Of a DNA stretch of 64,000 nt, positions 1-64,000 are shown one piece after another. Source of the stretch: Rhodospirillales bacterium (lineage in GTDB: Bacteria > Pseudomonadota > Alphaproteobacteria > Rhodospirillales > Thalassospiraceae); the NCBI GenBank assembly GCA_019634165.1, contig JAHQVT010000003.1:1-64000 (forward strand). Reading direction: 5' to 3'. Made by a program: the position numbers and the translations under genes. Numbering within the stretch: position 1 is the first letter of the stretch; each line of letters begins with the position of its first letter. The notes under the pieces were generated by a model. That model did no database searches and was not told the DNA's origin. It saw only the letters and a program-made list of their open reading frames with translations.

Positions 1-114
1 CGGTGGCATTAGCGGCCGGGAACCACCTGATCCCATCCCGAACTCAGAAGTGAAACCAGCCTGCGCCGATGGTACTTTGTCTTAAGGCACGGGAGAGTAG
101 GTCACTGCCGGGCC
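1..114 (+). rRNA. rrf: 5S ribosomal RNA (5' end probably truncated by a few nt at the window edge)
   Basis: Conserved 5S core 'GGGAACCACCTGATCCCATCCCGAACTCAGAAGTGAAACC...GGGAGAGTAGGTCACTGCCGGG'; terminal pairing CGGTGGCA/TGCCG. Confidence 0.93.
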
Positions 115-156
115 TTCTAAACACAGCACATATTCCCTATACACACCCAAACATCA

Positions 157-184
157 AACGCCGCTTCTTAATTGACGCGGCGTT
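157..184 (+). terminator. Inverted repeat AACGCCGC/GCGGCGTT between 5S and tRNA-fMet (processing hairpin or weak terminator)
   Basis: 8-bp perfect inverted repeat 157-164/177-184, 12-nt loop; no clear T-run. Confidence 0.4.
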
Positions 185-227
185 GTCTGTTTAAAGCATA
201 AAAGCAACAAACAGACATACACCCTGA

Positions 228-303
<76 letters not shown>

Positions 304-304
<1 letters not shown>

Positions 305-344
305 ATAAAAAACCCTGTCACCTCTGGTGGTAGGGTTTTTTATT
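304..344 (+). terminator. Rho-independent terminator after tRNA-fMet
   Basis: 13-bp perfect inverted repeat AATAAAAAACCCT / AGGGTTTTTTATT with inner CACC/GGTG and T-run. Confidence 0.85.
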
Positions 345-395
345 GTCCGCAGAGATAGTCTTTAAACCTATGGCTTTCCTGTGTTCTGAGCCTGC

Positions 396-682
396 GCTCA
401 TAACTTGAAGGCTGAGGCTGTGAAGAAATCGCTCCAGTGGAGCGATTTTAAGCCGAAGGTCGAGCACGGCGAAGCCGCGCGCAGATTGCGTCGGGCCGCA
501 AGATCCAACCTATCGGTCATCCGCTCGCCCTCGTGGCGGGCCTTTTGCATTTTTGACTGTCGGGTGAATGTGGATGGGAAGATCGCAAACAGGCCATGCC
601 TGTTTGCAAGGTTCTTTGCGGAGGCCATAGGCTGAAGCTGGCGGAGCCCAAACGGCGGAGACTAATCCTACCCCCGCAACCA
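396..682 (+). pseudogene. Degenerate, interrupted second copy of tRNA-fMet (anticodon-arm match 396-411, 3' end match 664-682)
   Basis: GCTCATAACTTGAAGG (396-411) vs tRNA GCTCATAACCTGAAGG (259-274), one mismatch; AATCCTACCCCCGCAACCA (664-682) identical to tRNA 3' end 286-304; about 240 bp of extra sequence between. Confidence 0.55.
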
Positions 683-712
683 CTCTTTCCGATCCGTTGA
701 GTTTTGAGAGCG

Positions 713-3274
713 CTAGCTACGTGGCTTTAAGTTTTCTGGATCGTAAAGCGGTTGATAGCCAATCCCAACAACCTCAACCGGGTAGATTTCATCGAAGTAG
801 GATACCGTAAGTTTGCGGCCTTCCTGACAAAACTCCCACGGCAGATAGGCAAGGGCGATGTTTTTGTCGATGCTAGGGCCAAAGGCGATAGAGGTTGTGT
901 AAGAACGACGTCCAAGTGCATCAATCAGGGTTTTTCCGGTTTGCGGGTCCATGACCGGAAGATTTCCGACCGGATACCGCGCGACGCCAGATGCGTCGGT
1001 ATTTTCGGTCATGATCAGGGTGCAAAGCATCGCTGGCTGATGGTCGCGTTCGCGGTATTCGATATGTTTTGCCTTGCCCCGGAAGTCGGCTTCTTTGACT
1101 TTTGGTCGGGCCAAGGCCGCTTCGAGCAAGTTATATTGCGTGTGAAGGTCGGCGTTTTGCAGGCGCAGTGATTTTTCCAGACGACGTGAATTGGCATAGG
1201 TTTCAACCCCAACTGCCATAACGTCGATACCGCGCAACGCATCCCAAACGGCAAGACCATCCTCATAGGACATGTGAAGTTCCCAGCCCTGTTCACCGAC
1301 ATATGAAATGCGAAAGGCTGTGACGGTTTTACCCGCTATTTCAATTGGGCGAATGGCGGCAAATGGGAAGTTTTCGACATTCAGCTCTTCGGGATTTTTA
1401 ACGACCTTTTTAAGGTTTTCGCGGGCATTTGGGCCCCAGATACCGATGGTGGTGTAATCTTCGGTGACATCGGTAATTGTGACGTCCCACCCCTTGTCCT
1501 GGGCGGTGCGGCGCATATAGGTCAGGTCACGCGGGCCGGCATCGGCGCCATTGACCAAACGACAACCGTCTTCCATGCGGAAAACGGTGAAGTCGGCACG
1601 AACATTGCCATCGTCATCAAGCATATGGGTATAGATACCCTTGCCGATATTGGTGTCCCCACCGATCTTGGCAGGACACAGCCATTCAAGTAACGTGACA
1701 TGGTCCGGGCCTTTGATATCGGTCATATGGAAATGCGACAGGTTGATAATGCCGCAATCATCGCTCATCGCGAGTTGTTCGGCATTGGAAACGCGCCAGA
1801 AATGCCGGGTATCCCATTCATTGTCACGCACCGGCACGCGATCAGCATATTTTTCCAAAAGATGTTCGTTGGACGCATAGCCATGGGCGCGTTCCCAACC
1901 GCCCAATTCCATGAAATAGCCACCCAATTCGACTTCGCGTTCATAGAATGGCGACCGGCGAATGCCGCGTGCCTTGGAAAAGGGCTCGCGCGGGTGAACC
2001 GGCGGGTTATAGATTTTTTTGGCTGTCTCATAGCAGCGGTCATAGATGTATTTTTCATCAAGCTGGAATTCGTTATAGCGGGCAAAATCAATCGCATGAT
2101 GGTCAATATGAGTACGGCCAGACGTCATCCAATCGGCAATCAATTTACCCATGCCCGGCCCGTCTTTGATCCAGATGCCAACTGCATACCAAAGGCCACG
2201 CAGTTTTTGGCTTTCGCCCATCGATGGGCCACCATCCGCAGATGATTGCAAAAGACCGTTGAACGAATGACTTTCGTTAAAGCCAAGTTCGGTCAGGATC
2301 GGGGTGAGTTCCATGGCGCGTTCAAGCGGCTCGATCACGTCTTCAAGTTCCAAATCGCGCTGGGACGGGGACAGGCGCGCTTGATCCTTTTCAAGGATGT
2401 CGCGCGGATGGACCAGACGCGGATTTTCTTCGTAATAATATCCCCATTCGATCTGGCCACCTTCGGTACTTTTGGGGTCACCGGTGTCGCGCATATAGGC
2501 CGAATTGCCCTGATCGCGCAAAAGCGGATAGCCGATTTCAACACCGGTTCCTTCGAACTGATTATATGGCCCAAAAAAGGTCAATGGATGATCAACCGGC
2601 ATGACAGGCAAGTCTTCGCCAGCCATCTCGGCAATCAAACGGCCCCAAAGACCGGCACAAACAACGACATAATCGGCATGGATAGTGCCGCGTTCGGTTT
2701 TAACCCCGGTTATGCGACCATTTTCCGTGACCAAATCAAGTGCGGATGTATTGGCAAAAACCTTCAACTTGCCACTGGCTTCTGCCTGATCAATCAGTTT
2801 GCCCGCAACCGTTTGCGAGCGCGGTGTGACAAGGCCCGCATCCGGGTCCCAAAGCGCACCTTGAATTTGATCTTCTTCTAAAAGGGGAAATTTTTCCTTG
2901 GCCTCGGCCGCACTAATGATTTTGACATTGGTGCCAAATGCTTTGCCGGAATCAACGCGGCGTTTAAGTTCAGCCATGCGTTCATCGTCACCAACACGGG
3001 CAACTTCAAGACCACCGATCCGCGCGTAATGACCCATCTTTTCATAGAAATCCATGGAATACATGGTTGTCCAGCAAGTCAGAAGATCGTGACTGGTGGC
3101 ATAGCAGAAATCAGATGCATGCGCGGTTGATCCGATGTCGGTGGGGATGCCCGATTTATCAATGCCAACAATATCGTCCCAACCATTTTCAATCAGGTGA
3201 TGCGTGACCGAGGCCCCGACAATACCGCCAAGTCCAACGATGACGACTTTTGCTTTGTCGGGAAATGCGGCCAT
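713..3274 (-). CDS. FAD-dependent oxidoreductase with C-terminal GcvT/aminomethyltransferase domains (dimethylglycine/sarcosine dehydrogenase-like)
   Basis: 853 aa; N-terminal VVIVGLGGIVGAS FAD-binding motif; C-terminal folate-binding-type region (YVGEQGWELHMSYEDGLAVWDAL); next to gbc genes. Confidence 0.87.
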   Translation of the reverse strand: MAAFPDKAKVVIVGLGGIVGASVTHHLIENGWDDIVGIDKSGIPTDIGSTAHASDFCYATSHDLLTCWTTMYSMDFYEKMGHYARIGGLEVARVGDDERMAELKRRVDSGKAFGTNVKIISAAEAKEKFPLLEEDQIQGALWDPDAGLVTPRSQTVAGKLIDQAEASGKLKVFANTSALDLVTENGRITGVKTERGTIHADYVVVCAGLWGRLIAEMAGEDLPVMPVDHPLTFFGPYNQFEGTGVEIGYPLLRDQGNSAYMRDTGDPKSTEGGQIEWGYYYEENPRLVHPRDILEKDQARLSPSQRDLELEDVIEPLERAMELTPILTELGFNESHSFNGLLQSSADGGPSMGESQKLRGLWYAVGIWIKDGPGMGKLIADWMTSGRTHIDHHAIDFARYNEFQLDEKYIYDRCYETAKKIYNPPVHPREPFSKARGIRRSPFYEREVELGGYFMELGGWERAHGYASNEHLLEKYADRVPVRDNEWDTRHFWRVSNAEQLAMSDDCGIINLSHFHMTDIKGPDHVTLLEWLCPAKIGGDTNIGKGIYTHMLDDDGNVRADFTVFRMEDGCRLVNGADAGPRDLTYMRRTAQDKGWDVTITDVTEDYTTIGIWGPNARENLKKVVKNPEELNVENFPFAAIRPIEIAGKTVTAFRISYVGEQGWELHMSYEDGLAVWDALRGIDVMAVGVETYANSRRLEKSLRLQNADLHTQYNLLEAALARPKVKEADFRGKAKHIEYRERDHQPAMLCTLIMTENTDASGVARYPVGNLPVMDPQTGKTLIDALGRRSYTTSIAFGPSIDKNIALAYLPWEFCQEGRKLTVSYFDEIYPVEVVGIGYQPLYDPENLKPRS

Positions 3275-3436
3275 TTTTCATTCCTTTTATTTAAAAACAG
3301 TCCTGTGGGTATCGCGCTAGGATCACGGACTCGCAACCAAGGTGGTAACAATCTGATCGCGGATCAAAACTGCCGGGGCGCAAATCTTCTGCATGGGCGC
3401 TTTTATGGCAGATTCGGGAAAAGTCGTTGGATCATT

Positions 3437-3550
3437 CCCAACTGTTGGGTTTTCCCCGGTTTTGGCGCCCCGCTTTGGATTATCCCTACGTGATAATCTG
3501 GCGTCTTTTTACGCCAGAAAATAGAATGTTTGCGTCAAAGTGAGATTATC
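3437..3550. promoter_or_regulatory. Palindrome-rich divergent promoter region (CCCAAC-T-GTTGGG; GATTATC/GATAATC/GATTATC; CTGGCGT/ACGCCAG)
   Basis: Palindrome 3437-3449; GATTATC 3478-3484, inverted GATAATC 3492-3498, GATTATC 3544-3550; hairpin 3498-3517. Confidence 0.4.
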
Positions 3551-3593
3551 GGTACGACAAAAAGTAGCAACCTTCTCTGTATCGGAGGAACCG

Positions 3594-4631
3594 ATGCTTG
3601 CGAATTCCAAATATGGTTCTCAAAATACACCGCGGCTGAATGTCGGCTTTATTTTGGCGAACAGGTTTACGCTTTGCGCATTTGCAAACTTTGTCGATGT
3701 GCTGAGGCTGGCCGCAGATGAAGGTGACCGCAGTCGTCCCATCTTGTGTCATTGGACGGTTCTGTCCGATACCATGAACCCGATTGCCTCAAGCAGTGGT
3801 ATCACCGTTCAGCCCAAAGAGCGCCTTGGCGATCCGCGACGGTTCAACTATATCGTTGTGGTTGGCGGCTTGATGGGAGAGGCGCCTAACCTTAGCCCGG
3901 CCTATCAAAAGTTCTTACATGAAGCTGCGAATGCAGGTGTGCCGCTTGTCGGGGTGTGTACCGGGGCGTTTCTTTTGCATGAGGCGGGTCTGCTTGATGG
4001 TTATCGCTGTTGTATAAGCTGGTTCCATCATTCCGAAATTGTTGAGCAATTTGAAGGTATTGATCCGGTTGTCGAACAGATTTTTGTCGTCGATCGGGAT
4101 CGGTTAACCTGTTCTGGTGGGGTTAGTTCGGCGCATTTGGCAGCCTATCTTGTCGATAAGCATGTTGGGCGGGCACAGGCCAACAAAAGCCTGCATATCA
4201 TGATCATTGATGATGCGCTTCAGGCGGAAAAGCCACAGCCGGGAATTCCGCTTGATCTGAAAACACAAGACCCGATCGTGCAGCGCGCCTTGCTGATCAT
4301 GCAGCAAAATATCGACATGCCGATTTCAGTGCAGGAAATTGCCCGCCGAATGGGCAATAGTAAACGTCAGATCGAACGGCATTTTCGCGTAAGTTTGGAT
4401 ACTTCGCCGCAAGTGGCCTTTCTCAACATTCGGCTTGATCTTGCACATCATCTTATTGAAAAAAGCCAGAAGTCGATTGCCCAAATCGCTGTGGATAGCG
4501 GTTTTTGTGACTCTTCACACCTTAGCCGGATGTTCCGTCGCCGATATGGCTGCACACCCCAAGCCCTTCGGCGACCCGTAAGTGACGTTGAATTGTCCGC
4601 ACAAACCCTGCAGGCCGACGTGACCGCATAA
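3594..4631 (+). CDS. GlxA/GbdR-type transcriptional regulator (DJ-1/PfpI-like N-terminus plus AraC HTH)
   Basis: VGVCTGAFLLHEAGLLDG amidase-like core and C-terminal AraC HTH (SIAQIAVDSGFCDSSHLSRMFRRRYGCTPQALRR); ATG at 3594 preceded by GGAGGA; longer GTG ORF from 3540 possible. Confidence 0.88.
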   Translation: MLANSKYGSQNTPRLNVGFILANRFTLCAFANFVDVLRLAADEGDRSRPILCHWTVLSDTMNPIASSSGITVQPKERLGDPRRFNYIVVVGGLMGEAPNLSPAYQKFLHEAANAGVPLVGVCTGAFLLHEAGLLDGYRCCISWFHHSEIVEQFEGIDPVVEQIFVVDRDRLTCSGGVSSAHLAAYLVDKHVGRAQANKSLHIMIIDDALQAEKPQPGIPLDLKTQDPIVQRALLIMQQNIDMPISVQEIARRMGNSKRQIERHFRVSLDTSPQVAFLNIRLDLAHHLIEKSQKSIAQIAVDSGFCDSSHLSRMFRRRYGCTPQALRRPVSDVELSAQTLQADVTA

Positions 4632-4685
4632 GCAAATTACACCGGCCTGTCTAATGGGAATTGTGGGGCATTTTCGCCCTGGTTT

Positions 4686-5819
4686 CTAAATTTCAACTTC
4701 CACATCAGAGAGCGGTGTGGAACAACAAATCAGGATTTTTCCCTGATCAATCTCGCGCTGTCGGATGCCGCCGTTATGGTGCATGTCCACATCGCCTGAA
4801 ACGAGTTTGGATTTACAGGTGCCACAGATTCCGCGCTGACAAGATGACATTGGGCGCAATCCGGCTTCACGGGCAGCAGACAGGATCGTCATGCCCGGAC
4901 TGCATTCCACCACATGCCCGGTTTTGCTAAAACTGACACGGAAGGTTTGATCGCTGATTTCGGGTGCGACAGAAGCCGGTTCTTCCAATGAACCCGCAGT
5001 TTCCGCACCGAAATCAAAACTTTCCTCGTAATATTTTTCCATGTCGAAGCCAGCTTCTTCGAGCATGTTGCGCACACCCTCCATAAAGCGGCCCGGTCCA
5101 CAGCAAAATACCTTGCGATCCTTGAAATCCGGCGACATCAACGACAGCATCGGAAGGCTCAACCGTCCGGTATAACCGCTCCAGCGGTGGCTTGCCGCCG
5201 CCGTGTCACAGGTAAATGCCAGCTTAAGTCCCGGGTTTTGTGCCGCCAAAAGCAAAAGTTCGTCATGGAAGATCAAGTCGGCAGGGGTTCGGGCCGCATG
5301 CACGAAATGAAGATCAGATGGTTCTGACAAATCACATGCAGTGCGGGTCATGGACATCATGGGCGTAATGCCGCTGCCCGCCGAAATAAACAGAAATTTA
5401 TCGTCAACCGTGGCATCGGTTGTGAATTCACCAGCCGGGCCGGAAACATTCACTTCCTTGCCGGGGATCATATAATCATGAAGCCAGTTTGATGCCGGGC
5501 CACCGGGCACGCGCTTGACCGTGATTTCAAGGCGGTAAGGACGGGCACCTGATGCCGAAATGGTATAGCAGCGTGTCACCATGCCTTCGATCGGAAGTTC
5601 AAAGGTCATGAACTGTCCCGGATAGAACCGAAAGGCGCGGGGCTCGCGACCGGAAAAGACAAAGGTCTTTACATCATGGGTTTCCTGACGGACCTGTCTG
5701 CAGACCAGAACATCGTCATATTCCGGGTCCCAAAGCGGCACACGGGTCACTTCGGTCAGTTTTTCTTCTTCGATCGCGGTGCTGGATGGCGTTGTGTCGG
5801 TGGTATTTTTCTGTGTCAT
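4686..5819 (-). CDS. gbcB: Glycine betaine monooxygenase reductase subunit (FNR-like plus 2Fe-2S ferredoxin domain)
   Basis: 377 aa; RCYTISASG FAD motif, C-terminal CQRGICGTCKSKLVSGDV 2Fe-2S motif; overlaps the adjacent Rieske oxygenase gene. Confidence 0.86.
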   Translation of the reverse strand: MTQKNTTDTTPSSTAIEEEKLTEVTRVPLWDPEYDDVLVCRQVRQETHDVKTFVFSGREPRAFRFYPGQFMTFELPIEGMVTRCYTISASGARPYRLEITVKRVPGGPASNWLHDYMIPGKEVNVSGPAGEFTTDATVDDKFLFISAGSGITPMMSMTRTACDLSEPSDLHFVHAARTPADLIFHDELLLLAAQNPGLKLAFTCDTAAASHRWSGYTGRLSLPMLSLMSPDFKDRKVFCCGPGRFMEGVRNMLEEAGFDMEKYYEESFDFGAETAGSLEEPASVAPEISDQTFRVSFSKTGHVVECSPGMTILSAAREAGLRPMSSCQRGICGTCKSKLVSGDVDMHHNGGIRQREIDQGKILICCSTPLSDVEVEI

Positions 5820-7081
5820 TCTGCCGCCAATCCAGAGATATGAGATGCGAAGTGGTCATTAAGCCGTTTGATGTACCATTCGCAGAAGGCTTCGACATGC
5901 GGTTCGGTATATTCGGAATATGGGCCCGGAGCATAAGCAGGGGTTTGGGTGCCAAGCTGGGCAAGCCGGACCAGATCGGCGTCCTGCTGATTTGTCATCT
6001 CCCAAACCTGTATCAGGTTATCAAGCAGGTAATCCTCGCCCTCATGGGCGTCCTTATGCACAAGCCACGTGGTGCGCACCAATGTCTTATCCGGCGCCAG
6101 CGGCAGGACGGAAAATGTGACGATATGGTCGCTCATGAAGTGGTGCCAAGAATTTGGATGCGTCCAGAAGCTAAGCCCGCCCAAACGTGCATCGGTAAAC
6201 TTCCCAAGAAGCTTTTTTGAAGCAACCTTGGTATCAAGCGTGTGCGATTCACCTTCGCGCATCAATGGCAGGCGCATGGTGCGAAAACCGGTGATATTCG
6301 ACAAATGATCGGATTCTGCAGACGGCAGGCCGCAGGATTCCCAATGTTTATGATTACTTTCCAGTGTCGCCAGATAGTTCTTGATATCTTCTGATCTGCG
6401 TTCATCCGTCTCATCAGGCGAAAACCCAAAACCGAACTCGGACAACGGAACAGTAAGCTGAGGATGGTTGCCTTCGCAGTGATAACACTCGCGATTGTTT
6501 TCCATCGTTAGTTTCCAGTTGCCATCCTCGATCAGTTCGGAGCTATGCGCGACTTTACAATTGGCGATGTCATGCGGCGCGATATAGGGCTCCATAACCC
6601 GCGCCATCTCTTCAATGTCATCGGGGGCGTTTTCTGCTAGGCAGATAAATACCAACCCGGCGATAGAACGCACATGTATGGATTTAAGACCATGGCAGCT
6701 TTTATCAAATCCGGCCCCCATATGGTCGGCAAGGATCAGCTCGCCATCTTCGTTATAGGTCCAGCCATGATAGCGACAGACAATGTTGCCAATGGTGGTC
6801 GCACGTTCATCAATCAGGCGCGCGCCGCGGTGGCGGCAGACATTGTGAAACCCGCGGATCTGCATATCATCACCGCGGAGCAAAAGAAGTGCTGCCTGCC
6901 CAACCTCGACCGTAACGCAATCGCCCGGTTCCGGCAGTTCCGGCTCGGTCGCAACAAAAATCCAGTGCTGGCCAAAAATAACCTCAATATCCAGATCAAG
7001 GATATCTTTGGCGTTATAAAATGGTGCTTCCAGGCTCTTGCCTTTTTCCCGACGATGCAGGAGTTCTTTGATGTCAGGCAT
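5816..7081 (-). CDS. gbcA: Glycine betaine monooxygenase oxygenase subunit (Rieske non-heme iron)
   Basis: Rieske CRHRGARL...CRYHGWTYNEDGEL; mononuclear iron site NNRECYHCEGNHP; paired with gbcB. Confidence 0.88.
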   Translation of the reverse strand: MPDIKELLHRREKGKSLEAPFYNAKDILDLDIEVIFGQHWIFVATEPELPEPGDCVTVEVGQAALLLLRGDDMQIRGFHNVCRHRGARLIDERATTIGNIVCRYHGWTYNEDGELILADHMGAGFDKSCHGLKSIHVRSIAGLVFICLAENAPDDIEEMARVMEPYIAPHDIANCKVAHSSELIEDGNWKLTMENNRECYHCEGNHPQLTVPLSEFGFGFSPDETDERRSEDIKNYLATLESNHKHWESCGLPSAESDHLSNITGFRTMRLPLMREGESHTLDTKVASKKLLGKFTDARLGGLSFWTHPNSWHHFMSDHIVTFSVLPLAPDKTLVRTTWLVHKDAHEGEDYLLDNLIQVWEMTNQQDADLVRLAQLGTQTPAYAPGPYSEYTEPHVEAFCEWYIKRLNDHFASHISGLAAE

Positions 7082-7771
7082 GGTCGAATACCTCGGCTTT
7101 TGTGTGGTGCCTGAAAAAGGTTCCTGTGCAATGTGCTATGTCTGCAGCAGGGCCTTAGCGTCTTAGGTAACAAGTCTCATTCTTGTCGATTGACCTTCCT
7201 GATCTAGGATCAGAAAGGGTGTGGACGCGTTACAGCCAAGTTGGCCGAGGTAATAGACAGACAGGGATCAGTGCCGCCGACCTGAAAGCGGATCGTGATT
7301 GAACATGCCCGGCACGATTAACGCTGCGGGGGCGATATGCGTTTTGACGGGATGCAAAACACATATGATCAGTCACGTGCCAAGCACGGTCTGCGTCACG
7401 GGCTGTCGGTCTCACCCAAAATCTCCCTAATCTTCGTCGGCAGGTAACCTGCTCTTTGATCGCCAAACTTGAAGGTTAAGCGAATTGAAAATCTATTTCG
7501 GATTGATCCTTGGATGGCAGAAAGCTTAAGTCAAATGGGCAGTAGGTTTGCGACGCTGTGTTGTATTGTGTGAAAACAATCCATGATTGCCGTGTGTTTG
7601 CGACCTGTTTGGGGGCTTGATCGGTCGTTTGGTTTCGTTCGATAGCACACGGTAAAGCGGCGCCTAGACTGCGTTGGCGCCTTAATGTCATGCACGCCTG
7701 AAACCCCCAATCCCTTTCCAATATAGATGGCAAATTGACCTGTGTCAGTGCGGACAATATCAACTATGGGT

Positions 7772-7793
7772 AATGTTGAGTTCTTCCAACATT
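7772..7793 (+). promoter_or_regulatory. Short 5'-UTR hairpin upstream of hsp20 (AATGTTG/CAACATT)
   Basis: 7-bp perfect inverted repeat ending about 20 nt before the ATG. Confidence 0.35.
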
Positions 7794-7815
7794 TTTAGGA
7801 TGAGGGCGCTTTATC

Positions 7816-8244
7816 ATGGTTGAGAAATCGGATTTATCTTCGCAAACACCGTCTTGGCTGACCCAAATGTACAGCCCTTTGCGCTGGGCTGGTGACAAGG
7901 TGGCGGAGTTCTTTTCCCCAAGTTCCGAAGCAGCAACGACTGATGCGTTTTACGAAGTAAGTGTCGAATTGCCCGGCGTTTCTGATAGCGACATCAATGT
8001 CGAAGTACATGATGGCCGTTTGTCGATTACCGGTGAAAAGCAAAGCTCGTGCAAGGAAGAAGGTAAGAGTTACTTCTTTTCCGAACGGAGTTACGGCAAG
8101 TTTCAACGTATTTTCCGCCTTCCGCCTGATGCCGATGAAACGAAAATCAGTGCCTCCCACAAAGATGGCGTCTTGGTTGTGAAAATCGCCAGAACTGTTC
8201 CGGGCCCAAGCGGCACAAAGTCCATTCCGGTCAATAAAGGCTAA
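7816..8244 (+). CDS. Hsp20/alpha-crystallin family small heat shock protein
   Basis: 142 aa; alpha-crystallin domain (YEVSVELPGVSDSDINVEVHDGRLSITGEK...GVLVVKIART). Confidence 0.92.
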   Translation: MVEKSDLSSQTPSWLTQMYSPLRWAGDKVAEFFSPSSEAATTDAFYEVSVELPGVSDSDINVEVHDGRLSITGEKQSSCKEEGKSYFFSERSYGKFQRIFRLPPDADETKISASHKDGVLVVKIARTVPGPSGTKSIPVNKG

Positions 8245-8286
8245 ATATAACGCTTCGACGTTTGACGTCTGTGAAGCCAAGACGAC

Positions 8287-8318
8287 AAAGGGCTGCCAAG
8301 TTTTGGGCAGCCCTTTTT
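8287..8318 (+). terminator. Rho-independent terminator between hsp20 and the convergent fadJ-like gene
   Basis: AAAGGGCTGCC/GGCAGCCCTTT stem followed by T-run. Confidence 0.88.
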
Positions 8319-8337
8319 ATATCGCAAGATCGCCCCT

Positions 8338-10290
8338 TTAGGCCTGCCAAAACATTGGCCCGCCCTTGTGGCGCGGGAAGCCATATCCATTGATCATAAC
8401 GACATCGATGGCATCAGGACTGTTGGCGATGCCTTCGGCCAATATCTTATCACCTTCGCGTTGCATGGCCGAAAGGATGGTTTCGATAATTTCATCATCG
8501 GTGAAATTGCGGCGGGTGATGCCCTTTTTTGTGGACTCGGCAATGACCAAAGCATCAACGTTCGGGTCCGGCAGGGCTTTGCCATTTTCATCATAACGAT
8601 ACCAGCCAAAGCCGTTCTTTTTACCAAACCGTCCCATTTCACAGAGATAATCGCCAAGGGCGACATAGCGTTCAGACGGATCGCGGAAAGGTGCCCGGCG
8701 TTTACGAGCAGCCCAGGAAATTTCAAGACCGGCCATATCTTGCATGGCAAACAGCCCCATCGGGAAGCCGAATGCCACCATGGCGTTATCAATCTGGTGG
8801 GGAAGGGCGCCATCTTCGAGCATATATTCACAATGCTTGCGATAAGCAGACATGATCCGGTTGCCGATAAAGCCATCACACACCCCGCACGGCACGGCAA
8901 TCTTGCCAAGCTTACGGGCAAAGGCAAAGGCGGTCGCAAGGCTTTTGGCATTAGCCTTATTTGTGCGCACGACTTCAAGAAGCTTCATGATATGGGCAGG
9001 TGAGAAGAAATGAAGCCCGATAACGCGTTGAGGATTAACGCATTTGGCAGCAATTTCATTGATGTCGAGATAAGACGTATTGGATGCCAGCACCGCATCG
9101 GGTTTGCACTGTGCAGATAGTTTGCCAAAGACATCATGTTTGACAGACATATCTTCAAACACGGCTTCAACCACCAGATCGGCATTGCCAAGATCGGCAT
9201 AATCCATGCTGGTTGAAAGTGACGCTATCAAACCATCAAAACGATCCTGAGTGATAAGTCCGCGCTTCAAACTGCCAGCAAGGTGCTTTTCAACGGTTGC
9301 CTTGCCACTAGCGCAGGCATCTTCAGTGCGCTCAATGATCTTGACGTCAAAGCCAGCCAAAAGCGATGCCGTTGCAATGCCCGCCCCCATGATGCCGCCG
9401 CCAATCACGCCGATTTCATTTAGACTGTTGGGTTTAACCCCATCAATGTCGGGTAGTTTTGCAACGGAACGTTCGGCAAAGAAGATGTGACGCAGGGCTT
9501 TGGACTGATCACTGTCGCGAAGCTCGATAAACTTTTCACGCTCATGCATCAGACCGGCCGCGGCACCTTTTTCGATGCCGGTGCGGATGGCGGTTGCGGC
9601 AATTTGTGGCGCAATCTGACCACGGGCCTTTTTTGCCACTGAGGCAAGGGTTTCTTGCCATTGGTCATTGTTAAGGGCGTCAACAGGTACGCGGTCCACA
9701 AGGGGCGTCGGGCACGGTTGATCTAAAATGGTCTTGGCAAAGTCCTTGGCTGCATCAATCAATGCGCCGTGGGTGATGGCATCGATCAACCCCATTTCAT
9801 TAGCCGCAGATGCGAAGACCGGCTTGCCGCTGGTGATCATGGAAACAGCGTTTTCGGTTGAGATCAGGCGCGGTAAACGCACCGTGCCACCAGCACCCGG
9901 GATCAGGCCAAGGGTGACTTCTGGCAGGCCAAGTTTGGCCGATATATCTGCTATCCGGTAATGACATCCCAAGGCAACCTCAAGCCCGCCACCCAATGCA
10001 TGGCCGTGAATGGCGGCAATAATTGGTTTTGGCGATGCTTCCAGCCGTTTGATGACATCGGGCAAAATAGGGTCTTGTGCTGGTTGGCCAAATTCCGTCA
10101 CGTCCGCACCGGCGATAAAAGTTTTGCCTTCACATATCAGGATGGCGGCTTTGAGCGATGCGTCTTGTTCGATCTGATCAACCGCATTGACCAACCCGGC
10201 GCGGACCGAATGGCTGGTGGCATTAATCGGTGGATTGTCGATGGTGATAACAGCAACATCACCCGCATGTGTCAGTGTGACGGTCACCAT
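8338..10290 (-). CDS. Bifunctional enoyl-CoA hydratase / 3-hydroxyacyl-CoA dehydrogenase
   Basis: 650 aa; crotonase domain (GHALGGGLEVALGCHYRIA) fused to 3HCDH (IGVIGGGIMGAGIA...VIGLHFFSPAHIMKLLEVV). Confidence 0.92.
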   Translation of the reverse strand: MVTVTLTHAGDVAVITIDNPPINATSHSVRAGLVNAVDQIEQDASLKAAILICEGKTFIAGADVTEFGQPAQDPILPDVIKRLEASPKPIIAAIHGHALGGGLEVALGCHYRIADISAKLGLPEVTLGLIPGAGGTVRLPRLISTENAVSMITSGKPVFASAANEMGLIDAITHGALIDAAKDFAKTILDQPCPTPLVDRVPVDALNNDQWQETLASVAKKARGQIAPQIAATAIRTGIEKGAAAGLMHEREKFIELRDSDQSKALRHIFFAERSVAKLPDIDGVKPNSLNEIGVIGGGIMGAGIATASLLAGFDVKIIERTEDACASGKATVEKHLAGSLKRGLITQDRFDGLIASLSTSMDYADLGNADLVVEAVFEDMSVKHDVFGKLSAQCKPDAVLASNTSYLDINEIAAKCVNPQRVIGLHFFSPAHIMKLLEVVRTNKANAKSLATAFAFARKLGKIAVPCGVCDGFIGNRIMSAYRKHCEYMLEDGALPHQIDNAMVAFGFPMGLFAMQDMAGLEISWAARKRRAPFRDPSERYVALGDYLCEMGRFGKKNGFGWYRYDENGKALPDPNVDALVIAESTKKGITRRNFTDDEIIETILSAMQREGDKILAEGIANSPDAIDVVMINGYGFPRHKGGPMFWQA

Positions 10291-10291
10291 A

Positions 10292-11128
10292 TCAATTCCC
10301 CTCCGGATTAATGGGGGTAAGAAGGCAGGCGATCAAATCAGAGTCCGGATCGGCGAGGTCGGCAATTACATCAAAATGATGCTTATCGGGCGCGTGAACC
10401 GCACGGGTAGATGCGCCAAGCCCGGTCCAGATATTGGCAAGAAGATCGTTTTGGCGGACGAATTCCGGGCGCTCATTCGCACCGACCCAGCACGTGATCG
10501 AACAGGGAAGGGATGGGCGCAAAAGAGCCGCACTTTCAACAGCGGCTTCTTCATCATCCAGACCAAGAACATCATTCATGGATGTTTGTAAAAGCGGGCG
10601 CAGATCATGAAGGCCGCTGATCGAAACCGTGTTCTCCACCCGCGCAAGCGTTGCCGGTGCAAGCGGCGATGTTTCGCTGACCATGCGGCTGACAAGATGG
10701 CCACCGGCGGAATGTCCGGTCAAATGGATGGGGCCAGAAATGCGTTTGGCTGCGTGGGAAATGGCGGCAGCGACTTGGCGGGTGATTTGTGAAAGACGGG
10801 CATCTGGGGCAAGGGTGTAGCTTGGCATGCAAACCGCCCATCCCTTGGCAACAGCACCATGGGAAAGATGCGACCAACTGGATTTATCAAACGCCTTCCA
10901 GTACCCGCCATGGACAAACACAACAAGGCCCTTGGGCGTGCCGTCAGGCAAGAACAGATCATATTTTTCGCGGTCCTCATCGCCATAGGCAATGTCAAGT
11001 TCGGCCCGGTTGGCGTTCAAAAGGGTTTCGCGAAATTGACCGGATTGCTTGGCCCACATGCCCGGATAGGATCCGGCATCTGTGATGTGGTCGCCATTGG
11101 CATAAGCATCGTCCCAGTCGGTAATCAT
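10292..11128 (-). CDS. Alpha/beta hydrolase, arylformamidase-like (kynurenine formamidase candidate)
   Basis: HGGYWKAFDKSSW and GHSAGGHLV motifs; divergent from the tryptophan/anthranilate operon; ATG at 11128 with good RBS (ORF extends to 11212). Confidence 0.8.
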   Translation of the reverse strand: MITDWDDAYANGDHITDAGSYPGMWAKQSGQFRETLLNANRAELDIAYGDEDREKYDLFLPDGTPKGLVVFVHGGYWKAFDKSSWSHLSHGAVAKGWAVCMPSYTLAPDARLSQITRQVAAAISHAAKRISGPIHLTGHSAGGHLVSRMVSETSPLAPATLARVENTVSISGLHDLRPLLQTSMNDVLGLDDEEAAVESAALLRPSLPCSITCWVGANERPEFVRQNDLLANIWTGLGASTRAVHAPDKHHFDVIADLADPDSDLIACLLTPINPEGN

Positions 11129-11232
11129 GTGGTGGTCTTCCCTGATCTTCAATTTGGTTTTGTGTGCCAAGGCTGTGTTTGGTGCAGATGGCACACAATG
11201 TTTATAGGCCAAATTCTAGGCAAGTTCGCAGA

Positions 11233-11265
11233 TATTTCAAACTTAAAATATTTGTGCTTGAAATA
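11233..11265. promoter_or_regulatory. Candidate MarR operator in divergent promoter region
   Basis: 8-bp perfect inverted repeat TATTTCAA-N17-TTGAAATA with AT-rich core, between divergent catabolic genes. Confidence 0.5.
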
Positions 11266-11335
11266 AAACAATTCGAGGCGTACCGTTTTGTCAGTTTCCC
11301 GAAACAACCAAACAAATCAGGAAGGGGAAAAGCTG

Positions 11336-13630
11336 GTGAGAGTAGCTTGTCTGGGTGGCGGTCCTGCGGGGCTGTATTTTGCAATATCAATGAAATTGCG
11401 TGATCCCGCGAATGACGTCGTGGTGTTCGAACGCAACAAGCCTGACGACACGTTTGGCTGGGGCGTTGTGCTGTCTGACGAAACTCTTACGAACCTTGCT
11501 GAAAATGACGCCAAAAGTGCGAAAGACATTCGGGCGCATTTTTCTTATTGGGATGATGTTGCGGTTGAGTATCGCGGCGAAAAAACCATTTCAACCGGCC
11601 ATGGTTTCTGTGGCATTGGCCGCAAAAAGCTTTTGCTTCTGTTGCAGGCACGCGCGCGTGAACTTGGTGTTGAGCTGCGCTTTGAAACAGAAGCGCAGAG
11701 TGCATCGGTTTATGCCAAGGAATATGACCTTGTCGTTGCCTGTGATGGCCTGAATTCAAAAACCCGCACCGAATTTTCCGAACAGTTCAAGCCCGATATC
11801 GATAAACGTAAATGCAAATTTGTCTGGTTGGGTACGCATCAGAAATTTGACGATGCCTTTACCTTTATCTTTGAAGAAACCGACAAAGGCTGGGTTTGGG
11901 CGCATGCCTATCAGTTTGATGATGAAACTGCGACCTTCATTGTCGAATGTTCGCAGGAAACTTGGGATGCCTTTGGCTTTGGCGAGATGAGCAAAGAGGA
12001 CTCCATCGCGACCTGCGAGGAAATCTTCAAAGACCATCTGGGTGGCCATAGCCTGATCAGCAACGCGCATCATGTCCGTGGTTCGGCATGGATCAGCTTC
12101 CCGCGTGTTCTGTGTGAAAGCTGGTCGCATGAAAATATCGTGCTGATGGGCGATGCTGCGGCAACCGCGCACTTCTCGATCGGGTCGGGCACCAAACTGG
12201 CACTTGAAAGCGCGATTGCACTGGCAAATTACCTGCATTCCGAACCGGATTTGAAATCTGCCTTTGGCAAATACGAAGACGAACGCCGTCTTGAAGTGCT
12301 GCGCCTGCAATCGGCTGCACGCAACTCGATGGAATGGTTCGAAGAAATCGAACGGTATTTCGATCTTGATCCTGTGCAGTTCACCTATTCGCTTTTGACC
12401 CGATCACAGCGCATAAGCCATGAAAATCTGCGTGTGCGCGATGCCAAATGGCTTGGCGAAGCAGAAGGTTGGTTCCAGCGTCAGGCCGGTGTTGCGCCAA
12501 GCGAGCCAGTCCGTCATCCAATGTTCGTGCCGTTCAAATTGCGCGATATGGATTTGAAAAACCGCATCGTTGTTTCGCCAATGGCGCAGTACAAGGCCGT
12601 TGATGGCTGCCCGACCGATTGGCATCTTGTGCATTACGCAGAACGGGCCAAGGGCGGTGCTGCACTGGTTTATACCGAAATGACCTGCGTTTCGGCCGAT
12701 GGTCGCATCACGCCGGGCTGTCCGGGGATTTATGATGGATCGCATGAACAGGCATGGAAACGCATTGCCGATTTCGTCCATAGCGAAACAGATGCCAAGC
12801 TGTGTATGCAGATCGGTCATTCCGGGCGGAAAGGGTCAACCCAGCTTGGTTGGGAAGAAATGGATGCGCCACTTGTTGATGGTAACTGGCCGCTTTTGTC
12901 GGCATCTGCCATTGCATGGTCGGATCGGAATGCGACACCAAAAGCAATGACACGTGATGATATGGATATGGTCCGTGATCAGTTTGTTTCCGGTGCCAAA
13001 ATGGCCGACCGTGCCGGGTTTGATATGATCGAAGTCCATGCCGCACATGGGTATCTTCTGTCATCCTTCATCAGCCCGGTCAGCAATACCCGTTCTGATG
13101 AATATGGCGGGTCGCTTGAAAACCGGATGCGTTATCCGTTGGAAGTCATCAATGCGGTGCGTGCCGCATGGCCGGCAGACAAGCCTTTGTCGGTGCGTAT
13201 TTCGGCTAATGACTGGGTCGGTGATGCCGGAGTTACACCGCAAGAAGCGGTTGAAATTGCCCGTATTCTAAAGGCCAATGACGTTGATATCTGTGACGTG
13301 TCGGCAGGTCAAACGACCAAGGATGCCCGACCGGTTTATGGCAGGATGTTCCAAACGCCGTTCTCTGATCGTATTCGCAACGAAGCCAAGATTGCGACCA
13401 TGGCGGTTGGTAATATCTATGAGCCCGATCACGTTAATTCGATCCTGATGGCCGGGCGTGCGGACCTTGTTTGTTTGGCCCGACCACATTTGGCGGATCC
13501 GTATTGGACGCTTCATCAAGCAGCCACCCTTGGTAATCGCACAGAAAACTGGCCTGCCCCCTATTATGCCGGGCGCGATCAGATGTGGCGTTTGGCAGAA
13601 CGTTCTGATGTCATGAGTGGAAAGGTGTAA
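11336..13630 (+). CDS. 2-aminobenzoyl-CoA (anthraniloyl-CoA) monooxygenase/reductase: flavin monooxygenase fused to an old-yellow-enzyme domain
   Basis: N-terminal [14 protein letters not shown] flavoprotein; C-terminal OYE ([42 protein letters not shown]); GTG at 11336 after GAAGGGGA (ORF open from TTG 11288). Confidence 0.88.
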
Positions 13631-13636
13631 CCAATC

Positions 13637-14395
13637 ATGAGCAACCTTGCCATTCGTCGTGCATTGATTACCGGTGGAGGAACCGGCGTGGGGGCGGTTA
13701 TGGCCCGTATGCTGGCGGATGCCGGGGTTAAGGTCGCGGTGTCAGGGCGTAGGTCCGATGTGCTGGCCGAGGTTGCCAATCATGAAAACATCACGGCAAT
13801 TGTTGCAGATGTCACCGATGAAACATCTGTCCGCGACATGTTTGCCACCATGGTCGATGTGATCGGCGCGCCCGATTTGGTGATTGCCAATGCAGGCATG
13901 GCGGAAAGTGCGCCGATTGGCAAAACATCGGTCGACCTTTGGAAACAGACCCTTGATGTCAATCTGACCGGAACGTTTTTGACCTTCCGCGAAGGGTTGG
14001 CTGTGATGGATAAGACCAAGCCGGGGCGTTTGATTTCAATCGCATCAACTGCCGGGCTTAAGGGATATGCCTATGTTACGGCCTATTGTGCGGCAAAACA
14101 TGGGGTTGTTGGCTTGATCAAGTCGATGGCAGCCGAAATTGCTAAAAGCCCGATTACGGTCAATGCGGTGTGTCCGGGCTTTATGGAAACGCCGATGCTT
14201 GAAAAATCAGTGGCAAATATTGTCGCAAAAACCGGCATGACCGTGGACGAAGCGCGCGCAAGCCTTGCAAAGATCAACCCGCAAAACCGGCTTATCCAAC
14301 CCCAAGAAGTTGCCGATACCGTGATGTGGCTTTGCAGCCCATCGGCGGCATCGATTACCGGACAGGCGATTTCCGTTTCGGGAGGAGAAATATGA
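13637..14395 (+). CDS. SDR family NAD(P)-dependent oxidoreductase (3-hydroxyacyl-CoA dehydrogenase-like)
   Basis: TGGGTGVGAVMARML, YCAAKHG active site. Confidence 0.85.
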   Translation: MSNLAIRRALITGGGTGVGAVMARMLADAGVKVAVSGRRSDVLAEVANHENITAIVADVTDETSVRDMFATMVDVIGAPDLVIANAGMAESAPIGKTSVDLWKQTLDVNLTGTFLTFREGLAVMDKTKPGRLISIASTAGLKGYAYVTAYCAAKHGVVGLIKSMAAEIAKSPITVNAVCPGFMETPMLEKSVANIVAKTGMTVDEARASLAKINPQNRLIQPQEVADTVMWLCSPSAASITGQAISVSGGEI

Positions 14396-14889
14396 ATATG
14401 AACAATTCCGAAGGTCTTACTGGTCAGGCGGGAAATGAAACGTCTGATCTGTCAAAGGCGCGTTTGCGGGCATGGCTTCAGATTCTGAAAGTATCGCGCA
14501 AGATCGAAGGCGAGTTGCGCGAAAAAATGCGACTTGAATTTGGATCGACCTTACCGCGATTTGATGTGCTTGCTGCCTTGTACCGCGAACGCGATGGCAT
14601 GCGCATGAGCGAGCTTTCCAAATCCCTGATGGTGTCTAACGGCAATGTCACAGGCATTGTTGATCGGCTGGTGGCTGAAGGATTGATTGTGCGTGTGCCG
14701 GTTGAAAATGACCGTCGAGCATCGATCGTGCGCCTGACCAAGGAAGGCGAAAAGGATTTCGCCGAACGTGCATTGGTTCATGAAAGCTGGGTGTCGGAAT
14801 TGTTTTCTGACCTGTCATCAAGTGACGCCGATGCCTTGATCCGAATTTTGCGTACCATTTCCCATCATAACGAGGCGCCCCATGACTAA
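14392..14889 (+). CDS. MarR family transcriptional regulator
   Basis: Winged-helix pattern [53 protein letters not shown] at 14392 after GGAGGAG. Confidence 0.9.
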
Positions 14890-15694
14890 AATGGCCAACA
14901 TCAAACCAACCCATTTCAATTGGCGGATGGAAGGTGACGTTGCGGTCATTTCGCTGGATCGCCCGGACCGTAAAAACCCGCTGACGTTTGAAAGCTATGC
15001 CGAACTGCGCGATACCTTCCGCGATCTGGTTTATGCCGATGATGTCAAGGCGGTCGTGTTTGGATCAAACGGTGGCAATTTCTGCTCTGGCGGAGATGTG
15101 CATGACATTATCGGTCCGCTGATCGCCAAAGACATGAAAGGTCTTTTGGAATTCACGCGCATGACCGGTGATCTGGTCAAGTCGATCATTGGCTGTGGTA
15201 AGCCGGTGATTGCAGCGGTGGATGGCGTTTGTGTCGGGGCCGGGGCAATCATTGCCATGGCATCGGATCTTCGCCTTGCAACGGCTGCTTCGAAAACCGC
15301 ATTTTTGTTTACCCGTGTTGGCCTTGCCGGATGTGACATGGGGGCATGTGCCATCCTGCCGCGCATCATAGGACAGGGCCGCGCGGCCGAGCTTCTTTAT
15401 ACCGGTCGTTCTATGTCGGCGGATGAAGGCGAACGTTGGGGGTTCTATAACCGTCTGGTCGAGGCAGATGTTCTCGAAGCCGAAGCGATTACGTTGGCAA
15501 CCCGCATTTCCCAAGGTCCGAATTTCGGTCACATGATGACCAAAACCATGCTGGCCCAAGAATGGAATATGTCGATCGAACAGGCGATTGAGGCCGAAGC
15601 ACAGGCCCAAGCACTTTGCATGCAGACCGAAGATTTCAATCGCGCCTATAAGGCCTTTGTCGCCAAAGAAAAACCGGTGTTTGAGGGAAATTGA
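14882..15694 (+). CDS. Enoyl-CoA hydratase/isomerase family protein
   Basis: Crotonase motif [36 protein letters not shown]. Confidence 0.88.
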
Positions 15695-16848
15695 TGGCCG
15701 ATACATCTTACCTTGATTGGCCGTTCTTCGAAGACCGCCACCGTGAGCTGGCGGCAAAGATTGATGCATGGGCGTCGGCCAATCTTGATGGCATCGACCA
15801 CAGCGATGTTGATGATGCGTGCCGCGATCTCGTTGCCCGGCTGGCGGGTGGTGGATGGCTTTCGCATGCTGCGATTGACCACACCGATGACACCTCGAAA
15901 CTTGATGTGCGTTCGCTTTGTCTGATCCGTGAAACGCTTGCGCGGTATGACGGTTTGGCAGATTTTGCCTTTGCCATGCAGGGGCTAGGGAGTGGCGCGA
16001 TCTCTTTGTTTGGAACCGAAGTCCTTCGGGGGGAGTGGCTTCCAAAAGTGCGTTCAGGCAAAGGGATCGCTGCCTTCGCTTTGACTGAACCGCAATCAGG
16101 TTCAGACGTTGCCAATATCGCCCTTGATGCCGTGCGCGACGGGGATGACTTTGTTCTGAATGGCGAAAAAACCTGGATTTCCAATGGTGGCATTGCCGAT
16201 TTTTATTGCGTGTTTGCCCGGACTGGCGGAGCACCGGGTGCCAAGGGGCTTTCAGCCTTTGTCATTCCGGGCGATACCCCCGGTCTTGAAATTGCCGAAC
16301 GTCTTCACACCATTGCCCCCCATCCGCTGGCCCGGTTGAAGTTCACCGATTGCCGCATTCCGGCAAGTGCCCTGATTGGCAAGGGCGGAGACGGGTTCAA
16401 AATTGCCATGTCAGTTTTGGACGTTTTCCGATCAACCGTGGCGGCAGCCGCCCTTGGCTTTGCCCGCCGTGCACTGGATGAAACTGTAACACGGGTTCAA
16501 GAACGGCAATTATTTGGCGCACCGCTTTTTGATCTTCAGATGGTTCAGGGGCATGTTGCGGACATGGCGCTGGATATCGATGCGAGCGCGCTTCTGGTTT
16601 ATCGCGCCGCGTGGCTCAAAGACAGCGGTGCTGCGCGGGTCAGTCGCGAAGCCGCGATGGCAAAACTTTATTCTACCGATCATGCACAAACCGTCATTGA
16701 TAAGGCGGTGCAAATTCATGGCGGCGATGGTGTGCGCAGTGGCCACATCGTCGAGCAGCTTTACCGGGAAATTCGCGCCCTTCGAATTTATGAAGGCGCG
16801 TCCGACGTCCAGAAAATAATCATCGCACGGCAAACGCTGGCGCAATAA
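15694..16848 (+). CDS. Acyl-CoA dehydrogenase
   Basis: [31 protein letters not shown]-terminal [41 protein letters not shown]. Confidence 0.92.
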
Positions 16849-16870
16849 TGGCTGTATCAGGGACTTCAAA

Positions 16871-18496
16871 ATGCTCGGACCAACCGCACATACCGATAGC
16901 TTCACACGGGACAATTTACCCCCGGTCGCAGATTGGCCGGAAATCAATCTTGATGGGTTTGATTACCCGGAATATCTGAATGCCGGGGTCGAACTGACCG
17001 ACAAGATGGTCGAACAGGGTTTTGGTGATAACACTGCCCTGATCGGAAATGGTCGTCAGCGCACCTACAAGGAACTCGCAGACTGGACCAACCGGATCGC
17101 CCATGCACTTGTCGAAGATTACGGCGTTAAACCGGGCAACCGGGTTCTGATCCGGTCGGCCAATAACCCTGCAATGGTTGCATGCTGGTTGGCGGCAACC
17201 AAGGCCGGTGCGGTTGTGGTCAATACCATGCCAATGCTGCGCGCGGGCGAATTGGGTCAGATCGTCGATAAGGCCGAAATAGAATTCGCCTTGTGCGATA
17301 CGCGCCTGATGGACGAAATGGTTGCCTGTGCCAAAGACAGCAAGCACCTTAAAAAGGTTATCGGGTTTGATGGCACGGCCAATCACGATGCGGAACTTGA
17401 CCGCATTGCCCTGACCAAATCGGTCAAATTCGAGGCGGTCAAAACCGGGCGTGATGATGTGGCATTGCTTGGTTTTACATCTGGCACGACCGGAAGCCCC
17501 AAGGCGACCATGCATTTCCACCGTGATCTTCTGATCATTGCCGATGGCTATGCCAAAGAAGTTCTGAACGTCACCCCGGATGACGTGTTTGTTGGATCAC
17601 CACCCCTTGCCTTTACCTTTGGTCTGGGCGGACTTGCGATCTTCCCGCTTCGTTTTGGTGCGACGGCAACCTTGCTTGAAAAAGCATCCCCACCCAACAT
17701 GATCGAGATCATCGAAACCTATAAGGCGACCGTGTGCTTTACCGCACCAACGGCGTATCGCGTGATGCTTTCGGCAATGGATGAAGGTGCCGATTTATCA
17801 TCGCTTCGTGCTGCTGTTTCGGCGGGGGAAACTTTACCCGCCCCGGTCTATGACGCATGGATGGCAAAAACCGGTAAACCGATGCTTGACGGCATTGGTG
17901 CTACGGAAATGCTCCATATCTTTATCTCCAACCGTTTTGGTGACAGTCATGCCGCCTGCACCGGGCGTCCGGTTGGCGGCTATGAAGCCAAAATTGTTGA
18001 TCATGATATGAACGAAGTTCCGGTTGGTACGGTTGGCAGACTTGCTGTGCGGGGTCCGACGGGCTGTCGTTATCTTGGTGATGTGCGTCAGTGTGTTTAT
18101 GTCCGTGATGGCTGGAACCTGACCGGGGATGCGTTCTTTGTTGATGAAGACGGCTATTACCATTTTGCCGCCCGCAATGACGATATGATCGTCTCGTCGG
18201 GCTATAACATTGCCGGGCCGGAAGTTGAATCAGCCTTGCTGTCTCATCCTGCTGTCGCGGAATGCGGGGTCATTGGCGCCCCCGATGAAGAACGCGGTAC
18301 AATTGTTCAGGCCCATATCGTATTGGCGGATGGTTTCCATCCAACACCTGAGATGGCCAAACAGCTTCAAGATCATGTAAAAGCGACGATCGCGCCGTTT
18401 AAATACCCGCGTTCCATCGTCTTTATCGAGACACTGCCAAAAACCGCGACTGGAAAAATTCAGCGCTTCAGACTGAAACAGGAACCGTCTGCATGA
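16871..18496 (+). CDS. AMP-dependent acyl-CoA synthetase, probable 2-aminobenzoate/benzoate-CoA ligase
   Basis: LLGFTSGTTGSPKATMHFHRD AMP-binding motif; C-terminal PKTATGKIQRFRL; operon context. Confidence 0.88.
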   Translation: MLGPTAHTDSFTRDNLPPVADWPEINLDGFDYPEYLNAGVELTDKMVEQGFGDNTALIGNGRQRTYKELADWTNRIAHALVEDYGVKPGNRVLIRSANNPAMVACWLAATKAGAVVVNTMPMLRAGELGQIVDKAEIEFALCDTRLMDEMVACAKDSKHLKKVIGFDGTANHDAELDRIALTKSVKFEAVKTGRDDVALLGFTSGTTGSPKATMHFHRDLLIIADGYAKEVLNVTPDDVFVGSPPLAFTFGLGGLAIFPLRFGATATLLEKASPPNMIEIIETYKATVCFTAPTAYRVMLSAMDEGADLSSLRAAVSAGETLPAPVYDAWMAKTGKPMLDGIGATEMLHIFISNRFGDSHAACTGRPVGGYEAKIVDHDMNEVPVGTVGRLAVRGPTGCRYLGDVRQCVYVRDGWNLTGDAFFVDEDGYYHFAARNDDMIVSSGYNIAGPEVESALLSHPAVAECGVIGAPDEERGTIVQAHIVLADGFHPTPEMAKQLQDHVKATIAPFKYPRSIVFIETLPKTATGKIQRFRLKQEPSA

Positions 18497-19686
18497 TCGA
18501 CTTTGCCGCCACCAAATCCCTGTTCCATATCCCCAAAGGTGTGATTTACCTTGATGGGAACTCGCTTGGCGTGCTGCCGAAATCGGCGGCAAATCGTGCC
18601 AAGTCGATGATTGAAGATGAATGGGGGGAAATGCTTATCCGGGGCTGGAATGATGCCAAATGGATGGAGCAACCCGAACGTGTCGGCAATCTGGTTGCGC
18701 GTTTGATTGGGGCAGCACCCGGTACTGTCGTGATGGGCGATACCTTGTCGATCAAGGTTTATCAGGCCTTGGCAAGCGCACTTGAAATGCGCCCGGATCG
18801 CAAGGTTATTGTGTCTGACAATGGCAATTTTCCAACCGATCTGTATATGGCCGACGGCCTGATCAAAAGCCTTGATAAGGGCCATGTTCTTAAAACACCA
18901 AGCCCGGAAGATGTCGACAGCCTGATCAACGAAGATCTGGCTGTCTTGATGCTGACCCAGGTCGATTATCGCACCGGGCGCATGTATGACATGAAACGCA
19001 TCACCGATCTGGCCCACGCAGCGGGTGCGATTGTGATCTGGGATCTTGCCCATTCGGCGGGTGCCGTGCCGGTTGATCTTGCCGGATGTAATGCCGACTT
19101 TGCAGTTGGCTGTAGCTATAAATACCTGAACGGTGGCCCCGGTGCCCCGGCATTTATCTATGTCCGCCCGGATCACGCCAAAACCATCCGACCTGCTTTG
19201 TCGGGTTGGCTGGGCCATACCGCACCATTTGCCTTTGATCCAGAATATACCCCGGCACCTGATGTCTCGCGCATGCGTGTTGGTACGCCGCCGGTCATTC
19301 AAATGACGGTTCTTGAAGAAGCATTGAAGGCGTGGGATGGCGTTGATATGGCCGATATCCGCAAACGCAGTATTGAGCTTTGCGAACAATTCATTGCCGG
19401 TGTCGAAGCAACCTGCCCAATGCTAGACCTTGTCAGTCCGCGCAACCCGGAACATCGTGGATCGCAAGTATCGTTCAAGTTTGATCAGGGCTATGCCGTG
19501 ATGCAGGCACTGATCGCACGCGGTGTCATTGGTGATTTCCGCGCGCCCGATGTTATCCGCTTTGGCTTTACCCCGCTTTATATCGATAATGCTGATGTTG
19601 ATGGTGCGGTTCAAATTTTGGCCAAGATCATGGAAACCAAGGCGTGGGATAAGCCGGAATTCCATAAACGGAATGCGGTAACATGA
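18493..19686 (+). CDS. kynU: Kynureninase
   Basis: [14 protein letters not shown] start; [34 protein letters not shown] lysine motif. Confidence 0.93.
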
Positions 19687-20534
19687 TCAAAAAAACAGAA
19701 ACCAAACCTTATGATCCCAGCATCGAGGGTGCGCGAACGGATTTCTCCGATCAGATGTCCTATGGGGATTATCTGTCGCTTGATGCGATCCTAAGTGCAC
19801 AGCATCCCAAGTCTGATGCCCATGACGAAATGCTGTTTATCATTCAGCATCAAACGTCTGAACTTTGGATGAAACTTGCGATCCGCGAAATCAATGCGGC
19901 CCGCGCTGTCATGGGCAAGGGGGATTTTCGCCCGGCATTTAAAATGCTAGCGCGTGTGTCGCGGATTTTCGAACAGCTAAACAACGCATGGGACGTATTG
20001 CGCACGATGACGCCAAGCGACTACACGGCGTTTCGTGATGCGCTTGGTCCGTCATCAGGCTTCCAGTCCTATCAGTATCGTCAGATCGAATTCATGCTGG
20101 GCAACCGCAACCCTGCGATGTTACGCCCGCATGCACACCGCGAAGACATTCTTGAATTGCTGACGACCGAATTGGCAACGCCCAGCCTATATGACGAGGC
20201 GCTGCGCCTGTTGGCACGCGAAGGCATTGATCTTCCCGATCATGTTTTGGGGCGCGATGTTTCACAACCTTATACACCAGACGATGCGGTGATTGCCGCC
20301 TGGCACACGGTTTACAGCGACCCTGCTAAACATTGGTCACTGTATGAACTGGCTGAAAAGTTGGTGGATTTCGAAGATTACTTCCGTCGCTGGCGCTTTA
20401 ACCATGTGACCACGGTCGAGCGCGTGATTGGCTTTAAACGCGGGACCGGGGGCACGGGTGGTATCAGTTATCTGAAGAAAATGCTGGAAGTAGAACTGTT
20501 TCCTGAACTCTGGCGGGTGCGAACCACGCTTTGA
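19683..20534 (+). CDS. kynA: Tryptophan 2,3-dioxygenase
   Basis: [60 protein letters not shown]. Confidence 0.95.
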
Positions 20535-20671
20535 GGATGGACGGGCATGATGCAAATACTGCAAGATCAGGGGCAGGCATCAAGTTCGTAAAAACCACGA
20601 CGCGAAAAGACATAAATGTCGTGGGATCAACGTGTTGCTAAATGAATAAATGTATAAACACGGAGGCTTAA

Positions 20672-21811
20672 ATGAAGGGTATGAAGACAACCATTGCAGC
20701 AGTGGCTGCATTGCTTGTTGCCGGCGCAGCGCAGGCTGATCCGGTTAAGGTGGGGATGATCACAACGCTTTCGGGCGGTGGTGCTGGTCTGGGTATTGAT
20801 GCACGCGACGGCTTTATGCTGGCCGTCAAACAGGCAAACAATCCTGAACTTGAAGTCGTGATCGAAGACGATCAGCGCAAACCCGATGTTGCGGTTCAGC
20901 TTGCAGACAAATTGATCCAACAGGAAAAGGTTGATGTTCTGACCGGTATCATCTGGTCGAACCTTGCCATGGCTGTTGTTCCGTCTGCAGTTGCACAAGA
21001 CAAGCTGTATTTGTCGGTTAATGCTGCACCGTCGCAGTTGGCTGGCAAAGGCTGCAACAAGAACTATTTCGCAGTTTCCTATCAGAACGACAACCTGCAC
21101 GAAGCTGCCGGTGGTTATGCATCGACCGAAGGGTATAAAAACACCTTCATTCTGGCGCCGAACTATCCGGCGGGCAAAGATTCCCTTACCGGTTTCAAAC
21201 GCTTCTTCTTTGGTGATATCGCCGGTGAAGTTTACACCAAGCTTGGCCAGACCGATTACGCTGCCGAAATCGCACAGATCCGTGCTTCGGGTGCTGATAG
21301 CGTCTTCTTCTTCCTTCCGGGCGGCATGGGCATTGCGTTCATGAAACAGTATGCCCAGTCGGGTGTTGATATTCCGCTGATCGGCCCGGCATTCTCGATG
21401 GATCAGGGTATCCTTGGTGCGGTTGGTGATGCCGCACTTGGTGTTAAAAACACCTCGAACTGGTCAAAAGACATCGACAATCCGACCAACAAGGCATTTG
21501 TTGAAACCTTCCAGGCTGAATATGGCCGTCTGCCGTCGCTTTATGCGTCGTTTGGTTTCGATACGGCCAACCTGCTGCTTTCAGCAATGGGCAAAGCAAG
21601 CATTACCGACAAGGAGGCTTTCCGCAATGCGCTGCGTGAAGCTGACTTCAATTCGGTGCGCGGCAAATTTGTCTTTGGTCCGAACCAGCATCCGATTCAG
21701 GACATTTACGTTCGTGAAGTCGTGAAAGAAGGCGACGTTCTGACCAACAAAATTGTTGGTATTGGCCTTAAAGACCACTCTGACGCTTATGCGTCGGAAT
21801 GCTCGATGTAA
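20672..21811 (+). CDS. ABC transporter substrate-binding protein (Leu/Ile/Val-type; candidate Trp/kynurenine/anthranilate importer)
   Basis: Signal peptide, periplasmic-binding type 1 fold (VKVGMITTLSGGGAGLGIDARDGFMLAV). Confidence 0.88.
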   Translation: MKGMKTTIAAVAALLVAGAAQADPVKVGMITTLSGGGAGLGIDARDGFMLAVKQANNPELEVVIEDDQRKPDVAVQLADKLIQQEKVDVLTGIIWSNLAMAVVPSAVAQDKLYLSVNAAPSQLAGKGCNKNYFAVSYQNDNLHEAAGGYASTEGYKNTFILAPNYPAGKDSLTGFKRFFFGDIAGEVYTKLGQTDYAAEIAQIRASGADSVFFFLPGGMGIAFMKQYAQSGVDIPLIGPAFSMDQGILGAVGDAALGVKNTSNWSKDIDNPTNKAFVETFQAEYGRLPSLYASFGFDTANLLLSAMGKASITDKEAFRNALREADFNSVRGKFVFGPNQHPIQDIYVREVVKEGDVLTNKIVGIGLKDHSDAYASECSM

Positions 21812-21822
21812 TCACGAGCGAA

Positions 21823-21874
21823 CAAGACGGTGGGGGCCGGTCCCGATATTTAAAATCGGCCCCCGACCACCTTG
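21823..21874 (+). promoter_or_regulatory. GC-rich intercistronic hairpin after the livJ-like gene
   Basis: GGGGGCCG (21832-21839)/CGGCCCCC (21857-21864), outer CAAG/CTTG pairing. Confidence 0.7.
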
Positions 21875-21892
21875 TGACGGAGTTATTCAATA

Positions 21893-22810
21893 ATGTTCTC
21901 TCTTTTCGTCGAGCAGCTTTTAAACGGCCTGCAGTCCGGTGTGATGCTGTTTTTGATGGCATCGGGGCTGACGCTGGTTTTCGGCGTGATGGGGCTGATT
22001 AATCTGGCCCATGGCTCGCTCTATATGGTTGGTGCATTTGCCTGTGCGGCAGTTGCGGCATGGACCGGTTCGTTCTGGCTTGGCCTTGTTGCCAGCTTGA
22101 TGGCCGCGGCCCTTGCCGGTGCATTGGTTGAAATGCTAATTATTCGCCGCTTATATAATCGTGATCACCTTGATCAGGTTCTGGCGACTTTTGCGCTTAT
22201 TTTAATTTTTTCCGAAGGCACGCGGTGGATTTTTGGATCCTTCCCGCTGTTTCTAAGCGTCCCTGAATTTTTGACGGGCACGGTTATTCTGCCCGGTGAT
22301 GTTGAATATCCGCTGTTTCGTTTTGCCATCATTATTGCTGGCTTTGTCGTGGCGGCGGGCTTGTTCCTGTTGATCGGGAAAACCCGCCTTGGCATTCGTA
22401 TCCGTGCAGGCGAAGCAGATCGGGGTATGATCGCGGCCCTTGGTGTGAATATCGATCGTCTTTACACAATTGTCTTTGCCCTAGGTGCTGCTCTTGCCGG
22501 TCTTGCCGGTGCGTTTGTTGGCACCACCCAATCGGTTCAGGTCGGAATGGGCGAGCCGGTTCTTATTCTGGCATTCGTTGTGATTGTGATTGGCGGCATT
22601 GGATCAATCAAAGGGGCGCTGATTGGATCGCTTTTGGTTGGGTTTACCGACACGATGGGGCGGTTTTTATTGCCGCACGCATTCGCAACCTTCCTTGATC
22701 CGTCCAGTGCAACCGCCATTGGTTCCGCACTTGCATCCATGTTGATTTATATCGTTATGGCGTTGGTTTTGTTCCTGCGTCCAAGCGGTTTGTTCGGGAC
22801 GGAAGCCTGA
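21893..22810 (+). CDS. Branched-chain amino acid-type ABC permease (LivH-like)
   Basis: ASGLTLVFGVMGLINLAHGSLYMVGAF. Confidence 0.92.
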   Translation: MFSLFVEQLLNGLQSGVMLFLMASGLTLVFGVMGLINLAHGSLYMVGAFACAAVAAWTGSFWLGLVASLMAAALAGALVEMLIIRRLYNRDHLDQVLATFALILIFSEGTRWIFGSFPLFLSVPEFLTGTVILPGDVEYPLFRFAIIIAGFVVAAGLFLLIGKTRLGIRIRAGEADRGMIAALGVNIDRLYTIVFALGAALAGLAGAFVGTTQSVQVGMGEPVLILAFVVIVIGGIGSIKGALIGSLLVGFTDTMGRFLLPHAFATFLDPSSATAIGSALASMLIYIVMALVLFLRPSGLFGTEA

Positions 22811-22811
22811 T

Positions 22812-23798
22812 ATGACCATGAACCGCGAAACACTTATCAATTCCATTCTTGCCATTACACTGATTGCTGTACCGTTGATCGCGCTTGGCATGGATGAACC
22901 GTTCATCATTACATTGGCAACCAAGGTGGCGATTTTTGCCATGGCGGGTGTCGGGCTTAATCTTGTTCTGGGCTATGGCGGGCTTGTGTCCTTTGGCCAT
23001 GCGGCGTTCTTTGGGATTGGCGGATATGCTGCCGGTATCCTTGCCAGCCATGCGCTGAATTATGAACCGATCATGTCCTGGCCGTTCGAACTTGAAGGCA
23101 CCACCCAGATGATCATTATCTGGATTGTTGCATTGATTGCATCGGCTTTGATCGCACTTGCCATCGGTGCGATTACGCTGCGGACCAGCGGTGTTTATTT
23201 CATCATGATCACGCTGGCTTTCGCACAAATGATCTATTACTTCGCAATTTCCTGGCCAGCTTATGGTGGGGAAGACGGGTTGTCGATCTATGTGCGCAAT
23301 GGGTTCCCGGGGCTTAATACCCTTGATCCGATCAGCTTCTTTGCGCTTTGTGCGGTTATGCTGGGCATTGCCATGGCGTTTTCAGCCGTTCTGATCCGGT
23401 CGCGCTTTGGTCTGGCATTGCAAGGGGCGCGTCAGAATACGCAGCGTATGACTGCTGTTGGTATTGCGCCGTTCCGCATTCGTCTGGTGGCCTTTGTCAT
23501 TTCAGCAATGATCACGGCATTGGCCGGTGCCCTTTATGCGGATCTCAACCGGTTTGTCAGCCCCAGCATGTTGTCTTGGCATATGTCGGGCGAGATCATG
23601 GTGTTTGTCATTCTGGGTGGGGTTGGACGTTTGTTCGGACCGCTGGCAGGGGCAGGGCTTTACATCATCCTTGAACATCTTCTTGGCGGGGTTTGGGAAT
23701 TCTGGCAATTGCCGCTTGGCGTGCTTTTGCTGATTGTTGTTCTGTTTGCCCGTGGCGGACTTGTCGGTGTATTGGCGGGGGAACGTAAACATGCCTAA
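22812..23798 (+). CDS. Branched-chain amino acid-type ABC permease (LivM-like)
   Basis: GLNLVLGYGGLVSFGHAAFFGIGGYAAGI. Confidence 0.92.
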   Translation: MTMNRETLINSILAITLIAVPLIALGMDEPFIITLATKVAIFAMAGVGLNLVLGYGGLVSFGHAAFFGIGGYAAGILASHALNYEPIMSWPFELEGTTQMIIIWIVALIASALIALAIGAITLRTSGVYFIMITLAFAQMIYYFAISWPAYGGEDGLSIYVRNGFPGLNTLDPISFFALCAVMLGIAMAFSAVLIRSRFGLALQGARQNTQRMTAVGIAPFRIRLVAFVISAMITALAGALYADLNRFVSPSMLSWHMSGEIMVFVILGGVGRLFGPLAGAGLYIILEHLLGGVWEFWQLPLGVLLLIVVLFARGGLVGVLAGERKHA

Positions 23799-24540
23799 TG
23801 CCATTCTTACCCTTTCAAATGTCACCAAGCAGTTCGGGTCGCTTTTGGCCAGTGATGCGGTAACGCTTGATCTGCGTCCCGGCGAAATTCACGCTTTGAT
23901 CGGTCCGAACGGGGCGGGTAAATCGACCCTGATCAAACAGATCGCGGGCGAGATTAAATCAGACAGTGGCGACATCCATTTCAACGGTCAAAACATCAAC
24001 GAATTGGATGCGGTCGCACGGTCGCGTATGGGGCTTGCCCGAACGTTTCAGGTGTCATCCTTGATGCCGGAATTCTCGGTTTTGCAGAATGTGATGCTTG
24101 CCCGCCAATCGGTTAGCGGCAAGGTGTTTCGTTTCTTCCGCCCGGTTCTAAGCGACGCATCGCTGATCGAACCGGCAATGGCACAGCTTGAACGGGTTGG
24201 TCTTGCCGACCGCGCACAAATGCGTGCAGCCGATATTTCGCACGGCGAACGTCGCCAACTTGAAATGGCGGTGGCCTTGGCCCTTGAACCAAAAGCATTT
24301 CTTTTGGATGAGCCAATGGCAGGCATGGGACCAGAAGGGTCCAAACGCCTGACCGGTTTCCTTGATGGTTTGCGGGGGCAGGCCCCAATCCTTTTGGTCG
24401 AACATGACATGGATGCGGTCTTTGCGCTGGCCGATCGGATTTCGGTTCTGGTCTATGGCCGGATCATTGCCACCGGCACGGTTGATGACATTCGCGCCAA
24501 TGATGACGTTAAACGTGCCTATCTCGGGGAGGATGCCTGA
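23791..24540 (+). CDS. ABC transporter ATP-binding protein (LivG-like)
   Basis: Walker [44 protein letters not shown] at 23791 overlaps livM stop. Confidence 0.92.
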   Translation: MPNAILTLSNVTKQFGSLLASDAVTLDLRPGEIHALIGPNGAGKSTLIKQIAGEIKSDSGDIHFNGQNINELDAVARSRMGLARTFQVSSLMPEFSVLQNVMLARQSVSGKVFRFFRPVLSDASLIEPAMAQLERVGLADRAQMRAADISHGERRQLEMAVALALEPKAFLLDEPMAGMGPEGSKRLTGFLDGLRGQAPILLVEHDMDAVFALADRISVLVYGRIIATGTVDDIRANDDVKRAYLGEDA

Positions 24541-24541
24541 T

Positions 24542-25231
24542 ATGACTGCACTTCTCGAACTTAGTGGGGTTACGGCCTTTTACGGCGCATCGCAGGCGCT
24601 GTTTGGCATTGATTTGTCGTTAAATGAAGGCGAGGCGGTTGCGCTTATGGGCCGCAACGGCATGGGAAAAACCACCACGATCAAAACCATCTGTCGCATG
24701 ATGGAACATCGGGATGGTTCAATCCGCTTTGCCGGGCAGGATTTGGCAAAAATGCCCTCGCACAAGGCTGCCCGCCTTGGCCTTGGTTTGGTGCCAGAAG
24801 GCCGTCGGTGCTTTGCCCGTTTAAGTGTGACGGAAAACCTGATTGCGGCCGCTCGTCCCGGCGAATGGGACTTTGACCGGGTGGCGGGTTTGTTCCCGCG
24901 CCTTGCCGAACGTCGCGATCAAAAGGCAATGACGTTATCGGGTGGTGAACAGCAAATGCTGGCCATTGGCCGGGCATTGATGACCAATCCGCGTCTTTTG
25001 ATTTTGGACGAAGCAACCGAAGGATTGGCACCCGTTGTCCGCAAGGAAATCTGGGCTGCGATCAATCAGTTAAAACAATCGGGCCTGACGATCCTTGTCG
25101 TCGACAAATCGCTTAAAGAACTTTCAGGTGTTGCGGATCGGTATGTCGTCGTCGAAAAGGGCGTCACCGCATGGAGTGGTGCGGTTAATGAGCTGACCGA
25201 CGATCTTGCCGACCGGTATCTGGGGGTCTGA
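24542..25231 (+). CDS. ABC transporter ATP-binding protein (LivF-like)
   Basis: Walker A GRNGMGKTT; signature LSGGEQQMLAIGRALMTNPRLLILDEATEGLAP; ATG at 24542. Confidence 0.92.
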   Translation: MTALLELSGVTAFYGASQALFGIDLSLNEGEAVALMGRNGMGKTTTIKTICRMMEHRDGSIRFAGQDLAKMPSHKAARLGLGLVPEGRRCFARLSVTENLIAAARPGEWDFDRVAGLFPRLAERRDQKAMTLSGGEQQMLAIGRALMTNPRLLILDEATEGLAPVVRKEIWAAINQLKQSGLTILVVDKSLKELSGVADRYVVVEKGVTAWSGAVNELTDDLADRYLGV

Positions 25232-25232
25232 T

Positions 25233-25664
25233 ATGGCAGTCTTTACCTACCGGCAAAAGGTCTTGTTTCAACATTGCGATCCAGCGGGGATTGTCTTTTA
25301 CCCCCGCTATTTTGAAATGGTTAATGCCACGGTCGAAGAATGGTTTGATACGGTGATTGGCTGTGGTTTTCCTACCATGCATGGCCCGATGCAGGCCGCT
25401 GTCCCAACAGCCGGTCTTACCGTCGCCTTCACCGCACCCAGCATGCTGGGGGATGTTCTTGAATTTCGTCTTGATCCGCTGCGGATCGGGCGGTCCAGTC
25501 TTGATCTCGAAATCACCGCCCATGCCGGGGGCGAGCAACGCCTGAAAACAACATTAACGCTGGTCTTTACGAAAAAAGGGGCCGGGAAGTCGGTGGCATG
25601 GCCAGATGACTTGCGTGCCAAAATCGCAAAAGAAATCAATCAAGTGGTAGAAAAAAATGCATAA
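25233..25664 (+). CDS. Acyl-CoA thioesterase (4-hydroxybenzoyl-CoA thioesterase family)
   Basis: VLFQHCDPAGIVFYPRYFEMVNATVEEWF hot-dog motif. Confidence 0.88.
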   Translation: MAVFTYRQKVLFQHCDPAGIVFYPRYFEMVNATVEEWFDTVIGCGFPTMHGPMQAAVPTAGLTVAFTAPSMLGDVLEFRLDPLRIGRSSLDLEITAHAGGEQRLKTTLTLVFTKKGAGKSVAWPDDLRAKIAKEINQVVEKNA

Positions 25665-26052
25665 AATCGTTCAGCCAGACGGATGGAAAGAGCCCAAGGG
25701 ATATGCAAATGGCGTCTTGGCACAAGGTGCAACGCTGTATATCGGTGGACAAATTGGCTGGAACGCCGATCAGGTTTTTGTGGCCAAGGGTTTCGTCGGT
25801 CAGATGGAACAGGCGCTTAAAAACATTGCCGCTGTTCTTGAAGCTGCCGGGGGCAAGCCAGAACACCTGACCCGACTGACATGGTATGTCACCGACAAAC
25901 AGGAATATCTCGCCAAACAGCGCGAAGTCGGACAGGCCTACCGCAATGTGCTTGGCAAGAATTTCCCGGCAATGACCATGGTTGTCGTCAGTGCGCTGGT
26001 CGAAGATGAAGCCATGATCGAGATCGAGGCAACGGCGGTTATTCCGCAATAA
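25657..26052 (+). CDS. RidA family (enamine/imine deaminase-like) protein
   Basis: ANGVLAQGATLYIGGQIGWN ... MVVVSALVEDEAMIEIEATAVI RidA/YjgF pattern. Confidence 0.9.
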   Translation: MHKIVQPDGWKEPKGYANGVLAQGATLYIGGQIGWNADQVFVAKGFVGQMEQALKNIAAVLEAAGGKPEHLTRLTWYVTDKQEYLAKQREVGQAYRNVLGKNFPAMTMVVVSALVEDEAMIEIEATAVIPQ

Positions 26053-26080
26053 ATCTGCGATCTGATTGGGTGTTAAAACC

Positions 26081-26110
26081 AAAGGGCAGCGTAATGCTGC
26101 CCTTTGTCAT
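26081..26110. terminator. Terminator between convergent ridA and potC-like genes
   Basis: AAAGGGCAGC-GTAAT-GCTGCCCTTT. Confidence 0.85.
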
Positions 26111-26137
26111 TTCAGATTAATTTGGCCGAAGTAAAAC

Positions 26138-27385
26138 TTAATCCGAACCATTTCCTGTCAAATTCTCTGGGGCGAAAATACCCCCGCCGCCAGACGAAGG
26201 AGCCGTGCTTGGCGCTGCCGGGGTAGCATTCGATGATCCCGACAGGTTTTCCGGGCTAAAGATGCTGCCTGCATTGCCCCCAAACGGGCTGGATGGGGCT
26301 GTGCTTGTCGCATCGTTGCCAAGCGGACCCAGCGTTGGTGTTGTCGGTGCCGGGCTGCTTTGTTTTGGTGTTTCAAGCTGCTGTTGTTCCATCAGTTTTT
26401 GCTGAAGGGCACGCTTGTCTTCCAAAATCTGGGCTGTGCAGGCACTTGAATCATAGTTCTGGATGAACAGAACCGCACCTATCGCAAGCAGTCCCAAAAT
26501 TGCGGCCACTGATCCCGGATGGGTCGCATATTTAAGGACCGGGCGTTCGGCGATGATCATTCCCCATCCCTTGGAATGATACCGGTTGCGACATTCATAA
26601 ATGATCGCCCCGATCAAGGTGATGGATATGATGATAACCGCCACAGCCGAGATCGAAGGATCAAGTCCATAGCGGACTTTTGATGACAGAACGGTGGTAA
26701 AGGTGCTGCTTGAAACAATGGTAAAGACGGTGGTGTTGTAATTTTCAAGCGACGCCAAAAATGCCAAAACCGTTGCCGACCCAATTGCCGGCGCCATGAA
26801 AGGCAAAAGCACCTTTACAAAGGCCTGTGTCGGGGTTGCCCCCATATCAAGGGCAGCTTCGGTCAGGGTGTTATCAAAACGCTGAATACGCGACAAAAAC
26901 ACCAGCATTGAATAGGCCGCAATAAAAGTCACCTGACCAAAGATGGTCAGAAACGTGCCGTCATAGAAAAAGCTTTCATAAGGCGCGTCAAAAAACGTAC
27001 CGACCCGATCCCAGAAAATCAGGGTCGAAAGACCAATCACCACACCGGGGACCAAGATCGGTGCGATAAAGATCGTATAAAGAGATGCACGCAATTTCGG
27101 CCCGACTTGCGAAAGCATGATGGCCGCGGCCAACCCAATCGGGATGGCAACCACCACGACCCCAAACCCGATCAAAAGCGAATTGCCAAGGCCTTCGATC
27201 AGTTTGTCATCGGCAACAAGTTTGCCAAACCAATCGGTGGTAAAGCATTCCCACGGACTGACACGCGGGAAGTTTGACGAGTTGAATGCCGTAATCACCA
27301 TAATGATCAGCGGGCCGAACAAATAGGCAAAGAACAGTGTCAGATAAATACCGGGCACCATTGATGTTGGGGATTTGATCTTCAT
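26138..27385 (-). CDS. PotC-like polyamine-type ABC permease with a long C-terminal extension
   Basis: Permease EAA-type motif (LTEAALDMGATPTQAFVKVLLPFMAPAIGSATVLAF); about 415 aa with extra TM, Q-rich coiled segment and Pro/Ser/Thr/Gly-rich tail. Confidence 0.88.
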   Translation of the reverse strand: MKIKSPTSMVPGIYLTLFFAYLFGPLIIMVITAFNSSNFPRVSPWECFTTDWFGKLVADDKLIEGLGNSLLIGFGVVVVAIPIGLAAAIMLSQVGPKLRASLYTIFIAPILVPGVVIGLSTLIFWDRVGTFFDAPYESFFYDGTFLTIFGQVTFIAAYSMLVFLSRIQRFDNTLTEAALDMGATPTQAFVKVLLPFMAPAIGSATVLAFLASLENYNTTVFTIVSSSTFTTVLSSKVRYGLDPSISAVAVIIISITLIGAIIYECRNRYHSKGWGMIIAERPVLKYATHPGSVAAILGLLAIGAVLFIQNYDSSACTAQILEDKRALQQKLMEQQQLETPKQSSPAPTTPTLGPLGNDATSTAPSSPFGGNAGSIFSPENLSGSSNATPAAPSTAPSSGGGGIFAPENLTGNGSD

Positions 27386-28302
27386 CGTTTGATCTCCCCG
27401 ATTGATACCTTAAATATCCGCATGGTCAGCAATACAAGGGCAATGCAAACCACCAAAAGGATCATGGCGTAGGCCGATCCGCGTGGCCAGTTCCCCCCGG
27501 AATTGAACCATTGATAGACCAGTTGCGTGAACCAGAGGTTCGAAGGGCCACCAAGGATTTGCGGGGCGGCAAGTGCGCCGGATGTCAGCATGAAAACCAT
27601 GGTCATGCCTGAAGCAATACCGGGTTTGGCATAGGGGATGACAACTTTGGAATGAACTTGCCACCAACTCGCACCCATGTCTTGAGCTGCTTCGATCTGG
27701 TTGCGATCAAGACTTTCAATCGCGTTATAAAGCGGGAAGATCATCAAAAGGATGTAGGCATATGCCAGCCCGGCATAAAGTGCCACATCCTCGCGGATGA
27801 AATCGACCGGGCTTTCAAAAAGACCAAGTCCCATGCCAACTTCATTAATCACCCCCGTACTGCCAAACAAAATCCGAAAGGCAAAAGCACGCAGGATTTC
27901 GTTGATCCAGTATGGGACAATAAGCGCAAGAACAAGCAGCCGCGCCTTGGCCCCGGTTGATGATTTCGCCAGAATGAACGCCACCGGATAGCAGATGATA
28001 AGATCAAAGACGGTGACAAAAACCGCAGACAACAGCGTTTTAAACAGAATGCTGATATCAAGGGTATTTAGCCCCCCCGATGATCCGCTGCCTTGAAAGA
28101 AATAGCGATATTGATCAATGGTATAGATGTCTTCAGGTCCACCAATCTTGCCCGGCGGCAGGTTAAGCCGGAACGAATAATCAAGCATTGTCAGTTGTGG
28201 CAGGATGATCAGAACGAACACCCATAAGCTGACCGCAAGCATCAAATAGATGGCAACCGCCATGCCATTGCGTCTTACGAGGTCATAAAACAGATCACGC
28301 AT
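27382..28302 (-). CDS. PotB-like polyamine-type ABC permease
   Basis: DRNQIEAAQDMGASWWQVHSKVVIPYAKPGIASG permease motif. Confidence 0.9.
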   Translation of the reverse strand: MRDLFYDLVRRNGMAVAIYLMLAVSLWVFVLIILPQLTMLDYSFRLNLPPGKIGGPEDIYTIDQYRYFFQGSGSSGGLNTLDISILFKTLLSAVFVTVFDLIICYPVAFILAKSSTGAKARLLVLALIVPYWINEILRAFAFRILFGSTGVINEVGMGLGLFESPVDFIREDVALYAGLAYAYILLMIFPLYNAIESLDRNQIEAAQDMGASWWQVHSKVVIPYAKPGIASGMTMVFMLTSGALAAPQILGGPSNLWFTQLVYQWFNSGGNWPRGSAYAMILLVVCIALVLLTMRIFKVSIGEIKR

Positions 28303-28318
28303 TGGTCTATCCCCTCGT

Positions 28319-29416
28319 TTACGCGCTGGCCAATTCGCCGGGTTTCAGAGCAATGCCAAGTTCCGGCGCAAAACCAAGTTTGACCGGGGCATTTGGCCCA
28401 ATCGCATTCGCACCATCATTGATCAGCGATAGTTTGATTTTCTTGCCCTGCGCATCAAGAACGATGTGGCGCATATTGCCTTCGAACTCTTCGGAGACAA
28501 ACTGGCTGTCAAACTGGTTGATGCTGTTCTCATCCTTGGTAATTTTAAGGGCTTCGGGGCGGATAAATAATTGGCAGGCATCCCCCGGAATGAGTGCAGG
28601 ACCACCAGCAGGATGACTTTCAACCTTAAACGGTGTGCCAAGTCCCGCATCAATCTCCATCATCTTGCCGTCGTTGGTTAGAACCGTCGCATCAAGAACA
28701 TTGTTTTCCCCAACAAAGGAGGCAACGAAACTGGTTGTCGGATGGTCATAGATCGATTTGCCATCGCCAATTTGTTCGATCTTGCCCTTGTTCATCACGG
28801 CAATCCGGTCTGACATGGTCAATGCTTCGCCCTGATCGTGGGTGATGTAGATAAAGGTCAGGCCGACTTGTTTTTGGATGGACCGAAGTTCGGTACGCAT
28901 ATGCTGACGCAGTTTAAGATCAAGTGCGGAAAGCGGTTCATCAAGCAACAGAATATCTGGTTCAACCGCCAAGGCACGGGCAATGGCCACACGTTGTTTT
29001 TGGCCACCGGAAAGTTCACTGACTTTCTTGTCGCCTTGCCCGGGTAAGGCGATCAGTTCAAGAAGCTCATCAGCACGTTTGCGGCGTGTTTTTTTATCAA
29101 CACCGCGGACTTCAAGCGGAAAGGAAATGTTGTCGGCAACTGTGCGCAGCGGGAAAAGTGCCAAATTCTGAAAGATAAGGGCGGTGGGACGTTTGTTTGG
29201 GCCGACCCCCTTCATGTCTTTGCCGCCGATCTTAACAACACCGCGGGTTGGTTCCTGAAATCCTGAAATACAGCGCAGCAATGTTGTCTTGCCGCAGCCA
29301 GATGGTCCAAGAAATGAAAAGAACTCGCCGCCAGCGATGTTCAGGTTTGCTTTCTGGACGGCGGTGAATTCACCGAATTCGACCCAGACATGCTCAAGCG
29401 AAATCTCTTTGGTCAT
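28319..29416 (-). CDS. PotA-like ABC ATP-binding protein
   Basis: Walker A GPSGCGKTT, LSGGQKQRVAIARALAVEPDILLLDEPLSALD; TOBE C-terminus. Confidence 0.92.
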   Translation of the reverse strand: MTKEISLEHVWVEFGEFTAVQKANLNIAGGEFFSFLGPSGCGKTTLLRCISGFQEPTRGVVKIGGKDMKGVGPNKRPTALIFQNLALFPLRTVADNISFPLEVRGVDKKTRRKRADELLELIALPGQGDKKVSELSGGQKQRVAIARALAVEPDILLLDEPLSALDLKLRQHMRTELRSIQKQVGLTFIYITHDQGEALTMSDRIAVMNKGKIEQIGDGKSIYDHPTTSFVASFVGENNVLDATVLTNDGKMMEIDAGLGTPFKVESHPAGGPALIPGDACQLFIRPEALKITKDENSINQFDSQFVSEEFEGNMRHIVLDAQGKKIKLSLINDGANAIGPNAPVKLGFAPELGIALKPGELASA

Positions 29417-29489
29417 AAACCTGGCAACCCCTGAAAAATGTCATGCACGCTGCGCGCCGGATATGCGGCGGGCAGGTGGATATTTCGCA

Positions 29490-29535
29490 AATAAAAATGG
29501 AAAAGGGCGGCACGCCGATGTGCCGTGCCGCCCGA
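29490..29535 (-). terminator. Intercistronic hairpin/attenuator between potD-like and potA-like genes
   Basis: GGGCGGCACG/CGTGCCGCCC perfect 10-bp stem (29505-29514/29524-29533), followed on the minus strand by a T-rich stretch. Confidence 0.75.
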
Positions 29536-29549
29536 TTGTGCAATAGGTT

Positions 29550-30698
29550 TTAGGCGCTGGCACTTTCGAACCGGTTTGCATATTCGGTACGAATATCGGC
29601 ATACCATTGCGGTTCAGACGGCCACGGGTTGAGTTTGGCCAGTGCATCGCCCGGATAGGCATCGGAAAAGTTCTTGGCATATGCTTCACCAGCATATTTA
29701 TCAGCCCCAAGAACCGGCGAGTTATATCCGTGATGATCAATCGCCTCACCGGCCAGATCAGGCATGAAGGCATATTTGATGAATTCGTAAACCTGTTCGA
29801 TGTTGGCCGCGCCCGTCGGAAGCGCCATGCCATCGACCCACGCCATCGCACCTTCTTTTGGTGCGCGGTACATGACCGGTTCACCTGCGGATTTAAGGGC
29901 AAGCGGCGGACCATCCCAAGTCTGACCGACAATAACGCCTTCGTTGAGAAGGCCGTTTTTCTGGGTGTCAGCATCGTTCCAAAGCAGCTTGATGTTGCCT
30001 TTACGTGCTGTACACCATGCCGTCACCTTGTCCCATACCGGTCGCATGGCTTCTTCTGAGGTGTATGCTTTCCACATCGCACCCGGTTCAAGTTCGCCAA
30101 TGGTTTCCATGTAAAGACCGGCACCCAGCATCATCGAATGAGCACGACCCATGGTTTTACCGGCATTGTTATCGGCCCATACATCCCCATAGGACGGGAA
30201 CATGCCGTCAGGCTTGAACAGATCGGTACGCCATGCAAGGCCTTCAGTGCCCCAGATGTGCGGCAACCAATATGTTTCATCCGTGGCGAAGCCCCAATCG
30301 GTGCTGCCGATTTTGCCCATGGCCGGGTTCACCGCATCAATCGCGACTTTGGTCATATCAAACGGCTGAAGCAGTTCCAGTGCCTTCCACTGAAGCGCAC
30401 GGTTGTTGGTCGGCGAAACAATATCAAAGCCGCGACCTTTGGAAGCTTTCAGCTTGTTGATAAGTTCTTCGTTCGAACCGATGCCGGTGTAATTGACTTT
30501 AATGCCCGTGGCGTCGGTGAATGATTTTAGAAATGTTTCTGGCAGATAGTCCGACCACATCAGAATGTTGATCTCACCCGAAGAGGCAAGAGCAGCTTTG
30601 CTGATGATGGCTGGCATTGCCAGCGCGGAACCGGCGGCCAGTGAGCCTTTTAGAAGTGTGCGCCGGTTAATTTTGGGGCCGGAAGTGAACTTAGTCAT
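29550..30698 (-). CDS. PotD-like polyamine-type substrate-binding protein (Tat-like signal)
   Basis: NRRTLLKGSLAAGSALAMPAI signal; INILMWSDYLPETFLKSFTDATGIKVNYTG. Confidence 0.9.
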   Translation of the reverse strand: MTKFTSGPKINRRTLLKGSLAAGSALAMPAIISKAALASSGEINILMWSDYLPETFLKSFTDATGIKVNYTGIGSNEELINKLKASKGRGFDIVSPTNNRALQWKALELLQPFDMTKVAIDAVNPAMGKIGSTDWGFATDETYWLPHIWGTEGLAWRTDLFKPDGMFPSYGDVWADNNAGKTMGRAHSMMLGAGLYMETIGELEPGAMWKAYTSEEAMRPVWDKVTAWCTARKGNIKLLWNDADTQKNGLLNEGVIVGQTWDGPPLALKSAGEPVMYRAPKEGAMAWVDGMALPTGAANIEQVYEFIKYAFMPDLAGEAIDHHGYNSPVLGADKYAGEAYAKNFSDAYPGDALAKLNPWPSEPQWYADIRTEYANRFESASA

Positions 30699-30931
30699 CC
30701 GTATGTCTCCTGATAGCCGGGATTTTTCCCTTTTTGCGGCGCACCATGCGCCTCCCTGGTGGACATAGCTCCCTGGACCGACCGCATTTAATTCACGGTT
30801 CTAGTTCGCATGTTATGCCATTGACAAAAGGGTATAACTCCCGGTTACTCTAGTAATAGAGCCACAAGGCAAAAACTATGGTGCCAGAACAGCTAAATTG
30901 TTGCAGTGCCAAAATAAAACGGTCGTGCCCG

Positions 30932-32446
30932 ATGTTAGATATCCGCCTAGAAGACCCGACAACCTGTGGTCAAACCCTTCAGCAGCAGCTTCATCAGGGG
31001 TTGGTGGATGCGATTCTGGAAGGCCGTTTGCCATCGCATGAACCGTTGCCTTCAACCCGTGATTTATCATCGGCATTGAAGGTGTCACGTAATACGGTTG
31101 TGCTGGTGTATCAAAAGCTACTTGATGATGGTTATCTAACCGCAGTTTGGCGGCGCGGGCATTTTGTGAATGAACAATATATCCGTCAGCAACTTCGTCT
31201 AAGTGTCGATACCCGCACCGCATCGCTGTTTTCGCCGCAACGTGACCCGGATTTGTGGAACCGGCATTTGCAGCTTCGCCCTACGCAGGCACGGAACATC
31301 GTCAAACCGGCCAACTGGCGCGATTTTCCCTATCCGTTCATTTATGGGCAGGTGGCTGCGGACAAGGCGACCATATCGCGGTGGCGCGATTCCATGCGTC
31401 TGGCTGGAAGTTTGGCCCATTCGCAAAGCTGGGTTGGCGATATGGTCGATATGGACGACCCCCAGCTTCTTGAACAGATCATCACCCGCATTTTGCCCCA
31501 TCGCGGATTGCGTGCGCATCCCGAACAATTGCTGATTACCATCGGGGCGCAAAACGCGCTGTTTTTGGTGGGGCAATTGCTGGCGGGCAATGGACGAACT
31601 GTTGGTGTTGAAGACCCCGGCTATGTCGATGCGCGCAATATCTTTGGCGCGACAGGGGCCGACATCATGCCGCTTCCAATTGACAGCGAAGGATTGGCAA
31701 ACTCCAAACAGCTTAAAGATTGTGATGTTGTTTATACAACGCCGTCCCATCAATGCCCGACCAGTGTCACCATGTCGCTTGATCGGCGCTTGCAGATTGT
31801 TGAACGCGCCCGTAAAGATGATTTCATTGTGATCGAAGACGATTACGAACATGAATTGAACTATCTTGGACATCAGCGGGCCGCCCTTAAAAGTTATGAT
31901 AATTCGGGGCATATTGTTTATATCGGCAGCCTGACCAAGCTGATGTTTCCCGGTCTTCGCATTGGCTATGTCTTGGCTGATAGCGAATTGATCAAGGAAC
32001 TGCGCGCTTTGCGTCGGTTGAATTATCGCCATCCATCCGGGCAGGATCAACGTGCCATGGCGCTGTTTATCGGCGAAGGCCATTTGGATGCGCATTTGCG
32101 CCGTACCCGTGATCGCCTGTCGGAAAAATGGCAGATCATGCAAACTGAATTATCCAAACAATTGCCGGAAACCCACGTCATCCCGACCACAGGCGGGTCT
32201 GCTGTTTGGGTGGTTCTACCTGTTGGGGTCGATGCATGGTCGGTCCATCGCGAAGCCGCCCGACGCGGCGTTCTGGTGGAACCGGGCGATGTTCATTTCG
32301 CGGATGAAGAAACCGCCCCGCGCAATCGGTTGCGACTGGGGTTTGCCGCGATTGACAAAAACCAGATTGCCGCAGGCATTACCCAACTGCGCGATGCAAT
32401 CATGACCGTGATGGGTGATCACGAAAAAGGGACCGCATCACAGTAA
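30932..32446 (+). CDS. MocR/PdxR-type regulator (GntR HTH plus aminotransferase class I domain)
   Basis: GntR HTH (LPSTRDLSSALKVSRNTVVLVYQKLLDDGYL) plus fold-I PLP domain (SLTKLMFPGLRIGYVLA); ATG at 30932 preferred. Confidence 0.9.
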   Translation: MLDIRLEDPTTCGQTLQQQLHQGLVDAILEGRLPSHEPLPSTRDLSSALKVSRNTVVLVYQKLLDDGYLTAVWRRGHFVNEQYIRQQLRLSVDTRTASLFSPQRDPDLWNRHLQLRPTQARNIVKPANWRDFPYPFIYGQVAADKATISRWRDSMRLAGSLAHSQSWVGDMVDMDDPQLLEQIITRILPHRGLRAHPEQLLITIGAQNALFLVGQLLAGNGRTVGVEDPGYVDARNIFGATGADIMPLPIDSEGLANSKQLKDCDVVYTTPSHQCPTSVTMSLDRRLQIVERARKDDFIVIEDDYEHELNYLGHQRAALKSYDNSGHIVYIGSLTKLMFPGLRIGYVLADSELIKELRALRRLNYRHPSGQDQRAMALFIGEGHLDAHLRRTRDRLSEKWQIMQTELSKQLPETHVIPTTGGSAVWVVLPVGVDAWSVHREAARRGVLVEPGDVHFADEETAPRNRLRLGFAAIDKNQIAAGITQLRDAIMTVMGDHEKGTASQ

Positions 32447-32466
32447 TGCGCGGTCCCTTTGATTGT
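32425..32466. terminator. Bidirectional terminator overlapping the MocR stop codon
   Basis: AAAGGGACCGC/GCGGTCCCTTT stem. Confidence 0.8.
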
Positions 32467-32496
32467 TTTGTTTCTCAAACCGTGGAAACAAAATGC

Positions 32497-33813
32497 CTAA
32501 ATCTGGGTGCCTAGAACCTTTTGCAGGATGGCAACCATATCATCGATATTGTCTTCGGTGCTGACCAGTGCCGGGGCAAAGATGATTGCATCACCGGTTG
32601 CCTTGATATGCAGGCCTTCTTTGAACAATTCGCGCTGGGCCCAGCTTCCTTTTTCACCCGGCGCACTGCTCGGTGTAAGCTGAATGCCCGCCATCATGCC
32701 ATAGCCCCGAAGGTCCGCGACATGGGGCAAATTGCGCAGGCCAAAAACGCCATCTAGAAAATGCGATGACAATGATTTTGCCCGATCAAACAGGCCGTCA
32801 TTGGTATAAATATCAAGCGCTGCCATCCCCGCCGCACAGGCCACAGGATGGGCCGAATAGGTATAGCCATGGAAGAATTCCGGGCGATCCCCCGTGGCAG
32901 CTTCAAAAACGGCACCTTGAATTTCGGCACTGGTGGCAACCGCACTCATGGGAATGGCACCGTTGGTCAATGCCTTGGCCATCGTAATCAGGTCTGGCTT
33001 AACAGAGAATTCCTGCGAAGCAAAAGCAGAACCCGTACGGCCAAACCCGGTAATGACTTCATCAAATACAAGAAGAATACCGTATTTATCGCAAATGGCG
33101 CGCAGGCGTTCGAGATACCCTTTGGGTGGAACAATCGTGCCAATGGAACCGGCGATCGGTTCAACAAACACTGCGGCAATTGTATCACCGCCATATGTTT
33201 TGCAGATTTCTTCCAGATCATCGGCAAGATCGGCATTGGTTTCAGGTTGCCCACGGGTGAAGCGTTGTTCATCGGTCCAGGTATGGCGCATATGGACAAC
33301 ATCACAGGTGATCCCGGAAAAATCGCGCCGGTTATTGACCATGCCTGCCAAGGATGTTCCGCCAAGATTCACGCCATGATAGCCCCATGCACGTGATACA
33401 AACCGGGTACGCTGTGCATTACCCGTGGCACGGTGATAGGCAAGACACATCTTCATTGCGGTATCGACGGCTTCTGACCCCGATCCGGCAAAGAATATCC
33501 GGTCGATGCCATCGGGCAGGATACCGGCAAGTTTTTCGGCAAATTCGAACGATATCGGGGCGGCACGCTGAAAATGCGGGGAATAATCAAGGGTGGAAAG
33601 CTGCTTATAGACCGCATCGGCAATTTCCGGGCGGCCATGACCGGCGGCACAGCAAAACAGACCAGAAGCACCATCCAATAGTTCACGACCTTCGGGGGTC
33701 CAGTACTTCACACCTTTGGCCTTGGCGAACATCTGGGGTTCTTCGTGGAACATGCGGTTATTGGTAAAAGGCATCCAATGATTGGTCATGTTTGGCTTGG
33801 CAAGTATGGTCAT
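32497..33813 (-). CDS. Class III (omega) aminotransferase, PLP-dependent
   Basis: LLVFDEVITGFGRTGSAFASQEFSVKPDLITMAKALTNGAIPMSAV motif; beta-alanine/omega-aminotransferase-like. Confidence 0.9.
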   Translation of the reverse strand: MTILAKPNMTNHWMPFTNNRMFHEEPQMFAKAKGVKYWTPEGRELLDGASGLFCCAAGHGRPEIADAVYKQLSTLDYSPHFQRAAPISFEFAEKLAGILPDGIDRIFFAGSGSEAVDTAMKMCLAYHRATGNAQRTRFVSRAWGYHGVNLGGTSLAGMVNNRRDFSGITCDVVHMRHTWTDEQRFTRGQPETNADLADDLEEICKTYGGDTIAAVFVEPIAGSIGTIVPPKGYLERLRAICDKYGILLVFDEVITGFGRTGSAFASQEFSVKPDLITMAKALTNGAIPMSAVATSAEIQGAVFEAATGDRPEFFHGYTYSAHPVACAAGMAALDIYTNDGLFDRAKSLSSHFLDGVFGLRNLPHVADLRGYGMMAGIQLTPSSAPGEKGSWAQRELFKEGLHIKATGDAIIFAPALVSTEDNIDDMVAILQKVLGTQI

Positions 33814-34013
33814 GCTGGCTCCTGTCTGGTGTGAACCCGATGAAATTTGATCTTGCTAGCTAACCCAGCTCATTTCCCAATCCATAGGGCCAGAACCAAA
33901 CAATATTTAGGGCCAGTGGGGTTTGTGGCCCTATGAAAAGCGAATTGCTGGCTCTAACGCCGCCAAGGTCTGCGTGCGTAATTGGTCCTTATGACAAGAA
34001 TTTGGCCAGCGTG

Positions 34014-34754
34014 ATGTTTATGGAATTGATTATACCGGGACTGGTTATTGCGATCGCTGCATTGTTTCGCGGTGTGACCGGTTTTGGTTTTGCGTTGCTT
34101 GCGGCTCTGGGCCTGTCATCCTTATTGCCGCCGCAAACGGCAACGCCGATCATTTTGCTGATTGATATCGCGATCACGCTTTTGATCCTGCGAGACTTTG
34201 ACCGGTCCAAGGTCGATTGGCGCGCCTGCGCGATCTTGTTGGTGTTTGGATTGGTCGGGGCGGTGGTTGGTCCCTATGTCGCGGTATCGCTTGATGATCA
34301 AACCGCGCGGATTGCAACCAATCTGGCAATTGTTTTGGCAGCCTTCGTTGCCATGCTTCATCATCCGCCAAAATGGATGGGGCATTTCGTTATTGGCGCG
34401 CTACTGGCATTTGTTGTTGGCATCATGATGTCGGGTTTTGCGGTCGGGGGACCGTTGGCTGCGGCATGGCTGCTTGCCGGGGGGACGCAGGATGTGCGTG
34501 TTCGCAACACGCTTGCGATCTATTTCGGGGCGGTCGATGCATTGGGATTTGCCACCCGTGCCGGGGCAGGGATGTTGCCCGACGGGTTCCTTTTACTTGC
34601 CCTACCTTTGCTTGTTGTGGCGGTACTGGCTTATTTCCCCGGCGAGATGATTTATCATCGGCTCAGCAGCATTTTGTGGCGTCGGGTTTGCGCGATCAGT
34701 CTGGTTCTCATTGCGTTTATTGGCATCACCCAGACAGTATTTATCAGTTTGTAG
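34014..34754 (+). CDS. TSUP/TauE-SafE family transporter (start uncertain; ORF open from 33933)
   Basis: Multi-TM; PGLVIAIAALFRGVTGFGFALLAALGLSSLLPP N-terminal motif. Confidence 0.82.
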   Translation: MFMELIIPGLVIAIAALFRGVTGFGFALLAALGLSSLLPPQTATPIILLIDIAITLLILRDFDRSKVDWRACAILLVFGLVGAVVGPYVAVSLDDQTARIATNLAIVLAAFVAMLHHPPKWMGHFVIGALLAFVVGIMMSGFAVGGPLAAAWLLAGGTQDVRVRNTLAIYFGAVDALGFATRAGAGMLPDGFLLLALPLLVVAVLAYFPGEMIYHRLSSILWRRVCAISLVLIAFIGITQTVFISL

Positions 34755-34827
34755 TTCCTTAAATTCATCCATCATGGATGTAGCTTTTATCTTTCATCTT
34801 TCACCTATCGACATAGCGGAGACGATC

Positions 34828-35586
34828 ATGACCAAAACAGCTTTGATTACCGGTGCCACATCCGGTTTTGGTGCCGCCACCGCCCGACGATTTGTCGCGG
34901 AAGGATGGAAAGTGATCGTTACTGGCCGCCGTGCCGAACGGCTTGATGCGCTGGTAACGGAACTGGGTGGGGCAAAGTCGGCCTATGCCCTGTGTTTTGA
35001 TATTCAAGATAGTGATGCGATAACCGCTGCAATCAATAGCTTGCCGCCTGCGTTTGCCGAGATTGATTTACTGGTCAACAATGCCGGTCTTGCACTTGGC
35101 ACGTCACCGGCACAAAAAAGCGATATTGATGACTGGATGACCATGATTGACACCAACACCAAGGGGTTGGTCGCGATAACCCGGATCATGCTTGATAAAT
35201 TGATTGCAAACAAAGGTGCGATTATCAATCTGGCTTCTATTGCCGCGAACTGGCCTTATCCGGGCGGCAATGTGTACGGGGCGACCAAGGCCTTTGTTCA
35301 ACAATTTTCATTTGGGCTGCGCTGTGATTTGGCTGGGACCGGGGTGCGGGTCACGTCAATTGAACCCGGCCTTTCGGAAAGCGAGTTTACCCTTGTTCGA
35401 ACCGGCGGGAACAAAGAAGCCTATGACAAACTGTATGGCGGAGCAGACCCGTTGCAGCCCGAAGACATCGCCGAAAGCATTTTCTGGGTGGCGAGCTTGC
35501 CAGGCCATATGAATATCAATGCGCTTGAAGTCATGCCGGTTAGTCAATGTTGGTCGCCCTTTGCCATTCATCGCAAGGAAAGCTAA
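34828..35586 (+). CDS. SDR family oxidoreductase (YdfG/malonic semialdehyde reductase-like)
   Basis: TALITGATSGFGAATARRF, NNAGLALG, YGATKAFVQQFS; ATG at 34828. Confidence 0.87.
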   Translation: MTKTALITGATSGFGAATARRFVAEGWKVIVTGRRAERLDALVTELGGAKSAYALCFDIQDSDAITAAINSLPPAFAEIDLLVNNAGLALGTSPAQKSDIDDWMTMIDTNTKGLVAITRIMLDKLIANKGAIINLASIAANWPYPGGNVYGATKAFVQQFSFGLRCDLAGTGVRVTSIEPGLSESEFTLVRTGGNKEAYDKLYGGADPLQPEDIAESIFWVASLPGHMNINALEVMPVSQCWSPFAIHRKES

Positions 35587-35672
35587 GAAAAACAGCGCCT
35601 AATTGATGGTGCTGTCCATGCCAATTAGGTGCAATTTCTCGTGGCCTGCTACCAACGGTTTTGCTTTTCGGT

Positions 35673-35719
35673 CTCCGCTGAACTAAGCTTTTAAAAAATA
35701 AAAACAAGTTTCAGCGGAG
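35673..35719 (+). promoter_or_regulatory. Inverted repeat sequestering the Shine-Dalgarno of the sigma54 response regulator gene
   Basis: CTCCGCTGAA (35673-35682)/TTCAGCGGAG (35710-35719); the 3' arm contains the SD upstream of ATG 35727; AT-rich 27-nt loop. Confidence 0.55.
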
Positions 35720-35726
35720 GTACAGC

Positions 35727-37157
35727 ATGAAATCGAACGTCTTGGGTGCGCCCGAAGGGGCGTCACCCCCCGTTGGGAACGATGAAAATTACAATGCGCC
35801 GGGCCCGGAATTTGGTCCGTGGCTGGAAAAGGCGTCCATTCTGATTGTGGATGATGAACCGGGCATGCGCAATTTTCTGGTCCGCACCCTTGGCCCGCGT
35901 GCCAAACGGGTCGAAGAGGCCGCCGATTGTGAAGCCGCCACCGCCCTTTTGGATCAGCACCATTTCGACGTTGTTATTCTTGATAACATCATGCCGGGTA
36001 AAAGCGGGGTGGAATGGCTAACCGAACAGCGTGAGATCGGCTTTTTCTCTGACGCGATCCTAATGACGGCCTATGCCGATCTTGATACCGCGATCAAGGC
36101 CTTGCGCGCCGGGGCTGTGGATTTTGTTCTAAAACCCTTCCGATCCAACCAGATTTTAAACGCGGTTGCGCGGTGTCTTGATCGTATGCGATTGCGCCGT
36201 GAAAACCATGTTTTGCGCCATGAATTGCGCGCAACGTCCGATCACGTCTTGTTGCGCGATAAGCTGATTGGCTATTCCGCACAAATTCAGGAAATCCGCG
36301 AAACCATCGCCCGTGTGGCGCCATTGCCAACCTCGATCCTGATTTCCGGGCAAAGCGGGACGGGCAAAGAGGTGACTGCGCGTTCGTTGCATGCGTTATC
36401 GGATCGTGCGCAAAAACCGTTTGTGCCGATCAACTGTGCCGCCATCCCATCTGAGATGATCGAGGCCGAGCTGTTTGGCCATGTCAAAGGGGCCTTTACC
36501 GGTGCGCAATCGGCCCGTGATGGATTGTTCATGCATGCACAGGGCGGAACCCTGTTTTTGGATGAAGTCGGGGAACTTTCACTGGCAACGCAAAGCAAAC
36601 TTTTGCGTGCGATTGAAAGCCGCCGTATCCGCCCGGTTGGATCAGAACGCGAAGCGCCGGTGGATTTGCGGTTTGTCTTTGCCACCAATGCTGATCTTGA
36701 AGCCGAAGTCGAAGCTGGGAATTTCCGGGCTGATCTGTTTTATCGGATCAATGTCATGCATATCGAAATGCCGCCGTTACGTGAACGCGGCGATGATGTG
36801 CTTGAACTGGGCGAATTGTTCATGACCAAACTTTCCAAACAGCTTGGCGTGCGACAGGTGCCCATGGATGCGGCTGTTCGTGCCGGGCTTACGCGCTATG
36901 ACTGGCCGGGTAATGTGCGTGAATTGCGCAATTTGATTGAACGCACCTTGATCCTGGGGCGCTTCCCCGATGAATTTCGCGAAGAACGCGCAGATCAGGG
37001 AACTGCTGTTGAAGGCGATGAAACATTGGACGAGATGGAACGCCGCCACATACTGGCTATGCTGTATAAAACCGGTGGAAATCGCAACGAAGCTGCCCGG
37101 CGTTTGGGGGTGTCGCGTAAAACGATTGATCGTAAATGCGCAAGCTGGGATTTGTGA
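35727..37157 (+). CDS. Sigma54-dependent NtrC-family response regulator (REC-AAA+-Fis HTH)
   Basis: REC (ILIVDDEPGMRNFL...VVILDNIMPG), Walker A GQSGTGKE, GAFTGA loop (HVKGAFTGAQSA), Fis-type HTH at C-terminus. Confidence 0.94.
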   Translation: MKSNVLGAPEGASPPVGNDENYNAPGPEFGPWLEKASILIVDDEPGMRNFLVRTLGPRAKRVEEAADCEAATALLDQHHFDVVILDNIMPGKSGVEWLTEQREIGFFSDAILMTAYADLDTAIKALRAGAVDFVLKPFRSNQILNAVARCLDRMRLRRENHVLRHELRATSDHVLLRDKLIGYSAQIQEIRETIARVAPLPTSILISGQSGTGKEVTARSLHALSDRAQKPFVPINCAAIPSEMIEAELFGHVKGAFTGAQSARDGLFMHAQGGTLFLDEVGELSLATQSKLLRAIESRRIRPVGSEREAPVDLRFVFATNADLEAEVEAGNFRADLFYRINVMHIEMPPLRERGDDVLELGELFMTKLSKQLGVRQVPMDAAVRAGLTRYDWPGNVRELRNLIERTLILGRFPDEFREERADQGTAVEGDETLDEMERRHILAMLYKTGGNRNEAARRLGVSRKTIDRKCASWDL

Positions 37158-39163
37158 TGAAGCTATTGTCGCTGTCTGACTTTAAGCGACCCAAGCGCAC
37201 GCGATCAGTACGGTTCAAGCTGCTGGCGATTGCGCTTTTGCCAACCCTTGTCATCTTGCCATTGTTGTTGGGCATGATGATGGTGCGGTGGAATTCCAAG
37301 TTTGATGCACTTTTGACATCCAAAGTGAGTGGCGATTTGACAATTGCCCATCAATATTTCACCCACATCCTTGAAAATACCGGCGAACAGATAGAATCCC
37401 TTGGCCAATCCGTCGCCTTTCGCAGCGTTCTGACGTCCGAAAATCGCGATGAAGTCGATGCCTTGCTCGCAGAACGCCAGCGCGAATTGGGCCTTGATTT
37501 TCTATATATGATCGACAAAACGGATCAAAGCAGCGACACCAATGGGGAAGGGGGCTGGCCTGTTGTTGCCAGCGCTTTTAGCGGGCAATCTTCGACCGGC
37601 ATTGATATTTTCAGCAATACCGACCTTGCGGCAATCTCGCCTGATCTTGCGGCCCGTGCGCGCCTTGATCTTATTGAAACGCCAAACGCGGTGCCAACCG
37701 CCCGCAATGCAGAAACACGTGGCATGGTCGTACATTCCGCAAGCCACATTACCCTGCCATCGGGTGGGGAGGCGGCATTGGTTGGGGGGATTTTACTTAA
37801 TCAGAATTTGGCTTTCATCGATACGATCAATGATCTGGTCTATAGGCAAAGCAGCCTGCCCGAAGGAAGCCAAGGCACGGCAACACTGTTTCTTGATGAT
37901 GTCAGGGTCAGCACGAATGTCCGTTTATTTGCCGATCGCCGCGCGTTGGGAACGCGGGTTTCAAGTGTTGTGCGCAAGGCCGTGCTTGAAGATGGCAAGG
38001 TTTGGCTGGATCGGGCCTTTGTTGTCAGTGATTGGTACATTTCAGCCTATGAGCCAATCATTGATAGTTATGGCAAGCGGGTTGGGATGCTGTATGTCGG
38101 CTTTCTCGAAGCGCCTTTTGCCCAAACCAAATATGAAAGCCTGCTGATCCTGATCGGGGCGTTTTTGTTTGTCGCGGCCCTTTCTGTTCCGATATTTTTG
38201 CGCTGGGCGCGTGGAATATTTAAACCGCTTGAGCGTATGACCAATACGATTGGTCGGGTCGAAAGTGGCGATTTTTCCGCACGTACCAACCTTAATCAGG
38301 TTCATGACGAAATTTCGCTTGTTGCAGAACATCTTGATGATCTGCTCGATCAGGTGCAGGAACGCGATAAACGCCTGCGGGCGTGGAATGATCAACTTAA
38401 TGCCCGCGTTGATGCCCGCACCCGTGAATTGCGCGATGCCAATCAGGCGCTTGAAACCACCACCAAACAATTGATCATGTCTGAAAAGCTTGCCGCCATT
38501 GGCGAAATCACCGCAGGCGTTGCCCATGAAATCAATAACCCGGTCGCGGTTATTCAAGGCAATCTTGACGTTTTGCGTGAAATTTTGGGCGATCACGTAA
38601 GACTGGCCGATACGGAAATTCGCCTGATTGACGAACAGGTCAATCGCATCAACCTGATCGTGACCAAGCTTCTGCAATTTGCCAAACCTGAAGAATATGC
38701 TGGGTTTGTGGAACGGCATAGTGTCGGGCAGGTCATTGATGATTGTTTGCCGTTGGTTGCCCATTTACTTGGTCGTGCAGAGATCGAAGTTATCCGCGAA
38801 CAAACATCTACCCGGCTGGTTTTGATGAACCGAACCGAATTGCAGCAGGTTCTGGTCAATCTGATGGTCAATGCCCTGCATGCCATGCCGGTTCGTGGAA
38901 CCTTGACCTTGATTGATGCCGATGCCGACCGCGATGGAAAACCGGGTATTTTGATTACCGTGCGTGATACCGGATCGGGCATGGATGCCGACGTGTTAAA
39001 CCGCATCTTTGATCCGTTTTATACAACCAAGCGTCGTGAAGGAACGGGTCTTGGTCTGTCTATAACCAAGACCCTGATTGATCGGCAAAGCGGTGCCCTA
39101 AATGTGCAAAGCAAGCCCGGCGAAGGCACCACCTTTACCATCTGGTTGCCCGAAGTAAATTAA
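37157..39163 (+). CDS. Sensor histidine kinase (periplasmic Cache-like domain, HAMP, HisKA, HATPase_c)
   Basis: H-box AGVAHEINNPVAVIQGNL; N-box LVNLMVNALHAM; G-boxes DTGSGMDADVLNRIFDPFYTTKRREGTGLGLSI; ATG overlaps regulator stop. Confidence 0.92.
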   Translation: MKLLSLSDFKRPKRTRSVRFKLLAIALLPTLVILPLLLGMMMVRWNSKFDALLTSKVSGDLTIAHQYFTHILENTGEQIESLGQSVAFRSVLTSENRDEVDALLAERQRELGLDFLYMIDKTDQSSDTNGEGGWPVVASAFSGQSSTGIDIFSNTDLAAISPDLAARARLDLIETPNAVPTARNAETRGMVVHSASHITLPSGGEAALVGGILLNQNLAFIDTINDLVYRQSSLPEGSQGTATLFLDDVRVSTNVRLFADRRALGTRVSSVVRKAVLEDGKVWLDRAFVVSDWYISAYEPIIDSYGKRVGMLYVGFLEAPFAQTKYESLLILIGAFLFVAALSVPIFLRWARGIFKPLERMTNTIGRVESGDFSARTNLNQVHDEISLVAEHLDDLLDQVQERDKRLRAWNDQLNARVDARTRELRDANQALETTTKQLIMSEKLAAIGEITAGVAHEINNPVAVIQGNLDVLREILGDHVRLADTEIRLIDEQVNRINLIVTKLLQFAKPEEYAGFVERHSVGQVIDDCLPLVAHLLGRAEIEVIREQTSTRLVLMNRTELQQVLVNLMVNALHAMPVRGTLTLIDADADRDGKPGILITVRDTGSGMDADVLNRIFDPFYTTKRREGTGLGLSITKTLIDRQSGALNVQSKPGEGTTFTIWLPEVN

Positions 39164-39183
39164 CCCCGAAATGTGCGACTGAC

Positions 39184-39213
39184 GGCGTTGGGCACATTCA
39201 AATGTCCAACGCC
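39184..39213 (+). terminator. Hairpin terminator-like after the histidine kinase gene
   Basis: GGCGTTGG/CCAACGCC plus inner ACAT/ATGT. Confidence 0.6.
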
Positions 39214-39444
39214 AGATGGGTATTAGATTCCCTAGGCGGTGACAGTTTGCGCATAAAAAGGGGCGCTGTGTGGTCGTGTGCCAACTGCTGTGAGCCTAAC
39301 CTGTTTCAGGCATAGAAATTTAAAGTAAAGCCAGCTTTCTTTGGCAAATCCTGCAGTAGAACGCGCTGTTAATTGCATCATGAAGCTGTGTTGTGCACGT
39401 AAAGGTGGTTGTTTCTTTTTCAATAAAAATATTGCGAATGCGAG

Positions 39445-39459
39445 TGGACATTTTGTCCA
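39445..39459. promoter_or_regulatory. Palindromic upstream activating site 1 (TGGACATTTTGTCCA)
   Basis: Perfect inverted repeat, identical copy 42 bp downstream; upstream of a sigma54 promoter. Confidence 0.68.
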
Positions 39460-39486
39460 TTTACCGATTTTGGGCGCGCCAAAGGT

Positions 39487-39501
39487 TGGACATTTTGTCC
39501 A
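39487..39501. promoter_or_regulatory. Palindromic upstream activating site 2 (TGGACATTTTGTCCA)
   Basis: Identical to site 1. Confidence 0.68.
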
Positions 39502-39567
39502 TGCGCGTGCGCTGCAATATCGCTGTTTCACCTCTAAAAATGACAGAAAACCGCGTAAGTGCCTGAA

Positions 39568-39582
39568 TGGCATGGCGATTGC
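39568..39582 (+). promoter_or_regulatory. Sigma54 (-24/-12) promoter TGGCATGGCGATTGC
   Basis: Matches TGGCAYR-N4-TTGC; about 100 bp upstream of the OFA gene and about 70-125 bp downstream of the twin palindromes. Confidence 0.75.
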
Positions 39583-39684
39583 GATGTTCAGAGTTCCGGA
39601 TTTAACCGCGTTTGCCATGCACCATCACGAAAATCACGGATGGTGGGGGGTAAGAAAAATCAGAATACCGGGAGGAACGACTGA

Positions 39685-41421
39685 ATGTTTGATAAGCTAA
39701 AGAAAGAGCACATCGTCGCGGGCGACGATTTCAACCGCTGGAAGGTGCCGCCAGCATCCATTGCCATCCATCTTTGCATCGGTTCTGTTTATGCTTGGAG
39801 TATCTTCAACCCGCCACTGATCAAGGAATTCGGTGTGGTTGCTGCAAGCTCGGGCGACTGGGGTCTGCAATCCGTTGTCTGGATATTCTCTGTTGCCATC
39901 GTAAGCCTTGGCCTTGCCGCGGCCTTCGGGGGCAAATGGCTTGAAGAAGTTGGTCCGCGTATGGTCGGCGTTGTCGCCGCATTCTGCTGGGGCGGTGGTT
40001 TCATCATCGGCGGGCTTGGGATTGCCACCCATGAATTGTGGTTGGTTTATCTTGGATATGGTGTGATTGGCGGGGCCGGGCTTGGTCTTGGCTATGTCTC
40101 TCCGGTATCAACCCTTATTCGCTGGTTCCCGGATCGGCGCGGCATGGCGACCGGCATGGCTATTATGGGCTTTGGCGGTGGTGCGATGATCGCAACCCCG
40201 ATCAAAGAAGCCCTGCTGTCTGCTTTCTACAAAGTGCCAGAATATCTTGGTCCGGAAAGTGCGGTTAATCTTGTTACCGAAGGTGGCAAGCGCATGGCAG
40301 AAGTCGGCGGCCAGATGGTCGAAGTCGTCGTTGCCGGTGCCGCACAGGTTGCATCCGCCCCGGTTCCAATTGAAGAAGGCGTTTACATTGCAGGTACGGG
40401 TAACACCGGTGCTGCATCGACCTTCTTTACCCTTGGCGTTGCCTATTTCATCGTCATGATCATTGCGTCATTCTCGTACCGTGTACCGCGTGAAGGTTGG
40501 TTGCCAAAAGGTTGGACACCGCCGACCGCAGATACCGCGTCCAAACGCATGATCACACAGAAAAACGTTCACATTGATCAGGCGCTTAAAACGCCGCAAT
40601 TCTATCTGATCTGGATTGTGTTGTGCTTTAACGTTACCGCAGGCATCGGGGTGATTGGCGTTGCCAAAACCATGATGTTTGAAATCTTTGGAACGACATT
40701 GCCATTGGTGGTCAATTCGGCCTTTGCGGCGACATATGTGTTTATGATTTCGGTCTTTAACATGTGTGGTCGGTTCTTCTGGGCATCGATTTCTGATTAT
40801 ATCGGGCGCAAGAACACCTATTACTGCTTCTTTGTTCTGGGCATCGCACTTTATCTGTCGATCCCGTTCTCAGCAGAACAGGTCAGCATCAATCCGGCCG
40901 TCACCTATCTGGTGATGTTCTATGCCGCGACCATGATCATCTTCACGATGTATGGCGGCGGTTTTGCAACGATCCCGGCTTATCTTGCCGATATCTTTGG
41001 CACCAAATATGTCGGTGGTATTCATGGTCGTCTTTTGACGGCGTGGAGTACTGCAGGTGTACTTGGTCCGTTGGCAATCACCCAGTTGCGTCAAACCTCG
41101 GTCACGAATTCGATCCGGGATTTGGCCGCAAACGTTGATCCAGCAGCCTTCCAGGCAAAGTTTGGTGCAGGCTTAGAACAGCTTGACCAATTGGTAGCGG
41201 CTAAAACCGTGACCATTGGGCGTTTGATGGAAATTGCACCGGCGGGGACGGTCGATCCGACCTCAAGCCTGTATAACACCACCATGTATGCCATGGCGGC
41301 CCTGTTGGCGATTGCTTTGGTTGCGAACAAAATGGTCCGTCCTATCCATGACAAACACTACATGGAAACCAAGGAAAGTGATGGAACGGCAACCGGGCAC
41401 GAAGCATCGTCCAAAGCCTAA
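39685..41421 (+). CDS. OFA family (oxalate/formate antiporter-like) MFS transporter
   Basis: 578 aa, 12-TM MFS; SIAIHLCIGSVYAWSIFNPPL, ISDYIGRKNTYYCFF; SD GGAGGA before ATG 39685. Confidence 0.88.
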   Translation: MFDKLKKEHIVAGDDFNRWKVPPASIAIHLCIGSVYAWSIFNPPLIKEFGVVAASSGDWGLQSVVWIFSVAIVSLGLAAAFGGKWLEEVGPRMVGVVAAFCWGGGFIIGGLGIATHELWLVYLGYGVIGGAGLGLGYVSPVSTLIRWFPDRRGMATGMAIMGFGGGAMIATPIKEALLSAFYKVPEYLGPESAVNLVTEGGKRMAEVGGQMVEVVVAGAAQVASAPVPIEEGVYIAGTGNTGAASTFFTLGVAYFIVMIIASFSYRVPREGWLPKGWTPPTADTASKRMITQKNVHIDQALKTPQFYLIWIVLCFNVTAGIGVIGVAKTMMFEIFGTTLPLVVNSAFAATYVFMISVFNMCGRFFWASISDYIGRKNTYYCFFVLGIALYLSIPFSAEQVSINPAVTYLVMFYAATMIIFTMYGGGFATIPAYLADIFGTKYVGGIHGRLLTAWSTAGVLGPLAITQLRQTSVTNSIRDLAANVDPAAFQAKFGAGLEQLDQLVAAKTVTIGRLMEIAPAGTVDPTSSLYNTTMYAMAALLAIALVANKMVRPIHDKHYMETKESDGTATGHEASSKA

Positions 41422-41430
41422 TATCGCTTA

Positions 41431-41613
41431 GGGCGCTGGTCAGCACACCCCTGATCGGCGCCCGATTGGTTGGCGAAGTCTGTCCGCCAACCAAACACAG
41501 GCATGATTGGGACAATCATGCCTTGGGTCCGGGCTTAGTTCATCCGGTTTGGACCCGTGTTCTGTTGCAGGAATAACCTTTTGGCGTGTAAGGGCAATCG
41601 GTTATCCTGCAAC
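41431..41613. repeat. Cluster of five consecutive inverted repeats (candidate structured RNA or REP-like cluster)
   Basis: Stems 41431-41463, 41466-41494, 41499-41523, 41525-41556, 41564-41613, arms checked by eye. Confidence 0.6.
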
Positions 41614-41733
41614 TGGAGCACTCTCCCCAACCTGGTGTTTTCCCAATAATAAGCGGCTCCTAAGAAAGACCGTGACCACCGCCACAGCAAAGCATCCCAA
41701 AACCGATGCCTCATACGCCATGCTGGAAAGAAG

Positions 41734-42627
41734 ATGATCGATAAACTCGAAATGTTTATGGTGCTGGCACGACAGCAGCATTTTGGCCATGCCGCAGAAG
41801 AATGCGGCGTGACACAGCCAACGCTGTCAAGTGCGCTGCGTCAACTTGAAGACCATCTTGGTGTTGTTCTTGTGCGGCGTGGATCACGCTATCAAGGATT
41901 AACCCCCGAAGGTGAACGTGTTCTGGAATGGGCACGCCACATTGTCGGCAGTACGCGTTCCATGCGCGATGAAATGCGGGCAATGCGGTTTGGTTTGACC
42001 GGCCAAGTTCAGATTGCGGTGATCCCGACCGCCCTTTCGATGGTGCACGAACTGACCACACCGTTTCGTGAAAAGCACCCAGACGTCACTTTTGCTATAT
42101 TGTCACGCACGTCGAGTGAAATTCAGGCGCTGCTTGATGATCTGCAAATTGATGTTGGCATTACCTATCTTGATAACGAACCGCTTGGGCGGGTGACATC
42201 AATCCCGCTTTATTACGAACGCTATCATCTGGTAACCTCAAACTTCGACGATATTGGTGATCGCGAAAGCATCACCTGGCGTGAGGCTGCTGAATTTCCG
42301 TTGTGTTTGCTGACCCCCGATATGCAAAACCGACGGATCATTAATCAGCATTTGAAAGAAGCCGGGGCACGGATCAGTCCCACGCTTGAAAGTGATTCAA
42401 TGATTGCCCTGTTTACCCATGTTCATACGGGAAACTGGGCCAGCATCATGCCGGTTAAAATGATCAAGGAATTCAGCATGGATGACCGGGTAAAATCCAT
42501 CCCGATCATTGAACCCGATGCAACCCACATGGTGGGGATGATCGCCGCCAAACGTGAACCCGCAACACCGGTTGTCTCGGCTTTGCTCAAACAGGCAAAG
42601 CTTTTATCGGAACTTGAAACGGCGTGA
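41734..42627 (+). CDS. LysR family transcriptional regulator (formate dehydrogenase cluster-linked)
   Basis: N-terminal HTH (MIDKLEMFMVLARQQHFGHAAEECGVTQPTLSSALRQLEDHLGVVLVRR); directly upstream of the fds operon. Confidence 0.92.
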   Translation: MIDKLEMFMVLARQQHFGHAAEECGVTQPTLSSALRQLEDHLGVVLVRRGSRYQGLTPEGERVLEWARHIVGSTRSMRDEMRAMRFGLTGQVQIAVIPTALSMVHELTTPFREKHPDVTFAILSRTSSEIQALLDDLQIDVGITYLDNEPLGRVTSIPLYYERYHLVTSNFDDIGDRESITWREAAEFPLCLLTPDMQNRRIINQHLKEAGARISPTLESDSMIALFTHVHTGNWASIMPVKMIKEFSMDDRVKSIPIIEPDATHMVGMIAAKREPATPVVSALLKQAKLLSELETA

Positions 42628-42761
42628 TAGCAGCTTGATAGGTTTACGCTATCGCGTAACGGGACGGCTTTATTGAACAGGCGATCTATATCGCTGACAC
42701 TACTTAGAAGAACAATAGAAGAATAAAAAATTACATAGACTGCTTAGTGAGAGAGGCTGGC

Positions 42762-43235
42762 ATGTCAAATCAGATCGAGGAACAAAGCGTCCGGGTTGCG
42801 GATATTTGCGACCAGATGTCTGGGCTGGAAGGCCCGTTATTGCCAATCCTGCATGAAGTGCAGGAAGAATTCGGCCATATCCCCGATGGGGCAATACAAA
42901 CCATTTCAAAGAAACTCAATCTTAGCCGGGCGGAAGTCCACGGGGTTGCCAGTTTCTATCATGACTTCCGCGAAGAAAAAGCGGGCAAACATGTCATCAA
43001 AATCTGCCGCGCAGAAGCCTGTCAGGCAATGGGGGCAGATCAGCTTGGTGAACAGGTGCGCCGTCATTTGAAAGTGGATTGGTCACAAACCACCACTGAT
43101 CGCAAAGTCACCTTGGAACCAGTGTTTTGCCTTGGCCTTTGTGCCTGCGCACCAGCCGCCATGGTTGATGGCAAGGTTGTCGGTCGGGTCAGCCCGGATC
43201 GCATGAACCGTCTCCTTGAAGAGGTGCGGTCATGA
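42762..43235 (+). CDS. fdsG: NAD-dependent formate dehydrogenase gamma subunit (NuoE-like)
   Basis: NuoE-type cysteine motif CRAEACQAMGA...FCLGLCACAPAAMVDGKVVGRV; ATG at 42762. Confidence 0.92.
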   Translation: MSNQIEEQSVRVADICDQMSGLEGPLLPILHEVQEEFGHIPDGAIQTISKKLNLSRAEVHGVASFYHDFREEKAGKHVIKICRAEACQAMGADQLGEQVRRHLKVDWSQTTTDRKVTLEPVFCLGLCACAPAAMVDGKVVGRVSPDRMNRLLEEVRS

Positions 43236-44788
43236 GTATCAAAGTCTATATCCCGCTTGATTCCGGTTCTGTTGCCTTGGGCGCAGATGATGTTGCCGCC
43301 GCAATTGCCAAAAAGGCCGAAACGAATGGTGCCGATGTCAAAATCGTGCGCAATGGATCGTTTGGCATGTATTGGCTTGAACCGATGGTCGAGGTCGAAA
43401 CACCTGATGGCCGTCTCGCCTATGGTCCCGTCGCGGTTGAAGATGTCGATGATCTGTTCGTATCTGATTTCCTAAGCGGTGGGGACCATAAGCTTTCCCT
43501 TGGCAAGACACAGGATATTTCCTTCCTGAAAAACCAGTCGCGCCTGACCTTCCAGCGGTGCGGCATCATTGATCCGCTGTCGCTTGAAGATTACCGGGCG
43601 CATGATGGTCTGGCCGGTCTTGAAAAGGCGCTTAAGATGTCGGATGCCGACATTGTCAAAGCCGTCACCGATAGCGGCTTGCGCGGTCGTGGCGGGGCAG
43701 GGTTCCCCACGGGGATTAAATGGAACACGGTGCGCCAAGCACCGGGTGATCAGAAATACATTGTCTGTAATGCCGATGAAGGTGACAGCGGTACGTTTGC
43801 CGATCGCATGGTTATGGAAGGCGACCCGTTCGTTCTGATCGAAGGCATGATCATTGCGGGTCTCGCCACTGGCGCGACCAAGGGATATGTCTATACCCGT
43901 TCGGAATATCCGGTTGCCATTGACGTGATGAGCGAGGCCATCGAAGTCGCCCGTGCTGCCGGGCTTTTGGGCGATAACGTCCTTGGGTCTGGCAAGGCGT
44001 TTGACATGGAAGTCCGCATGGGGGCGGGCGCATATGTTTGCGGTGAAGAAACATCACTTTTAAACAGTATGGAAGGCAAGCGCGGTGTCGTCCGTGCCAA
44101 GCCACCATTACCCGCCCTTGAAGGTTTCATGGGGCGCCCGACCGTTGTTAACAATGTTATCTCGCTGTGTTCGGTCCCGGTTATTCTTGAAAAAGGATCG
44201 GACTATTACCGCGATTTTGGCATGGGCCGGTCGCGGGGAACCATTCCAATCCAGATTGCCGGCAATGTGAAGCATGGTGGTCTTTACGAGATTGGATTTG
44301 GCCTGACATTGGGCGAAATCGTTGAACAGATTGGCGGTGGAACGGCAACCGGGCGCCCGATTAAGGCGGTTCAGGTTGGTGGTCCGTTGGGGGCTTATTT
44401 CCCCAAGGAGCTGTTTGATACCCCGTTCGATTATGAAGAGTTCACCAAGCAAAATGGTCTGATCGGTCATGCAGGCGTGGTCGTTTTTGATGACACGGTC
44501 GATATGATGAAACAGGCCCGTTTTGCCATGGAATTCTGTGCGATTGAATCGTGTGGCAAATGTACCCCTTGCCGCATCGGATCGATCCGGGGCACCGAAG
44601 TTGTCGATAAGCTTGAACGCGGTGAAGACCCGGAATTGCAGATCGAATTACTGACCGATCTTTGTCAAACCATGAAGTTCGGATCGCTGTGTGCATTGGG
44701 TGGCTTTACGCCCTATCCCGTCATGAGCGCGCTTAACCATTTCCCTGATGATTTCAAGCCACGTGCGCTTGACATAGCTGCGGAGTGA
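43232..44788 (+). CDS. fdsB: NAD-dependent formate dehydrogenase beta subunit (NuoF-like)
   Basis: GLRGRGGAGFPTGIKW NADH/FMN motif; ESCGKCTPCRIGS 4Fe-4S motif. Confidence 0.94.
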   Translation: MSIKVYIPLDSGSVALGADDVAAAIAKKAETNGADVKIVRNGSFGMYWLEPMVEVETPDGRLAYGPVAVEDVDDLFVSDFLSGGDHKLSLGKTQDISFLKNQSRLTFQRCGIIDPLSLEDYRAHDGLAGLEKALKMSDADIVKAVTDSGLRGRGGAGFPTGIKWNTVRQAPGDQKYIVCNADEGDSGTFADRMVMEGDPFVLIEGMIIAGLATGATKGYVYTRSEYPVAIDVMSEAIEVARAAGLLGDNVLGSGKAFDMEVRMGAGAYVCGEETSLLNSMEGKRGVVRAKPPLPALEGFMGRPTVVNNVISLCSVPVILEKGSDYYRDFGMGRSRGTIPIQIAGNVKHGGLYEIGFGLTLGEIVEQIGGGTATGRPIKAVQVGGPLGAYFPKELFDTPFDYEEFTKQNGLIGHAGVVVFDDTVDMMKQARFAMEFCAIESCGKCTPCRIGSIRGTEVVDKLERGEDPELQIELLTDLCQTMKFGSLCALGGFTPYPVMSALNHFPDDFKPRALDIAAE

Positions 44789-44793
44789 GAACG

Positions 44794-47673
44794 ATGTCCT
44801 TGATCAAAGAAGTCGACTACGGAACCCCCGCTGCCAAGTCCGAAAAAACCGTCACGCTGAACATTGATGGCAAAGACATAACCGTGCCTGAAGGCACATC
44901 GGTTATGCGCGCCTCGATGGAAGCAGGCATTAAAGTGCCAAAGCTTTGCGCGACCGATATGGTCGATGCGTTCGGGTCGTGCCGATTGTGTCTGGTAGAG
45001 GTTGAAGGCCGCAATGGAACACCTGCATCCTGCACCACACCGGCAGCGGATGGCATGGTTGTGCATACCCAAACGGATCGTCTGAAGAAAATCCGCAAAG
45101 GTGTGATGGAGCTTTATATTTCCGACCATCCGCTAGATTGCCTGACCTGTGCGGCGAATGGCGATTGCGAGTTGGAAGACATGGCAGGGGCCGTTGGCCT
45201 GCGCGATGTGCGTTACGGCTATGACGGTGGCAACCATGTTAAGGTCCGCCAGAACGGGGAAGAAAATCCGCGCTATATGGCAAAGGATGAGACCAACCCG
45301 TATTTCACCTATGACCCGTCAAAATGCATTGTCTGTTCGCGCTGTGTCCGGGCCTGCGAAGAAGTGCAGGGCACCTTTGCCCTGACCATCGAAGGTCGCG
45401 GATTTGAATCACGCGTATCACCGGGCATGCACGAAGATTTCCTTGATTCCGAATGCGTGTCGTGTGGGGCCTGTGTGCAGGCCTGCCCGACGGGCACGTT
45501 GCAGGAAAAATCAGTGATCGAAATCGGACAACCGGAACATTCGGTTGTCACCACCTGTGCTTATTGCGGGGTGGGTTGTTCGTTCAAGGCCGAAATGCGC
45601 GGCGAAGAACTGGTGCGGATGGTCCCCTATAAGGATGGTAAGGCCAACCGCGGGCATTCCTGTGTCAAAGGGCGGTTTGCCTATGGCTATGCCAACCATA
45701 CGGACCGTATCCTGAACCCGATGATCCGCGAAAGTGTCGATGACCCTTGGCAGGAAGTCAGTTGGGAAGAAGCCCTTCGCTTTACGGCCGATAAGTTCAA
45801 AGGCATTCAGGCGAAATACGGCAAGGGTGCATTGGGTGGGATCACGTCATCGCGTTGCACGAACGAGGAAACCTTCCTTGTTCAAAAACTGATCCGTGCC
45901 GGGTTTGGCAATAACAACGTTGATACCTGTGCGCGTGTTTGCCATTCGCCAACCGGCTATGGCCTTAAAACTACATTCGGGACATCTGCCGGGACGCAGG
46001 ATTTTGATTCTGTTGAACATACCGATGTTGTCATCCTGATCGGGGCCAACCCGACGGATGGGCATCCTGTTTTTGCCTCGCGTTTGAAAAAACGTTTGCG
46101 CGACGGGGCAAAACTGATCGTGATTGATCCGCGCCGGATTGATCTTGTCCGCTCCCCGCATATCGAAGCTGTGGCACATATCCCGCTGCGTCCGGGAACC
46201 AACGTTGCGGTTCTGACGTCATTGGCCCATGTCATCGTGACCGAAGGCCTGTTTGACGAGGCGTTCGTGCGTGAACGCTGTGACTGGGATGAATTCCAGG
46301 ATTGGGCGACATTTGTTTCTGATCCAAAACACAGCCCCGAAGCCATCGCCTTGATCACCGGCGTTGACCCGGAAATCATGCGCAAAGCGGCCCGCGAATT
46401 TGCCACGGGTGGCAATGGGGCGATTTATTACGGGTTGGGTGTGACCGAACATAGTCAGGGTTCTACCACGGTAATGGCGATTGCCAATCTTGCCATGGCG
46501 ACCGGTAATATCGGGCGTCCGGGTGTGGGGGTTAATCCGCTGCGTGGTCAGAACAATGTGCAGGGGGCCTGTGATATGGGCTCCTTCCCGCATGAATTGC
46601 CGGGCTATCGTCATATCCAAGACAGTGCGACCCGCGATATTTTCGAAGAAATGTGGGGCGTTAAACTTGATGACGAACCGGGGCTTCGTATTCCCAACAT
46701 GCTAGATGCTGCCGTCGAAGGTACGTTCAAAGGCATCTATATTCAGGGCGAAGACATTCTGCAATCTGACCCCGATACCAAGCATGTTGCAGCCGGTATT
46801 TCGGCCATGGAATGTGTTGTCGTTCATGACCTGTTTTTGAACGAAACGGCAAACTACGCCCATGTGTTCCTGCCCGGTTCGACCTTCCTTGAAAAGGACG
46901 GGACATTCACCAACGCAGAACGCCGCATTAACCGTGTGCGTAAGGTCATGACGCCCCTTAACGGCTTTGCCGATTGGGAAGTCACCCAGAACCTTGCACG
47001 TGCGATGGGGCTTGATTGGAACTACACCCATCCGTCACAGGTGATGGCCGAAATTGCCGCCACCACACCGGGTTTTGCGAATGTCACGTATGATCTTCTG
47101 GAACGCGATGGTTCGGTCCAATGGCCATGTAATGACAAGGCGCCCAAGGGAACGCCGGTCATGCATATGGACGGCTTTGTTCGGGGTAAGGGCAAGTTTG
47201 TTGTCACTGAATATGTCGCAACCGATGAACGCACCGGGCCGCGCTTCCCGCTTCTTCTGACAACGGGGCGTATCCTTAGTCAGTATAATGTCGGTGCGCA
47301 AACGCGCCGTACTGAAAACACCACATGGCATCCAGAAGACCTTTTGGAAATCCACCCCCATGATGCTGAACAACGCGGGGTTCGTGAAGGCGACTGGATC
47401 CGTTTGGTTTCGCGATCTGGCGAAACATCCCTTCGCGCCACCATCACCGATCGCGTCGCGCCGGGTGTTGTTTATACAACCTTCCACCATCCCGAAACGC
47501 AGGCCAACGTGATCACCACCGACTTTAGCGACTGGGCAACCAATTGCCCGGAATACAAGGTGACAGCCGTTCAGGTCGCGTCAAGTAACGGGCCAAGCGA
47601 CTGGCAGGTGGAATATGATCGTCAGGCCGAACATTCGCGCCGGATCAAACCGCGTGTGGATGCCGCCGAATAG
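44794..47673 (+). CDS. fdsA: Formate dehydrogenase alpha subunit (molybdopterin, NuoG-like Fe-S N-terminus)
   Basis: 2Fe-2S/4Fe-4S N-terminal motifs; CAYCGVGCSF; NVDTCARVCHSPT (Cys, not Sec); ATG at 44794. Confidence 0.94.
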   Translation: MSLIKEVDYGTPAAKSEKTVTLNIDGKDITVPEGTSVMRASMEAGIKVPKLCATDMVDAFGSCRLCLVEVEGRNGTPASCTTPAADGMVVHTQTDRLKKIRKGVMELYISDHPLDCLTCAANGDCELEDMAGAVGLRDVRYGYDGGNHVKVRQNGEENPRYMAKDETNPYFTYDPSKCIVCSRCVRACEEVQGTFALTIEGRGFESRVSPGMHEDFLDSECVSCGACVQACPTGTLQEKSVIEIGQPEHSVVTTCAYCGVGCSFKAEMRGEELVRMVPYKDGKANRGHSCVKGRFAYGYANHTDRILNPMIRESVDDPWQEVSWEEALRFTADKFKGIQAKYGKGALGGITSSRCTNEETFLVQKLIRAGFGNNNVDTCARVCHSPTGYGLKTTFGTSAGTQDFDSVEHTDVVILIGANPTDGHPVFASRLKKRLRDGAKLIVIDPRRIDLVRSPHIEAVAHIPLRPGTNVAVLTSLAHVIVTEGLFDEAFVRERCDWDEFQDWATFVSDPKHSPEAIALITGVDPEIMRKAAREFATGGNGAIYYGLGVTEHSQGSTTVMAIANLAMATGNIGRPGVGVNPLRGQNNVQGACDMGSFPHELPGYRHIQDSATRDIFEEMWGVKLDDEPGLRIPNMLDAAVEGTFKGIYIQGEDILQSDPDTKHVAAGISAMECVVVHDLFLNETANYAHVFLPGSTFLEKDGTFTNAERRINRVRKVMTPLNGFADWEVTQNLARAMGLDWNYTHPSQVMAEIAATTPGFANVTYDLLERDGSVQWPCNDKAPKGTPVMHMDGFVRGKGKFVVTEYVATDERTGPRFPLLLTTGRILSQYNVGAQTRRTENTTWHPEDLLEIHPHDAEQRGVREGDWIRLVSRSGETSLRATITDRVAPGVVYTTFHHPETQANVITTDFSDWATNCPEYKVTAVQVASSNGPSDWQVEYDRQAEHSRRIKPRVDAAE

Positions 47674-47680
47674 GATATTT

Positions 47681-47723
47681 TGCCAGACACTGTGCTATAA
47701 CTTCTAAGCTGCAGTGTCTGGCA
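47681..47723 (+). promoter_or_regulatory. Intercistronic hairpin between fdsA and fdsD
   Basis: Perfect 12-bp inverted repeat TGCCAGACACTG/CAGTGTCTGGCA, 19-nt loop, no T-run. Confidence 0.75.
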
Positions 47724-47769
47724 TATCCGAATATGTACAGAAATGTTTACAGTCAAAGAGTAAAAAGCA

Positions 47770-47994
47770 ATGGCACCTGATAAGCTTGTCTATATGGCCA
47801 ATCAGATCGCGACCTATTTTCGATCCAAACCCCACGCAGAAGGGGTCGCAGGTGTTGCAGGCCATATCAGCGATTTTTGGGAACCGCGTATGCGCAAGCA
47901 GCTATTTGACCTGATTGCTGATAAGCATGAAGGGTTTGATCCGCTGGTCCTTGAAGCCGCCCCGGCGATCCGTAAGGTTAAAGAAACCGCATGA
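47770..47994 (+). CDS. fdsD: Formate dehydrogenase delta subunit
   Basis: LVYMANQIATYFRSKPHAEGVAGVAGHISDFWEPRMRKQL conserved small subunit. Confidence 0.9.
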   Translation: MAPDKLVYMANQIATYFRSKPHAEGVAGVAGHISDFWEPRMRKQLFDLIADKHEGFDPLVLEAAPAIRKVKETA

Positions 47995-48800
47995 ATTCTA
48001 AATCATCAGACAATTATATTGTCGATGGACGTGACCTTGATCTGGCCCGTGCTGTTACGCGCAATGACGGCAATGATGACGCACCCATGGCCTTGCAGGC
48101 CGAAGTGCCCGCTGCATTGACCTTTAATGGGCGCTCCCACGCGGTCATGATGGTTTCCCCGCACGATCTTGAAGATTTCATGGTTGGTTTTGCCTTGTCT
48201 GAAGGCATTGCCGATGACGTATCGCAGATCACATTGCGTGATGTGCGCAAAACGCTTCAGGGCTATGTGATTGAGGCCGATTTGCACGAAGACGTATTTG
48301 ATCGTCTTGATGCCCGCCAACGCACCCTTGAAGGGCGATCAGGCTGTGGTCTTTGCGGGGTTCAATCGCTTGACGCGGTTGCAATGGATAAAATCGGCAC
48401 GGTCACGCCGGGCAATATGCCGCAGGGTGTTGTTCTTCGTGCCATTGATGCTTTGCCTGATCATCAAACCCGGAACCGTGAAGGCGGTGGGCTTTTGCAT
48501 GCCAGTGCTTTTGTCGATGTTAGCGGTAACATCGTGCTGACCCGCGAAGATATCGGTCGCCACAACGCGCTTGATAAAGTTCTGGGTGCCATTGCACGCC
48601 AGGGAATTGAAACCGCAGGCGGGTTTATCTTGATGACCAGTCGCTGTTCTTATGAAATCGTCACCAAAACCGTTCAATGCGGTGTCGGAGGGCTTGTGAC
48701 TTTGTCCGGGCCAACATTGACGGCTGTGAACCTTGCGCGCCAAGCGGGACTAACCTTGATTTGTCGGGAACGGCGCGGGCTGTTTCGCCGCTTTGCTTGA
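47991..48800 (+). CDS. fdhD: Formate dehydrogenase accessory sulfurtransferase FdhD/FdsC
   Basis: DLEDFMVGFALSEGI, GRSGCGLCGVQSL, REDIGRHNALDKVLGA. Confidence 0.93.
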   Translation: MNSKSSDNYIVDGRDLDLARAVTRNDGNDDAPMALQAEVPAALTFNGRSHAVMMVSPHDLEDFMVGFALSEGIADDVSQITLRDVRKTLQGYVIEADLHEDVFDRLDARQRTLEGRSGCGLCGVQSLDAVAMDKIGTVTPGNMPQGVVLRAIDALPDHQTRNREGGGLLHASAFVDVSGNIVLTREDIGRHNALDKVLGAIARQGIETAGGFILMTSRCSYEIVTKTVQCGVGGLVTLSGPTLTAVNLARQAGLTLICRERRGLFRRFA

Positions 48801-48816
48801 CGTGATCTGTTTGAAA

Positions 48817-49857
48817 CTAGGTCGAAGATCGCTCGATAATTTCAAATCCAATATCAATTGATTTGGTTGGCAGGGGCTTATTATCAATCCGTGCCACCAA
48901 TGCCTCGGCGGCTTGTTTGCCAAGATAGGGGCGATTGACTTCAACTGTGGTTAAGGCAGGTAGGGTAAAGGGCGAAAAGTTCTGATTGCCAAAGCCGATA
49001 ACGGCGATGTCTTTGGGAACGCGAAGGCCGCGTGCCTGTGCTTCGATCAGAACGCCATGGGCCAGAAGGTCCGAGCTGCACATGATAATGCCCTTCTCAA
49101 ACCCTTTGTCCAATCCCGATGCCAAACCGTTTCGCCCGCGTTCGATTGTCGCCCCGGCTTCATACAGAATTTCGATTGGGGCATTGCCGGTCAATTGCCC
49201 GAACTGGGCGGCAAATGAATCTTTACGGCGCAGCGCACGCTCATCCCCCGCCGATACAATCAGCGACTTTTCATAACCGCGCTGCACGGCATAGCGGGCA
49301 ACGGTTTCCCCGGCCTTGATGTGCGAAAAGCCAATGCAGACATCAAGTGGATTTTCCGTAAGATCCCAGACTTCCACCACCGGAATACCCGCACCAAGCA
49401 ACATCCGCTTGCAGCTTGTTGAATGGTGAATGCCCGTTAACAGAACACCATCGGGGCGGCGGCTTAGCATTGTGGCAACGACGGCTTGTTCTTCTTCTTG
49501 TGAAAAACCGGTTTCGGCCATTAGCACGTGATAGCCAGACCCGCGAATGACATCGATAAAGTTCTGCATCAGATCGGCATAAATGACGTTGGTGATCGAT
49601 GGTACCAATGCTGCAATCAGTTTGCTGCGTTTAGATGCCAGCGCACCAGCCACCATGTTGGGCACATAGCCGGTAAGCTCTATTGCATCTTGAATGCGCT
49701 GCATGGTTTTGGCGGAAACTTTTTTGGGATCATTTAACGCGCGTGAAACCGTAACTTGCGATACGCCCGCAATCCGCCCGACTGTCTCCATCGTGACAGT
49801 ACCGCCTTTGATCTCGGCTGCGGTGATCGGATCGCTGTTTTTGGGTGCAGATGACAA
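48817..49857 (-). CDS. LacI family transcriptional regulator
   Basis: VTMETVGRIAGVSQVTVSRALNDPKKVSAKTMQRIQDAIELTGYVPN HTH; type-1 periplasmic-binding-like C-terminal domain. Confidence 0.93.
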   Translation of the reverse strand: MSSAPKNSDPITAAEIKGGTVTMETVGRIAGVSQVTVSRALNDPKKVSAKTMQRIQDAIELTGYVPNMVAGALASKRSKLIAALVPSITNVIYADLMQNFIDVIRGSGYHVLMAETGFSQEEEQAVVATMLSRRPDGVLLTGIHHSTSCKRMLLGAGIPVVEVWDLTENPLDVCIGFSHIKAGETVARYAVQRGYEKSLIVSAGDERALRRKDSFAAQFGQLTGNAPIEILYEAGATIERGRNGLASGLDKGFEKGIIMCSSDLLAHGVLIEAQARGLRVPKDIAVIGFGNQNFSPFTLPALTTVEVNRPYLGKQAAEALVARIDNKPLPTKSIDIGFEIIERSST

Positions 49858-49959
49858 GTGTTTCTGTCTCTTGATCTAACGGCCTTGCGCATTGAAATGC
49901 AGGGCGATGGTTAAAGTCCAAAACCGGTTGGCGCAACCTGATTTGGACATTACATCAGC

Positions 49960-50037
49960 GATAAAAAGGGGGCAAGAAGCGTGGCCACGGTGATGTGGCC
50001 GATTACAGCACAGGGAGGGAGCTGTCACTTCTTGCCC
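49960..50037 (-). terminator. Three-way-junction-like structured terminator downstream of tctA
   Basis: Outer stem GGGCAAGAAG/CTTCTTGCCC (49970-49979/50028-50037), inner stems GGCCAC/GTGGCC and ACAGC/GCTGT; minus-strand T-run follows. Confidence 0.65.
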
Positions 50038-50066
50038 AGTCGTGTTTGTCGTTGCCGTAATGTGGG

Positions 50067-51572
50067 TTACGGCTTGTCTGATCCGTTTTCGATGCGGTGT
50101 TTTTTACGTGCGACCGAGATCGAAAAAGCAATCGAAAGTGCAATCAAAACCCATAGCAATCCGGCGATCCAGCTTTTGGTAAAGAAGATCGAAAACGTAC
50201 CAAATGATTCCAGACTTTTGACGAAATAGATTTCGGCCGACGGACCAAGAATGAAGCCAATGATAAAGGGCGCAATTTCAAGCCCGACCTTGTGGGCGAA
50301 ATAGCCAAACAAGCCAAAGATCAAAAGCGTCCAGACATCAAACATCACGCCGTAATTGATCGTATAGGCACCAACCACGCACATCATCAGGATGATCGGG
50401 AACAGGATGTTTTTTGGAACCGTCACAACCTTGGCCAGATGGCGGATGGCAAAGACCATGACAAGGAACATCACGATGTTTGCGACCAGCATGGCAATGA
50501 TCATGGCATTCCACGTTACCGGATTGTTGCCGATAAACAGAGGGCCAACCTGAATACCCTGAAGGGTAAAAGCGCCGATCAAAATAGCCGTGGTCGAATC
50601 ACCGGGAATACCAAGTGACAATAACGGCACCAACGCACCGCCGGTCAGGCCGTTATTTGCACTTTCTGATGCAATCACACCTTCTGGGGCACCCTTGCCG
50701 AATTTTTCCGGGTTCTTGGAAAAATTCTTTTCCTGGCTATAGGCAAGAATGGATGCCGCACTGCCGCCAACACCGGGAAGAATGCCAACAAAGGTGCCAA
50801 TGGCCGATGATCGGAACAGGTTGACGATCTGACCTTTGAACACCGAAATCTTAAATGGCTTACCGCCGATTTTGACACCCGAAAGTCCCTGACCTTCTTT
50901 CATGCCCCGCTCAGCTTCAATCAGAATGGTTGCCAAGCCAAACAAGCCGATCAGAACCGGCAGAAGGGAAAAGCCGCTTTCAAGATAATATTCAAGGAAT
51001 TCCGGCACGAGGCGCAATTCACCATTGCCACCACGCGAAATGTCATAGGCGCCGATCAGGCTGATGAAGATGCCAAGAAACCCACTGAAAATACCAACCA
51101 AAAGACTGCTTGAAAGGGCAGCCATCACGGTTAGGGCAAAGAAGATAATCAGGAATTTTTCGATATAGGAAAACTTGATGGCAAAGTCGGCCAATGCCGG
51201 GGCGAACAGATAAAGTGCGGCAAGGCTGATCAAACCCCCGACAAGTGATGAGGTAATGCCGATCTTAAGCGCACGTTCGCCTTCGCCATTTTGGGTCATC
51301 GGATAACCATCAAGGGTGGTGGTTATCGATGAAGGCGTACCCGGGATATTAAGCAAGATCGCCGGGACAAGACCGCCGGAAATGCCCCCGACATAAAGAC
51401 CAAGCAAAAGAGCCAGCCCGTTTTCAAGTCCCAGCGAATAGGTCAACGGCAGGCAAACAGCAACGGCCATGGTCGCCGTCATGCCCGGGATCGCCCCAAA
51501 AATGATGCCGATCACGGTGCCAACAGCAACCAGTGCGAAGAACATCGGTGTCAGAATGGATAGGAGTTCCAT
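50067..51572 (-). CDS. tctA: Tripartite tricarboxylate transporter large permease TctA
   Basis: 501 aa; GAIPGMTATMAVAVCLPLTYSLG, LVPLLSLGIPGDSTTAILIGA. Confidence 0.94.
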   Translation of the reverse strand: MELLSILTPMFFALVAVGTVIGIIFGAIPGMTATMAVAVCLPLTYSLGLENGLALLLGLYVGGISGGLVPAILLNIPGTPSSITTTLDGYPMTQNGEGERALKIGITSSLVGGLISLAALYLFAPALADFAIKFSYIEKFLIIFFALTVMAALSSSLLVGIFSGFLGIFISLIGAYDISRGGNGELRLVPEFLEYYLESGFSLLPVLIGLFGLATILIEAERGMKEGQGLSGVKIGGKPFKISVFKGQIVNLFRSSAIGTFVGILPGVGGSAASILAYSQEKNFSKNPEKFGKGAPEGVIASESANNGLTGGALVPLLSLGIPGDSTTAILIGAFTLQGIQVGPLFIGNNPVTWNAMIIAMLVANIVMFLVMVFAIRHLAKVVTVPKNILFPIILMMCVVGAYTINYGVMFDVWTLLIFGLFGYFAHKVGLEIAPFIIGFILGPSAEIYFVKSLESFGTFSIFFTKSWIAGLLWVLIALSIAFSISVARKKHRIENGSDKP

Positions 51573-51622
51573 GATAAATCTCTTGGCTCAATCCGCGCCA
51601 GAATAGGGTCGATCAACGACCC

Positions 51623-52048
51623 TTAAGGCAGCGAAATATTGAAAAGTTCGGACAGGATGTACCAGACGACACTTGGTGCGATGATCGCATTGGCAGCAGC
51701 GATCGAAAGTGTTCGGCGGCTTCGTTCATGTAAGAACAGCGTGCTGAGCGCGAACAGATACGGGATCGAGCACAGGTAAAATCCAAGGCCGGTATTGGGA
51801 AAAATATCCCCGACACTGGGCATGGCCAGAAAATAGACCACGGTCAGGGCCAACGTACCAAAGAAACGCTTATGGTCGATGCCTGCAGGCCACCATGCAC
51901 CATTGGTCACAGTTGCCAGCATGGTGCTGCCACGGGTGATCAGAATAGTGATCAATAAAATCCCCAAGATCACGGCGATAATCGTGGGAAAGATCATATG
52001 TGACGTACTGAAATCAATCGTCACATTAAAGGGGGAGTCAAACGACAT
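51623..52048 (-). CDS. tctB: Tripartite tricarboxylate transporter small permease TctB (start inferred at 52048)
   Basis: Four-TM small protein between tctA and tctC; ORF open to 52156. Confidence 0.8.
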   Translation of the reverse strand: MSFDSPFNVTIDFSTSHMIFPTIIAVILGILLITILITRGSTMLATVTNGAWWPAGIDHKRFFGTLALTVVYFLAMPSVGDIFPNTGLGFYLCSIPYLFALSTLFLHERSRRTLSIAAANAIIAPSVVWYILSELFNISLP

Positions 52049-52178
52049 GGGACGCCTCCGGAATGTGCCTGTTTTGCCCCATGGTACTGATTTCCAAGCA
52101 AAAGGGAAATCGGGCAGGGGTGTTTTAACGGGAAATAACGGCGGGCTTATATGCATCCCACCAGATCAGGCAAAAGCG

Positions 52179-52200
52179 GCCCGGCACATTAATGCCGGGC
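52179..52200 (-). promoter_or_regulatory. GC-rich hairpin between tctC and tctB
   Basis: GCCCGGCA/TGCCGGGC. Confidence 0.72.
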
Positions 52201-52210
52201 CAACCGGCAT

Positions 52211-53257
52211 TTACTTGGTGGCAATCGCGTCGATAACGTGACGGTATTCGTCGCGCTTTGCTTTCAGATAGGTCGCTGCTTCAGCCTGCGGTTTGTAGTT
52301 CGGGATGAAGAACGATGCTTTCTGGGTTTTCTGGATATCACCAGCGGCATAGATTTCCTTCAGCGCCGTATCAATGGCCGCAATCTGATCGGCATCCATG
52401 TCCTTGTTGAACAGGAAGAAGAATTCCTTGTCGAAGGTGAAGTCTTTTGAACCATCAAGGGTGACGCTGACATTCGGGGTGGTGAAGGCGAGAAGTTCGT
52501 CACGGGTGGTGTCGCCCATACCTTCAGCATTTGCCTGTGCGATGGTTTCTTTACGTGCGGTCAGCCAGATGAAGCGCATGGCTTTCTGATCGTCTGGCGA
52601 AAGCTGGGTGAATTGTTCGTTGGCCTGAACCGAACCATTGATCACGTCTGCCTGACCATCAAACATCAGTTGGTTTTTATCAGCTTGGGATCCGGTATTG
52701 ACCGGAACGATGTTTGCTTCGGCACCCGGATAGGAAACTTTAACCGCGTTTTTCAGGGCCGAGAAACCAATTTCTGAAACACCACCTGCCTGAATGGCAA
52801 CCCGGATACGCTGACCAGCAGCGGCTGCTGCAATCACGTCTTCCATGGACTGCATCGGCGAGTTTTTCGGGACAAGATATGCGTTGCCCGGATTGATCGC
52901 GACCGTCGGGCCGACAACATAGTTTTCAAAAATATCGTCATAGCCACGAACACCATACAGGTTCCCAAGATAGGACTGGTCATGGAAGATCATGATGGTG
53001 GTGCCACGCGAATCGCGCTGCAATGCCTTGAAAGCTTCGCTTGAGCCAACCGCATCAACTTTGACATTAATGTCGAGTTTCTTGGCCAGTGCTTCGGCAA
53101 CGATGGCGCTGTTCTGATAGGTGTCGCCACCTGTTGATTTTGAACCGATTACAAGGCGGATGTTACTTGGCAGATCGGCGGCAGATGCCAGTACTGGCGA
53201 TGCAACCATGGCAGCAAAGCCAGCAGCGACGGCGATGGATTTAAAAAGTCCGGTCAT
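52211..53257 (-). CDS. tctC: Tripartite tricarboxylate transporter substrate-binding protein TctC
   Basis: Signal peptide plus Bug/TctC fold, adjacent to tctAB. Confidence 0.88.
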   Translation of the reverse strand: MTGLFKSIAVAAGFAAMVASPVLASAADLPSNIRLVIGSKSTGGDTYQNSAIVAEALAKKLDINVKVDAVGSSEAFKALQRDSRGTTIMIFHDQSYLGNLYGVRGYDDIFENYVVGPTVAINPGNAYLVPKNSPMQSMEDVIAAAAAGQRIRVAIQAGGVSEIGFSALKNAVKVSYPGAEANIVPVNTGSQADKNQLMFDGQADVINGSVQANEQFTQLSPDDQKAMRFIWLTARKETIAQANAEGMGDTTRDELLAFTTPNVSVTLDGSKDFTFDKEFFFLFNKDMDADQIAAIDTALKEIYAAGDIQKTQKASFFIPNYKPQAEAATYLKAKRDEYRHVIDAIATK

Positions 53258-53383
53258 AAGATTCCTCCCAAATGACGTATTCCTGAATATAGGGGTGTCC
53301 CCTGTGTGCCTGATGGTGTGGTTCCCATAAGGCGTTGGTGTTGCTTGTTCTTGTTGTTATGTAGCTTGTAAATTTTCAAGCCG

Positions 53384-53401
53384 TATGTATGCGCATACAT
53401 A
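53384..53401. promoter_or_regulatory. LacI-type operator 1 (TATGTATGCGCATACATA)
   Basis: 18-bp perfect palindrome with central GCGC. Confidence 0.75.
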
Positions 53402-53507
53402 TTTTGATACATGTTGTTGCAATCCGTGTCAATTGCTGAATCTATCGGTTATTTCACGTAGATGTTTCTGCCATTTTGACATGTAAGTTTGCTTGACATC
53501 TTGTTAG

Positions 53508-53521
53508 TGTATGCGCATACA
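53508..53521. promoter_or_regulatory. LacI-type operator 2 (TGTATGCGCATACA)
   Basis: 14-bp palindrome sharing the operator 1 core; 122 bp centre-to-centre; TTGACA at 53493-53498 just upstream. Confidence 0.75.
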
Positions 53522-53606
53522 TAAGGTATCAATGAAAAGTACAGACCCAACCTGATTGCCTGAAAAATGGTACTATCGGCAATGGTCGAAAGACGGGAGG
53601 AACGCC

Positions 53607-55352
53607 ATGTCCGACAAAGTTAAAAAGTCCGCTGAAGATCTCAGAAGTGCGCGCTGGTTTGCGCCAGATGATCTTCGTTCGTTTGGTCATCGATCACGGT
53701 TGATGCAAATGGGACTCGATCCCGAAGATTGGACTGGGCGTCCGGTTATCGGCATTCTTAATACTTGGTCTGAGCTTAATCCATGCCATGCGCATTTTCG
53801 CGAACGCGTTGGCGATGTGAAAAAGGGTGTCCATCAATCTGGTGGCTTCCCGGTTGAGCTGCCGGCCATTTCGGTTGATGAAAGTTTCACCAAGCCGACC
53901 TCGATGCTGTATCGCAACCTGCTTGCGATGGAGACCGAAGAAATGATCCGCTCGCACCCGCTTGATGGTGTGGTGCTGATGGGCGGGTGCGATAAAACCA
54001 CGCCGGGTCTGGTAATGGGCGCATTATCGGCCGGTGTGCCGATGATTTATCTGCCTGCGGGACCAATGTTGCGCGGAAATTATGCCGGTAAAATCCTTGG
54101 GTCCGGTTCGGATGCCTGGAAATACTGGGATGAACGCCGCGCTGGTAACATCAGTGATGAAGAATGGGTTGGTGTCGAAGGCGGCATTGCCCGTTCCTAC
54201 GGTCACTGCATGACCATGGGCACCGCATCCACCATGACCGCCATTGCCGAGGCCATGGGGCTTTGTCTTCCTGGCGCGTCATCTATTCCCGCACCAGATG
54301 CCGGTCACATTCGGATGTCCACCCAATGTGGTCGCCGTATTGTTGATATGGTCTGGGAAGATTTGACCCCGGAAAAAATCGTCACCCCGGCATCGATCAA
54401 AAATTCCGCGATTGTTGCCATGGCAACCGGCTGTTCGACCAATGCGGTTGTTCACATGCTGGCCATGGCGCGCCGTGCGTCGATCAAGCTTAGCCTTGAT
54501 GATCTTGATGCACTTGGTCGAACCACGCCGCTGATCGCCAATATTCGCCCATCGGGCAAGGGTGATTATCTGATGGAAGACTTCTATTACGCCGGTGGCT
54601 TGCGCGCACTGATGGCAGAACTTGGCGATAAGCTTGATACGTCGGTCATCACCGTTACGGGCAAAACCCTTGGCGAGACGTTGGAAGGTGCGACAGTTTA
54701 CAATGACGATGTCATTCGACCACTGTCGAACCCGGTCTATCATGAAGGATCGCTTGCGGTTCTGCGCGGGAACCTGTGCCCGGACGGGGCGGTGATCAAA
54801 CCGGCAGCCTGTGATGAGCGGTTCCGTAATCATCAGGGACCAGCCCTTGTCTTTGACAGCTATCCGGAAATGAAAAAGGCGATTGATGACGAGAACCTTG
54901 ATGTCTCGCCTGATCATGTTCTGGTGCTGCGCAATGCCGGGCCGCTTGGTGGGCCGGGCTTCCCGGAATGGGGCATGTTGCCAATTCCCAAGGCCCTGAT
55001 CAAACAGGGACACCGCGATATGCTGCGCATTTCAGATGCGCGAATGTCGGGTACGTCCTATGGCGCCTGTGTGCTTCATGTCGCGCCGGAATCTTATATT
55101 GGTGGGCCGCTGGCACTGTTGAAAACTGGCGATATCGTCAAGCTTGATCTTGATAACCGTCGTTTGGACATGTTGGTCGAGGAAGATGAAATCGAACGCC
55201 GCCGGGCGGCTTGGCAAAAACCGGAACCACGTTTCCAGCGTGGGTATGGTTGGATGTTTGGCAAGCATGTCACACAGGCTAATGAAGGCTGTGACTTTGA
55301 TTTCCTGTCGCCGGAATTTGGCGAAACGGCGGGCGAGCCGGACATCTATTAA
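53607..55352 (+). CDS. IlvD/Edd family sugar-acid dehydratase (arabonate/xylonate dehydratase-like)
   Basis: MGGCDKTTPGLVMGA; SCTNAVVHMLA-type (GCSTNAVVHMLAMARRA); RISDARMSGTSYGACVLHVAPES; ATG at 53607 after GGGAGGA. Confidence 0.9.
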   Translation: MSDKVKKSAEDLRSARWFAPDDLRSFGHRSRLMQMGLDPEDWTGRPVIGILNTWSELNPCHAHFRERVGDVKKGVHQSGGFPVELPAISVDESFTKPTSMLYRNLLAMETEEMIRSHPLDGVVLMGGCDKTTPGLVMGALSAGVPMIYLPAGPMLRGNYAGKILGSGSDAWKYWDERRAGNISDEEWVGVEGGIARSYGHCMTMGTASTMTAIAEAMGLCLPGASSIPAPDAGHIRMSTQCGRRIVDMVWEDLTPEKIVTPASIKNSAIVAMATGCSTNAVVHMLAMARRASIKLSLDDLDALGRTTPLIANIRPSGKGDYLMEDFYYAGGLRALMAELGDKLDTSVITVTGKTLGETLEGATVYNDDVIRPLSNPVYHEGSLAVLRGNLCPDGAVIKPAACDERFRNHQGPALVFDSYPEMKKAIDDENLDVSPDHVLVLRNAGPLGGPGFPEWGMLPIPKALIKQGHRDMLRISDARMSGTSYGACVLHVAPESYIGGPLALLKTGDIVKLDLDNRRLDMLVEEDEIERRRAAWQKPEPRFQRGYGWMFGKHVTQANEGCDFDFLSPEFGETAGEPDIY

Positions 55353-55431
55353 GCAATAGACAGACATAAAAACACGATGCAGGGGTGTGATTGGCACCCT
55401 TGCGAACTGCATCATTCAGGGATATCGATCC

Positions 55432-56343
55432 ATGGCACTTTCCAAAGCTGACCTGCGTGGCGTGCTGTCGGGCATTTCCGGCATTCTTGTCACACCTTAT
55501 GACGATAATGGCGATCTTGCACCCGCCAAGCTAAACCCCATCATTGACCGTGCGCTTGCCGCGGGTGTGCATTTCCCGGTGGTGAATGGCAATACCGGCG
55601 AATTTTACGCACTGACCACCGATGAAGCCATCACCATGGCAAAATCTGTTGCCGAGATGCTTGATGGTCGCGCGCCGATGTTGGCTGGGATCGGGCGCGG
55701 TGTGCGTGATGCCTGTGCGCTGGCCAAGGCATCGGCAGAAGCCGGGGCTGAAGCATTGATGATCCATCAGCCGCCAGACCCGTTTGTCGCACCCCGCGGG
55801 GTTGTTGATTATATCAAGCGCATTGCAGATGCATCGGGCGGGCTTCCGATGATGCTGTATCTGCGCAACGATACGATTGGCACCAAAGCAATCAGCGATC
55901 TGTGCGCGATCGAAGGTGTTGCTGGTGTGAAATGGGCAACGCCAAATGCCATGAAACTTTCCGAAGCAATTAACGCATGTGACCCTGATATTGTTTGGGT
56001 CGGAGGGTTGGCTGAAACCTGGGCGCCGGCATTTTATGCGGTCGGTGCGCGTGGCTTTACATCGGGTTTGATCAATGTCTGGCCGGAACGCTCCATGGCC
56101 ATTCATGCCGCGCTGGAAGGTGGTGACTATGCCAAGGCCCGCCAGCTTATCCATGACATGGCAGCCTTCGAAGAAGTCCGTGCCGAAGAAATGAACGGCA
56201 CCAACGTGACCGGTGTGAAGGCGGCTCTTAAATTGCTGGGCGATGATTGTGGTGCAACGCGCCCGCCATCTGCCTGGCCGTTGACCGATACGCAGCAGAA
56301 CAAGCTGGTCGGTTTCATGCGTCAGAATAATCTTGTGAAATAA
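55432..56343 (+). CDS. Dihydrodipicolinate synthase/N-acetylneuraminate lyase family protein (2-keto-3-deoxypentonate dehydratase candidate)
   Basis: GISGILVTPYDDNGDLAPAKL; NGNTGEFYALTTDEA; GVAGVKWATPNA. Confidence 0.85.
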   Translation: MALSKADLRGVLSGISGILVTPYDDNGDLAPAKLNPIIDRALAAGVHFPVVNGNTGEFYALTTDEAITMAKSVAEMLDGRAPMLAGIGRGVRDACALAKASAEAGAEALMIHQPPDPFVAPRGVVDYIKRIADASGGLPMMLYLRNDTIGTKAISDLCAIEGVAGVKWATPNAMKLSEAINACDPDIVWVGGLAETWAPAFYAVGARGFTSGLINVWPERSMAIHAALEGGDYAKARQLIHDMAAFEEVRAEEMNGTNVTGVKAALKLLGDDCGATRPPSAWPLTDTQQNKLVGFMRQNNLVK

Positions 56344-56371
56344 GCGGCCCCGCCGTACCAAGGAGGCATCT

Positions 56372-57886
56372 ATGTCCTATACCCTAACCGGAAAACATCT
56401 GATTGCGGGCAACTGGGTTGCTGGTGATAACACGTTCCAGTCCGAACCGGCCCACGGCCCGGCCAATACATTCCCGGTCGGAACCCCGGCCCTTGTCGAT
56501 CAGGCAGCCAAGGCGGCCGAAGACGCATTCTGGACGTTTGGTTATTCAACCCGCGAAGAACGCGCAAAATTCGTCAATGCGATTGCCGATGAGATCGATG
56601 CACGCGGCGATGAAATCACCGAAATCGGCACACAGGAAACCGGTCTCCCTGAGGCCCGTCTTCAGGGCGAGCGTGGCCGCACGGTTGGCCAGTTGCGTTT
56701 GTTTGCAAGCCACATCCTTGATGGAGCCTATCTTGATCGTCGCTATGACGAAGCATTGCCTGATCGTGCGCCATTACCGCGCCCTGATCTGCGTTTGATG
56801 CAGCGTCCGATTGGCCCGGTTGCCGTATTTGGCGCCTCGAACTTCCCGCTGGCATTTTCGGTTGCCGGTGGCGATACAGCATCGGCCTTGGCAGCAGGCT
56901 GCCCGGTTGTGGTCAAGGGTCATTCTGCCCATCCGGGAACCGGTGAAATCGTTGCACAGGCAATTGATGCCGCGATCAAAAGATGCGGTGTTCATCCGGG
57001 CGTATTTAGCCTTATTCAAGGTGGTAAACGTGAGGTTGGTCAAAGCCTTGTGCAGCATCCATTGATCAAGGCGGTTGGCTTTACCGGATCGCTTGGCGGT
57101 GGTCGTGCATTGTTTGATCTGTGTGCCGCGCGCCCGGAACCCATTCCGTTCTTTGGTGAACTTGGTTCCGTCAACCCAATGTTCTTATTGCCTGCTGCCA
57201 CCAAGGCACGGGGCAAGGCCCTTGGTGCCGGTTGGGCGGGGTCGCTAACCATGGGGGCGGGGCAGTTCTGCACCAATCCGGGGATTGCAGTTGTGATTGA
57301 TGGGCCTGATGCCGATGCCTTTGTCGCATCCGCCAAAGAAGCACTTTCCGGGGTTGCCGCCCAGACCATGCTGACCGATGGCATGGCAGAAACCTATCGC
57401 GCAGGGGCTAAGCGGATTGCAGGAACGTCAGGCGTTAAAGACGTTCTGACCACAACGTGCGATCTTCGTAATGCAACGCCTTATCTGTTTGAAACCACGG
57501 GTGAAAACTGGCTTTCAAACCATGAACTGGGTGAAGAAGTCTTTGGGCCGCTTGGTCTGGTGGTTCGGGTTAAGGATGTTGCGGAAATGCGCGCCATTGC
57601 CAAATCGCTTGAAGGTCAGTTGACCTGCACGCTGCATTTGGATGCGGCAGATGCCGCCGATGCCAGATCGTTGCTTCCGATTTTGGAACATAAAGCAGGG
57701 CGTGTTTTGGCCAACGGTTTCCCGACTGGGGTGGAAGTTTCTGACGCCATGGTGCATGGCGGGCCTTATCCGGCATCGACTAACTTTGGCGCAACCTCGG
57801 TAGGGACGATGGCGATCCGGCGTTTCTTGCGCCCGGTTTGCTATCAGAACATCCCGGTTGATGTGTTGCCGGCTGATATTGCCTGA
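56372..57886 (+). CDS. Aldehyde dehydrogenase (NADP), 2,5-dioxovalerate (alpha-ketoglutaric semialdehyde) dehydrogenase
   Basis: GPVAVFGASNFPLAFSVAGGDTASALAAGCPVVVKGHSAHPGT; MGAGQFCTNPGI catalytic Cys. Confidence 0.9.
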   Translation: MSYTLTGKHLIAGNWVAGDNTFQSEPAHGPANTFPVGTPALVDQAAKAAEDAFWTFGYSTREERAKFVNAIADEIDARGDEITEIGTQETGLPEARLQGERGRTVGQLRLFASHILDGAYLDRRYDEALPDRAPLPRPDLRLMQRPIGPVAVFGASNFPLAFSVAGGDTASALAAGCPVVVKGHSAHPGTGEIVAQAIDAAIKRCGVHPGVFSLIQGGKREVGQSLVQHPLIKAVGFTGSLGGGRALFDLCAARPEPIPFFGELGSVNPMFLLPAATKARGKALGAGWAGSLTMGAGQFCTNPGIAVVIDGPDADAFVASAKEALSGVAAQTMLTDGMAETYRAGAKRIAGTSGVKDVLTTTCDLRNATPYLFETTGENWLSNHELGEEVFGPLGLVVRVKDVAEMRAIAKSLEGQLTCTLHLDAADAADARSLLPILEHKAGRVLANGFPTGVEVSDAMVHGGPYPASTNFGATSVGTMAIRRFLRPVCYQNIPVDVLPADIA

Positions 57887-57948
57887 TTTCTTTTTCATCA
57901 TGATATCGCCCGGCTGGTCCCAGCCGGGCACTCTACGGAGTATGAAAT

Positions 57949-58674
57949 ATGAGCGATTATGTCCTAAGCGACGCAACCCGCGCCAAGTTTAAACGCGTAA
58001 GCACCGCGTCGCTTTGCACAGCACTTTACAAGCGCGGCATTCGCAACCAGTTCATCCAGAATGTGCAGCAGGTTGCGCCCAAGGATGAAAACATGGTCGG
58101 GCAGGCTTATACGCTGCGGTATATCCCGGCCCGCGAAGACCGCAACCCGATTGAAGTTTTCCGTGATCCCAATCATCCGCAGCGTGTTGCGGTCGAACAA
58201 TGTCCGGCCGGTCATGTTTTGGTGATGGACAGCCGCAAGGATGCCCGTGCGGCATCGGCGGGGTCGATCCTGATTACCCGTCTGATGAAGCGCGGCGTTG
58301 AAGGTGTTGTCACCGATGGTGGTTTTCGCGATGCGGATGGTATTGGCAAGCTTGCCATTCATTCCTATCACGCGCGCCCATCTGCGCCGACCAATCTGAC
58401 CCTGCACGAAGCCTATGATTTGAATGTGCCAATCGGCTGTGGCGATGCGCCGGTATTTCCGGGTGACGTTGTGGTTGGGGACAAGGACGGCGTTGTTGTC
58501 ATTCCAGCCCATCTGGCTGATGAATTGGCCGATGAATGTGCCGGTATGGAAAGCTTTGAAGACTTCGTTCTTGAAGAAGTTATGTCGGGCAAGCCGATCA
58601 TTGGTCTTTATCCACCAACCAAGGATGAAACCAAGGCCAACTTTGAAGCATGGCGCAAGAAAACCGGGCGTTAA
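57949..58674 (+). CDS. RraA/HMG aldolase-like family protein
   Basis: VVTDGGFRDADGIG, GCGDAPVFPGDVVVGDKDGVVVIP. Confidence 0.88.
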   Translation: MSDYVLSDATRAKFKRVSTASLCTALYKRGIRNQFIQNVQQVAPKDENMVGQAYTLRYIPAREDRNPIEVFRDPNHPQRVAVEQCPAGHVLVMDSRKDARAASAGSILITRLMKRGVEGVVTDGGFRDADGIGKLAIHSYHARPSAPTNLTLHEAYDLNVPIGCGDAPVFPGDVVVGDKDGVVVIPAHLADELADECAGMESFEDFVLEEVMSGKPIIGLYPPTKDETKANFEAWRKKTGR

Positions 58675-58695
58675 GTTCGGGTGGATTGCCAAAAG

Positions 58696-58735
58696 AAAAA
58701 GCCGCTCCTGTTGGGGCGGCTTTCTTGTTTTTACG
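58696..58735 (+). terminator. Terminator after rraA-like gene
   Basis: AAAGCCGC/GCGGCTTT, T-rich tail. Confidence 0.82.
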
Positions 58736-58761
58736 CTGCAAAGGCTTGTGTTTATGGCGGG

Positions 58762-60030
58762 TTATAGTGTGTTTGCCGCCTGAAACATGTTTTCGTCATG
58801 GCGCAAAAGGCTTTGCCCAATAGCACCTTGAAGGGCCAAATCCTTATCCCATGCCAGATGGATGATTTCTGGTCCACGTCGTAATTCGGGAACTTGTGCC
58901 AAGCTTAAGCCGCGCATAAGTTCTGGTTCCATCATGTCATAGGCACGCGCACCCGACCCGGTGATGAAAATCTGTTTCGGACCCAAAAGCGCGATCAGAT
59001 TGGCGATGCCATAGCCCAGAACCTTGCCCGCATGGCGGAATAGATCGGCCAAATCTTCGTCACCAGCCCTTGCACGGGCAACAAGATCCATCATTTGTTC
59101 TTCGCTGGGATGCAGGCTGTTGGTGTCAGGCAGGTCAATAATGCCGCGCGCATCGCGCAAAATGGCATAATCCCCGATATAGGCTTCAAGGCATCCCCGC
59201 CGCCCGCAATTGCATAATGGTCCGTCGGGTTGGTATTTCGTATGGCCAAATTCTGCCGCCGTTCCAAAATCGCCGTTATAAACCGACCCGTTTAAAACCA
59301 GCCCCATGCCAATGCCATACCCCAGCATGATGACGGCAAAATCACCGCCGCGATGTAGGTTGGTGTTTTGCGAAATAGCGGTGGCGATACAGTTGGCATC
59401 GTTGGACATCTGGACAATGCCGCCAAATCGTTCGGTCAATGGTTTGGTAAGGGCGATATTGCGAAGATGAAGGGCAGGCGACCAGATGATCTCGCCGCTA
59501 TTGCTGTCGCAAACGCCTTGCACGGCGATGCTGATGCCAACCGGTGGCCGGGCTGAGAAATCTTTGTGTTTGGCAATAAAATCATCAATCAATGTGATCA
59601 GGGTCGAAACCAGTTCAGCTTCGTCAAGATCACGGGTATTGATGCTGTGCTCCGAGCTGCATTCGATCTCGCCCTTGAAATTGCCAAGCGCGATTTCAAT
59701 CAGATTGATGGTGATTTTAACCCCGATCACACAGGCTGCATTTGGCACCAGATCAAGCAAAACCTTGGGGCGGCCGCGTGTGGTGCCGTGGCTACCGTTT
59801 GCGCCACCGTTGATATTGCCATTGCCGGTGCCATTTGCGTTGGCACTTTGGCTTTCTTGGACCAACCCTTGAGTCATCAGATCGGCGGTAAGCGATGTAA
59901 CCGTTGCGGGGCTAAGGCCCGTGGCGCTGCCGATATCAATGCGTGCGGCGGGACCGTGGATGCGCAAATAACGCAAGATTGCGATCTGGGATGGCTGGCG
60001 TGGGGTTTCGCTGTCCTTGCGGCGCTTCAT
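58762..60030 (-). CDS. ROK family regulator/sugar kinase-like (start at 60030 preferred over 60096)
   Basis: N-terminal wHTH (SQIAILRYLRIHGPAARIDIGSATGLSPATVTSLTADLMTQGLV) plus ROK (AAEFGHTKYQPDGPLCNCGRRGCLEAYIG). Confidence 0.9.
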   Translation of the reverse strand: MKRRKDSETPRQPSQIAILRYLRIHGPAARIDIGSATGLSPATVTSLTADLMTQGLVQESQSANANGTGNGNINGGANGSHGTTRGRPKVLLDLVPNAACVIGVKITINLIEIALGNFKGEIECSSEHSINTRDLDEAELVSTLITLIDDFIAKHKDFSARPPVGISIAVQGVCDSNSGEIIWSPALHLRNIALTKPLTERFGGIVQMSNDANCIATAISQNTNLHRGGDFAVIMLGYGIGMGLVLNGSVYNGDFGTAAEFGHTKYQPDGPLCNCGRRGCLEAYIGDYAILRDARGIIDLPDTNSLHPSEEQMMDLVARARAGDEDLADLFRHAGKVLGYGIANLIALLGPKQIFITGSGARAYDMMEPELMRGLSLAQVPELRRGPEIIHLAWDKDLALQGAIGQSLLRHDENMFQAANTL

Positions 60031-60058
60031 GGGGCTGGTATGTATCCTGTGAAATGGA

Positions 60059-60083
60059 CAAGGCGGGTTTTGCGCCCGCCTTG
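60059..60083 (-). terminator. Hairpin between FAH-family gene and ROK gene
   Basis: CAAGGCGGG/CCCGCCTTG 9-bp stem. Confidence 0.65.
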
Positions 60084-60120
60084 TAGATATGGGCATTTTT
60101 TATCCCGTTTTGGCAAGGGA

Positions 60121-61302
60121 TTAGAGCAACCCGCGCGCAGCAAGGTTGGTCATCAAGGCGGTGATGCCAAATCGCCACGGATTGATGGTATCAGACCGAT
60201 CAACCTGATTGACCAGTTTGCCAAGGCTTGGGGTCGATATGGTGACAAGATCACCCATCTGGTGGGTAAAGCCTTTGCCCGCACCGCCACGATCATCGGT
60301 CGGGGCAAACATGGTGCCCAAAAACAGCATCACACCATCAGGATATTGATGATGTTTGCCAATCGCCTGTGAAACGAGGCTTTCGGGTGTGCGGCTGATC
60401 TGGCTCATCGAGCTAACCGCATCAAGGTGATAGCCATCAGGCCCGTCAATTGCCATGGCAAGGTCGGCGGATTTGACGGTTTCAAGCGTGAAATGATCAT
60501 CAAACAAGCGAATGAACGGGCCGATTGCGCAAGAACCATTATTGTCTTTGGCCTTGCCCAGAAGGAGTGCCGAGCGGCCTTCGACATCGCGCAAATTAAC
60601 GTCATTGCCAAGGGTCGCGCCGACGATTTTGCCGGTTGATGTTGCTGCAAGAACGACTTCGGGTTCGGGATTGTTCCAATTTGAAATCGGATGCAGGCCA
60701 ACATGCGCACCATGCCCAACTGCGGACATGACAGGGGATTTGGTAAAGATTTCCGCATCCGGGCCAATGCCGACTTCAAGATATTGCGACCATGCGCCTT
60801 TCTCGATCAGGACGCGTTTGATCTCGGCGGCTTTTTCTGAACCCGGTTCGATTTGCGATAAATCATCACCGATGATGCCGGTGATTTCGGCTCTGATTTG
60901 ATCGGCCTTGCTGGCGTCCCCACGTGCTTGTTCTTCGATCACGCGTTCCAGCAGGCTGGCGACAAAGGTCACACCACTTGCCTTGATCGCTTGAAGGTCA
61001 TTTGGGCTCAGGAAATGGGCGGTTTTGTCATCCGTTCCGGGGCGTGATTGCGCAAGAGCATCGTCAAAGGATGCAACGGTCGGGAAGCTTGCGGTGTTCG
61101 ATAGTCTTGCGACCAGATCTTCGCGTTCAAGAAGTTGGCTGATGGTCGGGGCAAGGCTGCTGATGTCGCGCAGGTTTTCGCCATCGACCAGAACCGGTGT
61201 TGGGCCCGACACACGCGGATCCCAGATGCGTCCGACCAGAATGGCGCGGTTAGCATCTTTGGGCAGGATATCAGATTGGGTCAGCGGAAAGCCGTTGGTC
61301 AT
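60121..61302 (-). CDS. Fumarylacetoacetate hydrolase family protein (2-keto-3-deoxypentonate dehydratase-like candidate)
   Basis: [55 protein letters not shown]-type metal site; co-oriented with sugar ABC genes. Confidence 0.82.
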
Positions 61303-62162
61303 AAGGTGGTCTCGCTTGTTTCGCTGTTGGCGGCGTTTGCTACGTTCTTCGTACCAGATGTTGCAGGGCCATTGGTCGCACCCGGACCAGCCAGATGCAA
61401 AAGATGTTCGGGCATTTTGCCCAGAATGATCATGCCAAGAACATCATCATGGGTAACATCTTCAGTGCGGACACTGCCAACCAGTTTACCGTTCTTCATC
61501 ACATGCAAACGATCAGAAAGATCAAACACATCATGAAGATCGTGGCTGATCAACAAAATACCGAGCCCGTCACGTTTTAGTTGATCAATCAGTTCGCCGA
61601 CCATTTTGGTTTCATGAACGCCCAGTGCTGCGCAGGGTTCATCCATGATCAGAACGCGGGCTTCGAATAAAAGCGCACGTGCAATGGCAACTGATTGCCG
61701 CTGCCCACCAGAAAGAGCGGAAACGGGGGATGTGAATTTCTTGAAGTTCGGGTTTAAGCGATGAAGAACTTCACGGGCTTTGTGCTCCATTGCCGCGTCA
61801 TCAAGGAACCCAAACCGATCGACAAATTCGCGCCCCAAAAACAGGTTTTGTGCCGCATCAAGATTATCGGCCAAAGCAAGGTTTTGATAGATTGTCTCGA
61901 TATTATTATCGCGTGCATCACGGGCATTTTCAATTTTGGCTTCTTTGCCATCGACAATGATTTGGCCGCTATCGGCCTGATAGGCGCCCGACAGGATTTT
62001 GATCAGTGTCGATTTACCGGCACCATTATGGCCAAGCACACCGACCACTTCGCCGGGGTAAAGGTCGATGGATACGCCGTCCACCGCCTTGACCCCGCCA
62101 AAGCTGATATGGATGTCGCGCATTTCGACCAGCGGATCTTTGTTGATGTTGGTGTCAGTCAT
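61299..62162 (-). CDS. Sugar ABC transporter ATP-binding protein (XylG-like)
   Basis: Walker [42 protein letters not shown]. Confidence 0.9.
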
Positions 62163-62173
62163 GTCCGGTCTCC

Positions 62174-63439
62174 TTACGCGGTCGGGTCGCTGTAACGACG
62201 ATGGAAATACTTGTCGCTAAAGACGGCCAGAACAAGAACCAGCCCGATAACGATGCTTTGAAGGGATGTATCAACCCCCAAAAGCGCCATGCCACTTTGA
62301 AGGCTTTGCATCACAAGTGCCCCGATCAGCGCACCATAAATTGTGCCTAAACCACCAGCCAATGACGTGCCGCCAATGACAACCGCGGCAATGACGCGAA
62401 GTTCGTCAAGCGTGCCAAGATCATTGCCCGCAGATTGCAGTCGGGCTGATGAGATCGCCGCACTGATTGCACAAAGAACCCCCATCAAGGCAAAGACAGC
62501 AACAGTCATGCGTTTGACATTAATACCGGCAAGTTCGGCTGCCTGCGGATTGCCGCCAATGGCAAATACATAGCGTCCAAACCGGGTGCGTTTGACAACG
62601 ATGGTCAGAACAATAGCAACAAGCGCGACAATCAAAAGTGGGATGGGAATACCATGCGAAATCTCAAGACTTTCCGGCGTAACCGGGAGGCCTTTGTTTT
62701 CAAGCAGGCGTTCTGCTGCGCGTTTTGGCAGGTGATAGGCATTGAGTGTCGTAATCACCGCCAAAACCAAACCGGCCTTAATGATGGTGTTGGTATACTC
62801 CGCCCAAATAGGTTTGACCGGAAATTCAAAAGAAAGACGACGGCGGCGTTCCATGATCGCGGCATAGATAATTGCCAGAATGGCGATCAATGCGACGATC
62901 CAGCTCCAAGATGCCCCAATGGTGCCTTCGATCCCGCCGCCCAGCAAAATGAAATTCTGATCAAGCGGGGCAACGGTTCGCCCTTGTGTGACCCACCATG
63001 CAGAACCACGCCAGACAAGAAGGCCACCCAAGGTAACGATAAAGGCCGGAACGCCCAGATACCCAACAGCTAATCCCTGAATGCCACCAATGGCCGCACC
63101 CAAGATGATGCCGATCACAAGGGTCAAAATCCAGGTCATTGGATGATTGTAATCAAGGAATTGCGGCAGGAGGTCAGTTTGAACGACCCCCATGATCATG
63201 GCAAGAACGCCAAGGATCGCGCCAACAGAAAGGTCGATATGGCGGGTGACAATGATCAAAACCATGCCGCAAGCCATAACGGCGACCGAAGCGGTCTGAA
63301 CCGATAAATTAAAAATGTTTCGCGGGGTGATAAAACGCCCACCCGATGCGATATCAAAGCCGACCCAAATGATCAGCAAAACAACAGCAAGACCAACCAA
63401 TCGGCGGTCGACTTCCATTTTCGAAAGTAGTCGTGACAT
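62174..63439 (-). CDS. xylH: Sugar ABC transporter permease (XylH-like)
   Basis: Long permease; [55 protein letters not shown]. Confidence 0.9.
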
Positions 63440-63460
63440 GAAAAAAGCTCATAAGGCAGC

Positions 63461-63506
63461 GGGGCCGACATGCTGTGGTCTGCGCATAGATACGGCTGTC
63501 GGCCCC
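63461..63506 (-). promoter_or_regulatory. GC-rich intercistronic hairpin between xylF-like and xylH-like genes
   Basis: Perfect GGGGCCGACA/TGTCGGCCCC. Confidence 0.72.
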
Positions 63507-63540
63507 GGGTTAAGCAAGGTAGGAGGAAATGCAGTTTGTC

Positions 63541-64000
63541 TTAGTTACAAGCTGCGACCTTGCCGCTCGAAACGCCCTGGCATACGACGTCTTTCGAAAC
63601 CCAACCGGCATCAATGACCTGCCCAAGTTTATCCTGGGTGATGGCAACCGGATCAAGGAAATAGGATTTCATGGTAACACCATTCGGGCTTTGCCAATCT
63701 TGGGTTCCTTCGACATCGCCAAGTTTGGTGCCTGCTGCCAGATCAACTGCGATTTCAGCGGCGCGTTTGCCCAAAAGACGTGCGTCTTTCCAGACCGAAA
63801 CAGTCTGGGTTCCCTGCGCAACACGGTTCAAAGCAGCAAAATCGCCATCCTGACCAGAAACCGGGATGCCTTGCATGCCCTGCGCTGAAAGGGCGGCAAC
63901 CACACCACCTGCCGTGCCATCGTTGGAGGCAACAACGGCATCAACTTTGTTATCTGCAGCGGTCAGGAACTGTTCCATGTTGCGCTGTGCGATGGCTGGC
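63541..64000 (-). CDS. xylF: D-xylose-type ABC substrate-binding protein (XylF-like), N-terminal part outside the window
   Basis: [54 protein letters not shown]. Confidence 0.88.

Follow-up and report, generated by a model that had tools for sequence, protein, structure and literature searches.

What is the role of five adjacent inverted repeats lying between a transporter gene and a regulator gene of a Rhodospirillales bacterium (family Thalassospiraceae)? The repeats had been pointed out in a first-pass annotation of the window, i.e., the whole stretch of 64,000 nucleotides of contig JAHQVT010000003.1 that was analysed, and had been taken there for a candidate structured RNA. They lie in the lysR–transporter intergenic gap, which measures 315 nt (41419–41733, the transporter stop codon counted in). 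The features of the locus are as follows.

39685–41421, + strand: MFS transporter gene, OFA-like; the curated match is an L-lactate transporter
41431–41463, + strand: H1, 13-bp hairpin (two G-U pairs) directly after the transporter stop codon; proposed transporter 3'-UTR module
41466–41494, + strand: H2, 9–10 bp hairpin; proposed transporter 3'-UTR module
41499–41523, + strand: H3, 11-bp hairpin; proposed transporter 3'-UTR module
41525–41556, + strand: H4, 11-bp hairpin, stem GGGUCCGGGCU/GGUUUGGACCC, loop GUUCAUCC; proposed transporter 3'-UTR module
41557–41621, + strand: H5, hairpin of 21 bp that has an inner stem and a single conserved bulge; proposed lysR-leader module
41615–41642, + strand: possible H6, in which the right outer arm of H5, GGAGCACT, pairs with the downstream GGTGTTTT; mostly G-U in the window
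41734–42627, + strand: LysR-family regulator gene, preceding fdsG, fdsB and fdsA
42635–42680, + strand: conserved operator of LysR type, consisting of a GATAG-N7-CTATC dyad with its flank; lies upstream of fdsG

Organization of the locus

All five stems were found where the first-pass annotation had placed them. The extents given for H1–H3 were correct; the stem of H4 has 11 bp rather than 6, and H5 runs over 41557–41621 instead of 41564–41613, a span that includes the outer stem GUGUUCU/GGAGCAC. For H2, 10 complementary bp are present at the DNA level and 9 in the predicted fold. The stem sequences differ from one another, so the array is not a tandem repeat, as had been stated.

The transporter had been called 'OFA'. 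The only NCBIfam model above its cut-off was that of the L-lactate MFS transporter, the scores against the oxalate/formate models being below cut-off. Judging from these matches, the protein may be described as OFA only in a loose sense. The fdsGBA genes that follow lysR are those of an NAD-linked formate dehydrogenase. The operator at 42635–42680 provides a ready candidate binding site for the regulator of this formate operon, and its flank (GCGTAACGGGA...TTTATTGAAC) is recognisable also in Stappia and Roseibium. Just before lysR (41720–41737), the window has 14 additional bases relative to the examined relatives. The addition creates a five-codon frame, ATG CTG GAA AGA AGA TGA, which overlaps the lysR start codon and contains GGAAAG, a ribosome-binding-like motif.

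Folding of the array

The array (41425–41620) folded at −104.1 kcal/mol, compared with a mean of −67.7 kcal/mol (sd 4.5) for its shuffles (z = −8.05), and none of the 200 shuffles was as stable as the native + strand. When H1–H5 were folded singly, z ranged from −2.4 to −7.0. The energy of the array was also below that of all 20,478 windows of 190 nt taken from 464 kb of the same genome, a comparison in which the array was folded as 196 nt and the compositions differed. The most stable of these windows (−101.9 kcal/mol) was a stretch with two hairpins. At least five stems of at least 8 bp per 190 nt were present in 31 of the 20,478 windows, with energies of about −49 to −79 kcal/mol; the five-stem density of the array is rare in its genome but not unique. 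When 125 intergenic regions were surveyed, the best others reached z = −8.2 and were for the most part terminators with a U-tail or a single long palindrome; the array was absent from the listed top regions of this survey, its own z coming from the separate shuffle test. Elsewhere in the genome, a very long intergenic palindrome with a stem of ~40 bp was seen (L156, 980–1080; G000:C6 near 51000), possibly a small mobile element.

Conservation and compensatory changes

Homologous gaps were compared from 24 other Thalassospira genomes and a few named Thalassospira records. The 12 species having all five hairpins were aligned without reference to structure, and the consensus fold of this alignment consisted of exactly the same five hairpins. 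Compensatory changes were found in 20 of the 62 base pairs, and 97.7% of the cells paired; the compared sequences being related, these counts are not of independent events. None of 500 shuffles reached the pairing and compensation values of the alignment. When the partners were slid by one base, pairing fell to about 40%. This control retains the relatedness of the sequences.

H1 alone was compared in 18 sequences, where 10 of its 12 aligned pairs showed compensatory changes. The corresponding figures for the consensus pairs in the 12 species were 5/7 for H2, 2/7 for H3 and 5/12 for H4. The loop GUUCAUCC of H4 was invariant across the 12 aligned species; like ACCC in H1, it was kept though the stems vary. 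In one clade (L003, L005, L011, L013, L015), a pairing is possible between CCTGAC, 3' of the transporter stop, and GTCAGG, 3' of H3. Such a pairing, which does not occur in the species of the window, would enclose H1–H3 in a multi-branched structure.

Of 25 Thalassospira gaps, 24 folded more stably as the + strand than as the complement, and the shuffle test of the array gave z = −6.5 on the − strand, against the −8.05 of the + strand. With G-U pairs disallowed in the fold, G.U mismatches in the helices occupied 15 distinct contexts and A.C mismatches 6 (p 0.08). The fold bias and the G.U excess together point to an RNA made in the transporter-to-lysR direction.

It is very probable that the region 41431–41621 is a selected structured RNA. 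The compensatory changes, the one-strand bias and the genus-wide conservation strongly support this proposal of the first-pass annotation; covariation and conservation in relatives, on which the proposal had in part been made to depend, are both present in Thalassospira.

Distribution of H1–H4 and H5

The sequences of H1–H4 drift fast, the number of hairpins differs among species, and H4 is missing in some clades. In the core of H5, 10 bp are invariant across 20 distinct sequences. The bulged base of H5, which makes the hairpin asymmetric, is retained, the outer stem varies in a compensated fashion, and changes in the right arm retain G-U pairs on the + strand. In the genome G002, the transporter gave no match and the gene preceding lysR is, by its sequence, a short-chain dehydrogenase. 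There, H1–H4 are absent and lysR is still closely preceded by an intact H5 core. H1–H4 thus follow the transporter, and the core of H5 stays with lysR; this separation of the modules by natural deletion comes from a single genome.

A covariance model of H5 detected one locus per genome, with a significant E, in 23 of 29 Thalassospira genomes. Outside the genus, no H5 was detected in 297 order-sample genomes or in 385 class-sample genomes with fast filters that could lose weak distant matches; among these about 680 sampled genomes, H5 is known only from Thalassospira. A diverged clade (L022–L024, L032, L034) has a related hairpin of 13–15 bp at the H5 position, even where lysR is not followed by fds genes. 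In G020, the left arm of H5 is lost and GGTTATCCTG is retained. In other bacteria, the ortholog of the transporter is for the most part followed by an ordinary single hairpin, often U-tailed, or by none; in Stappia and Roseibium, one terminator-like hairpin occupies the same gap. Hence, the array is a feature of Thalassospira.

A REP/BIME element or other dispersed repeat was rejected, as H5 has a single locus per genome and no strong second genomic copy. By BLAST, H1–H4 were matched at this locus alone. The inverted TTGCAGG pattern was found at four genomic places, two or more of which are intragenic, and H5 was not accepted as the member of a dispersed family; L170, which resembles it in an intergenic region, was put down to coincidence. 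A perfect 17-bp hairpin with the GTTGCAGG/CCTGCAAC ends of H5 (L164, 1725–1770; G000:C10 near 301728) lies downstream of a ureidoglycolate-hydrolase-like gene and is probably a coincidence too. The Rfam scan that had been suggested as a check was run with strict and lenient covariance-model searches; no relevant family was obtained, and none reached the gathering score.

Proposed function and its alternatives

We propose that 41431–41621 is a two-module intercistronic mRNA structure, with H1–H4 as a decay-blocking 3'-UTR array and H5 as an element in the leader of lysR that is recognised by its sequence, and we put the chances of this reading at about even. No U-tract follows any of H1–H5 on the + strand (the only match, at H3, is on the − strand), and because of this absence RNA polymerase would be expected to read through the array into lysR. 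After cleavage, the downstream RNA would be degraded in the 3'-to-5' direction until the exonuclease was halted by the stacked H1–H4 (41431–41556). These hairpins would be an array in the 3'-UTR of the transporter mRNA, possibly terminating as well. By halting the exonuclease, they would let the transporter message outlive and outnumber that of lysR. That H1–H4 vary in number suits a generic exonuclease block, and the invariant core of H5 suits specific recognition. H5 (41557–41621) is probably a protein-binding or ribonuclease-processing site, and a factor binding or cleaving it would determine where the lysR message begins, how stable it is or how well it is translated. Of the roles suggested earlier, a 3'-UTR structure appears to fit H1–H4 and a leader of the LysR/fds operon appears to fit H5, each for its own part of the array.

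It is possible, and to us doubtful, that H1–H4 are instead a tandem array of U-less terminators, acting alone or with Rho, and that lysR has a promoter of its own, situated at H5 or beyond it. H1 is GC-rich, the array comes directly after the stop codon, and the same gap of Stappia and Roseibium has its single terminator-like hairpin. On its own, H1 would look like a terminator hairpin, and H1 is the one for which a role as OFA terminator, suggested earlier for one hairpin, is possible. But the + strand U-tract is missing from every hairpin, for which reason a canonical intrinsic terminator was rejected, and no promoter-like match was found on the + strand in 41380–41760. Moreover, the stretch from H5 to lysR shows little conservation (mean identity of 49% directly after H5) and is only about 45 nt long in L022–L024, so that a conserved promoter would have little space there. 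A lysR promoter of an unfamiliar type at or after H5 could take the place of the read-through assumed in the decay-blocking model.

The invariant arms of the H5 core could equally be a DNA site. According to this explanation, which we regard as unlikely, two inverted copies of GGTTATCCTGCA would be the operator of a transcription factor controlling lysR, the hairpin being incidental. Both arms are invariant over 10 pairs with a variable spacer, their spacing is about three turns of the DNA helix, and GGTTATCCTG persists in G020 despite the loss of the left arm. The compensated outer stem, the right-arm G-U pairs kept on the + strand and the asymmetric bulge argue against it, as does the lack of a strong second H5 copy in the genome. 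A LysR-type operator in particular was rejected for H5, because the T-N11-A interrupted dyad sits between lysR and fdsG and is absent from H5.

A small RNA, stand-alone or derived from the 3'-UTR, that acts in trans through the conserved loops is quite improbable. The loops of H4 and H1 are indeed kept while the stems vary, but the strongest conservation lies in the paired sequence of H5, and the hairpin number is variable, with H4 missing in some clades. The candidates compared from the main text of PMC6413936, a small-RNA ('miRNA') study of nine Thalassospira species (its Table 2 and a few of Tables 4–5), included none within 4 mismatches of the orthologous intergenic regions. With no such match, no promoter-like match and no U-tailed terminator on the + strand, the stand-alone ncRNA of the first-pass annotation is not borne out.

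We give little credence to a two-state switch in the lysR leader, where the arm 41615–41621 would have two alternative partners, the 5' arm of H5 and the downstream segment (H6): in most species both pairings of the arm are possible, and the three segments co-vary between clades (GUUCU/AGAAC/GUGUUC vs GUCCU/AGGAC/GUGUCC), but roughly one sequence in three has a weak H6 or none, and neither a masked start site nor a terminator was identified. H6 was not made part of the main reading, because H5 wins at equilibrium (about 0.9–1.0) in nearly all tested species and the independent events are few. It is likewise very unlikely that H5 and H6 make up a genus-specific leader of the fds regulator, in which a protein or ligand on the H5 core switches the shared arm and so sets lysR expression.

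Comparison with known systems

If H1–H4 do block decay, they show how one transcript can serve both a transporter needed in large amounts and a regulator that is scarce. That the H5 core never varies points to a partner in Thalassospira that binds it sequence-specifically. The array also makes a clean comparative case, being an intercistronic RNA with many compensatory changes and with a deletion, that of G002, separating its two modules.

REP/BIME elements are intergenic palindromic sequences found after genes, and in this the array is like them; it differs in that H5 is single-copy and the stems are unlike each other. With an intrinsic U-tailed terminator the array shares a GC-rich hairpin shortly after a stop codon, whereas it consists of five adjacent hairpins and has no + strand U-tract.

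A closer likeness is to hairpins that protect mRNA. In the puf operon of Rhodobacter, an intercistronic hairpin region shields the upstream segment (Klug 1987 and Chen 1988, as cited in PMC11354728 and PMC5927463). As far as these citing accounts go, puf is, like the array, an alphaproteobacterial hairpin region between genes whose products are needed in unequal amounts. The genes and sequences are different, and the array is likened to puf by structure and not by decay.

In E. coli, U-less hairpins, consecutive ones included, shield upstream operon segments from 3'–5' exonucleases (Dar and Sorek 2018, PMC5927463). The array differs from these intra-operon hairpins in having up to five adjacent hairpins, one of them sequence-invariant, and in being known from its sequence rather than from decay. 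As in the puf, malEF and menBCE type of protective hairpin, it is stable, lacks U-tracts, lies between two co-directional genes and has a structure conserved by selection in relatives; in menBCE, the protective hairpins are consecutive, as they are here (PMC5927463).
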